Source: a virus. From it: 35,794 nt of DNA. Below the pieces are notes generated by a model that saw only the letters and a program-made list of their open reading frames with translations, did no database searches and had not been told where the DNA came from. Positions 1-35,794 of this stretch are shown here, piece by piece. Numbering within the stretch: the first letter of the stretch is position 1; each line of letters starts with the position of its first letter. The stretch spans positions 1 to 35,794 of the IMG/VR virus record IMGVR_UViG_3300027763_000015, one strand, 5' to 3'. A program made the translations under genes and the position numbers.

Positions 1-127
1 ACAATTAATGCTAGACCTTGCTTAACAATCAACAAGTTACCGCAACACGTTCATCAAGTTACTAATGAACAACGCCAAAACCGACCTTCGGTGAAGGTAA
101 TTCCTGTGGATGATAATGCTGACGTAG
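1..127. repeat. terminal direct repeat, left copy (circular overlap)
   Basis: These 127 bases are identical to the last 127 bases of the window (35668-35794). The portal reading frame is continuous across the join in both copies, so the repeat marks closure of a circular or circularly permuted genome rather than two real copies. A length of 127 matches a common assembler k-mer size, which fits an assembly overlap. One copy should be dropped when coordinates are made circular. Confidence 0.95.
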
Positions 128-1968
128 AGGTCGCAGAGATATTCGAGGGAGTTATTAGGCATATTGAATATATCTCAGATGCAGATGTCGCATACGACAC
201 CGCATGTGAGAATCAGGTCACCTATGGTGAAGGTTACATCCGTGTACTAACTAAATATTGCGACGACAATACATTTGATCAAGATATCTACATTGGTCGC
301 ATCCGCAATTCCTTTAGCGTGTACATGGACCCTACAATCCAAGACCCAACTGGCGCTGATGCTGAATGGTGTTTTATTACAGAGGATATGACAAAAGCTG
401 AATACGAGCGTCAATTCCCTGATGCTGCACCAATTTCATCAATTATGCAGCAAGGTGTAGGCGACTCTTCACTAAGCCAATGGCTAACAGAAGATACAGT
501 CCGTATTGCAGAGTATTTTTACATAGATCATACACCTTCTAAGCTAAATCTATACCGCGGCAACATTTCTTTAGTAGAGAATAGCCCTGAAGATAAGCAA
601 ATGAAAGAGATGGGTCAAAAACCTATCAAGTCACGTACTGCTGACGTTAAAAAAGTAAAGTGGCTAAAGACAAATGGCTTTGAAATTTTGCAAGAACAAG
701 AGTGGGCAGGTTGCTACATCCCTGTCGTGCGTGTAGTTGGTAACGAGTATGAAGTAGATGGACGATTGTACGTGTCTGGCCTTATACGTAATGCAAAAGA
801 TGCACAACGTATGTACAACTACTGGGTTTCACAAGAAGCTGAAATGTTGGCATTGGCGCCAAAAGCACCATTTATCGGTTACGGCGGTCAATTTGAAGGC
901 TATGAGTCTCAATGGAAAACTGCAAACACGACAAATTGGCCTTATTTAGAGGTTAATCCTGACGTAACAGATGGTGCAGGTAGTGTTTTACCTTTACCGC
1001 AACGTGCGCAACCACCAATGGCTTCTAGCGGTCTGTTACAAGCAAAAGCAGGCGCTTCAGACGATATTAAATCATCTACAGGTCAATATGACTCTAGTTT
1101 AGGTGCAACAAGCAACGAACGCTCAGGAAAAGCGATTTTAGCAAGAGAAAAACAAGGCGATACGGGTACATACCACTATATTGACAATTTAGCACGTGCT
1201 ATTCGCCATATTGGGCGTCAATTAGTGGACTTAATCCCAAAAATTTACGATACAGAACGTGTAGCACGTATTATTGGCATTGATGGTGAAGTAAAATCAG
1301 CAAAAATTAATCCTGAACAACCTGAACCAATCAAGAAAATAGTGAACGAAGCAGGCATTGTAATTGAGAAAATCTACAATCCTAGCGTCGGTAAGTACGA
1401 CATTGCGGTGTCTACTGGCCCAAGTTACATGACAAAACGTCAAGAATCACTAGATGCGATGAGCCAATTATTGCAAGGCAACCCACAATTGTGGCAAGTG
1501 GCTGGCGATTTGTTTGTTAAGAACATGGATTGGCCTGGCGCACAAGAAATGGCTAAACGTTTTGCTAAAACGATTGATCCTAAGCTATTAAATGATGTAG
1601 ATGAGAACCCAGCATTGGCTGCCGCACAGCAACAAATGGAAGCAATGGGTAAAGAGCTGGATCAGCTACATGGCATGCTACAAAACGTTAGCAAGTCGAT
1701 GGAAGCGCAAGATTTACAGATTAAACAGTTTGATAGTGAAGTTAAAGCATACGATGCTGAAACTAAACGTATTAGTGCAATTCAAGCGTCTATGTCACCA
1801 GAACAAATACAAGACATTGTAATGGGTACGGTACATGGTATGATTACAAGCGGGGACTTAGTAGGCGAAATGCCAGGTCGAGACCAAGATGTAGCAGGCG
1901 CACCTGAAATGCCTAACGAAATGCAAGAACAACAACCAATGGCGCCACCTGAAGGGATGCAACAATGA
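1..1968 (+). CDS. portal protein, C-terminal 655 residues (continues from 35437)
   Basis: This is the main part of the head portal, the dodecameric ring through which DNA is packaged and ejected and to which the tail attaches. The frame is open from base 1. Joined through the circular overlap to the start at 35437, the protein is 732 residues, close to the 725 of phage P22 gp1. The segment with NEQRQNRP followed by VKVIPVDD is typical of P22-type portals. The C-terminal 150 residues are rich in Gln, Glu and Met, look helical or coiled-coil, and would fit the P22 barrel region. The stop overlaps the next start by 4 bases (ATGA). It sits among terminase, scaffold and coat genes as expected. The break is a linearisation artefact, not a truncation. 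Confidence 0.93.
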   Translation, partial: TINARPCLTINKLPQHVHQVTNEQRQNRPSVKVIPVDDNADVEVAEIFEGVIRHIEYISDADVAYDTACENQVTYGEGYIRVLTKYCDDNTFDQDIYIGRIRNSFSVYMDPTIQDPTGADAEWCFITEDMTKAEYERQFPDAAPISSIMQQGVGDSSLSQWLTEDTVRIAEYFYIDHTPSKLNLYRGNISLVENSPEDKQMKEMGQKPIKSRTADVKKVKWLKTNGFEILQEQEWAGCYIPVVRVVGNEYEVDGRLYVSGLIRNAKDAQRMYNYWVSQEAEMLALAPKAPFIGYGGQFEGYESQWKTANTTNWPYLEVNPDVTDGAGSVLPLPQRAQPPMASSGLLQAKAGASDDIKSSTGQYDSSLGATSNERSGKAILAREKQGDTGTYHYIDNLARAIRHIGRQLVDLIPKIYDTERVARIIGIDGEVKSAKINPEQPEPIKKIVNEAGIVIEKIYNPSVGKYDIAVSTGPSYMTKRQESLDAMSQLLQGNPQLWQVAGDLFVKNMDWPGAQEMAKRFAKTIDPKLLNDVDENPALAAAQQQMEAMGKELDQLHGMLQNVSKSMEAQDLQIKQFDSEVKAYDAETKRISAIQASMSPEQIQDIVMGTVHGMITSGDLVGEMPGRDQDVAGAPEMPNEMQEQQPMAPPEGMQQ

Positions 1969-2327
1969 AAGCCTGTGACTTTGTAGGGATACTATTCTTA
2001 GCACGAGATGTAACGCACTCTGTTCATCTTAATACACGTAGCTATTCAAAGCATAAAGCACTACAAAGGTTTTACGAGAACATTATTGAATTAGCAGATA
2101 ATTTTGCTGAAGCGTATCAAGGCCGTCATGGTTTGATGGGACCTATCTCTTTGCAATCAGCTAAAAAAACTACAAATGTGATTGACTTTTTACAAGGTCA
2201 ATTAGAAGAAATTGAAGCTGATCGCTATAAAGTGTGCGATGAAACAGATACCGCAATACAGAATTTAATTGACGAAATTGTAGCGCTTTACTTAGCAACG
2301 CTATATAAATTAAGGTTCTTAGCATGA
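1965..2327 (+). CDS. DUF5856-like phage protein
   Basis: A 120-residue protein of unknown function, probably helical and ferritin-like. The stretch around LFLARDVTHSVHLNTRSYSKHKALQ, then FAEAYQGRHGL and the C-terminal LYLATLYKLRFLA, match from memory a family common in environmental phages (DUF5856). Conserved His residues and the helical pattern resemble Dps or ferritin-like folds, but I see no complete di-iron motif. It overlaps the portal stop by 4 bases (ATGA) and the next gene by 4, so it is translationally coupled within the head operon. The family link is from memory; its role is unknown. Confidence 0.75.
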   Translation: MKACDFVGILFLARDVTHSVHLNTRSYSKHKALQRFYENIIELADNFAEAYQGRHGLMGPISLQSAKKTTNVIDFLQGQLEEIEADRYKVCDETDTAIQNLIDEIVALYLATLYKLRFLA

Positions 2328-2524
2328 CCGTTTCAGTTACCCACTCTACACCTGCAGACGGCACTTTTAGTGCTGCAGGCGCTACAGCGTGGAATGCTAC
2401 CCACACCTTGTCAGGTGTAGGTACAATGGCGGAACAAAATGCTAATGCAGTTGCAATTACTGGCGGTACGATTACAGTCACTACTTTAACTGCAACAACA
2501 GGCATCAGCGGCGGGGTATTCTAA
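2324..2524 (+). CDS. small Thr/Ala-rich structural-like protein
   Basis: A 66-residue protein rich in Thr, Ala, Gly and Val with a beta-strand pattern and no charged core. It starts in an ATGA overlap with the preceding gene. It ends in GISGGVF, the same seven residues that end the fibre-like protein at 8785-9207, and both have a TGGT/TGTFTT-type segment just before. This suggests a shared C-terminal beta module of virion fibres or decorations. I do not recognise a named family. Confidence 0.7.
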   Translation: MTVSVTHSTPADGTFSAAGATAWNATHTLSGVGTMAEQNANAVAITGGTITVTTLTATTGISGGVF

Positions 2525-2640
2525 TGAATAGCTTTTTTGGCGGTGCATTTTTTGCAGGTGAGTTTTTTAAAAGTATTATTATTGCAGGTCAACAATTATT
2601 GATCGAAATTAGATCATTTACACAAAGTAGGAGAATTTAA
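2524..2640 (+). CDS. 38-residue Phe/Gly-rich small protein
   Basis: A short gene (ATG at 2524, TAA at 2638-2640) whose start overlaps the previous stop (TAATG). The N-terminus alternates Phe and Gly (NSFFGGAFFAGEFF) and is followed by a short hydrophobic and amphipathic stretch. Short FFGG-repeat proteins occur next to structural genes in environmental phages, but I know of no function. The AGTAGGAG ribosome binding site of the next gene lies inside its last codons, so the tight packing supports a real gene. Confidence 0.55.
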   Translation: MNSFFGGAFFAGEFFKSIIIAGQQLLIEIRSFTQSRRI

Positions 2641-2946
2641 ATGTCAGTTAACTTAAAAGCTATTACCACACGTCTAGGGTATCAGCAAATTACAGCACTT
2701 AGTACAGCTACAGGATTGACAGTTCCTTACGTTGACCTAAACGGGCTTAATTGCAGACCTTCTATTGCATTGATTACACCAGAAGGACAAGCTGTTCGTT
2801 GGCGCGATGATGATGTCAATCCTACAGCATCTGTAGGCATGCCATTAGCAGTAGGCGTTACATTACAGTACGATGGTGATTTGACTAAAATCAAATTTAT
2901 TGAGCAAACAGCTAGTGCTAAAATTAATATCAGCTACTACGCATAG
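2641..2946 (+). CDS. putative virion structural protein (101 aa)
   Basis: A 101-residue beta-rich protein that starts directly after the previous stop, behind a strong AGGAG site about 8 bases upstream. It contains a WRDDDVNPTASVGMPL segment followed by LQYDGDLTKIKFIEQTASAKINISYYA, a pattern I associate with small phage head or decoration proteins that form a beta sandwich. There is no signal peptide or membrane segment. Its place between portal and scaffold supports a virion or head-assembly role. The exact function is not known. Confidence 0.7.
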   Translation: MSVNLKAITTRLGYQQITALSTATGLTVPYVDLNGLNCRPSIALITPEGQAVRWRDDDVNPTASVGMPLAVGVTLQYDGDLTKIKFIEQTASAKINISYYA

Positions 2947-2956
2947 GGGTTAAAAA

Positions 2957-3454
2957 ATGGATATTTCAAACGGTAATGGCGGTATTGATTCAAAAAAATT
3001 AGTAGATTATTTTACTAAACAGTTTCTTAAAGATTTAGGCGAGATGGCAGTTTTAAAAGCTGAACTTGAAGCACGTCAAGGTGCTTTGTCAGCAGTAGAA
3101 GATGCTAACAAGTTACGTGCAGATGCAGATGCTTATGCCGCAGCTAAGAAAGCTGAAGCTGACGACAATCTACTTGCAGCTAAACTTAAAAACGCTGAGT
3201 CAGACATTAGAAAGATTAACTTAGATAAAACTATAGCTTCTTTTGAAGTAACAGCAAAAACAGTTAATGAAGATTTAGATGCTCGTGAGAAATCACTTTC
3301 TGGTAAGTTAAAAAGCTTGACAGAATCAGAAGCAGCCGTAGCTAAAGCTAACGAAAAAGCAGAAGCACTATTAGCAACGCTTGAAGCTGATCGCGCTACA
3401 TTAGATGCACGTGTTAAAGCGTTCCAAACAAAAGTAGCAGCATTAAACGTATAA
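2957..3454 (+). CDS. coiled-coil head-region protein (165 aa)
   Basis: A mostly helical, highly charged protein with long Ala/Glu/Lys/Asp heptad-like runs from about residue 35 to 160. No catalytic or metal-binding motif is visible. It lies directly before the scaffolding gene and has the composition of an assembly or scaffold-accessory factor. It could also be an internal head protein. Its ribosome binding site is weak (GGGG upstream of the ATG). I do not recognise a family. Confidence 0.7.
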   Translation: MDISNGNGGIDSKKLVDYFTKQFLKDLGEMAVLKAELEARQGALSAVEDANKLRADADAYAAAKKAEADDNLLAAKLKNAESDIRKINLDKTIASFEVTAKTVNEDLDAREKSLSGKLKSLTESEAAVAKANEKAEALLATLEADRATLDARVKAFQTKVAALNV

Positions 3455-3464
3455 TAAAACTGTA

Positions 3465-3481
3465 CTAGTGCAGTTCACTAG
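3465..3481 (+). other. hairpin in the gap before the scaffold gene
   Basis: CTAGTG (3465-3470), loop CAGTT, CACTAG (3476-3481) form a 6-bp stem between the coiled-coil gene and the scaffold gene. There is no T-tract, so it is more likely an RNA processing or stability element than a terminator. Confidence 0.35.
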
Positions 3482-3499
3482 GGTTTCTAAGGAAACAAA

Positions 3500-4285
3500 A
3501 TGAGTGAAAACCAAGAAGTAGAAGTAATAGCGGAAGTACCCGCGCCAGAGACAGAAGTTACGACAGCTCCTGAAACTGATGCACCAGCAGTAGAAGTGTC
3601 GGAAGAAAAGCCAGCAGAAGCCTCTAAAGTATTCTCACAAGAAGAACTAGATGCAGCCATTGGCAAACGTTTGGCAAGAGAACAGCGTAAATGGGAAAGA
3701 GATCGTGCAGCTCAGGCTTCAACACCTGCAGCACCTAGAGATGTCCCTGCGCCTGATCAGTTTGAATCAGTAGAAGCGTATGCCGAAGCATTGGCATTGC
3801 AAAAAGCTGAACAGTTGATTGAGCAAAGAGAACAACAAAGGCAACAGCATGAAATTTTAGAGTCCTATCACGACAAAGAAGAAGAAGCACGAGCTAAGTA
3901 TGATGACTTCGAGCAAGTTGCATATAACCCTAGTGTTCCTATTACTCAAGTGATGGCTCAATCTATTCAAGCTTCAGATGTAGGTCCTGACCTGGCTTAT
4001 TACCTAGGGACAAACATTAAAGAAGCTGAACGTATTGCTCGTTTAGCGCCAATCTTACAAGCAAAAGAAATTGGCAGACTTGAAGCAAAAATTGCTAACG
4101 AGCCTGTTACTAAGAAAACAACAAGCGCACCTGCGCCTATATCGCCTGTGACGGCTAAAGGTAGTGGTTCACCAGCGTATGACACGACAGACCCTAGGTC
4201 TGTAAAAACGATGTCTACATCTGATTGGATTGCGGCTGAAAGAGCTAGACAAGCAAAGGCATGGGAAGCGAACAAAAACCGCTAA
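3500..4285 (+). CDS. capsid scaffolding protein
   Basis: A 261-residue acidic and helical protein immediately upstream of the coat gene, the usual place for a scaffold that directs procapsid assembly and leaves before or during packaging. The first 40 residues are rich in Glu, Pro, Ala and Val and look disordered. A helical segment follows (VFSQEELDAAIGKRLAREQRKW), a pattern common in phage scaffolds. The middle has a Glu/Gln-rich coiled-coil stretch and then GPDLAYYLGTNIKEAERIARL, again typical. The C-terminus (about 235-261) is basic, as expected for coat binding. The start has an AAGGAA site 8 bases upstream. Confidence 0.87.
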   Translation: MSENQEVEVIAEVPAPETEVTTAPETDAPAVEVSEEKPAEASKVFSQEELDAAIGKRLAREQRKWERDRAAQASTPAAPRDVPAPDQFESVEAYAEALALQKAEQLIEQREQQRQQHEILESYHDKEEEARAKYDDFEQVAYNPSVPITQVMAQSIQASDVGPDLAYYLGTNIKEAERIARLAPILQAKEIGRLEAKIANEPVTKKTTSAPAPISPVTAKGSGSPAYDTTDPRSVKTMSTSDWIAAERARQAKAWEANKNR

Positions 4286-4305
4286 CTTTTATATAAGGAA
4301 ATATC

Positions 4306-5508
4306 ATGTCAAATTCAATCTTAACCATTGATATGATCACTCGTAAAGCTTTAGAAATCCTAGAGAACAACCTTGTGATCACACGTAACGTGAATCGTCA
4401 ATACGATGATTCTTTCGCTGTAGAAGGCGCTAAAATTGGTTCTACTTTGCGTATCCGTTTACCAGATCGCGCTTTAGTAACTGACGGTGCAGCTCTACAA
4501 GTTCAAGATGACAACGAACAATACACAACATTGGCTGTTGCATCACAAAAACACATTGGTGTTAACTTCACATCTGCTGAATTGACTATGCAATTAGATG
4601 ACTTTGCAGAACGTGTATTGAAACCACGTATCTCACAATTGGCTTCTAGCGTTGATGCTGACGTTGCAAACGCATACAAAGCTATCTACAACTCAGTAGG
4701 TACACCAGGTACTACACCATCAACTTCATTGGTATTGTTGCAAGCTCAACAAAAACTAAACGAAGGTGCTGCTGTAATGTCACCACGTTATGCTACTGTT
4801 AACCCTGCTGCTAACGCTGGCTTGGTTGAAGGTATGAAAGGTTTGTTTAACCCAACTGACACAGTTTCACGTCAATTCAAAAACGGTATGATGGGTATGG
4901 GCGTATTGGGCTTCGATGAAGTTAATATGTCTCAATCAATCAAACAACATACTACTGGTTCATGGGGTACAGCAATCACAGTTACTTCAACAATTACTGC
5001 TGAAGGTACAAGCTCTATCGGTTTGAGCTTCACAGGTTCAAGCAAAACATGGAACGTAGGCGACATCTTTACAATCGCTAACGTTTATGCAGTTAACCCA
5101 CAAACACGTGAAACAACTGGTTCATTGCAACAATTCACAGTAACTGCTGCTGCAACAGGTTCTTCAACAACAACAGTTTCTGTTTCACCAGCAATCTATA
5201 CTCCAGCTAATGCATTGGCAACTGTAGACAGTTTCCCAGTAGCAGGCGCTGTGGTAACTATGTTTGGTGCAGCTTCAACACAATACGCACAAAACTTGGT
5301 TTACCATAAAGATGCAATTACTTTTGCAACTGCTGACTTGTTGTTACCACAAGGTGTAGACATGGCTTCACGTCAAGTACACAATGGCATCTCACTACGT
5401 GTTGTTCGTCAATATGACATCAACAACGATCGTTTGCCTTGCCGTATTGACGTTCTATATGGCTATTCTACAATTCGTCCACAAATGGCTGCCCGTATCT
5501 GGGGATAG
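4306..5508 (+). CDS. major capsid (coat) protein, P22 gp5 family
   Basis: A 400-residue protein that forms the icosahedral shell. The N-terminal segment (ITRKALEILENNLVITRNVNRQYDDSF, then GSTLRIRLPDR) and the LGFDEVNMSQSI segment match the P22-type coat family, an HK97-like fold with an inserted beta domain; P22 gp5 has 430 residues. The region from about 225 to 330 is Thr/Ser/Val-rich and is probably the inserted domain. It has an ATAAGGAAAT ribosome binding site and is followed by a UUCG hairpin terminator, which fits a highly expressed gene. Folding of P22 coat is known to interact with GroEL/ES, relevant to the GroES gene at 35166. Confidence 0.93.
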   Translation: MSNSILTIDMITRKALEILENNLVITRNVNRQYDDSFAVEGAKIGSTLRIRLPDRALVTDGAALQVQDDNEQYTTLAVASQKHIGVNFTSAELTMQLDDFAERVLKPRISQLASSVDADVANAYKAIYNSVGTPGTTPSTSLVLLQAQQKLNEGAAVMSPRYATVNPAANAGLVEGMKGLFNPTDTVSRQFKNGMMGMGVLGFDEVNMSQSIKQHTTGSWGTAITVTSTITAEGTSSIGLSFTGSSKTWNVGDIFTIANVYAVNPQTRETTGSLQQFTVTAAATGSSTTTVSVSPAIYTPANALATVDSFPVAGAVVTMFGAASTQYAQNLVYHKDAITFATADLLLPQGVDMASRQVHNGISLRVVRQYDINNDRLPCRIDVLYGYSTIRPQMAARIWG

Positions 5509-5515
5509 TCTAGGT

Positions 5516-5538
5516 AAGCCCCACTTCGGTGGGGTTTT
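5516..5538 (+). terminator. UUCG-loop intrinsic terminator after the coat gene
   Basis: CCCCAC (5519-5524), loop TTCG, GTGGGG (5529-5534), then TTTT. This is a stable six-pair stem with a UUCG tetraloop and a short U-tract, 8 bases after the coat stop. Genes downstream face the same way with no clear promoter, so it probably attenuates read-through or protects the coat mRNA 3' end. Confidence 0.85.
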
Positions 5539-5565
5539 AACAATATTTTAGTAAAGGAAATTATC

Positions 5566-5976
5566 ATGGCTCTTCCAAATGGTGCAGGTGGTTATCAAGT
5601 TGGTGACGGTAACTTAAGCGAACTTATTTTAGGTTATCAAGCAGCGCCGTTATCTGTAGCGGCAACAGCTACGTTAACAGCAGCTCAAGTTACAGCAGGT
5701 ATTTTGTTAGTTGGTGCAGGCGCTACTGCTGCTCAAACATACACATTACCAGCAGCTTCTACAATCGACGCAATTCTTACTTCAGCTAAACCAGGTTCAA
5801 CTTTTGATCTATCTGTAGTTAACACAGGTACATCTTCAGGTACTGGCGCATTAGCTTTAGGTACAGGTTTTACTGACGGCGGTAACGCTACAGTAGCATT
5901 GCCAATTACATCAAGCGGTATTTTCCGCTTCCGTAAAACAGGCGATGCAGCTTACTCTGTATATCGTGTAGGTTAA
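5566..5976 (+). CDS. putative head decoration protein (136 aa)
   Basis: A Gly/Ala/Thr-rich 136-residue protein with alternating hydrophobic residues and few charges, consistent with a beta-barrel virion surface protein. It has its own strong ribosome binding site (AAAGGAAATT) and lies between two UUCG terminators, an arrangement suited to high and separately set expression. Position directly after the coat gene suggests decoration, cement or head fibre. There is no signal peptide. I do not recognise a named family, and a tail-associated role cannot be excluded. Confidence 0.75.
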   Translation: MALPNGAGGYQVGDGNLSELILGYQAAPLSVAATATLTAAQVTAGILLVGAGATAAQTYTLPAASTIDAILTSAKPGSTFDLSVVNTGTSSGTGALALGTGFTDGGNATVALPITSSGIFRFRKTGDAAYSVYRVG

Positions 5977-5986
5977 TGTAATAACT

Positions 5987-6007
5987 CCACCCTTCGGGGT
6001 GGTTTTT
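5987..6007 (+). terminator. UUCG-loop intrinsic terminator
   Basis: CCACCC (5987-5992), loop TTCG, GGGTGG (5997-6002), then TTTTT. Same architecture as the hairpin after the coat gene, lying 11 bases after the stop of the putative decoration protein. Confidence 0.85.
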
Positions 6008-6022
6008 AATAAAGGAAATATC

Positions 6023-6424
6023 ATGTCAAATACCAAAGCTACAGGTGTTGCGTATCTTGATCCTGAGTTCAGCACATGCTATGCAACTGAAGAAATTGGT
6101 TACGCAGCAGGCGCACAAGGATCAGTTACGCAAGCTACAAGCAAATCAACAGGTGTAACATTAAACAAATCTTCAGGTCAAATTACAATGAACGGTGCAG
6201 CATTAGCTGCAGGAACTACTGTTTTATTTACTTTAACTAACAGCGTACTTTCAGCTAAAGATGTATTGATTGTTAACGTAGGTTCTGGCGGCACTAGCGG
6301 TGCTTACTGGCCTTACGTGGCTAACGTTGGTGCAGGATCAGCAGTTATTGGCATTTATAACAATACTGCAGGTTCACTATCAGAAGCAATTGTAATTAAC
6401 TACGCAGTTATTCATAGCGCATAA
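6023..6424 (+). CDS. second putative decoration or surface protein (133 aa)
   Basis: A 133-residue Gly/Ala/Ser/Thr-rich protein. The chosen ATG at 6023 has AAAGGAAAT 6 bases upstream, the same leader as the coat and first decoration genes; an in-frame earlier start would begin inside the terminator and is unlikely. The GSVTQATSKSTGVTLNKSSGQITM and GSLSEAIVINYAVI segments belong to a beta-rich protein type I recall as frequent in environmental phage virion loci. There is no enzyme motif. It is bracketed by UUCG terminators on both sides. A structural role is inferred from position and composition. Confidence 0.78.
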   Translation: MSNTKATGVAYLDPEFSTCYATEEIGYAAGAQGSVTQATSKSTGVTLNKSSGQITMNGAALAAGTTVLFTLTNSVLSAKDVLIVNVGSGGTSGAYWPYVANVGAGSAVIGIYNNTAGSLSEAIVINYAVIHSA

Positions 6425-6448
6425 AAATAAGGGCTTCGGCCCTTATTT
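6425..6448 (+). terminator. UUCG-loop hairpin terminator, probably bidirectional
   Basis: A perfect 10-bp stem, AAATAAGGGC (6425-6434) with GCCCTTATTT (6439-6448), closed by TTCG. A-rich upstream and T-rich downstream flanks allow termination in either direction. It follows the second decoration gene directly. Confidence 0.85.
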
Positions 6449-6460
6449 ACAGGATAAAAA

Positions 6461-6640
6461 ATGGCTATTACTTATTTGAAACATGAAGTACACGGCACTA
6501 AAATTGCCTACATGGAAGCTGAAGTAGAAGCAGATGCACAAAACGGCTGGATAGAGTATAATCCAGATACGCCTGCTGAACCGACAGTAGTTGCGGCTCC
6601 CGTCAATGAACTGGAAGTTAAACGACGTAGAAAAGAATAA
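6461..6640 (+). CDS. small hypothetical protein (59 aa)
   Basis: A short gene starting at ATG 6461 with an ACAGGA ribosome binding site and ending with TAA at 6638-6640. The product has an acidic middle and a basic tail (LEVKRRRKE). It lies between the decoration gene and the gp4-like gene. Such short proteins with a charged C-terminus are common beside phage head genes; no function is known. Start signal, codon use and tight spacing support it. Confidence 0.65.
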   Translation: MAITYLKHEVHGTKIAYMEAEVEADAQNGWIEYNPDTPAEPTVVAAPVNELEVKRRRKE

Positions 6641-6651
6641 GGAGCCTTAAT

Positions 6652-7362
6652 ATGGCAACGGCTGGCGATCAAATTAATGGAGCGTTACGATTACTTGGCA
6701 TTTTAGCCGAAGGCGAAACTCCATCTGCAGAAACATCACAAGATGCGCTATCTGCGCTAAATCAAATGATAGATAGCTGGAATACAGAACGTCTAGCCGT
6801 ATTCAGTACGCAAGACCAAGTGTTTTCATGGCCCCCTAATGTATTATCAAGAACATTAGGCCCTACAGGTGACTTTGTAGGCAATCGTCCTATTTTAATG
6901 GATGATTCAACTTATTTTAAAGACCCGTCAAACGGCATCTCTTTTGGTATTAAACTTATCAATCAACAACAATACGATGGTATTGCAGTTAAAACTGTAA
7001 CTTCTACCTATCCACAAGTAATGTGGATTAATATGAATTATCCTAACATTGAAATGTATGTTTATCCAAAACCTACAAAGGTATTGGAATGGCATTTTGT
7101 GTCGGTTGATGAACTAACTCAACCTGCTACATTAGCGACAGAGTTATACTTCCCACCAGGTTATTTACGTGCATTTAAATATAATCTAGCTTGCGAAATA
7201 GCACCTGAGTTTGGCGTAGAGCCAAGCGCACAAGTATCACGCATTGCGATGGCATCTAAGCGTAACTTGAAACGTATCAACAACCCTGACGATATTATGA
7301 GCTTGCCTTACAGCATTGTGGCTACTCGTCAACGCTTTAATATTTTTGCTGGTAACTATTAA
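6652..7362 (+). CDS. head-to-tail adaptor, P22 gp4 (tail accessory factor) family
   Basis: A 236-residue protein matching the P22 gp4-like family: the N-terminal ATAGDQINGALRLLGILAEGETPS, SALNQMIDSWN and later LPPGYLRAFKYNLACEIAPEFG-type segment (here starting YFPPGYLRAF) are characteristic. In P22 gp4 (166 residues) binds below the portal, closes the portal-tail joint and helps retain packaged DNA; this version is longer. Start ATG 6652 has AAGGAG 8 bases upstream. The following gp10-like gene overlaps its last base, as expected for proteins that assemble one after the other. Confidence 0.88.
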   Translation: MATAGDQINGALRLLGILAEGETPSAETSQDALSALNQMIDSWNTERLAVFSTQDQVFSWPPNVLSRTLGPTGDFVGNRPILMDDSTYFKDPSNGISFGIKLINQQQYDGIAVKTVTSTYPQVMWINMNYPNIEMYVYPKPTKVLEWHFVSVDELTQPATLATELYFPPGYLRAFKYNLACEIAPEFGVEPSAQVSRIAMASKRNLKRINNPDDIMSLPYSIVATRQRFNIFAGNY

Positions 7363-8801
7363 TGAAAAGTCCTATCTTAGGTCAATCTTATGTAGCTCGG
7401 TCTATTAATGCTGCGGATAACCGCATGGTTAATTTGTTTCCAGAAGCTACCCCTGAGAACGGCTTAGAGATAGGCTATCTTAATCGTGCGCCTGGACTAA
7501 CAACATTATGCACTGTAGGTACAGGCCCTATTAGAGGTCTGTGGGCGCATCAATCAAACGGTGCAGATGCGTACTGCGTATCAGGTACAGGCTTCTATCG
7601 TATCAATACAGACTACACATCACAATACATTGGTGAAGTGTTAGGGACAGATCCAGTCACATTTGCTGACAACGGTACACAGATATTTATCGCTGCTAAC
7701 CCGTTAGGCTACATCTACAACGAAGTAACTAACGTGTTTGCTCAAATTACTGATCCTGACTTTACAGGTGCAGGAACTGTGTGTTATTTAGATGGCTACT
7801 TTGTCTACAATGAGCCAGATAGCCAAAAAATTTGGATTACTCAACTTCTTGATGGCACGTCAGTAGACCCTTTAGACTTTGCTAGTGCTGAAGGCTCACC
7901 TGACGGTGTAGTAGCTATTAACACTATACATCGTGAACTATGGGTGTTTGGTACAGATACAACTGAAGTTTGGTATGACTCAGGTGCAACAGACTTTCCG
8001 CTAATCCCTATTCAAGGTGCATTTAATGAGACTGGCTGTATTGCAGCCTATTCAGTAGCCAAGCTAGATAACTCTCTCTTTTGGCTAGGTAACGACCCTC
8101 GCGGTTTTGGCGTAGTGTTCAGGTCTAATGGCTACGCAGCACAGCGTGTATCAACACATGCAGTAGAGTATGCAATACAGAACTACGGCACTATATCAGA
8201 CGCTGTAGCGTACACATACCAACAAGAAGGCCATGCCTTCTATGTGATTAGTTTCCCTACAGCAAATGCCACATGGGTGTATGATGTAGCGACAGGTTCA
8301 TGGCATGAACGTGCTAGTTTAATTAATGGCGAGTTTGCTCGTCATCGTTCAAACTGTCAATGCAACTTTCAATCAACAACATTAGTTGGCGATTACGTCA
8401 ATGGTAATATCTATAAGTTTGACTTAGATGTGTATGCAGATAACAGCGCACCGCAGAAATGGCTACGTTCATGGAGAGCGTTACCTAGCGGTCAAAACAA
8501 TTTAAAGCGTACAGCACAGCACAGTCTACAGTTAGAGATTGAGTCAGGCGTAGGCTTAAACTTAGGTCAAGGCGATGACCCGCAAGTAATGCTAAGATGG
8601 TCCGATGATGGCGGTCATACATGGTCTAACGAACATTGGAAATCAATGGGTAAGATAGGTGAATATGGTTATCGTAACATTTGGCGTCGTCTAGGGATGA
8701 CGCAAAAGCTACGTGATCGCGTGTATGAAATATCAGGAACTGATCCTGTTAAAGTAGCTATTATGGGTGCGGAGCTAATCCTAAATGGCACAAACGCTTA
8801 A
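7362..8801 (+). CDS. packaged-DNA stabilization protein, P22 gp10 family tail hub
   Basis: A 479-residue protein, close to the 472 of P22 gp10, the hub that joins the portal/gp4 ring to the tailspikes and needle and seals packaged DNA. The N-terminus (GQSYVARSINAADNRMVNLFPE) and the repeated beta-propeller-like blades through about residue 400 (GTGPIRGLWA, DGYFVYNEPDSQKIWIT, FWLGNDPRGFGVVFR, WVYDVATGSWHERAS) fit the family. The start overlaps the gp4-like stop (TAATG). Its last 17 bases overlap the next gene. Confidence 0.88.
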   Translation: MKSPILGQSYVARSINAADNRMVNLFPEATPENGLEIGYLNRAPGLTTLCTVGTGPIRGLWAHQSNGADAYCVSGTGFYRINTDYTSQYIGEVLGTDPVTFADNGTQIFIAANPLGYIYNEVTNVFAQITDPDFTGAGTVCYLDGYFVYNEPDSQKIWITQLLDGTSVDPLDFASAEGSPDGVVAINTIHRELWVFGTDTTEVWYDSGATDFPLIPIQGAFNETGCIAAYSVAKLDNSLFWLGNDPRGFGVVFRSNGYAAQRVSTHAVEYAIQNYGTISDAVAYTYQQEGHAFYVISFPTANATWVYDVATGSWHERASLINGEFARHRSNCQCNFQSTTLVGDYVNGNIYKFDLDVYADNSAPQKWLRSWRALPSGQNNLKRTAQHSLQLEIESGVGLNLGQGDDPQVMLRWSDDGGHTWSNEHWKSMGKIGEYGYRNIWRRLGMTQKLRDRVYEISGTDPVKVAIMGAELILNGTNA

Positions 8802-9207
8802 CTACACTCGGATACCTGCACCTAGAGTTTCGCTTGTAGATCCACAAACAGGGATTGTAGCAAACGAATGGTTTAGGTTTTTTAATAACCTTTACACGAT
8901 AGCATATTCAGGAACTAACACGACTACGCCAGGTACGTATGGATCAGCTACAAATGTAGCTCAAATAACGATAGATGAATTTGGCGGAATTACTAAGCTT
9001 GTTAATGTACCAATAGCAATTAATGCTAGTCAAGTGGTAGCAGGTACATTTAACGGATTAGGTTTTAATAATGGTACAATTAGCAGTTCTGCAATTAGTA
9101 GCTCTGCAATTAACAGTTCTGCTATAGGTAACGTAACCCCTTCAACGGGGACGTTTACTACAGCTACTGCAACAAACTATGTAGGCATATCAGGGGGAGT
9201 GTTTTAA
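8785..9207 (+). CDS. fibre-like tail protein with (S/N)SSAI repeats
   Basis: A 140-residue protein starting inside the last codons of the gp10-like gene. The N-terminal part (RIPAPRVSLVDPQTGIVANEWFRFFNNLY) is a type I recall from environmental short-tailed phages, probably a tail-attachment region. The C-terminal half is low-complexity, with SSSAI-SSSAI-NSSAI at about residues 99-113, then GNVTPSTGTFTTATA and the end GISGGVF. The last motif is shared with the 66-residue protein at 2324. It may fill the place of a tail needle or fibre base; no protein like P22 gp26 is otherwise obvious. Function is inferred from position. Confidence 0.7.
   Translation: MAQTLNYTRIPAPRVSLVDPQTGIVANEWFRFFNNLYTIAYSGTNTTTPGTYGSATNVAQITIDEFGGITKLVNVPIAINASQVVAGTFNGLGFNNGTISSSAISSSAINSSAIGNVTPSTGTFTTATATNYVGISGGVF
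9078..9122 (+). repeat. three 15-bp tandem repeats inside the fibre-like gene
   Basis: Units 9078-9092, 9093-9107 and 9108-9122 are near-identical copies of AATTAGCAGTTCTGC with one to three changes. They encode a pentapeptide repeat of the type (S/N)SSAI. In-frame repeats can change copy number by slippage and alter fibre length. Confidence 0.85.
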
Positions 9208-10250
9208 TGGCTCAAACAGGTTTTACACCAATACAAATATATCGTAGCTCGACAGCTAGTGCTGCACCTACATCAGGCAACCTTGTTGCTGGTGAATTAG
9301 CTATTAATACGGCTGACGGCAAACTGTTTTATTTAGACAATCTTAATGCTGTTCAAGTAATTGGCTGGAAGCTAGTTCCTGCAACTGCAGGCGGTACAGG
9401 CTTAAGTACCTACACTACAGGCGATATTATTTATTCTAACGCTACTAATACGCTAACTAAGCTGAGCGTTGGTTCTACAGGTCAAGTGCTTACGGTAGCA
9501 GGCGGTGTACCTACATGGGCTGCAGCAGGTGGCGGTGGATTAACAGTAAATACAACTACTATTACAGGCGGCACGTCAGGTCGTATTTTATATGACAATG
9601 CTGGCACAGTAGGTGAATTGGCAAACACAGGTACAGGCAATAATGTATTAGCTGACAGCCCAACCATAACAACGGCATTAACAGTTACAGGTGCATTGCA
9701 ATTAACAGGTTCAGCAACAGTAATTCAAAATATTGCTTCATCACAAACTTCAGGTACATTAAATATTGGTGGAACTGCCGCAACAGCCGCACTTAATTTA
9801 GGACAATCTACATCAACACAACCAATTAATATTGGCGGCACAGGAAATGGTGCGATTACAATAGGCAGAAGTTCAACTTCACAAACTGTTTCTATTGCTA
9901 ATGGGACAAATGCTGGCGCACTTAAAACAGTCAATATTGCTGTTGGTGGCTCAAGTACAGGTAGTAGAATAGTTAATATTGCTAGAAATATTAACGGTTC
10001 TGGCCCAGATACAACAGTAATTAATATTGGCGATAATAATGCTGTAGGACAATGCCAAGTAAATATAAATAGCACTTTTAAACAAACAATATTAACTGTT
10101 ACTGATTTATATAACAATGTAACTATTCTTGCAGGAATGAGAGCAATAGTAAACGATGCTTTAGCCCCTATATTTGGTGCGATTGTAAATGGCGGTGGCG
10201 GCGTTACAGTTCCTGTATATTGTGATGGAACAGACTGGAGAGTTGGATAA
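9207..10250 (+). CDS. tail fibre or collar protein (347 aa)
   Basis: The start overlaps the preceding stop (TAATGG). The N-terminus (FTPIQIYRSSTASAAPTSGNLVAGELAINTADGKLFYLD) is a module frequent at the N-terminus of phage fibre or collar proteins. A TAGGTGLSTYTTGDIIYSN module follows and then a long repeat region (about 185-290) with recurring NIGG, INIG, ITIG and VNIA motifs, consistent with a beta-structured trimeric fibre. The C-terminus (VPVYCDGTDWRVG) resembles fibre tips. It lies between tail hub and tailspike genes. Trimerisation and receptor binding are inferred from family habit. Confidence 0.75.
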   Translation: MAQTGFTPIQIYRSSTASAAPTSGNLVAGELAINTADGKLFYLDNLNAVQVIGWKLVPATAGGTGLSTYTTGDIIYSNATNTLTKLSVGSTGQVLTVAGGVPTWAAAGGGGLTVNTTTITGGTSGRILYDNAGTVGELANTGTGNNVLADSPTITTALTVTGALQLTGSATVIQNIASSQTSGTLNIGGTAATAALNLGQSTSTQPINIGGTGNGAITIGRSSTSQTVSIANGTNAGALKTVNIAVGGSSTGSRIVNIARNINGSGPDTTVINIGDNNAVGQCQVNINSTFKQTILTVTDLYNNVTILAGMRAIVNDALAPIFGAIVNGGGGVTVPVYCDGTDWRVG

Positions 10251-10516
10251 TGGCTTTATTAAAATCAGTAAACACAGCATTTGGAATTGATGCAACTTAT
10301 TGGAATATCTTTTCTATTACAGAGGACTTCAAGAATAAATCACTTGAAGTAGTTATCAACGGTTATGTAAGCAAAGAAGTGCGTGATGAGAATCACAATC
10401 CTGTTGCATGGCAAAACCTAACATTTACAGGCGATGACTACATCAAAGATGCTACTCGTGAAGCCATCTATTTAGCATTAAAAGCTAAAGACTTTTCTGA
10501 CGCAGAGGACGCATAA
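10250..10516 (+). CDS. hypothetical tail-region protein (88 aa)
   Basis: An 88-residue protein that overlaps the fibre gene stop (ATAATGG) and the next start by one base. The N-terminal half has beta-strand character (TYWNIFSITEDFKNKSLEVVINGYVSKEVRDEN) and the end is acidic. It resembles small proteins that accompany tail fibre genes in phages, possibly assembly factors, but no named family is recognised. There is no signal peptide or membrane segment. Confidence 0.6.
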   Translation: MALLKSVNTAFGIDATYWNIFSITEDFKNKSLEVVINGYVSKEVRDENHNPVAWQNLTFTGDDYIKDATREAIYLALKAKDFSDAEDA

Positions 10517-10812
10517 TGGCAACTTTAATCCCTAAATTTAAACAGTCTGGTACAGGCGCAGTTAATAGAGATATTAACTTAAAACTTGCTGAGACGGTCA
10601 GCGTTCTTGACTTTGGCGCTGTAGGTAACGGATCGACTGACGATACGGCTGCATTTAACGCAGCTTGGACCGCATCTAACCCACGCGCAGTATTAGTACC
10701 TGCAGGTAGCTCATATAAGATTACAGGGACTGTTACAGGCAAATTCTATTCGTTTGGCGTAGCTACTATAGTAACGGGAACGGTTACATCAATAACTAAT
10801 TTGGTACCTTAA
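10516..10812 (+). CDS. short beta-helix-start protein, tailspike-like (98 aa)
   Basis: A 98-residue protein with a complete entry motif of pectate-lyase-like tailspikes (VSVLDFGAVGNGSTDDTAAF) but none of the long beta-helix that should follow. It resembles the tailspike at 11068-12972 around residues 205-255 (VSVKDFGAKGDGTTDD). It has its own start with TAATGG coupling and a normal stop, so it is either a shortened tailspike paralogue or an adaptor cap. The reading frame after the stop does not continue the beta-helix. Confidence 0.65.
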   Translation: MATLIPKFKQSGTGAVNRDINLKLAETVSVLDFGAVGNGSTDDTAAFNAAWTASNPRAVLVPAGSSYKITGTVTGKFYSFGVATIVTGTVTSITNLVP

Positions 10813-10814
10813 GC

Positions 10815-11078
10815 ATGAAAAAACTAACAGCATTACTATCTAGCCCACGTATCCCTGTACCGCTTGATAAGCAAGCGCACTTTAATTCAGGCGGTATCTT
10901 GGCGCTTATAGCATACTTTTTTATCGGTTACTACGCTTTATTGCTAGTAATGGTGGTAGCTTTTGCAAAAGAGTGGTATGATTATCAGCATCCAACAATC
11001 CATACTTGCGATTTTTATGATTGGTTAGCCACGGTATTAGGCGCTGTCGTTACATTAGGAGTGATTTATGTCTGTTAA
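10815..11078 (+). CDS. small membrane protein with a DKxxHF motif
   Basis: An 87-residue protein with two predicted membrane helices (about 26-50 and 68-86) and a loop rich in His, Asp and Tyr (KEWYDYQHPTIHTCDFYDW). The N-terminal DKQAHFNSGGILA followed by AKEWYD resembles the YfiM/DUF2279-like and VanZ-like small membrane proteins found in some phages. It lies inside the tail gene cluster and overlaps the tailspike start by 11 bases. A holin role is possible but the lysis cassette is 7 kb away. The family link is tentative. Confidence 0.6.
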   Translation: MKKLTALLSSPRIPVPLDKQAHFNSGGILALIAYFFIGYYALLLVMVVAFAKEWYDYQHPTIHTCDFYDWLATVLGAVVTLGVIYVC

Positions 11079-12972
11079 CTTATCCCCGTTAGGCGGCGCT
11101 GGCGCACAGTTCTTCAGCAATAATGGCGTACCTCTTGCAGGCGGGTTACTATACACATACTTAGCGGGAACTACAACCCCCGCTGCGACTTATACATCTA
11201 GTAGCGGTGCAACTGCGCTTGCTAACCCTATCGTGCTAGACTCAGCAGGCCGAGTGCCTACAGGCGAGATTTGGCTAACTGATACTATCAGTTATAAAAT
11301 TGTACTTAAGTCAGCCACAGACGTACTAATTGCTACATGGGATAATCTTGTAGGAATAAATGCTAACGTTATCGGGTTTACCGCACAACAAGAAACGGCA
11401 ACGGCAACAGCAGGACAAACGGTGTTTACTACCACGTTAACTTACGTGCCTGCCACTAATAATCTAGCAGTATTTGTTAATGGCAGTAAACAAATTGTAG
11501 GTACAAACTATACTGAAACTAATAGCAACACGGTAACATTTTTAACTGGCCTTAACGTAGGCGATCTAGTGCAGTTCTCAACCGCTACCCCAGTCGCACC
11601 TAATGCTACCACGTCAGCTAACGTATCCTACACGCCAGCAGGTGCGAGCGCTGTAGTCACTAATGTTCAAACCAAACTACGTGAAAGCGTCAGCGTTAAA
11701 GATTTTGGTGCCAAAGGTGATGGTACAACTGATGATACAACCGCAATTACAAACGCGCTTGCAGCAAGTAGCGCCGTTTACTTTCCTGCAGGTACGTATT
11801 TAACAACAGGCAATATTAATATAGCCAATAAAAACATTTCAGGTGCAGGGATTGGCATTTCAATCGTTAAACTTTCAGGTACTAATACTAATGCTTCATT
11901 ATTTATTAATGGTGGCAGCATCTCTACGCCTTGGGGGTCTGGCGGCGGATGTACTATTCGCGGGCTATCTTTACAAGGTAACTGGGATGGCGCAACAACT
12001 AACAGCACTACAGACATATCAACCATTGGCGGATTAATAAAATGGTGGGCTGGCGCATACGTTAAAATGTATGAGTGCGCATTATTTAACTGCTATGGGT
12101 TTGGGTTCTTTTGCTACAGAATGGGATACTCAGATATACATGACTGTCATATCTACACTAATGCTAAAAATGGCGTACACGTAGATGGGCCTAACGGCAG
12201 CGATGCAATTACAAGTTCATCTATTAATCACACAAGTATTAATTCTTGCCGTGGATCAGGTGCTACTGGCGGTAAAGCTATCTATATTAAAAATGGGTTT
12301 TACTTTAACGTTAATAGTTGTACGATTGAAGATGTAGATATAGGTATCTACATTGATGGTAATGATAATAGAAACATTACTATATTTGAGACTTATATTG
12401 AATCTACAACAACCGCCGCAGTAAATTATGTAGGTAGTGGGTATGATTTAATGTTATTTCAAAATGTGTTTGCAACAGCACCACAATTTGTACAATCAGA
12501 CCCCGCCAATCAAACGTATGTAGCGATAGGTAACTTTGGTTTATCTGATGTTTATGCGCTACCTATAACTTTAGCATCTAGTCAACAAGTATTTATTACT
12601 AATGCTACGCCATCAAAAACGTTAAATCAAATTACATTGCAACCAGGTACTTGGTTAATTACCGCTTCTTGGGTTGGATCGACAGACTCAGGCTTAGGTC
12701 AAATGTCAGCGCGGCAAGCATTTGGGCTAAATGATTCTGCAGCATTACCTGCATACTCTACAAGTTATAGTAAAGCTCAATTACGTGGTGATTGTACCTC
12801 TACAGTCAACACGGCAGATGGGTTTATTAATGGCACGTTAAGCTATGTTCAAACGCTTACGTCCGCAACTACAATTTATCTGTATGGCGGCGCAACAAGC
12901 ATTACTAACACACTTAGTGTTGGCATAACATCGTACATTAAAGCAGTTCAAGTAAACGGTGCGTATCTGTAA
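11068..12972 (+). CDS. tailspike with head-binding and beta-helix domains
   Basis: A 634-residue tailspike. Residues 1-95 resemble the P22-type head-binding domain (GVPLAGGLLYTYLAGTTTP, LDSAGRV, IWL, YKIVL, WDNLVGIN). Residues about 110-180 resemble a T7-fibre-like beta module (FVNGSKQIVGTNYTE, VNVGDLVQFS-like). A pectate-lyase-like beta-helix starts near 207 (VSVKDFGAKGDGTTDDTTA) and runs to about 480. The C-terminus (480-634) is a beta domain, probably for trimerisation or carbohydrate binding. Spikes of this kind bind and often cut host surface polysaccharide; catalytic residues cannot be placed by eye. It is the most likely receptor-binding and host-range gene. Confidence 0.87.
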   Translation: MSVNLSPLGGAGAQFFSNNGVPLAGGLLYTYLAGTTTPAATYTSSSGATALANPIVLDSAGRVPTGEIWLTDTISYKIVLKSATDVLIATWDNLVGINANVIGFTAQQETATATAGQTVFTTTLTYVPATNNLAVFVNGSKQIVGTNYTETNSNTVTFLTGLNVGDLVQFSTATPVAPNATTSANVSYTPAGASAVVTNVQTKLRESVSVKDFGAKGDGTTDDTTAITNALAASSAVYFPAGTYLTTGNINIANKNISGAGIGISIVKLSGTNTNASLFINGGSISTPWGSGGGCTIRGLSLQGNWDGATTNSTTDISTIGGLIKWWAGAYVKMYECALFNCYGFGFFCYRMGYSDIHDCHIYTNAKNGVHVDGPNGSDAITSSSINHTSINSCRGSGATGGKAIYIKNGFYFNVNSCTIEDVDIGIYIDGNDNRNITIFETYIESTTTAAVNYVGSGYDLMLFQNVFATAPQFVQSDPANQTYVAIGNFGLSDVYALPITLASSQQVFITNATPSKTLNQITLQPGTWLITASWVGSTDSGLGQMSARQAFGLNDSAALPAYSTSYSKAQLRGDCTSTVNTADGFINGTLSYVQTLTSATTIYLYGGATSITNTLSVGITSYIKAVQVNGAYL

Positions 12973-13020
12973 CATGACACAGCAATTAGCTACATCGATG
13001 CAGGAAAAAGGATAACTTAA

Positions 13021-13491
13021 ATGCCAGTAATGTCTCAAGAATGGCACGACTTAAAAGAAGCGAATAGACAGCGTTGGATGCTAGGTCATGCGGAAGCAAT
13101 AGATTTTGTAGCTAACGTCATGTCAGCGTTTGAGTTTTGGGATGATTTAATTGATAAAGATGTGGAACTTGAAGATGAGTACATCAACAAAGTAATGATG
13201 AACCTTCTTTTTGTTCTACCGCAGAATAAATGGTTTGTAGCAAACACAGCGTATTACATGCCTTTGTTTATGATGTGCTTTAATGCGTATCACGATTCAA
13301 ATGAAATGTGTAAGAGTAAAGAGATACATATTCGCAACTTAGCTTTTCATATTCGTAACTTAGGATTTGAGTTGTACATATCGACTGCCTTCTTGTTGGG
13401 CGGATATAAACACATGCGTGAAGTTTCACGCGAGATACGCGAGTTTTTCGCGTTTGAGACTTTTGAAAAATGGGAGTTTTATCATGCCTGA
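13021..13491 (+). CDS. hypothetical helical protein before the ejection genes
   Basis: A 156-residue, largely helical protein with an AAAAGGA ribosome binding site. The N-terminus (EWHDLKEANRQRWMLGHAEAIDFV) followed by FEFWDDLIDKD is of a type I recall from phages with similar ejection-protein loci, but no function is established. It contains no signal peptide; several aromatic segments could be amphipathic helices. Its last 8 bases overlap the start of the following ejection protein, so the two are likely coupled and the product may be a chaperone or virion component. Confidence 0.7.
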   Translation: MPVMSQEWHDLKEANRQRWMLGHAEAIDFVANVMSAFEFWDDLIDKDVELEDEYINKVMMNLLFVLPQNKWFVANTAYYMPLFMMCFNAYHDSNEMCKSKEIHIRNLAFHIRNLGFELYISTAFLLGGYKHMREVSREIREFFAFETFEKWEFYHA

Positions 13492-14254
13492 TTTAGGGAC
13501 AGGACTATCGGTAGGCGCAAGCCTACTTGGCGGAATAATGGGGTCAGATGCAACGGAAAACGCTGCTAACACCCAAGCCGCTGCAGCCAATCGTTCGGCA
13601 GACCTACAGTACAAGATGTTTCAAGAAAATCAGGCTGCGCAAAAGCCGTTCCTTGAAGCTGGATACAAAGGTCAAAACAGACTGCTAGACTTGCTAGGTC
13701 TTAGCGGTAACACAGGTGCGCAAGGCTATGGCTCTGCGGCTAAAAACTTTAGTATGTCAGACTTTGAACAAGACCCTGGCTATGCGTTCCGTATGTCTGA
13801 AGGACTTAAAGCACTTGATCGTACTGCGGCCTCACGTGGCGGTATGTTGTCAGGCGCAGCATTAAAAGGTTCTCAACGTTATGGGCAAGACTTAGCCTCA
13901 CAAGAGTATCAGAACGCATATAACCGTTATCAGACTAATCGTGCAAATATGTTGAACCCACTACAAAGTCTTTCAGGTCAAGGTCAAACGACAGCCAATA
14001 CGTTAGGTACTGCAGGTCAAAACTATGCAAATAACGCGGGTGAAGCGTACATGGGTGCAGGTAATGCACGTGCGTCAGGCTACATGGGTAGTGCTAATTC
14101 GTGGAACCAAGCACTTGGCGGTGCAGCTAATGCGTATACGCAAAACAAACTAATGGGCCAGATTTTTGGCAACCGTAGCGGCGGCGCAAACAACAGCTAC
14201 GACATGTTGCCTGATTCTAATTCTTTTGATTATTACTACAATATGAATCCTTAA
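13484..14254 (+). CDS. putative DNA ejection (internal virion) protein, gp7-like
   Basis: A 256-residue protein. The ATG at 13484 is chosen over an in-frame upstream start because it has GGAG 9 bases upstream and begins with a glycine-rich hydrophobic helix (GTGLSVGASLLGGIMG) typical of ejection proteins. The rest is rich in Ala, Gly, Asn, Gln and Tyr, with helices such as QYKMFQENQAAQKPFLEAGYKGQNRLLDLLGL and the segment DPGYAFRMSEGLKALDRTAASRGGMLSG, a hallmark of many phage DNA-transfer proteins. It comes first of three ejection-type genes, as in P22 (gp7, gp20, gp16). Its site inside the capsid and later transfer into the cell are inferred. Confidence 0.8.
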   Translation: MPDLGTGLSVGASLLGGIMGSDATENAANTQAAAANRSADLQYKMFQENQAAQKPFLEAGYKGQNRLLDLLGLSGNTGAQGYGSAAKNFSMSDFEQDPGYAFRMSEGLKALDRTAASRGGMLSGAALKGSQRYGQDLASQEYQNAYNRYQTNRANMLNPLQSLSGQGQTTANTLGTAGQNYANNAGEAYMGAGNARASGYMGSANSWNQALGGAANAYTQNKLMGQIFGNRSGGANNSYDMLPDSNSFDYYYNMNP

Positions 14255-14265
14255 GGACCTTAATC

Positions 14266-15525
14266 ATGCCAATTGACCCAACTATTGCATCAGGCATTAG
14301 ACCCGTTCAGTTAGAGTCACCTGTTAATCAGATGGCTAACGTATACGCTTTGCAAAATGCACAACAATCTAATCAGCTTAACCAATTAAAGATGGATGAG
14401 TATAAGCGTGGTATAGCAAACACGGAACGTAGAAATGCGTTACTAGGTGGCTTTGCGCCAGATATGAGCGTAGATCAACAAGTAAACGCATTAGCTAGAG
14501 GTGGGTTCTTAGATGAAGCTAAAGCTTTGGCTGAGTCATCAGCTAAAGTTAGTAAAGATAAACGCGAAGCTGAAAAAGCGGCATCAGACCTTAAAGCTAA
14601 CAGCATTAAGTTCCATCGCGATTTATTGCCTACGGTTAAAGATCAAGCCTCTTATGAACAATGGGGCGTAAACGCAATTAAAGACATCCCTGAATTAGGT
14701 AAATTGTTACCTGCACAATATGATCCTGCGCTTATTCCGCAACTAGCTATGTCTGCGGATAAATATATTGAATCTCAAAAACCTAGAGAAGTTGCCCCAG
14801 GTAATGTAGTGTTAGGTCCAGATAATAAAGCTATCTATACTGCACCATATAAACCTGAGCCTAGCACAGACATTCCTAAGCTTAAGCCTGGTGAAGTATG
14901 GGACGCTAAAAAACAAACTGTTATGCAAGTACCAGGTAGCGCTGAGTACAATAAACAAAGTAAAATCCACGGTACAGATTATAACGCTACTAAGACCGTT
15001 ATATCTAAAATGGATAACGCTATATCTAAAGTAAACGATATATTAAGTCCTGAAAATAAAAGCGGGTTTGAAGGTAACTTTGGTGGATATAACGCTGCAA
15101 TTACTAGACAATTTACTGGCAATACCGCTAAAGTTAAAAAGAATATCGAGACAGTTAAAGCAGATATGAAGTCTGCTGGCTTAGAGTTAGTTCGTTCTGG
15201 CGGTAGTATTGGCGCTTTAACCGAACGTGAATGGCCAATGCTTGAAGCACAAATTGATGCTATTGATTACATGCTAGATGAAAAAGATGCAGAAGCGGCA
15301 TTTAAGCGTGTTATATCAACCTTTGAACGAATTAAAGATCAAGCTAAAGATACGTATCAAACTACATGGGGTGAGACACAATACTTTAAACCTGACGCTA
15401 TTAAAGGCGCAGGTAAAGCCCCTGCAACACCTGCCGCACCCGCCGCACCTGCGCGTAAAAATGTAGGCTCGGATGCAAAAGCTAAACCTAAAGCAACTTG
15501 GTCGGTAGAACGCGAAGGTACTTAA
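14266..15525 (+). CDS. putative DNA ejection protein (419 aa)
   Basis: A helical, Ala/Lys/Gln-rich 419-residue protein lying between two ejection-type genes, with an AAGGACC site upstream. The N-terminal 120 residues look coiled-coil (QLNQLKMDEYKRGIANTERRN). From about 230 to 370 there is a module with GGSIGALTEREWPMLEAQIDAID and a following TFERIKDQAKDTYQ that I recall from environmental phage virion proteins. The C-terminus is Ala/Pro/Lys-rich and disordered. There is no enzyme motif. It is probably the second internal virion protein, extruded with the genome. Confidence 0.75.
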   Translation: MPIDPTIASGIRPVQLESPVNQMANVYALQNAQQSNQLNQLKMDEYKRGIANTERRNALLGGFAPDMSVDQQVNALARGGFLDEAKALAESSAKVSKDKREAEKAASDLKANSIKFHRDLLPTVKDQASYEQWGVNAIKDIPELGKLLPAQYDPALIPQLAMSADKYIESQKPREVAPGNVVLGPDNKAIYTAPYKPEPSTDIPKLKPGEVWDAKKQTVMQVPGSAEYNKQSKIHGTDYNATKTVISKMDNAISKVNDILSPENKSGFEGNFGGYNAAITRQFTGNTAKVKKNIETVKADMKSAGLELVRSGGSIGALTEREWPMLEAQIDAIDYMLDEKDAEAAFKRVISTFERIKDQAKDTYQTTWGETQYFKPDAIKGAGKAPATPAAPAAPARKNVGSDAKAKPKATWSVEREGT

Positions 15526-15527
15526 AA

Positions 15528-17852
15528 ATGAACGAACAAGATGTAGTCTCATTTTTTACAGGTAAAGGGTACGAACCGCATCAAGCGGCGGGTATTGCGG
15601 GCAATCTTATGCAAGAGAGTACGCTAAACCCTACAGCAAAAAATCCTACATCGGGCGCATTTGGACTAGCGCAATGGTTAGGTAGCCGTAAAAAGTCATT
15701 TATGGACTTTGCATTAAAAAATAAAAAAGATATTAAAGACCCGACAGCACAATTAGAATTTATTGATCATGAATTAAACACAACGGAAACACGTGCTAGA
15801 GATAAGTTGTTAAACTCTAAAGATGCAACTGAAGCCGCGTTTAATTTTTCAAATCACTATGAACGCGCAGGCGCTAATGAAAAGAAAAACGCTACCCGTG
15901 CAAGTTATGCAAACAGAATATTAAGCTCAATCGTTCCTTCCGCACAAGCAGGTGAAAACATGGCTGATACAACTAATACCGATGGAACTGAAGTTTATAA
16001 AGTTAGAGACCCTAGCGGGGTATTGCGCAAGATACGTGGACCAGCAGGCGCTACAGACGATGAAATAATAACGCAAGCTAAACTTTTATTTCCTTCTGAC
16101 GAGTCTAAAGGACTTCAGTTTAACGCAGGAAAAGCAGTATCTAACATACCTACTTCATTTGGTAATTTAGTTACAGGTACGGTTGAAGCGCTTACGCATC
16201 CACAAGATATTGTTAAGACAGCCGCAGGTGGATTGTATAACTTAAGTCAAGCTATCCCAGGCAAAGCTACGCCTGTTGAAAACAGATATACAAGCGCGGT
16301 TAAACCTGATCAAGCGTTTATGCAAGACGCGGTGGCTAAAGCTAATGCAGTCGGTGGCGTATATAAAGAACGTTACGGCTCACCGCAAAAGTTCTTGACT
16401 GCGTTAGAAACCGATCCTGCTGCTGTGGCAGCGGATATATCTATTCTATTTACTGGCGGTGCAAGTGCGGCTAGAAACTTAGGCGCTGCAGGTGTCGCTA
16501 ATAAATTGGCTGTAGCATCTAACGTAACTAATCCGTTTACGCTTCCTGTTATAGCTGCGCGAAAAGCAGCGCCCATCATAACTAAACCTGCAAGCGCAAT
16601 AACTAATTATATTTCAGGCGTAGCTGATCCTAAAGCAACTGCTTTATTAGCTGCATCTGAAGGTCGTGGTGCAGATATTATTAATGCACTACGCAATAAT
16701 CCAGAAATTGTTCCTGGCAGTATCCCTACAGCAGGGCAAGCCGCAGCACCAGCTAATGCTTCTAAGTTTTCAGCTTTGCAACAAGACGTAGCTAAATTCC
16801 TGCCGACGCAATACTTAGAACGAACAAATGCGCAAAATGCGGCTTTTGAACGAGCCGCAGAACGTGTAGCTAAATCGCCAGAAGAAATATCAACCATGAT
16901 AAAAGAGCGAAGCGCTACTACTAAGCCTATGTACGCCGCCGCAAAATCTGCAGGGGATGTTGTCGATACTACGCCTATTATTGCTAAGATTGATGATCTT
17001 ATAGCTAAAAACCCAGGCAATCCAGAATTATTAACTGAGTTTAATAGAATACGCGGTGGCCTTGTAGATGCACAGGGCGTACCTCGCACAAATGCGCAAG
17101 AAGTTTCGTCTGCAATTGACGGCGTAAAATCAGCTTTAGCTAAAAAAGAAAACGCATACATTAAGTCTGAGTTAACTAGCGTTAAAGATGACTTAACTAG
17201 CGCTATTCCAGGCTATGAAAAAGCACAAAAAACATTTGCTGAATTAAGTAAACCAATTAATCAAGCCGAAGTTGGCGCATATTTGAAGAAAAAACTTATT
17301 CCGTCATTAGGAGCAGAATCTGCAAACCTTAAAAAATCTTCTTTTGCTACTGCGATGGAAGAAGCACCGTTAACAATTGAAAATGCTACGACTGGAAGTC
17401 CATTTAAAAAACTAGAAGATATACTTACACCAAAACAATTTAGCGAATTTGACAACATTTTAACTGAACTAAAACGCCAAGAAAAATTTGAAAAACAAGC
17501 TAGAGCAGGATCAAAAGCAGGTGAAACAATACCTGTGTCGCCAATAGGTAATATTCCTAATTGGTTAAATAAAGTAGTTACTGCAGCTAACATGGTTATA
17601 TCTAGATTAGAAGGTAAAATATCTCGTAAACTTGCTATGGATTTAGCTGTAGAAATGCTTAATCCTGAACGTGCGGCTACTGAGTTAACGAAAGCAATGG
17701 CTCGTCAAGCTTCAATGCAACAACGCGGCGCAGCTATTACAGGCGCAGGCACTAAAGCATTACAAGGTGTTAAATCACCAACGACGTTAACTGCAGGTCA
17801 AGTTAACAACGCATTATCTAACCAAAAAAACCAAAACGCATTAGCACAATAG
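15528..17852 (+). CDS. ejection protein with N-terminal phage lysozyme domain
   Basis: A 774-residue protein. The ATG at 15528 follows GAAGG by 9 bases; an in-frame TTG at 15498 would overlap the preceding gene and is less likely. Residues 1-140 match the tail-lysozyme-type domain (phage_lysozyme2): catalytic Glu30 in GNLMQESTLNP, GLAQWLGSRK, FIDHELNTTETRA and SNHYERAG. Residues about 155-195 form a small domain (VRDPSGVLRKIRGPAGATDDEI). The rest is Ala-rich and helical with hydrophobic patches and would form the trans-envelope conduit. The lysozyme domain probably opens a local hole in peptidoglycan during genome entry. It is the largest gene of the locus. Confidence 0.87.
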   Translation: MNEQDVVSFFTGKGYEPHQAAGIAGNLMQESTLNPTAKNPTSGAFGLAQWLGSRKKSFMDFALKNKKDIKDPTAQLEFIDHELNTTETRARDKLLNSKDATEAAFNFSNHYERAGANEKKNATRASYANRILSSIVPSAQAGENMADTTNTDGTEVYKVRDPSGVLRKIRGPAGATDDEIITQAKLLFPSDESKGLQFNAGKAVSNIPTSFGNLVTGTVEALTHPQDIVKTAAGGLYNLSQAIPGKATPVENRYTSAVKPDQAFMQDAVAKANAVGGVYKERYGSPQKFLTALETDPAAVAADISILFTGGASAARNLGAAGVANKLAVASNVTNPFTLPVIAARKAAPIITKPASAITNYISGVADPKATALLAASEGRGADIINALRNNPEIVPGSIPTAGQAAAPANASKFSALQQDVAKFLPTQYLERTNAQNAAFERAAERVAKSPEEISTMIKERSATTKPMYAAAKSAGDVVDTTPIIAKIDDLIAKNPGNPELLTEFNRIRGGLVDAQGVPRTNAQEVSSAIDGVKSALAKKENAYIKSELTSVKDDLTSAIPGYEKAQKTFAELSKPINQAEVGAYLKKKLIPSLGAESANLKKSSFATAMEEAPLTIENATTGSPFKKLEDILTPKQFSEFDNILTELKRQEKFEKQARAGSKAGETIPVSPIGNIPNWLNKVVTAANMVISRLEGKISRKLAMDLAVEMLNPERAATELTKAMARQASMQQRGAAITGAGTKALQGVKSPTTLTAGQVNNALSNQKNQNALAQ

Positions 17853-17861
17853 GACTTTATC

Positions 17862-18122
17862 ATGGACGATCAAACAACGCGACTGAATAGAATCGAAGAG
17901 AAGCTGGATAAGGTAGGCGAGGCAATCATCTCTTTAGCACGTATGGAAGAACGCATGATTACCTTATTCAGACGCATGGATAACTATGATCAGAACCAAA
18001 ACACACTTGAAGGTAGAGTAAACAAGATTGAAGTAGCACACGCAGGTAGCGCATGGGTTGAGCGTATCGTATGGCTGATCGTGGGTGGCCTTGTCATGGG
18101 GACTATCTATTTTGGTAAATAG
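17862..18122 (+). CDS. putative holin, coiled coil plus C-terminal membrane helix
   Basis: An 86-residue protein with a charged coiled coil (about 5-58; LNRIEEKLDKVGEAIISLARMEERM) and one C-terminal transmembrane helix (VERIVWLIVGGLVMGTIYFG). This architecture matches the XhlA-like and other one-helix holin-associated proteins. It is the first gene of the lysis cassette and overlaps the endolysin start. An AGGAC site lies upstream of the ATG. It could be a holin or a holin partner; the 62-residue membrane protein at 18525 is the other candidate. Confidence 0.72.
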   Translation: MDDQTTRLNRIEEKLDKVGEAIISLARMEERMITLFRRMDNYDQNQNTLEGRVNKIEVAHAGSAWVERIVWLIVGGLVMGTIYFGK

Positions 18123-18528
18123 CCGTAGTCTGTCAGACCTTCACCCTAGAGTTAAAACGCTATGTGAGCAATTCATATCTTCATGTGCAAAGCAAAACAT
18201 AGATGTATTGATTACATCAACCTATCGTGATGCTGAAAGCCAAACAGCACTCTACAATCAAGGGCGCACAACACCAGGTAAGATAGTCACTAATGCTAAG
18301 GCAGGTCAGTCGTTCCATAACTGGAAAGTTGCGTTTGACTTCTGCCCAATTGTCAACGGTAAAGCCGCATGGGATAACAAAGCGCTATTTACTGCTTGCG
18401 GGATCATCGCAGAAGAGCTAGGCTTGGAATGGGCTGGCAGATGGAATGGCAAATTTAAAGAATTAGCGCATTGTCAATACTCAGGCGGATTAACTTTACA
18501 AGACTTTCAATCAGGTAAAACACTATGA
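18112..18528 (+). CDS. M15-family endolysin (L-Ala-D-Glu peptidase type)
   Basis: A 138-residue peptidoglycan peptidase that cuts the stem peptide. The TTG at 18112 is preferred: GGGGA lies 9 bases upstream and the protein then begins at VNSRSLSDLHPRV, the usual M15_4 start. An in-frame GTG at 18085 would add nine residues inside the holin gene. Zinc ligands fit the family: His69 and Asp76 in SFHNWKVAFD and His120 in ELAHCQY; the arginine of TSTYRD is also present. The residue before VAFD is Lys where Gly is common in this family. It has no signal peptide, so release needs a holin. Its start overlaps the previous gene and its stop overlaps the next by 4 bases (ATGA). Confidence 0.88.
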   Translation: MVNSRSLSDLHPRVKTLCEQFISSCAKQNIDVLITSTYRDAESQTALYNQGRTTPGKIVTNAKAGQSFHNWKVAFDFCPIVNGKAAWDNKALFTACGIIAEELGLEWAGRWNGKFKELAHCQYSGGLTLQDFQSGKTL

Positions 18529-18713
18529 AGCAATGGTATAAATCTAAAGTCCTATGGTTTAATTTTATTGTCGGCGTAGGAGCAGCAAGTGAAGCGTCTC
18601 TTAATATTGTGCAAGGCTATTTTGATCCTCGCGTATATTTCGCTATTGTTACCGCTATCTCTGGCGTTAATATGGCTTTACGTTTTATATCTACAACTAA
18701 GCTCACCAAATGA
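18525..18713 (+). CDS. small membrane protein, holin candidate
   Basis: A 62-residue protein with an N-terminal KQWYKSKVLWFN segment and two hydrophobic stretches (about 9-24 and 37-56), the second being AIVTAISGVNMALRF. The KSK..WFN start is common in small phage proteins next to endolysins that act as holins or pinholins. It starts in the endolysin stop (ATGA) and its stop overlaps the spanin start by 4 bases, so it is firmly inside the lysis unit. Which of the two membrane proteins forms the lethal hole is undecided. Confidence 0.75.
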   Translation: MKQWYKSKVLWFNFIVGVGAASEASLNIVQGYFDPRVYFAIVTAISGVNMALRFISTTKLTK

Positions 18714-19165
18714 ATCTTTGGATACTATATTGGAAACAGATTGCCGTGGCCTGCGCTATTGTAGGCGCTGGTTTACTGGGTTACTATCAAGGTTATGCAG
18801 GCGAAAAAGCTAGGTTCGATGCGTTCAAGCTAGAATTAAGCATACGGACTGAAGCCTTGCAACAAAAGAATAATGCAATTGTCACCAAACAGAAACAAAT
18901 TACTTCTAATGTAACGAAGGAATATGCAAATGCTGTCAAGAAACTTAATGCTTACTACGCTGCTCACCCTACTATTAAATGGGTGCGCAACACAGATACC
19001 CGTGACGTGTCCGACATTTCCGACACCACCGAAAGCATTGATGGAAAAACCGAAAGCGATGTACCTAGTACCGTCGACGCTAGTCCCTTAGACTGCGCGT
19101 CTGACGTCTTACAATTGCTACACTTACAAGAGTGGGTTAGAGACCAAGAAAATGTTAATCGATGA
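18710..19165 (+). CDS. Rz: Rz-like inner-membrane spanin
   Basis: A 151-residue protein with one N-terminal signal anchor (about 8-27, IAVACAIVGAGLLGYYQGY), a periplasmic coiled coil (about 33-80) and a C-terminal segment SDVLQLLHLQEWVRDQ, close to the end of many Rz proteins. Spanins join the inner and outer membranes and fuse them in the last step of lysis of Gram-negative hosts. An Rz1-type lipoprotein gene is nested in the +1 frame (18930-19091), which strongly supports the call. The last 14 bases overlap the metallophosphoesterase start. Confidence 0.87.
   Translation: MNLWILYWKQIAVACAIVGAGLLGYYQGYAGEKARFDAFKLELSIRTEALQQKNNAIVTKQKQITSNVTKEYANAVKKLNAYYAAHPTIKWVRNTDTRDVSDISDTTESIDGKTESDVPSTVDASPLDCASDVLQLLHLQEWVRDQENVNR
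18930..19091 (+). CDS. Rz1: Rz1-like outer-membrane lipoprotein spanin, nested in Rz
   Basis: A 53-residue frame wholly inside the Rz gene, shifted by +1. ATG 18930 has GAAGGA upstream (spacing about 9) and the stop is TAG at 19089. The product has a basic N-terminus, a hydrophobic core (LMLTTLLTLLL) and a lipobox, LLNGC, so Cys19 should be lipidated. The mature part is short and Pro-rich (CPTFPTPPKALMEKP), as in Rz1 proteins, and has a second Cys (27). Nested Rz/Rz1 pairs are well known from phage lambda. Sequence alone shows signal peptide, lipobox, proline content and correct partner, so confidence is high despite the small size. Confidence 0.88.
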   Translation: MLSRNLMLTTLLTLLLNGCATQIPVTCPTFPTPPKALMEKPKAMYLVPSTLVP

Positions 19166-20315
19166 AGGCTTAAAGGTTTACGCAACAGAACGACAATCAG
19201 AATACATAGATGCAGTCAACGAATACGGTGGAATTAGGTCTGCCGCTAGATCATTAAACCTTAACCATAGCACGATTGTAGAAGCCCTTGCGCAACTACG
19301 TCGCCGTGCTGCCACAAGCGGATATGCACCTGAGCAAGACATGGTGCGACCTGTACCAGAGCCGTTCATTGTTAGAGGCGTGTCAACCTATTACAACGCT
19401 GAAGGTAAAGCGTCAGGTCAATGGGTCAAGTCTAAGATAGACGACAGCAAACTAGAGGAAACAATTAGACAGTTTGTATTAACTCTAGCTGAAGGCGTAA
19501 AAGGTTTAGCGCCCTTAATAGAAAAACCAAAACTAAATAGGTCAGATGTTATGACTGTTATCCCTATGGGTGATCCGCACTTCGGATTACATGCTTGGCA
19601 TCAAGATGCGGGGGATGACTTTGACTTAGAGATTGCAGAACGATTAACTTGTAATGCAATTGACAGACTGATTGCAAGCTCGCCTGATTCTGAAACGGCT
19701 ATGTTGCTTAACTTAGGCGACATGTTTCATGCAGACAACCAAAAGAATGTAACTAACTCAGGCCATCAACTTGACGTTGACGGACGCTGGGCAAAGGTAC
19801 AGCAGATTGGGCTTCGCGCCATGATTTACTGTTTACAGCAGTTACTAAAAAAACACACTAAAGTAATATTTAGAATTAACAAAGGCAACCATGACGGTCA
19901 TTCATCTTACGCGTTAGCGTTAATGATTTCATGTTACTTCCATAACGAGCCTAGAATTGAAGTAGACTTGTCACCTGCCGTATCTTGGTACTATCAGTTT
20001 GGTAAAGTTTTAATTGGGTCTACACATGGCGACACAATCAAAGGTAGAGATATGCTGTCTATCATGGCTGCGGATAAGCCAGTCCAATGGGGCGAATCTA
20101 AATTTAGATATTGGTATGTTGGGCATGTACACCATAAAGAAGTAAAAGAATATCATGGCGGTACAGTAGAATATTTTAGAACACTTGCAGCTAGAGATGC
20201 TTGGCATCAAGGACAAGGTTACCGTGCGGGTCGAGATATGTGTGCTATAATTTTACATAAAGAGCATGGTGAAATTGAACGTCACACTTGTGACATTGGC
20301 TTAATAGAGGAATAA
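19152..20315 (+). CDS. metallophosphoesterase with N-terminal HTH-like domain
   Basis: A 387-residue protein. Residues about 8-50 look like a helix-turn-helix (EYGGIRSAARSLNLNHSTIVEALAQLRRR). The catalytic domain carries the calcineurin-like set in order: GDPHFG with Asp141 and His143, GD near Asp190 (LGDMFHADN), GNHD at 245-248, THGD and GHVHH with His325 and His327. These ligate two metals for phosphodiester or phosphomonoester hydrolysis. The substrate is unknown; DNA is plausible given the HTH and the phage setting. Homologous two-domain proteins occur in many environmental phages. The start overlaps the Rz gene by 14 bases without a clear ribosome binding site. Confidence 0.85.
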   Translation: MLIDEGLKVYATERQSEYIDAVNEYGGIRSAARSLNLNHSTIVEALAQLRRRAATSGYAPEQDMVRPVPEPFIVRGVSTYYNAEGKASGQWVKSKIDDSKLEETIRQFVLTLAEGVKGLAPLIEKPKLNRSDVMTVIPMGDPHFGLHAWHQDAGDDFDLEIAERLTCNAIDRLIASSPDSETAMLLNLGDMFHADNQKNVTNSGHQLDVDGRWAKVQQIGLRAMIYCLQQLLKKHTKVIFRINKGNHDGHSSYALALMISCYFHNEPRIEVDLSPAVSWYYQFGKVLIGSTHGDTIKGRDMLSIMAADKPVQWGESKFRYWYVGHVHHKEVKEYHGGTVEYFRTLAARDAWHQGQGYRAGRDMCAIILHKEHGEIERHTCDIGLIEE

Positions 20316-20317
20316 CT

Positions 20318-20491
20318 ATGTCTGAACGCACACCTGAAGAAATTTGTGAGGACCTTCTAGGCCAAACAATTGAAGAAATTGAAGTTGATTATGATACTGA
20401 ACTAATCACAATCACCACTAACATGGGCAGAATTGAATTTAGTGGTGACGGATTAGAGATGTATGTCGAAACTGACGAATATGACTCTTAA
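20318..20491 (+). CDS. small acidic hypothetical protein (57 aa)
   Basis: A short gene with AGAGG 7 bases before the ATG, two bases after the metallophosphoesterase stop. The product is strongly acidic (IEEIEVDYDTELITITT, VETDEYDS) with a short beta pattern and one Cys. It is the last gene of the long rightward late block, followed at once by a hairpin at 20494-20512. No family is recognised. Good start signal and tight spacing support it. Confidence 0.65.
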   Translation: MSERTPEEICEDLLGQTIEEIEVDYDTELITITTNMGRIEFSGDGLEMYVETDEYDS

Positions 20492-20493
20492 AA

Positions 20494-20512
20494 CGATTTT
20501 TTATTAAAATCG
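20494..20512. terminator. AT-rich hairpin at the end of the late block
   Basis: CGATTTT (20494-20500), loop TTATT, AAAATCG (20506-20512): a perfect 7-bp stem 2 bases after the last late stop. It lacks a G-C core and is a weak intrinsic terminator, but it sits at the convergence of two blocks and is followed by two more hairpins. Confidence 0.5.
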
Positions 20513-20556
20513 GTAGATTTTCGGCTTCTGCAATCGACGTATAACGCGAGAAAAGA

Positions 20557-20583
20557 GTGGGGTTAAGGCTACCATAGCCCCAC
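20557..20583. other. nested hairpins in the convergent gap
   Basis: GTGGGG (20557-20562) can pair with CCCCAC (20578-20583). Inside, GGCTA (20567-20571) can pair with TAGCC (20575-20579), sharing bases with the outer stem, so the two are partly exclusive. The gap between the facing blocks (20492-20630) holds no gene I can support. It may serve as a terminator or a structured RNA. Confidence 0.45.
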
Positions 20584-20593
20584 ACATGCTAAA

Positions 20594-20612
20594 CCCTGCC
20601 AAAAAAGCAGGG
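20594..20612 (-). terminator. hairpin terminator for the leftward block
   Basis: CCCTGC (20594-20599), 7-base A-rich loop, GCAGGG (20607-20612). Read leftward, the stem is followed by TTTAGC, a short T-run, 19 bases after the stop of the last leftward gene. It is a plausible intrinsic terminator for the minus strand. Confidence 0.6.
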
Positions 20613-20630
20613 AAGTAGCAAATCGCGTAT

Positions 20631-20798
20631 TCAGTCAAAGTTAATGCGTAATTCATCAATATCTACTTCTATTTCACGGTCATTTGGCATTTTTACCATA
20701 GCAGTAGTGGGAAAGTGACCTGACCTTAGCACTTCAACGACACATTCACCTTTATCCCACCAACACCATTTTTGTAGCTGCACTTTTTGATCTCTCAT
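20631..20798 (-). CDS. small hypothetical protein (55 aa)
   Basis: A 55-residue protein, last gene of the leftward block (start ATG at 20798, stop at 20631). It begins RDQKVQLQKWCWWDKGECVVEVL and ends with an acidic segment (DREIEVDIDELRI). The Trp/Cys-rich start followed by short strands suggests a small beta fold. GGTGG lies upstream of the ATG, and the gap to the preceding gene is two bases. No family is recognised. Confidence 0.6.
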   Translation of the reverse strand: MRDQKVQLQKWCWWDKGECVVEVLRSGHFPTTAMVKMPNDREIEVDIDELRINFD

Positions 20799-20800
20799 TT

Positions 20801-21241
20801 TTACCACCCCAACTGATTAAAACCACTAGCGATACTCACAACTGTTTTCTTGTGAGTTCTTTTTGGCGCAGCAAGTGGATAGTCTAATAAACGATAGACA
20901 CCTGGCGGATCCTCTTCGCGTTTTCTTTTCTTAACGCCTGATCCAGCAAAGCGTTCTACCGTCTCTTTTGCTAACTGTTCTACTGATTTAAGTTTGAACG
21001 GCATATCAGGGTTAGCATAATACTGTGACACCATGATAGCCTTAAGTCTATGTTCTAAGACTTTATCTTTATGTAGCTTGATGTAACCTTTATCAATCAA
21101 ACGATGTAAATGGTTGCTCAACTGATCTTTACCTAAGTTAAACGCATCCATCAACATACGACGCGTCTGAGGCTTTTCTGCCATAAGATTATACATTGAT
21201 TCTTTTAATCGTTCATACTTTAACTGCTGTTCATAGCTCAT
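20801..21241 (-). CDS. winged-helix-like DNA-binding protein (146 aa)
   Basis: A 146-residue basic protein. Residues about 5-60 form a likely winged helix (KESMYNLMAEKPQTRRMLMDAFNLGKDQLSNHLHRLIDKGYIKLHKDK), in which the QLSNHLHRLIDKGYI segment resembles a recognition helix plus wing. The C-terminus is rich in Lys and Arg (GVKKRKREEDPPG). It could be a transcription regulator or a replication-initiation accessory. A strong GAGGAAGAGG site lies upstream, and it overlaps the previous gene by 11 bases. No lysogeny genes accompany it, so I do not call it a repressor. Confidence 0.7.
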   Translation of the reverse strand: MSYEQQLKYERLKESMYNLMAEKPQTRRMLMDAFNLGKDQLSNHLHRLIDKGYIKLHKDKVLEHRLKAIMVSQYYANPDMPFKLKSVEQLAKETVERFAGSGVKKRKREEDPPGVYRLLDYPLAAPKRTHKKTVVSIASGFNQLGW

Positions 21242-21458
21242 TTTTTGCCTCTTCCTGTACTTGTGCGCCTATCTTTTCTAACACACCGTCGCTTAATAAC
21301 GTAGTGATGTCAACCGCAGAATCAGTTAACTCAATAGCGATAATGTCAACGTAAGTCGCTGCAGGGCTGTCTCCAGTCCCTAGTGGATCACGTTCAACTT
21401 CTACGTCTGCGTAGACATCTAGTTCGATGCCATAAACTTTTACCGTGTATAAACCCAT
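21231..21458 (-). CDS. small acidic hypothetical protein (75 aa)
   Basis: A 75-residue acidic protein beginning GLYTVKVYGIELDVYADVEVERD, with alternating strands and then a helical C-terminus (LSDGVLEKIGAQVQEEAKNEL). I chose the ATG at 21458, which has GGAG 12 bases upstream; an in-frame ATG at 21476 adds six residues but has no ribosome binding site. It overlaps the 46-residue gene upstream and the winged-helix gene downstream, so translation is coupled. No family is recognised. Confidence 0.62.
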   Translation of the reverse strand: MGLYTVKVYGIELDVYADVEVERDPLGTGDSPAATYVDIIAIELTDSAVDITTLLSDGVLEKIGAQVQEEAKNEL

Positions 21459-21580
21459 GATGTTAATTTTCTCCATAATTTAGTTAAATAACTTGGCTCG
21501 TCATCAAACGGAATCCAAGGTGTAGGGTCTACATGACCGAACTTAAAGTTTTGCTCACTCCAAATCTCACGATTGTTCAT
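21440..21580 (-). CDS. small hypothetical protein (46 aa)
   Basis: A 46-residue protein (ATG at 21578-21580, TAA at 21440-21442) starting in a 4-base ATGA overlap with the gene upstream. It is rich in aromatic residues (REIWSEQNFKFGHVDPTPWIPFDDEPSYLTKLW) with a basic end. It fills what would otherwise be the only gap in this tightly overlapping block, which supports it. Function unknown. Confidence 0.55.
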   Translation of the reverse strand: MNNREIWSEQNFKFGHVDPTPWIPFDDEPSYLTKLWRKLTSWVYTR

Positions 21581-21771
21581 GGGCGTACTGCTCCTTTCAA
21601 TATCTCTACACGCTCACGTGCAGCACGTAAGATAGTGTAGCGTTGATGTAAACGTTGTAGCATAGAGATACGCTTCTCGCCTTCACGTTCGTTTTCTAAC
21701 AAAGCTAACACTTCATCCTCGCTTAACGTAGTAAGCTGCGCATTAAGTGATCGCCAGTTCAATCTAGTCAT
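21577..21771 (-). CDS. small helical hypothetical protein (64 aa)
   Basis: A 64-residue charged helical protein. ATG 21771 is chosen because AAAGG lies 7 bases upstream and it overlaps the previous stop (TAATG); a longer in-frame version would read through the upstream gene. The pattern (TLSEDEVLALLENEREGEKRISMLQRLHQRY) fits a coiled coil or helical hairpin. It has an acidic first half and a basic second half. No family is recognised. Confidence 0.62.
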   Translation of the reverse strand: MTRLNWRSLNAQLTTLSEDEVLALLENEREGEKRISMLQRLHQRYTILRAARERVEILKGAVRP

Positions 21772-21926
21772 TAGTAAACCTTTCCAGAAAATACATGTGT
21801 GATACCGCCAACATCTCTTACTTCTACTGTACATCCGTATCGGTCTTTGTTAACCAATACGACTGTATATGCGCCCACTATAAAGCTTAAAAATAGGCAT
21901 GTCAAGAATATCTTTACATCATTCAT
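21771..21926 (-). CDS. small single-pass membrane protein (51 aa)
   Basis: A 51-residue protein with one N-terminal membrane helix (about 5-24, FLTCLFLSFIVGAYTVVLV) and a short soluble tail with VRDVGGITHVF. ATG 21926 follows AGGGGG and overlaps the upstream stop by 4 bases. The gene lies between replication-type genes, so a membrane anchor or an early host-interaction role is possible, but nothing in the sequence shows which. Confidence 0.6.
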   Translation of the reverse strand: MNDVKIFLTCLFLSFIVGAYTVVLVNKDRYGCTVEVRDVGGITHVFSGKVY

Positions 21927-22099
21927 AAAGTACCCCCTGCACCATGTTTCCATTCGTATGCTTTGCCTGGATCAACATCATCATCAAAGTTAACTTCTCT
22001 TGATTTGCACCATTTACATTCTTGCGCTGGTTGTTCTAGTGCTTCTTTGCAAGCTTCAAGTGCTTTAATCGCTAGTTTTAATGCTTCGTCTTTAGTCAT
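21923..22099 (-). CDS. small phage protein starting MTKDEALKLA (58 aa)
   Basis: A 58-residue protein (ATG at 22097-22099, TGA at 21923-21925). The N-terminal helix (TKDEALKLAIKALEACKEAL) and the CKWCK pair of cysteines resemble short proteins found in many phages of proteobacteria, whose function is unknown. The stop overlaps the next gene and the start overlaps the helicase stop by 4 bases (ATGA), so it is translated with them. Confidence 0.65.
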   Translation of the reverse strand: MTKDEALKLAIKALEACKEALEQPAQECKWCKSREVNFDDDVDPGKAYEWKHGAGGTL

Positions 22100-23397
22100 G
22101 TTAGTTCTTCCATCGCAATATCAGAAATAGCCCGTTTGTCATGCAGGGCTGCCCATATACGTTCGTCAACGGTTTTATTTGTCAACATCACGTAACACCA
22201 TACATCATGCTTTTGTCCGCTACGGTGTAAACGGCCTATCGTCTGCTCATAAAGCTCAAGGCTCCAGGGCAACGATAGGAATACAATCTTACTGCCGCCA
22301 TGCTGTAAGTTGAGGCCATGGCCTGCAGACTTAGGGTGCACTAGCAGTAGTTCTACTTTGCCATCGTTCCATCGTGTGATGGCATCATCATCGTCTAGCG
22401 TTACAGCCTTCGGATAACGTCGCTTAAGTTCTGCTAACTCCTCTTTAAATGCGTATGCAATGATGGTGTTAGCGTGTTGGTTCTCTTCTAACAGTTCATC
22501 AAGCCGATCAAACTTATGCTTGCTAAACCATGTCGGTACGGTATCCGCGTCATAGATAAAGCCTGACGCCATCTGCTGTAGCTTAGATGTCACCACGGCA
22601 GCGTTGACTGCAGCGATCTGTGTGTTACCGAACTGAACAACAAAATCTCTTTTCATCTTCTCATACGGCAGTCTGTCGTCCATGTCACAGCGTAACTCGA
22701 CTGTGTGTAGTAACGGCAGTTTGTCTTTATACTCGCCAGCGTCTAGCACAAAGGTGGCAGGCTTAATAATCTCCATGACCTGCTCAAGCGCATTAGGTCT
22801 TGGCACCCAGTCACCGTATTCTTTATTGATTAAGATAAAGTGCTGTTGCATGAACGCACCCTTGCTACGCCCTAATATAGACTGGTCCACAATCTTACAT
22901 TGGCCGAACACGTCCTCTAAACCGTTGCTAGTAAAGCTACCTGTCAAGCCCCAGCGTATGTTGATCTTGTCTAATAGTTTTGACAACGCCTTAAAACGTG
23001 CGCCTGACGGGTTCTTTAGCCTGGTTAACTCGTCAAACACAATGCCGTCAATGCCGTTCAAATTATGTATAGATTGCAAATTATCATAGTTCAGCACGAC
23101 AATATCTGCGTCAGACGCAAACGCTGCGTCACGATGTTTAGGTGTACCGACAGCCACAACGAGCTTAAGTCTAGGCGCCCACTTCGGTTGCTCGACAGGC
23201 CACACGTCAGTACAGACACGTTTAGGTGCTAACACTAAGAAGCGTGTCACTACCTCAGCCTCGATAGCGTCTTGCATGGCGGTGAGCGTAATAGCGGTCT
23301 TGCCTGCGCCAACTGGCGCTAAAATCATGGCACGATCATGCTCGTACAGGAAGTCAGCCGCCGTGTCTTGATAGGGTCGTAGCTTTAGCCCACTCAT
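22096..23397 (-). CDS. SNF2/DEAD-like helicase
   Basis: A 433-residue superfamily 2 ATPase. The order is Q-like LRPYQ (6-10), Walker A APVGAGKT (27-34, Lys33), motif II FDELTRLKN (Asp122, Glu123), motif III LTGS (151-154), and motif VI QTIGRLHRSGQ near 385-395 with the two arginines. The GHGLNLQHGGSKIVFLSLPWS segment is typical of the SNF2 branch, which moves along DNA or remodels it. It follows the VRR-NUC nuclease gene, a pair repeatedly found in phage replication modules. AAGGA lies 9 bases before the ATG. It overlaps the nuclease gene by 44 bases. Confidence 0.9.
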   Translation of the reverse strand: MSGLKLRPYQDTAADFLYEHDRAMILAPVGAGKTAITLTAMQDAIEAEVVTRFLVLAPKRVCTDVWPVEQPKWAPRLKLVVAVGTPKHRDAAFASDADIVVLNYDNLQSIHNLNGIDGIVFDELTRLKNPSGARFKALSKLLDKINIRWGLTGSFTSNGLEDVFGQCKIVDQSILGRSKGAFMQQHFILINKEYGDWVPRPNALEQVMEIIKPATFVLDAGEYKDKLPLLHTVELRCDMDDRLPYEKMKRDFVVQFGNTQIAAVNAAVVTSKLQQMASGFIYDADTVPTWFSKHKFDRLDELLEENQHANTIIAYAFKEELAELKRRYPKAVTLDDDDAITRWNDGKVELLLVHPKSAGHGLNLQHGGSKIVFLSLPWSLELYEQTIGRLHRSGQKHDVWCYVMLTNKTVDERIWAALHDKRAISDIAMEELT

Positions 23398-23647
23398 CTA
23401 TATCATCCTTATTCCATAAACATGCGTAATGTTGATTGAGCCTCTGCATGTCAGACGCAAATAACTTCTGCAGTTCTGACAGCTTACCGCCCTCTGTTTT
23501 TATTTCCACAAACCATGTCTGACCGTTAGGCAGACAGGCTACACGATCCGCCACACCCCGATGCGCTGGCGATGTAAACTTGTAGCTCTTGCCACCTAAC
23601 TGCTCGACTACTTTTTTAAAGTATGCTTCAACTTGTTTTTCTAACAT
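23354..23647 (-). CDS. VRR-NUC domain nuclease
   Basis: A 97-residue PD-(D/E)XK-type nuclease of the VRR-NUC family. The motif RGVADRVACLPNGQTWFVEIK gives Asp34, Glu48 and Lys50 of the active site, and Gln60 lies in the following helix (LSELQ). ATG 23647 is preferred over an in-frame GTG 6 bases upstream. No Shine-Dalgarno is visible at a usable distance and a TTGACA element ends 29 bases upstream of the start, so the mRNA may be leaderless. Such stand-alone VRR-NUC proteins may act on branched or flap DNA; the substrate here is not known. Confidence 0.87.
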   Translation of the reverse strand: MLEKQVEAYFKKVVEQLGGKSYKFTSPAHRGVADRVACLPNGQTWFVEIKTEGGKLSELQKLFASDMQRLNQHYACLWNKDDIDEWAKATTLSRHGG

Positions 23648-23653
23648 AAGCAC

Positions 23654-23682
23654 ACATTACTTACCCTTTTTCTATGTGTCAA
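23654..23682 (-). promoter_or_regulatory. leftward promoter for the nuclease-helicase block
   Basis: On the minus strand a perfect TTGACA -35 (23677-23682) is followed after 17 bases by TAATGT (23654-23659), only 3 of 6 matches to the -10 consensus. The predicted start would lie at or next to the ATG at 23647. Confidence 0.55.
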
Positions 23683-23705
23683 GCAATTTATTATTAAATT
23701 AAATG

Positions 23706-23733
23706 TTGACATACTAATTTTATGTATGCTAAT
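23706..23733 (+). promoter_or_regulatory. rightward promoter for the replication block
   Basis: TTGACA (23706-23711), 16-base spacer, GCTAAT (23728-23733), 4 of 6 to the -10 consensus, with a TATG just before it that could act as an extended element. The first gene starts at 23768 behind AAAGGAAA. The two TTGACA elements of the divergent pair are separated by 23 AT-rich bases, so the RNA polymerases would compete or be co-regulated. Confidence 0.65.
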
Positions 23734-23767
23734 CTGCAGACTCAATAGGTAAATTAAAGGAAACTAA

Positions 23768-24892
23768 ATGCAACACTCTTCAGTCGTAGGCGGTTCAACC
23801 GCTAAACGTGTTATTGCCTGCCCAGGCTCAGTCGCACTCTGCGACAAGATGCCACCCCGCCCTTCTAATAAGTATGCAGACGAAGGCACCCTACTACATA
23901 ATGTGATTGCAGAAATACTTGATAAAGGCCACACGCCTGAGCATTACCTTGGCACCGTGTACGAAGCGCAAGTATTAACGCAAGAACTGATCGACAACAA
24001 AATCAAACCTGCGCTTGATGCGTTAGATGCGATTGATCCTGACAAACAAATGGAGTATGCAGTCGAGACGCGCGTAGGCTTTGGTGACTTCTTACCAAAC
24101 GTATTTGGCTCAACCGACTTCTTAGGTCGTATCGGTGACACAGCCTATGTATTAGATTGGAAGTTCGGTGACGGTGTAGCCGTTGAGGTTGAAGAGAATC
24201 CACAGCTTATGTTCTACGCTGCAGCTGCCATGCGTACTAAAGAAGTGTCATGGGTGTTTGATGGCGTGACATCTATCGAGATGATTATTGTTCAACCGCC
24301 TAACGTTAAACGTTGGACGACAAACGTTAACCGTATTAAGTTATTTGAGCAGTCATTAGCCCTTGCAGTCCGTCAATCACAAGCATCTGACGCTAAACTT
24401 AATGCAGGCGATCATTGCCGTTGGTGTGCAGGCAAGCCTATCTGTCCTCAGATGACTGGCGCTGTTGACCGTGTGTTACACACCAAACTAGATGCGTTGC
24501 CTGTTGAACAAATAGGTGTATACTTGCAAAACGCCGACGTAATTGAGCAATGGATTACAGACTTACGTGCGTTAGCTTTCCAAATACTAGAGGCAGGTAA
24601 ACCTGTCCCAGGCTATAAGCTAGTTGCCAAACGTGCGACTAGACAATGGGTCAACGAAGAGGATGCGAAGTCTGCGCTTCTTAAAGACCTACCAGAATCT
24701 GACATAATAGAGACGACGTTAATCTCACCAGCTAAAGCTGAGAAGGTGCTTAAAAAACACGGTCTTACTTTACCTGAAGGGACAGTCGTCGCTATTAGTT
24801 CAGGTAGTACGCTGGCAAACGAGGATGATCCTCGCCCAGCATTGTTGCAAATCGGACAGCAATTGACCGCTGCCCTTAATAAAATCATCTAA
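23768..24892 (+). CDS. DUF2800 protein, Cas4/RecB-like nuclease
   Basis: A 374-residue protein of the DUF2800 type, a PD-(D/E)XK nuclease related to Cas4 and RecB. Visible are His44 in LLHNVIAE, GSTDFLG with Asp117, and LDWKFGDG with Asp130 and Lys132. Cys18 (IACPGS) with Cys217, Cys220 and Cys226 (CRWCAGKPIC) would hold a 4Fe-4S cluster as in Cas4/AddB. It is the first gene of the rightward replication block with an AAAGGAAA leader and precedes the putative ssDNA-binding gene and polymerase, the order known from DUF2800-DUF2815-PolA cassettes. It may process ends for recombination or replication. Confidence 0.87.
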   Translation: MQHSSVVGGSTAKRVIACPGSVALCDKMPPRPSNKYADEGTLLHNVIAEILDKGHTPEHYLGTVYEAQVLTQELIDNKIKPALDALDAIDPDKQMEYAVETRVGFGDFLPNVFGSTDFLGRIGDTAYVLDWKFGDGVAVEVEENPQLMFYAAAAMRTKEVSWVFDGVTSIEMIIVQPPNVKRWTTNVNRIKLFEQSLALAVRQSQASDAKLNAGDHCRWCAGKPICPQMTGAVDRVLHTKLDALPVEQIGVYLQNADVIEQWITDLRALAFQILEAGKPVPGYKLVAKRATRQWVNEEDAKSALLKDLPESDIIETTLISPAKAEKVLKKHGLTLPEGTVVAISSGSTLANEDDPRPALLQIGQQLTAALNKII

Positions 24893-24903
24893 AGGAAATT
24901 AAA

Positions 24904-25542
24904 ATGTCTAATATCGTAACTTTTTCACAAGCAAATCTACCAGCAGTTTCTTCTTTAAGCACAGCTTTACGTTCACTTGAGAACGATGTATCGCCAGCAG
25001 GCGTTGCTATTCTTAAGATGGACAAGACAGGTCATTGGGTGTTTGGTGCAGACCAAACAGAAGTCGAAGATGACGCTACATGGGCTGTTAATCCGTTCTC
25101 ATTCATTCATGGCTTTATCGCATGGGGTGATGGCGACGTATTAGGTGAGAAGATGGTGTCAGTATCACAGCCGTTGCCTGAGCTTGATGGTGCGCCACCT
25201 GCAGCTAAACGCGGATGGGAGACGCAAGTAGGTCTGTCATTGAAGTGCATCTCTGGCGAAGATAAAGGTTTAGAAGTTCGCTTCTCTACTACATCTGTTG
25301 GCGGTAAACGTGCAGTTCAAGCGTTAGCAGTAGCCATTGCTAATCAAGTAGAAGCAGATCAGTCTAAGCCTGTCCCTGTCATCTATTTGAAGAAAGAGCA
25401 TTACCAACATAAGTCGTATGGCAAAATCTATACTCCTGTCTTTGAGATTAAAGAATGGGTAGGTATGGATGCTGAAGCTTCAGGCGAGACTGCTGAAGAA
25501 GATGCACCTGCTGAAACTACACGTCGTCGTCGTTCAACATAA
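24904..25542 (+). CDS. putative ssDNA-binding protein
   Basis: A 212-residue protein between the Cas4-like and polymerase genes, the place usually taken by DUF2815-type single-strand DNA-binding proteins. The middle is beta-rich with conserved aromatics (HWVFGADQTEVEDDATWAVNPFSFIHGFIAWGDGD), as expected for an OB-like fold. The C-terminus is acidic, then ends in Arg-rich RRRRST. The classical SSB acidic tip is not present. It has an AAAGGAAATT site and overlaps the polymerase start. The call rests mainly on gene order. Confidence 0.65.
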   Translation: MSNIVTFSQANLPAVSSLSTALRSLENDVSPAGVAILKMDKTGHWVFGADQTEVEDDATWAVNPFSFIHGFIAWGDGDVLGEKMVSVSQPLPELDGAPPAAKRGWETQVGLSLKCISGEDKGLEVRFSTTSVGGKRAVQALAVAIANQVEADQSKPVPVIYLKKEHYQHKSYGKIYTPVFEIKEWVGMDAEASGETAEEDAPAETTRRRRST

Positions 25543-27485
25543 TGATACTGTGGCTCGATTTTGAGTCACGTAGCCGCTGCGACTTACCTAGTCGCGGCGT
25601 CTACAACTACGCTCAAGACAGTAGCACCGATGTGCTATGTATGTCCTATGCGTTTGATGATAGTGACGTCATTACATGGACGCCAGATCAGCCGTTCCCC
25701 GAAGAGGTGCGTAACTTCAAGGGTCAAATACGTGCGCACAATGCGACGTTTGAGCGCCTAGTCTTTTGGTATGTCTTACAGATTAACTTTGATTTAGAAC
25801 AGTTCTATTGCACAGCTACCCAAGCTCGTGCTAACTGTGCGCCTGGCTCACTAGAGGATGTTGGACGTTTCTCAGGGGCCACGATGCGTAAAGACCACCG
25901 TGGTAAGCAGTTGATTAGACTGCTATCACTCCCTCGTGCTGACGGCACGTTTAATGATGACCCTACCTTGATGGCTGAGATGATTGCCTACTGTGAGCAG
26001 GACGTTAAAGTCATGCGCACTATCTCTAAAGCCTTGCGTGACTTATCAGACCAAGAACTTGCAGACTATCATGTCAATGAACGTATCAACGACAAGGGTG
26101 TGCTGCTAGATAAAGACCTTGCCGACTCCGCTATCCGCTACGCAAGCGTAGAACTAGAAGAGATCGAGCGCATCGTGTCTGAGGTAACGAAGGGTGCTAT
26201 CACGTCAGTACGTTCACCTCGTATGCGTGAGTGGGTGCAAGAACGCGTTGGCCCTGAAGCCCTCAAGCTAATGACCATTATTAAAGATGGAGACAAGAAG
26301 ATGTCTATTGACAAATCCGTTCGCGCTAACCTATTACTGTTAGCCGAAGAGAACCCCGACGAAGTGCCAGCCGATGTCGCTGACGTTATCCAATGTGCTG
26401 ACGATCTGTGGGCATCATCTGTCGCTAAGTTCAACCGCCTATCCCAGCTCGCTGACGAAGAGGACTACCGAGTACGTGGTGCGTTTGTGTTCGCTGGTGG
26501 TAGCGCTACAGGCCGTGCGTCTAGCTATGGCGCTCAGGTTCACAACTTCACACGTAAGTGTGCTAAAGACCCAGAGGCTGTTAGACATGCTATGGTGCGA
26601 GGTCATGCGATTGTGCCGACATACGGCAGACGCATCACCGATGTGCTAAAAGGTATGCTACGTCCTGCGTTAATCCCTGCTAAGGGTAAGTCCCTAGTCG
26701 TTGCCGATTGGAACGCGGTAGAGGCTAGACTAACCCCTTGGCTTTCCAATGATCCACGTGCAGAAGAGGTGCTAGATGTTTTTAGATCAGGTCGTGATAT
26801 TTATATTAGAGAAGCAGCGGCAATATTTCACCAAGCCGAAACGGAAATTACGCCAGACAAACGGCAAATTGGAAAAGTGGCAATATTGTCATGCGGCTTT
26901 GGCGGTGGCGTGGGTGCTTTTGGTGCTATGGGCCGCAATTACGGCATTATACTTACTGAATCAGATGCTAAACGTACAGTCGATGCTTGGCGTCGCGCAA
27001 ACCAGTGGGCTGTTAATTATTGGCAGTCACTAGAGTCTGCCTACACACGGGCGATGCGTAATGTTGGCAAAGAGTTTAGCGTAGGCCGTGTTACCTACTT
27101 ATACGACGGCGTACATTTATGGTATGCTTTGCCTTCGGGTCGAATACTTTGCTATCCACATGCAAAGCTAGAACCTGAAGGGGTGACTTACGCTAAAGCA
27201 GCGTGGAAGCCCTCTGCTGACGCTACCGAGTGGCCTCGAGCTAGATTATGGAAGGGCTTGGCGTGTGAGAACATCACCCAGGCCGTTGCTAACGATCTAC
27301 TCCGACACTCACTAAGAAACTTAGATGACGTGATATTACACGTACACGATGAGATTGTAATCGAGACCGATACACCGAATGAAGTGCTACAACGAATGAG
27401 CGATGTAATGTGTACGCCCCCTGAATGGGCTAAGGGTCTCCCTTTGTCTATTGAAGCCGATATAATGACGAGGTATGGAAAATGA
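25542..27485 (+). CDS. DNA polymerase A family with 3'-5' exonuclease
   Basis: A 647-residue replicative polymerase. The exonuclease domain has Asp6 and Glu8 (LDFES), HNATFE and YCEQD with Asp154. The polymerase domain has motif A VADWNAVEARL (Asp389), motif B KRQIGKVAILSCGFG (Arg441, Lys445) and motif C HVHDEIVIE (Asp603). Aligned with E. coli Pol I around R754-K758-F762-Y766, the position of F762 is Leu449 and Y766 is Phe453. The Leu type is reported for viral polymerases with slower, more accurate synthesis. No 5'-3' exonuclease domain is present. The start overlaps the previous stop (TAATGA) and the stop overlaps the primase start. Confidence 0.93.
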   Translation: MILWLDFESRSRCDLPSRGVYNYAQDSSTDVLCMSYAFDDSDVITWTPDQPFPEEVRNFKGQIRAHNATFERLVFWYVLQINFDLEQFYCTATQARANCAPGSLEDVGRFSGATMRKDHRGKQLIRLLSLPRADGTFNDDPTLMAEMIAYCEQDVKVMRTISKALRDLSDQELADYHVNERINDKGVLLDKDLADSAIRYASVELEEIERIVSEVTKGAITSVRSPRMREWVQERVGPEALKLMTIIKDGDKKMSIDKSVRANLLLLAEENPDEVPADVADVIQCADDLWASSVAKFNRLSQLADEEDYRVRGAFVFAGGSATGRASSYGAQVHNFTRKCAKDPEAVRHAMVRGHAIVPTYGRRITDVLKGMLRPALIPAKGKSLVVADWNAVEARLTPWLSNDPRAEEVLDVFRSGRDIYIREAAAIFHQAETEITPDKRQIGKVAILSCGFGGGVGAFGAMGRNYGIILTESDAKRTVDAWRRANQWAVNYWQSLESAYTRAMRNVGKEFSVGRVTYLYDGVHLWYALPSGRILCYPHAKLEPEGVTYAKAAWKPSADATEWPRARLWKGLACENITQAVANDLLRHSLRNLDDVILHVHDEIVIETDTPNEVLQRMSDVMCTPPEWAKGLPLSIEADIMTRYGK

Positions 27486-29791
27486 GTGAGTTAAATTTCA
27501 TTGACTATTTAGTAGGTATTGCCCCTGTAGGTGAGACTATTCTTTTAGTTAAACAAAAGCCTTTACTTGATAAGGGCGCTTTGCAATATCATAACGATGG
27601 TGCGATCAAGTGTACGTGGCCTGCGTACTTGCCTGAGCAGGCTAAGATTAAGAAGGGTGATGCTTGGTACGCTAACACCGCCTGCTTTATTGTAGACCGC
27701 TTTGCCGATGGCAAGGTGTCTGCCTCTGCATCTAATTGTGAGCGCGTCGCGTTCATGGTGCTAGATGACGTAGGCACTAAGTCTAAGGTGCCACCGCTGG
27801 CGCCTACATGGATTATCGAGACTAGCCCTGCTAATTATCAGTATGGCTATACTTTTGCGTTAGACGATCAACCTCTGAAGGGAGACTTTAGTGCTGCGAT
27901 TAAAGCCATTGCTGATGCTGGTTTCACGGATGGCGGTGCTATTAACCCTGTCCGTAACTTTAGAGTTGCTGGTAGTGTCAATCTTAAACCTAATCGTGAT
28001 AATTTTGCTTCTAAGCTGATTGAGCTGCACCCTGAGCGTGAGTTCAGTCTGCCTCAGATATGTGAAGCGTTACATGTAACACCTGCACCTGCTGACACCG
28101 CCTCTATCACGTCTATCAGACTTAAAGACGATGGCGGTGACGACGTGCTGAGTTGGATGAGTGCCAATGGTATGATTATCACCCCTGCTAATGGCGAGGG
28201 CTGGATCGGTGTTGTATGCCCTAACAGCGCTAGTCATAGTGATGGTAATCCAGAGGCTAGATACAAGCCCCTAGACCGTTCGTTCTGTTGCTATCATGAA
28301 CATTGTCAAGACCTAGACTCTAAGACCTTCTTATCATGGGTGGCTGATAATGGCGGCCCTAAACACACTCACGGCTTGCGTGAGGAATTACTGGCGGACG
28401 TGATGAACACAGCACTATCTAAGATTGAACCTTCTGACATGTTTACGCATGACGCTGACGACTTAATCGCTGAGGTAGAGCGTAAAGAACTCGGACGTAT
28501 CGAGAAGGCTGACTGGTTTAAGCGCTTTGCTTATATACAAGAGGACGATGCTTATTTCGACCTTATCGAACGCCGTGAGATAAGCCGTTCTACGTTTAAC
28601 GCTCTATTCCGTCACATTGACTGTCGTTCTATCCACACGGCTGCACGTGTATTGCCTGCTGTGTCTTATGATGAGAACCGACAGACGATGGGCGCTAAAG
28701 CACTTGTTGGCATAACCTACGCTGCTGGCGAGACGGTGCTTGTGTCTCGTGACGGTGACATCTATGGTAATCGCTGGCGTGATGCCCGCCCTACTAACTT
28801 GGTAGCAGGTGACATAACCCCTTGGCTAGACCATGCACGTAGCCTAGTGCCTAATGAGGATGAGCTAGAGCATATCCTAGACGTAATGGCGTTCAAGGTG
28901 CAACACCCTGAAATTAAAATAAATCACGCTGTGCTACATGGTGGTGATGAGGGTAGTGGCAAGGACACGTTCTGGGCGCCTTTCCTATGGGCTGTGTGTG
29001 GCGATAACTTGCGTAATCGTGGCATTATGGATAACGATAGCGTGAACTCACAATGGGGCTACCAATTAGAGTCCGAAGTGCTAATTATCAATGAGCTAAA
29101 AGAACCTGATGCTAGTGCTAGACGCCAGCTTGCTAACAAACTCAAGCCTATCATCGCTGCACCGCCTGAGATGTTACCTATCAATCGTAAAGGCTTGCAC
29201 CCTTACATGATGCTAAACAGGGTCTTTGTCCTAGCCTTTAGTAATGACCCTGTGCCTATCAGTTTGGCTAGTCAAGATAGACGCTGGTTCTGCGTATGGA
29301 GTCATGCGCCTAGAATGGAACCTAGTGCTGCCGCTAAGCTTTGGACGTGGTATAAGGCTGGTGGCTTTAGTGCTATTGCTTCGTGGCTTGTGCTACGTGA
29401 CATCTCTAAATTTAACCCTAGTGCTGCGCCTATGATGACTGAGTTTAAGGCTAACCTAGTCGAGCATGGGATGTCGATGGCCGAGAGTTACCTTGTTGAG
29501 CAAATGCGTAATCGTGTCGGAGAGTTTGCGAAGGGTGTTATCGGTTCGCCTTTCCACTCGTTATGTGACAGGCTGGCGGGTTCAGCACCAAGCGGAGTCA
29601 AAGTCCCGCAGGCTGCCTTACTTCATGCGCTTAAAGAGGCGGGGTGGATTGACTGCGGTCGTTTAATGTGTCGTGAATATACAGCCAAAAAACACATCTA
29701 CTGCGCCCCTGAGTTTATCGAGTATAAAAAGAGCGATTTAAGGCGCATGGTTGAAATTACAGAACCGCCTAAAATGGTTGTGATTAAATAA
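27482..29791 (+). CDS. primase-helicase with DUF5906-like C-terminal domain
   Basis: A 769-residue protein. Residues about 85-210 resemble a RepB-like or archaeo-eukaryotic primase region (FMVLDDVGTKSKVPPLAPTWIIETSPANYQYGY, then RNFRVAGSVNLK). A possible zinc-binding segment (VCPNSASH... CCYHEHCQD) lies at about 248-280. The C-terminal superfamily 3-type ATPase has Walker A GGDEGSGKDTFW (Lys494) and Walker B VLIINELKE (Asn537, Glu538). Such proteins make primers and unwind DNA. The start overlaps the polymerase stop by 4 bases. The long C-terminal tail (about 670-769) may be a winged helix. Confidence 0.85.
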   Translation: MSELNFIDYLVGIAPVGETILLVKQKPLLDKGALQYHNDGAIKCTWPAYLPEQAKIKKGDAWYANTACFIVDRFADGKVSASASNCERVAFMVLDDVGTKSKVPPLAPTWIIETSPANYQYGYTFALDDQPLKGDFSAAIKAIADAGFTDGGAINPVRNFRVAGSVNLKPNRDNFASKLIELHPEREFSLPQICEALHVTPAPADTASITSIRLKDDGGDDVLSWMSANGMIITPANGEGWIGVVCPNSASHSDGNPEARYKPLDRSFCCYHEHCQDLDSKTFLSWVADNGGPKHTHGLREELLADVMNTALSKIEPSDMFTHDADDLIAEVERKELGRIEKADWFKRFAYIQEDDAYFDLIERREISRSTFNALFRHIDCRSIHTAARVLPAVSYDENRQTMGAKALVGITYAAGETVLVSRDGDIYGNRWRDARPTNLVAGDITPWLDHARSLVPNEDELEHILDVMAFKVQHPEIKINHAVLHGGDEGSGKDTFWAPFLWAVCGDNLRNRGIMDNDSVNSQWGYQLESEVLIINELKEPDASARRQLANKLKPIIAAPPEMLPINRKGLHPYMMLNRVFVLAFSNDPVPISLASQDRRWFCVWSHAPRMEPSAAAKLWTWYKAGGFSAIASWLVLRDISKFNPSAAPMMTEFKANLVEHGMSMAESYLVEQMRNRVGEFAKGVIGSPFHSLCDRLAGSAPSGVKVPQAALLHALKEAGWIDCGRLMCREYTAKKHIYCAPEFIEYKKSDLRRMVEITEPPKMVVIK

Positions 29792-29816
29792 CAGTTTTAC
29801 AGATGACAGACAAACA

Positions 29817-29843
29817 AAAACGGCCGTTAAGGCCGTTTTCTTT
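29817..29843. terminator. bidirectional intrinsic terminator
   Basis: AAAACGGCC (29817-29825), loop GTTAA, GGCCGTTTT (29831-29839), then CTTTT. The perfect 9-bp stem has A-rich and T-rich flanks, so it can end both the rightward replication block and the leftward small-gene block that converge here. Confidence 0.92.
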
Positions 29844-29862
29844 TGTGGTTGATAGGATGGTG

Positions 29863-29922
29863 TCACAAGTCATAAATGATAGCGATAAGCCCCGCTATAA
29901 TGGCGGCAGAGATTAAGAGCAT
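29863..29922 (-). CDS. possible 19-residue hydrophobic peptide
   Basis: A very short frame (ATG at 29920-29922, TGA at 29863-29865) whose start overlaps the stop of the gene upstream by 10 bases. The peptide is a single hydrophobic helix (LLISAAIIAGLIAIIYDL). Toxic or regulatory membrane peptides of this size are known in phages and bacteria, but there is no independent proof here. Confidence 0.3.
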   Translation of the reverse strand: MLLISAAIIAGLIAIIYDL

Positions 29923-30140
29923 AGTTTATTCAACTTTAACCACTCTTGAACATAGGCTTTTATTGAGCCGTTAGTAGCAAGTTGCAATAATGACCCGCTT
30001 TTAAAGTCTTTCGGGCGGTCTTTAGTGTCTCGCTTGACTTTGTAAACACTCTTAATGTTTACCCCCTTAAATATGCAAGCATCTTCGAAACTATCGAAAA
30101 TGACGTGTTCGTTACTGTCTCGGTCTAAAACTTTATACAT
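29913..30140 (-). CDS. small hypothetical protein (75 aa)
   Basis: A 75-residue protein. ATG 30140 with GGAG 8 bases upstream is chosen over an in-frame TTG two codons earlier. The first half has an acidic-hydrophobic pattern (YKVLDRDSNEHVIFDSFEDACIFKG), the second is basic (VKRDTKDRPKDFK). Its start overlaps the upstream stop by 8 bases. It belongs to the leftward small-gene block. No family is recognised. Confidence 0.65.
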   Translation of the reverse strand: MYKVLDRDSNEHVIFDSFEDACIFKGVNIKSVYKVKRDTKDRPKDFKSGSLLQLATNGSIKAYVQEWLKLNKLCS

Positions 30141-30300
30141 TTTCAATCTCCATTATTTGATTAAATTGTTTAACCTCAAAAGGTGTTAAATTAAAGTTTT
30201 TTACAATCGCTTCGCATAGCTCAAAAGTGCCGTCGATTAAATTATCGTCTTTCAATTCTTTAATCGTAAATGCGAGCGTTTTTATGTCTGATATGTTCAT
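30133..30300 (-). CDS. small helical hypothetical protein (55 aa)
   Basis: A 55-residue protein (ATG at 30298-30300, TAA at 30133-30135) with helices LAFTIKELKDDNLIDGTFELCEAIVKNF. It overlaps the upstream stop by 4 bases (ATGA) and the next gene by 8 bases. Slightly acidic; no motif. The tight coupling on both sides supports that it is translated. Confidence 0.6.
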   Translation of the reverse strand: MNISDIKTLAFTIKELKDDNLIDGTFELCEAIVKNFNLTPFEVKQFNQIMEIENV

Positions 30301-30524
30301 TCTGTCACCTCTACAATTCTAAAGTCCTCAGCGTCGGGGACGTCAGGCATATTACCCGCCTCAAACTCCGCATCCATGTCATCAAACCAACATCTTAATT
30401 CTGATTCTGCATCCTCACGTGATGGAAACCATGTTGATTCCATTGAGCCATTTACTTCGGTCGACCAAGTATTAGTCCAACCGCCACATAAACAAAATTC
30501 CTGCACTTCATATCTTGTATTCAT
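30297..30524 (-). CDS. small acidic protein with Cys/Trp-rich start (75 aa)
   Basis: A 75-residue, strongly acidic protein. The first 30 residues hold Cys11, Cys13 and several Trp (CLCGGWTNTWSTEVNGSMESTWFPS); the second half is nearly all acidic helices (EDAESELRCWFDDMDAEFEAGN). ATG 30524 has GAGGAG 10 bases upstream. Acidic small early proteins are often inhibitors of host DNA-binding enzymes, but no known inhibitor family is recognised. Confidence 0.68.
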   Translation of the reverse strand: MNTRYEVQEFCLCGGWTNTWSTEVNGSMESTWFPSREDAESELRCWFDDMDAEFEAGNMPDVPDAEDFRIVEVTE

Positions 30525-30526
30525 TT

Positions 30527-30757
30527 TTAGCTCTCCTCTTCGGTTGATTCGTCAATGGCGGGGAATAATTGGTTAACCCAAAATTCAATCTCATCCCAAG
30601 TTATGCCAATTGATGCGTTATAGTTCTCGGCTATCGCTTCCAAAACTGCCTCGCATTGTTCTTGGTTTAGTTCGTCTCTTATTGATTGCACATCTTCAAT
30701 GTGCCATTCGTCAGTTAAATAAAACACCCCGTTTTTATCTTGTGTTAAATGTGCCAT
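30527..30757 (-). CDS. small acidic hypothetical protein (76 aa)
   Basis: A 76-residue acidic protein with a short beta start (FYLTDEWHI), a helical middle (VQSIRDELNQEQCEAVLEAIAENY) and an acidic end (AIDESTEEES). AGAGAGG lies upstream of ATG 30757. Charge and size resemble DNA-mimic or inhibitor proteins in general terms only. No family is recognised. Confidence 0.68.
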   Translation of the reverse strand: MAHLTQDKNGVFYLTDEWHIEDVQSIRDELNQEQCEAVLEAIAENYNASIGITWDEIEFWVNQLFPAIDESTEEES

Positions 30758-30759
30758 GA

Positions 30760-30933
30760 TTATTCGCCTCTCTCAATAATGCTTTCGATTTGCCATCCGT
30801 CAGAGTCTAAGAACTGCCAGTCGAGCGAACCCGTGTCATTTAACACGATTTCATGCGCTTGTTCTTGGGTGTCCGCCTCGACTACGGTCGACTCTGTAAT
30901 TTCTTGCGTTGTATAAACTGTAAAATATGCCAT
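30760..30933 (-). CDS. small acidic hypothetical protein (57 aa)
   Basis: A 57-residue protein (ATG at 30931-30933, TAA at 30760-30762) beginning AYFTVYTTQEITESTVVEADTQEQAHEIVLND and ending with DSDGWQIESIIERGE. The pattern of two strands, one helix and two strands resembles a small alpha/beta fold. The gap to the next gene is 2 bases, and GAGAGG just inside the end of this gene serves as the ribosome binding site of the following one. Confidence 0.62.
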   Translation of the reverse strand: MAYFTVYTTQEITESTVVEADTQEQAHEIVLNDTGSLDWQFLDSDGWQIESIIERGE

Positions 30934-30935
30934 GA

Positions 30936-31118
30936 TTAAAGTTCCTCTCTAAATGTGTTAATTGCGTTTTCAATTCTTGTATTACATTCTGCGCTGATTG
31001 CGAGCATTAAATTAAGGTAGTCGTTTAAGTTCTCGCATCCGTCCAACTCCTCTGCGCTTTGCATCTCCTCTATTACGTTTTCAAGTGTTACGCTTGCTGA
31101 ATAGCTTAATAGTTTCAT
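30936..31118 (-). CDS. small acidic helical protein (60 aa)
   Basis: A 60-residue acidic, mainly helical protein (VTLENVIEEMQSAEELDGCENLNDYLNLMLAISAECNTRIENAINTF). ATG 31118 follows GAGGAG by 9 bases, and the gap to the upstream gene is 2 bases. It has two Cys and no recognised motif. The operon setting and start signal support it. Confidence 0.66.
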   Translation of the reverse strand: MKLLSYSASVTLENVIEEMQSAEELDGCENLNDYLNLMLAISAECNTRIENAINTFREEL

Positions 31119-31120
31119 GC

Positions 31121-31411
31121 TTAATTCTCCTCGTAGTTTCTAACTAAACTGTCAGCGATTTCATACCAATTAACATCGCTCATAAATGCGAGCGCATAAT
31201 CAAGTGCTAGACCTTCAGCTTTACTACCACCAAAAGGTAGTTCGATTATTTCTTCCGCATAATCTTTAAGCGCAAGGCTTAACTCGTAGACATCTGTCAG
31301 CTCAGGGTCGGGATTGCCGAACGCTTCAACCCAATCCATCCCATCGAACATCTCAAGATTTACACGCCATGTGGCGTAGTTTGTCCACCCGTTGTATTTA
31401 GTATTGCTCAT
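31121..31411 (-). CDS. DUF7249-like phage protein (96 aa)
   Basis: A 96-residue protein with the N-terminal NTKYNGWTNYATWRVNLEMFDG, a pattern repeated in small early proteins of many phages that I place with DUF7249. The rest is acidic and helical (VYELSLALKDYAEEIIELP, VNWYEIADSLVRNYEEN). AAGGGG lies upstream of ATG 31411. Its function is unknown. It is the best conserved member of the block, which argues that the whole block is a real phage module. Confidence 0.75.
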   Translation of the reverse strand: MSNTKYNGWTNYATWRVNLEMFDGMDWVEAFGNPDPELTDVYELSLALKDYAEEIIELPFGGSKAEGLALDYALAFMSDVNWYEIADSLVRNYEEN

Positions 31412-31413
31412 GT

Positions 31414-31521
31414 CTAGCCCCTTAGTAGTGGTGAATTATTTAGTGCAAAGTCAAACGAATAGCAAAAGCCCACAAACAGAACTGCAACTAACACATATAA
31501 AACCCAATCGTGCTTTTTCAT
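31414..31521 (-). CDS. 35-residue membrane peptide
   Basis: A short frame (ATG at 31519-31521, TAG at 31414-31416) with a positively charged start (KKHDW), one membrane helix (VLYVLVAVLFVGFCYSF) and a short polar end. It starts in an ATGA overlap with the preceding gene, and the next gene's ribosome binding site is in its last codons. It could be an early membrane-acting peptide. Confidence 0.5.
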   Translation of the reverse strand: MKKHDWVLYVLVAVLFVGFCYSFDFALNNSPLLRG

Positions 31522-31709
31522 GCTATAGCCCTTTCAAAGTTTGGCTTTTCGCCATTAAAATATGCGACTCTAAAACTATGCCAACCCATAGCAGAAGCCG
31601 CTTTTTTTACGCCCTCAATGTCTAGGTTTACATTACAAGCAATTAAAGTTTCCATATAATCTCGGCTTTCGCCTTTTTCTAAAGCATAAATTAAAGTCTC
31701 AGTTTGCAT
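31518..31709 (-). CDS. first gene of the small-gene block (63 aa)
   Basis: A 63-residue protein beginning QTETLIYALEKGESRDYMETLIACNVNLDIEGVKKAASAMGWHSFRVAYF. ATG 31709 follows AGGAG by 9 bases, about 72 bases downstream of the -35 of the strong promoter at 31760-31787, so it is the first translated gene of this block. It looks alpha/beta with a basic C-terminus. No family is recognised. Confidence 0.67.
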   Translation of the reverse strand: MQTETLIYALEKGESRDYMETLIACNVNLDIEGVKKAASAMGWHSFRVAYFNGEKPNFERAIA

Positions 31710-31759
31710 TTTTACATCTCCTGATTAAATTTAGCCCTGTTTTTTGTGGGCATGAATGA

Positions 31760-31787
31760 ATAATACGCCCTTTTAAAATAATGTCAA
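31760..31787 (-). promoter_or_regulatory. strong sigma70-type promoter for the small-gene block
   Basis: On the minus strand TTGACA (31782-31787), 16-base spacer, TATTAT (31760-31765). The -35 is a perfect match and the -10 matches 5 of 6. This is the best promoter in the genome by eye and is the mark of an early gene block. Confidence 0.85.
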
Positions 31788-31930
31788 CTATTCTTTTAAT
31801 TCTTTACAATATTTAACGTTTTCGCCTTTTGTAGTCGGTTGTTAGTCTTTTGTAGTTATGGTTTTGAGGTGAAATGACTACGCTTAGAGCATTGATGCGC
31901 TTAGCTTGTAGCGGTTTGTCTGTCATGTAG

Positions 31931-31970
31931 TCATTTTATTTAGAAGATATTAAGAGTTTATATATATAAG
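31931..31970. other. AT-rich tract, possible unwinding element
   Basis: This stretch, including TTTATATATATAAG, is markedly richer in A+T than the repeats on both sides. Such tracts next to repeat clusters often serve as the melting site of an origin. No direct test is possible here. Confidence 0.4.
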
Positions 31971-32054
31971 GTGTAAAAGATGTTGTAGCAGTGGCTAGGG
32001 TGCGACTGAAAACGATGTGACTACATGACTACATGACTACATTTTGTCGCCCCG

Positions 32055-32079
32055 TGTTTTTTGCAGCATGCACAAAACA
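32055..32079. other. imperfect inverted repeat between repeat clusters
   Basis: TGTTTTTTGCA (32055-32065) and TGCACAAAACA (32069-32079) are inverted with one mismatch around GCA. It divides the TGACTAC clusters and may be an operator or a structural element. Confidence 0.5.
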
Positions 32080-32198
32080 TGGAAAGGTCATCGCATGACT
32101 ACATGACTGACAAAAGCTAAATGACTACATGACTGACAACCAAGCATGAAACTTTTTCCTCGTGACTACATGACTACCTGACTACCACCAGCATAAAT

Positions 32199-32217
32199 CT
32201 AAATGATAATCATTCTC
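32199..32217. promoter_or_regulatory. Fur-box-like 19-mer
   Basis: CTAAATGATAATCATTCTC matches the classic Fur consensus GATAATGATAATCATTATC at 15 of 19 positions and contains a perfect AATGAT-A-ATCATT inverted repeat. It lies about 100 bp upstream of the terminase promoter, so control by a host iron regulator is possible but untested. Confidence 0.5.
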
Positions 32218-32237
32218 ATGCAGAAAGCTGTTTGCAT
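32218..32237. promoter_or_regulatory. 20-bp imperfect palindrome, operator candidate
   Basis: ATGCAGAAAGCTGTTTGCAT is self-complementary at 16 of 20 positions and is centred on AGCT. It directly follows the Fur-like site, so two dimeric regulators could bind side by side. Confidence 0.4.
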
Positions 32238-32243
32238 TTTGCT

Positions 32244-32265
32244 GGGGGGGGGTAGGGCCTTGGGG
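32244..32265 (+). other. G-quadruplex motif with a 9-base G run
   Basis: A run of nine G (32244-32252), then TA, GGG, CCTT and GGGG. This meets the usual four-tract rule on the plus strand with loops of 1, 2 and 4 bases. It lies immediately upstream of the terminase genes. Long G-runs are otherwise absent from this moderately AT-rich genome. It could affect replication, packaging or transcription. The exact run length is liable to sequencing error. Confidence 0.6.
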
Positions 32266-32316
32266 TGACAGGTCACGGTGACGATGGTGTCAGAAGAAAT
32301 TTTTTTTTATTATGGC

Positions 32317-32344
32317 TTGACACATAATGCCTATTGCATATACC
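32317..32344 (+). promoter_or_regulatory. late-block promoter before the terminase genes
   Basis: TTGACA (32317-32322), 16-base spacer, TATACC (32339-32344), with a TGCA just before the -10. A start about 7 bases after the -10 would fall at 32351, two bases before the terminase ATG, so the transcript may be leaderless. Confidence 0.6.
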
Positions 32345-32352
32345 ATGCGAGC

Positions 32353-32757
32353 ATGACATTCCTCTCGATACCTTTTTCGCCACGCGAGTTGAAGGCAACT
32401 GAGTCTCGCTTACAGGCCATCTACGATGCAGCAAAGCTTGGGTTGAAGAACGACTCTCTGGCGTTAGCTGCAGGGATGATGCCGTCCGAGTATCGGCAAC
32501 TCTGCCAGGTCGACCCTGTTGCAGAAATGGCAGCACAAAAAGGTAAGGCTGATGGCGAGAAAGAGATGGCGCAACATCTAGTGGCGGCAGCCCGTGAAGG
32601 CGACGCTAAGTCAGCTCTCGCTGTGCTACAGCACGTACACGGCTGGACAGCCAAGACTGAGATTAGCGTAGATGTGTACCAGAAAATAAGTGTTACTCAA
32701 GCTTTGCAAGAAGCTCAATCGCGTGTTATTGAAGGCACCGTCGTAGACAACGAATAA
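32353..32757 (+). CDS. terminase small subunit
   Basis: A 134-residue protein that recognises genome DNA for packaging and works with the large subunit. ATG 32353 is preferred over in-frame starts at 32278 and 32284, which lie upstream of the promoter. The protein begins TFLSIPFSPRELKATESRLQAIYDAAKLG, with a helix-turn-helix-like region (ALAAGMMPSEYRQL), then a helical oligomerisation core (EMAQHLVAAAREGDAKSALAVLQHVHGW) and a short acidic tail. This matches small terminases found next to the large subunit in environmental phages. There is no Shine-Dalgarno. The stop overlaps the large subunit start by one base (TAATG). Confidence 0.82.
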   Translation: MTFLSIPFSPRELKATESRLQAIYDAAKLGLKNDSLALAAGMMPSEYRQLCQVDPVAEMAAQKGKADGEKEMAQHLVAAAREGDAKSALAVLQHVHGWTAKTEISVDVYQKISVTQALQEAQSRVIEGTVVDNE

Positions 32758-34283
32758 TGCAACTACCTATATATAGCTCGGATGAAGAACAGTTATTAAT
32801 GTCACGGCTGTGGGACCCGCGTGTTGCGGACGACCCTGAAGCGTTCGTGCTGTTCGCGTTCCCGTGGGGGCAAGTCAACACGCCGTTAGCAAAGTTCAGA
32901 GGGCCAAGACAATGGCAACGCGACGTGCTAAGAACAATCGCCAAGCACATCAAAGATAATCAAGGGCAAGTCGACATGACAACGCTACGTGAGGCAGTAA
33001 GCTCAGGGCGGGGGATTGGTAAGTCGGCACTTGTAAGTTGGCTAATACTGTGGATGTTAACGACACGCATAGGTAGCTCGGTAGTGGTGTCAGCTAACAG
33101 CGAGTCGCAGTTAAGGTCCGTCACCTGGGGCGAGCTGACTAAGTGGCAGGCCATGATCATCAACGCGCATTGGTGGGAGATCAGCGCGACTAAGCTCGTG
33201 CCAGCCAAGTGGGTGTGCGAGCTAGTCGAGCGCGACCTCAAGAAGGGGACGCGGTACTGGGCGGCTGAGGGTAAGCTGTGGAGTGAAGAGAACCCAGACA
33301 GCTACGCGGGTGTGCATAACCACGACGGCATGATGTTAATATTTGATGAAGCAAGTGGTATACCTGACGGCATCTGGTCCGTGGGAGCGGGCTTCTTCAC
33401 GGAGAACATATTAGATCGGTATTGGTTCGCGTTCAGCAACCCGCGCCGCAACCAAGGCTACTTCTTTGAGTGCTTCAACTCTAAACGAGACTTTTGGAAC
33501 GGGAGACAGATAGATGCACGTCAGGTCGAGGATACAGATAAAGCGGTTTACGAACAGATTATTGCCGAGTATGGTGAGGACTCTTCGCAGGCGAGGGTCG
33601 AGGTATACGGTGAGTTTCCATCGGCAGGTGAAGATCAGTTTATCAGTCCTACACTTGTCGAGGACGCTTTCAAACGAGAGAGGTACAAAGATACTTCTGC
33701 GCCGATTGTTATCGGAGTTGACCCAGCGCGCGGCGGGGCAGATAGCACAGTCATCTTAGTGCGTCAAGGGCGTGACATCATTAGCATCAAGCGGTACCAA
33801 GGCGAGGACACGATGTCTATCGTTGGACGCGTCATTGAAGCAATAGAAGAGTTCAAGCCCGTGATGACAGTCATCGACGAAGGCGGCCTAGGGTATGGCA
33901 TATTGGATCGGCTAACCGAGCAACGCTACAAGGTAAGAGGTGTGAACTTTGGGTCACGCGCTAAGAACAGCATCATGTGGGGCAACAAGCGCGCAGAGAT
34001 GTGGGGCGCCATGCGCGACTGGCTCAAGACTGCAAGCATACCAGAGGATAGAAAACTAAAGTCAGACCTCACAGGCCCAATGAAGAAACCAAATAGTAGT
34101 GGTACGATCTTCTTAGAAGGTAAGAAAGAGATGAAGGCAAGAGGCATGGCAAGTCCTGATGCAGCGGATGCACTATGCGTCACGTTTGCATTTCCAGTAG
34201 CGCATCGTGAGTATGTTGACAAAGGCATAAAAAAGTCGTATGCTAACGGTGGCAGTATATCTAGTTCATGGATGGGAAGTTAA
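32757..34283 (+). CDS. terminase large subunit
   Basis: A 508-residue packaging motor. The ATPase domain has Walker A SSGRGIGKS (Lys89) and Walker B MLIFDEAS (Asp197, Glu198). The RNase-H-like nuclease domain has GVDPARGG (Asp322), VIDEGG (Asp374, Glu375) and SPDAADAL (Asp468 or Asp471). The motor docks on the portal, pumps DNA and cuts the concatemer; headful packaging is likely given the P22-type portal, but the cut site is not visible. The start overlaps the small subunit stop by one base. Base composition here is more G+C-rich than in many other genes. Confidence 0.95.
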   Translation: MQLPIYSSDEEQLLMSRLWDPRVADDPEAFVLFAFPWGQVNTPLAKFRGPRQWQRDVLRTIAKHIKDNQGQVDMTTLREAVSSGRGIGKSALVSWLILWMLTTRIGSSVVVSANSESQLRSVTWGELTKWQAMIINAHWWEISATKLVPAKWVCELVERDLKKGTRYWAAEGKLWSEENPDSYAGVHNHDGMMLIFDEASGIPDGIWSVGAGFFTENILDRYWFAFSNPRRNQGYFFECFNSKRDFWNGRQIDARQVEDTDKAVYEQIIAEYGEDSSQARVEVYGEFPSAGEDQFISPTLVEDAFKRERYKDTSAPIVIGVDPARGGADSTVILVRQGRDIISIKRYQGEDTMSIVGRVIEAIEEFKPVMTVIDEGGLGYGILDRLTEQRYKVRGVNFGSRAKNSIMWGNKRAEMWGAMRDWLKTASIPEDRKLKSDLTGPMKKPNSSGTIFLEGKKEMKARGMASPDAADALCVTFAFPVAHREYVDKGIKKSYANGGSISSSWMGS

Positions 34284-34284
34284 A

Positions 34285-34566
34285 ATGGCTGCAAAAAAAG
34301 CACATGACAAACCTATTGCGCATACCACAAAAGGTAAAGACGCAAACTACAAGCCTACAGATAAAGGCGCTGGCATGACAGCTAAAGGCCGTGCAGAGTA
34401 TAACGCTAAGAACGGCAGTAACTTAAAAGCACCAGCACCAAGCCCAAAGACAAAAGCAGACGAAGGCCGTAAAGCATCGTTCTGTGCTAGAATGGGTGGC
34501 GTAGTAAAAAATGCTAAAGGTGAAGCACCTAGAGCAAAAGCAGCACTTAAAAAATGGAAGTGTTAA
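34285..34566 (+). CDS. DUF6321-like Lys-rich protein (93 aa)
   Basis: A 93-residue very basic protein. ATG 34285 is chosen, one base after the terminase stop; a longer in-frame version would lie inside the terminase gene. The segment YKPTDKGAGMTAKGRAEYNAKNGSNLKAPAP and the C-terminal FCARMGGVVKNAKGEAPRAKAALKKWKC match a family I recall from cyanophages and other environmental phages (DUF6321). It contains no enzyme motif and may bind DNA or the capsid. Confidence 0.8.
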   Translation: MAAKKAHDKPIAHTTKGKDANYKPTDKGAGMTAKGRAEYNAKNGSNLKAPAPSPKTKADEGRKASFCARMGGVVKNAKGEAPRAKAALKKWKC

Positions 34567-34575
34567 GGACATATT

Positions 34576-34731
34576 ATGGCAGCTAAACCAGGTTTATACG
34601 CAAACATACACGCAAAGCAAGAACGCATCAAAGCAGGCTCAGGTGAAAAAATGAGAAAGCCTGGCGCTAAAGGCGCACCTTCAGCTAAAGATTTTAAAGA
34701 CTCAGCTAAAACCGCTAAGAAAGGTAAGTAA
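34576..34731 (+). CDS. small Lys-rich protein (51 aa)
   Basis: A 51-residue very basic protein with AAGGA upstream of ATG 34576. The stretch GLYANIHAKQERIKAGSGEKMRKPGAKGAPSAKDFKDSAKTAKK is a type common next to head or terminase genes in many phages and has no known function. Together with its neighbours at 34285 and 35029 it forms a set of three short Lys-rich proteins between terminase and GroES. Confidence 0.75.
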   Translation: MAAKPGLYANIHAKQERIKAGSGEKMRKPGAKGAPSAKDFKDSAKTAKKGK

Positions 34732-34733
34732 TT

Positions 34734-35054
34734 TTGAGTGGTAATGAGAGACATAAGTTTGCAAATAACGGTACGTTATCTCCCCAAAAAATACTTAACC
34801 AGTTAAAATATGATGCTAAAAAGAAATACGGGTTAAGTTTAGAAGAAGTTAAATATTTAAGAGCGCAACCTTGCGAAATTTGCGGGGAAAAAGCTAAAAA
34901 AATGTGCATAGACCATATAATTCCTAGAACATATAGGGGTGTATTGTGCCAACAATGTAATACTAGATTAGGTTGGCTAGAACGAAATTTAAGTGTAGTT
35001 CTTGAATATATAGAAAGAGGGCCTCAAAATGCCATTAAAGAAATCTCCGAGTAA
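34734..35054 (+). CDS. endonuclease VII-like nuclease
   Basis: A 106-residue protein starting with TTG at 34734, preceded by AAGG; no ATG precedes the conserved part. The zinc and active-site set of the T4 endonuclease VII family is complete: Cys47 and Cys50 (CEIC), Asp60 and His61 (IDHI), and Cys72, Cys75 and Asn76 (LCQQCN). Such enzymes resolve branched DNA before packaging, which fits its place beside terminase. The T4 enzyme has 157 residues; the shorter C-terminus here is common in small phages. Confidence 0.88.
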   Translation: MSGNERHKFANNGTLSPQKILNQLKYDAKKKYGLSLEEVKYLRAQPCEICGEKAKKMCIDHIIPRTYRGVLCQQCNTRLGWLERNLSVVLEYIERGPQNAIKEISE

Positions 35055-35169
35055 AGAAGCTTTTAGAGCAAATGTTAAAAAAGAAATTGCTGCGGGTAAG
35101 CCTATTAAGCAAAGCGTAGCAATTGCGTACTCAGCAAAAAGAGAAGCTACTAAAAAAGGTAACAAATGA
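35029..35169 (+). CDS. DUF6496-like small basic protein (46 aa)
   Basis: A 46-residue protein whose ATG (35029-35031) overlaps the endonuclease gene by 26 bases, with AGAGGG 9 bases upstream. The line KKSPSKEAFRANVKKEIAAGKPIKQSVAIAYSAKREA is the signature of a short family present in a great many phages (DUF6496), function unknown. Its stop overlaps the GroES start by 4 bases (ATGA). Confidence 0.75.
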   Translation: MPLKKSPSKEAFRANVKKEIAAGKPIKQSVAIAYSAKREATKKGNK

Positions 35170-35444
35170 GACTTAAACCATTAAGCGACTGCATCGTAGT
35201 AGAGCAAGACGAAGAAAAAGTAAGCAGTATTATTTTTGTACCAGGTGCTAAGAAGTTGTTTAGCGGATATGTACGCGCAATTGGCCCAGGGAAGAAATTA
35301 GAAAATGGAAACTTATCAAATATGGATGTTCAAGTTGGGGATCATATTATGTTTGGTGAATACACAGGTCAAACGACGACTATCGACGGTAAAGATTACC
35401 TAATGATGCGTAACACGGAAGTGATTGGACTGATAAATGAGTGA
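35166..35444 (+). CDS. groES: GroES-like co-chaperonin
   Basis: A 92-residue Cpn10 protein (E. coli GroES has 97). The N-terminal LKPLSDCIVVEQDEEK, the mobile loop with the hydrophobic tripeptide IIF (the place of IVL in GroES) and the beta-barrel segments SGYVRAIGPGKKLENG, MDVQVGDHIMFGEYTG and EVIGLINE fit along the whole length. It would cap host GroEL and help fold phage proteins. No phage GroEL is present. It is placed just before the portal gene and overlaps its start by 8 bases, so it is made with the head proteins. Confidence 0.92.
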   Translation: MRLKPLSDCIVVEQDEEKVSSIIFVPGAKKLFSGYVRAIGPGKKLENGNLSNMDVQVGDHIMFGEYTGQTTTIDGKDYLMMRNTEVIGLINE

Positions 35445-35794
35445 TGAAATGGTAACCGTCGGTGTTGTCGCTAATGGCGGCAACAAGAAAAGCGATCCTA
35501 GGGATATGCTGGCTACAATGCGTAGCCGTTTTTCTATGGCGGTTTCTGCTTACTCAGAGTCAAGAGAAGATGAGCTTGACGACTTACGTTTTGAGGCGGG
35601 TTCGCCTGACAACCAATGGCAATGGCCTGCGGATGTGTTGGCAACACGTGGTTCAGTACAAGGCCAAACAATTAATGCTAGACCTTGCTTAACAATCAAC
35701 AAGTTACCGCAACACGTTCATCAAGTTACTAATGAACAACGCCAAAACCGACCTTCGGTGAAGGTAATTCCTGTGGATGATAATGCTGACGTAG
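35437..35794 (+). CDS. portal protein, N-terminal part (continues at base 128)
   Basis: The start of the portal gene (ATG 35437, overlapping the GroES stop by 8 bases). The first 77 codons run to 35667; then the frame passes into the 127-base terminal repeat and continues as the left-hand gene at base 128. The region SRFSMAVSAYSESREDELDDLRFEAGSPDNQWQWP is typical of P22-type portals. The window end, not a mutation, breaks the gene. Confidence 0.93.
   Translation, partial: MSDEMVTVGVVANGGNKKSDPRDMLATMRSRFSMAVSAYSESREDELDDLRFEAGSPDNQWQWPADVLATRGSVQGQTINARPCLTINKLPQHVHQVTNEQRQNRPSVKVIPVDDNADV
35668..35794. repeat. terminal direct repeat, right copy (circular overlap)
   Basis: Exact copy of bases 1-127. 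Joining the ends here makes a circle of 35,667 bp with an unbroken portal frame. Confidence 0.95.

Follow-up and report, generated by a model that had tools for sequence, protein, structure and literature searches.

The Rep protein of SaPI and the Cch2 protein of SCCmec carry a C-terminal domain that reads repeats near their own genes (PMC7581432). In the PLE of Vibrio cholerae, the origin repeats are swapped together with the DNA-binding domain of RepA (PMC8263062). Staphylococcal phage K has an early region in which many small genes, few of them with known domains, are expressed together (PMC9241854).

Here, we analyzed the 35,794-base IMG/VR virus record IMGVR_UViG_3300027763_000015 (the window), which stems from a freshwater-type P22-like podovirus, with a focus on a block of small leftward genes (g1 to g10) located beside the gene of a VapE/DUF5906 primase-helicase (Table 1). 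The block shares with the early region of phage K its many small undescribed genes with few known domains, but it measures about 2 kb, with TerS and the primase gene on either side and a probable origin next to it; a near-constant promoter and a terminal microprotein form its frame, and it is known here from sequence (PMC9241854). VapE, like SaPI Rep and SCCmec Cch2, is a protein of the primase-helicase type with direct repeats downstream of its gene and with a C-terminal region as the putative DNA reader, which is proposed here from covariation only; unlike these two, it is encoded by a phage core gene, and its repeats lie beyond the 2-kb cassette (PMC7581432). As in the PLE replicons, the origin repeats and the DNA-reading part of the initiator appear to switch together, whereas the part concerned is not a RepA_N domain but a C-terminal stretch of about 20 residues in the VapE/DUF5906 protein of a lineage of tailed phages, identified by covariation only (PMC8263062).

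The block is likely to be a single leftward operon that acts as an exchangeable accessory cassette of this P22-like podovirus. New beyond the initial annotation are a near-constant gene of 19 codons at the end of the block and a probable replication origin behind its promoter. Small-gene swapping within a fixed frame between near-identical phages would provide a natural collection of proteins that are candidates for modifying the host, and reading the interval between VapE and TerS is all that is needed to mine it. The near-constant microprotein, as one concrete experimental target, and the covariation of iterons and VapE, which allows a change of initiator specificity to be tested residue by residue, are the parts of the analysis that lend themselves best to testing.

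Phage genome and comparison set

Among the window proteins scanned, the portal, coat, tail accessory factor and phage stabilization proteins are P22-like, and the replication genes encode an SNF2-type helicase, a PD-(D/E)XK exonuclease, a family-A DNA polymerase and the VapE/DUF5906 primase-helicase. Contig L002 is near-identical to the window (99.98% over 5.3 kb). The phage collection contained no close record, the best TerL matches being phage DSL-LC05 (73%) and a Manatee Spring podovirus (68%). A GroES-like co-chaperonin is encoded downstream of the terminase genes (window positions 35166-35444; phrog_3188, E 2e-15).

Relatives were IMG/VR contigs of the same layout that were found by searches with g3 and with TerL. 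The main comparison set comprised 49 non-redundant complete VapE-TerS intervals, with a TerL-ascertained subset of 30 blocks, and the scan for g10 covered 57 non-redundant relatives.

Table 1 Coordinates of the block genes and of neighboring features in the window
Feature	Coordinates	Strand	Relatives, evidence or remarks
g1, 63 aa	31518..31709	-	relative in L213 87%; dN/dS 0.14
g2, 35 aa, single hydrophobic helix by sequence	31414..31521	-	L196 97%, L164 86%; dN/dS 0.03-0.07
g3, 96 aa, acidic, YNGWTNYATW motif, DUF7249-like	31121..31411	-	alignment, profile match, model
g4, 60 aa, acidic	30936..31118	-	L196 93%, L176 40%; dN/dS 0.17
g5, 57 aa, acidic	30760..30933	-	relatives in L086, L180, L181, L184, L189, L191, all divergent
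g6, 76 aa, acidic	30527..30757	-	residues 18-66 resemble DUF1380-annotated proteins; L168 53%
g7, 75 aa, acidic, YEVQExCLCGGWTNTWS motif	30297..30524	-	30 IMG/VR loci; alignment; model
g8, 55 aa	30133..30300	-	predicted pI 4.3
g9, 75 aa, basic	29913..30140	-	kept in 9/49 blocks, all close relatives; dN/dS 0.02-0.07 where measurable
g10, 19-aa membrane peptide MLLISAAIIAGLIAIIYDL	29863..29922	-	last block gene; hydrophobic, ends YDL
Block promoter TTGACA-16-TATTAT	31760..31787	-	11/12 consensus matches
Terminator hairpin GAAAACGGCC-TTAAC-GGCCGTTTTT	29816..29840	-	ends block unit; readable on both strands
VapE/DUF5906 primase-helicase	27482..29791	+	Pfam PF19263, E 2.3e-10; convergent neighbor, putative initiator
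VapE residues 726-740 (GRLMCREYTAKKHIY)	29657..29701	+	putative iteron-reading segment; local divergence, covariation with word
Iterons ATGACTAC(A)	31872..32185	.	partly tandem, both strands; between promoter and TerS

Organization of the block

The block (29863-31709) consists of ten leftward genes of 19-96 codons, flanked by the rightward VapE gene on one side and by the divergent TerS/TerL genes on the other. Successive genes are separated by -4, +2, +2, +2, +2, +2, -4, -8 and -10 nt, and a Shine-Dalgarno (SD) sequence precedes nine of the ten, which agrees with the overlapping or closely packed frames and the ribosome binding sites that had been described for this stretch. When the count is restricted to ATG genes with a minimum length of 30 aa and a minimum SD of 4 nt, nine genes tile 94% of the unit on the block strand; the tiling is 0 on the opposite strand, and in 500 dinucleotide shuffles it averaged 8% and reached a maximum of 33%, with at most four genes. 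Coding selection was evident as well, with purifying selection on g1, g2, g3, g4, g6, g7, g9 and g10 (g7 dN/dS 0.20-0.32; for g3 and g6, with saturated pS, pN is 0.25-0.34; other values in Table 1).

Five products (g3, g4, g5, g6 and g7) have a predicted pI of 4.1 with net charges of -9 to -17, followed by g8, while g9 is basic with a predicted pI of 9.2. The initial annotation had named the genes starting at 30297, 30527, 30760 and 30936 as acidic, which holds for each of them, but its list omitted the equally acidic g3. Its two single membrane helices, g10 and g2, are both single hydrophobic helices by sequence.

The promoter in front of g1 had been called the strongest of the genome. It does have the high score given in Table 1, but it is tied with another site at 21905..21877, whose 17-nt spacer is better. 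This second sigma-70-like site (TTGACA-17-TATAGT, 21877-21905, minus strand, also 11/12) faces a small leftward gene group at 20801-21834. The promoter stretch of the block is conserved in L083, L201, L164, L198 and L087 despite different genes behind it; a simple scan of close relatives did not recover a strong promoter in every one. A comparison with Rfam gave no match.

Features of individual genes

Searches of Pfam, NCBIfam and PHROGs with g1-g9 yielded only sub-threshold matches or matches of unknown function, and no anti-defense family. For g1, the first ~17 residues remain in L087, fused to another reading frame. The family of g3 is the best delineated, with an alignment of 68 members in which N7, G8, W9, N11, Y12, T14 and W15 are invariant. 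The protein has in common with DUF7249 and phrog_871 the N-terminal WTNYATW motif, but the match spans only about 21 residues, the remaining protein differs, and the Pfam score lies below the gathering cut-off (22.3 bits vs. 27). The earlier label "DUF7249-like" thus refers to a clear family whose match to the Pfam model is sub-threshold.

The statement that only one gene resembles a known family was too strong, as g6 also resembles DUF1380-annotated proteins of SSU5-type phage-plasmids, with ~45-49% identity over residues 18-66 and an unmatched N-terminus. A tblastn search recovered phage SSU5 and 112 plasmid records at this level of identity over 49 aa, and phrog_10258 was matched with an E-value of 1.5e-7; the resemblance is to annotated members only, with no match to the DUF1380 model in Pfam or NCBIfam. 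Matches to DUF1638 and DUF1381 were partial and below cut-off and were discarded as chance, and a literature search on DUF7249 and DUF1380 found no functional paper.

Relatives of g7 reside mostly in other, unrelated phages within long arrays of overlapping small genes, and in one such array (L189) a relative of g5 shortly precedes that of g7. For g8, neither Pfam, PHROGs nor the search for IMG/VR relatives gave anything except copies of the same virus. The structure prediction that had been proposed as a check was run for g3 and g7, and both could be modeled, g3 as an all-alpha protein (pLDDT 90) and g7 with a b-b-b-b-a-b order (pLDDT 92.6), and in the comparison with known folds Foldseek matched neither model to a PDB entry at E <= 0.001 and gave only uncharacterized viral proteins as resembling g7; a PDB sequence search with the profiles of g3 and g7 found nothing useful.

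Exchange of genes within a fixed slot

The slot between VapE and TerS holds a leftward series of small genes in all 49 intervals; in the TerL-found set, it spans 2.1-5.2 kb and has 7-17 called genes. The occupants vary strongly: g6 and g8 occur in one interval each, g1, g4, g5 and g7 in two, and g2 in three. The count for g3 (17/49) is inflated because g3 served as a search query, and it amounts to 8/30 in the TerL-found blocks. Even L082, L083, L198 and L201, with TerL 98-99% identical, share only the genes g9 and g10, while L164 shares g2, g7 and g9, and L196 shares g2, g4 and g9. As the same slot is occupied in the relatives and its content is swapped beside near-identical TerL genes, the block can be regarded as an exchangeable, probably early expressed, accessory cassette.

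The cassettes of the relatives have a diverse content. A beta-clamp-like protein of ~200 aa, which is absent from the window block, occurs in 16 of the 30 TerL-found blocks (e.g., L158:1708-2322). Pfam recognized only 15 families among 130 representative cassette proteins, including GP88, DUF7227, NinX, TreK, DnaA-C, beta-clamp, HNH, DUF932 and DUF6378; RusA is also among the replication proteins in these cassettes. The block of MW202483 contains a C5-methyltransferase, and that of DSL-LC05 a gene annotated as "repressor protein C". PADLOC gave three weak matches only for the 130 proteins, and the assignment of one cluster of relatives' proteins (C23) to TreK was dropped, being unsupported by a direct scan of two members. 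Only 32% of the relatives' cassette products are clearly acidic. Proteins with a DnaA C-terminal (DnaA-box binding) domain are encoded in the blocks of L017, L063, L081, L096, L104 and MW202483, where iteron arrays are weak or absent.

Possible roles of the cassette

The frame of the cassette would be formed by the sigma-70-type promoter at the origin side and by the g10 gene with the terminator at the VapE side, and its cargo by small, individually expendable genes that would be replaced by recombination. The host polymerase would transcribe the block soon after entry, the translation-coupled genes would be made together, and each small protein may modify one host or phage function, such as host defense, replication or the membrane, so that cargo exchange would adapt the phage to different hosts. 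Early timing, the recombination route and the host-directed functions are what we infer. Counting against an exchangeable cassette are the conservation of g9 and g10, which are not exchanged, the few informative families among the 130 proteins, the incomplete recovery of a strong promoter in close relatives, an acidity that is not general, and window block products of which none belongs to a family with an anti-host function.

The initial annotation saw the block as the best reservoir of undescribed biology in the genome, and it is indeed a genuine operon of mostly undescribed genes; the proposed host takeover or anti-defense functions fit by context only. Rapid turnover and small-gene arrays are the usual look of host-interaction genes, and both were found, the arrays around the relatives of g7. 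That the block is mainly a counter-defense or host-takeover island, with the acidic proteins mimicking nucleic acids or inhibiting restriction, CRISPR or RNA polymerase, is a serious possibility that we nevertheless hold to be somewhat doubtful: size, charge and turnover fit, as do the TreK-like protein, the cytosine methyltransferase and the many small undescribed genes of the relatives and the likeness of g6 to phage-plasmid proteins, but no gene matches a known anti-restriction, anti-CRISPR or other anti-defense family, the all-alpha g3 and the small alpha/beta fold of g7 have no significant PDB match, and the acidity is not retained in the relatives' cassettes. Anti-defense is better seen as one of several uses, because these cassettes also carry beta-clamp, DnaA-C, RusA and HNH proteins, and such a role is plausible for some of the cargo. 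The same replication proteins, together with the adjacent iterons and the annotated repressor of DSL-LC05, would be expected if the block supplied helpers and regulators (clamp, DnaA-like, repressor) matched to the host replisome; this is unlikely as its main role, since none of these proteins is present in the window block, the window genome has no DnaA-C domain, and the cargo comes mostly from undescribed families.

Mostly neutral cargo, made up of genes that were acquired horizontally, persist only briefly and serve no consistent function, would account for the very low sharing between close relatives and for g8, which has no relative, but it is improbable given dN/dS values well below 1 in every testable gene, the dense coupling of the genes and the constant frame. 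P22-like phages have a leftward immunity region beside the origin, and the orientation of the block and the DSL-LC05 annotation could suggest that the phage is temperate and that this is its immunity or lysogeny region. This reading is the least probable of all, because no integrase or repressor family was detected among the window proteins scanned, the DSL-LC05 protein has no Pfam match, and no prophage copy was seen in the genome collection, where only three MAG contigs of differing taxa were found. We therefore retain the exchangeable accessory cassette as the preferred reading.

A near-constant membrane peptide

Peptides of 19-25 aa lie below the size range of the usual gene finders. The region of 330 nt past the VapE stop was scanned for strongly hydrophobic peptides of 16-26 residues with the ending hydrophobic-[DE]-[LIM], and 40 of the 57 non-redundant relatives, as well as 25 of the 30 TerL-found loci, have a peptide of the g10 type on the block strand, an exact count that is descriptive because the end motif was chosen after the sequences had been seen. 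Several of the loci that lack it carry near variants. There were no hits in shuffles or on the opposite strand, and other 360-nt windows gave 1.1%, with true cases still included. The pooled pN/pS over sister pairs is 0.15. Thus, g10 is the most constant product of the cassette and its near-constant last gene. It has no SD and overlaps the end of g9, and therefore its translation is likely coupled. A membrane-acting or protease-modulating peptide would be our guess for its function.

A candidate origin and covariation of iterons with VapE

The DNA behind the block promoter is, to judge from its repeats, a probable replication origin. Its iterons are 8-10 bp long, with an AT-rich minimum among them at 31930-31989 (GC 0.23). 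Arrays at the same place are found in most relatives, but their words differ, also at 99% TerL identity, for instance TTGCCTACA in L082, TTGTCCACA in L164 and ATATTGCCA in L083. A Fur-box-like sequence, GAGAATGATTATCATT, lies between the iterons and TerS at ~32199-32220 and is also present in L083, but was not seen in the compared region of L082 or L164.

We lean toward a joint reading in which a family of single-helix peptides of 19-25 aa with a hydrophobic-Asp-Leu end stays near-constant amid exchanged cargo, and in which about 20 residues in the C-terminal part of VapE read the iterons through a simple code, the word and its reader switching together in sister phages. The iterons and VapE would then be origin and initiator. 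Other readers were considered and set aside: DnaA, as no Bac_DnaA_C domain is present in the window genome, and TerS, which is an unlikely reader because its identity in L083, L082 and L201 remains at 96-99% despite their different words.

In the alignments, about 20 residues near the C-terminus of VapE covary with the iteron word. Along its length, VapE is mostly at 90-100% identity in the closest relatives; where the iteron word is a different one, identity drops to 62-75% over the 40-residue window 721-760, and L196, whose word is identical, keeps 100% there. This drop alone is not decisive, because L085, which is more distant overall, also has 75% in that window with nearly the same word. 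When the core VapE identity is accounted for, iteron similarity correlates with the identity of the eight-residue VapE segment (partial r 0.47; 44 loci with arrays, 630 usable pairs, 0 of 2000 permutations), and a scan of eight-residue windows from residue 250 onwards peaks at 722-730 (0.33; median -0.006). At the first position of the segment, M goes with TGACTA (6/6), K with CCACA (4/4) and Y with CCTACA (3/3), and an Arg at the third position goes with ACA in 16 of 17 loci, compared with 6 of 22 loci without Arg; the Fisher p-values of these residue-word pairs range from 1e-4 to 2e-6, for patterns read from the same data and for non-independent loci.
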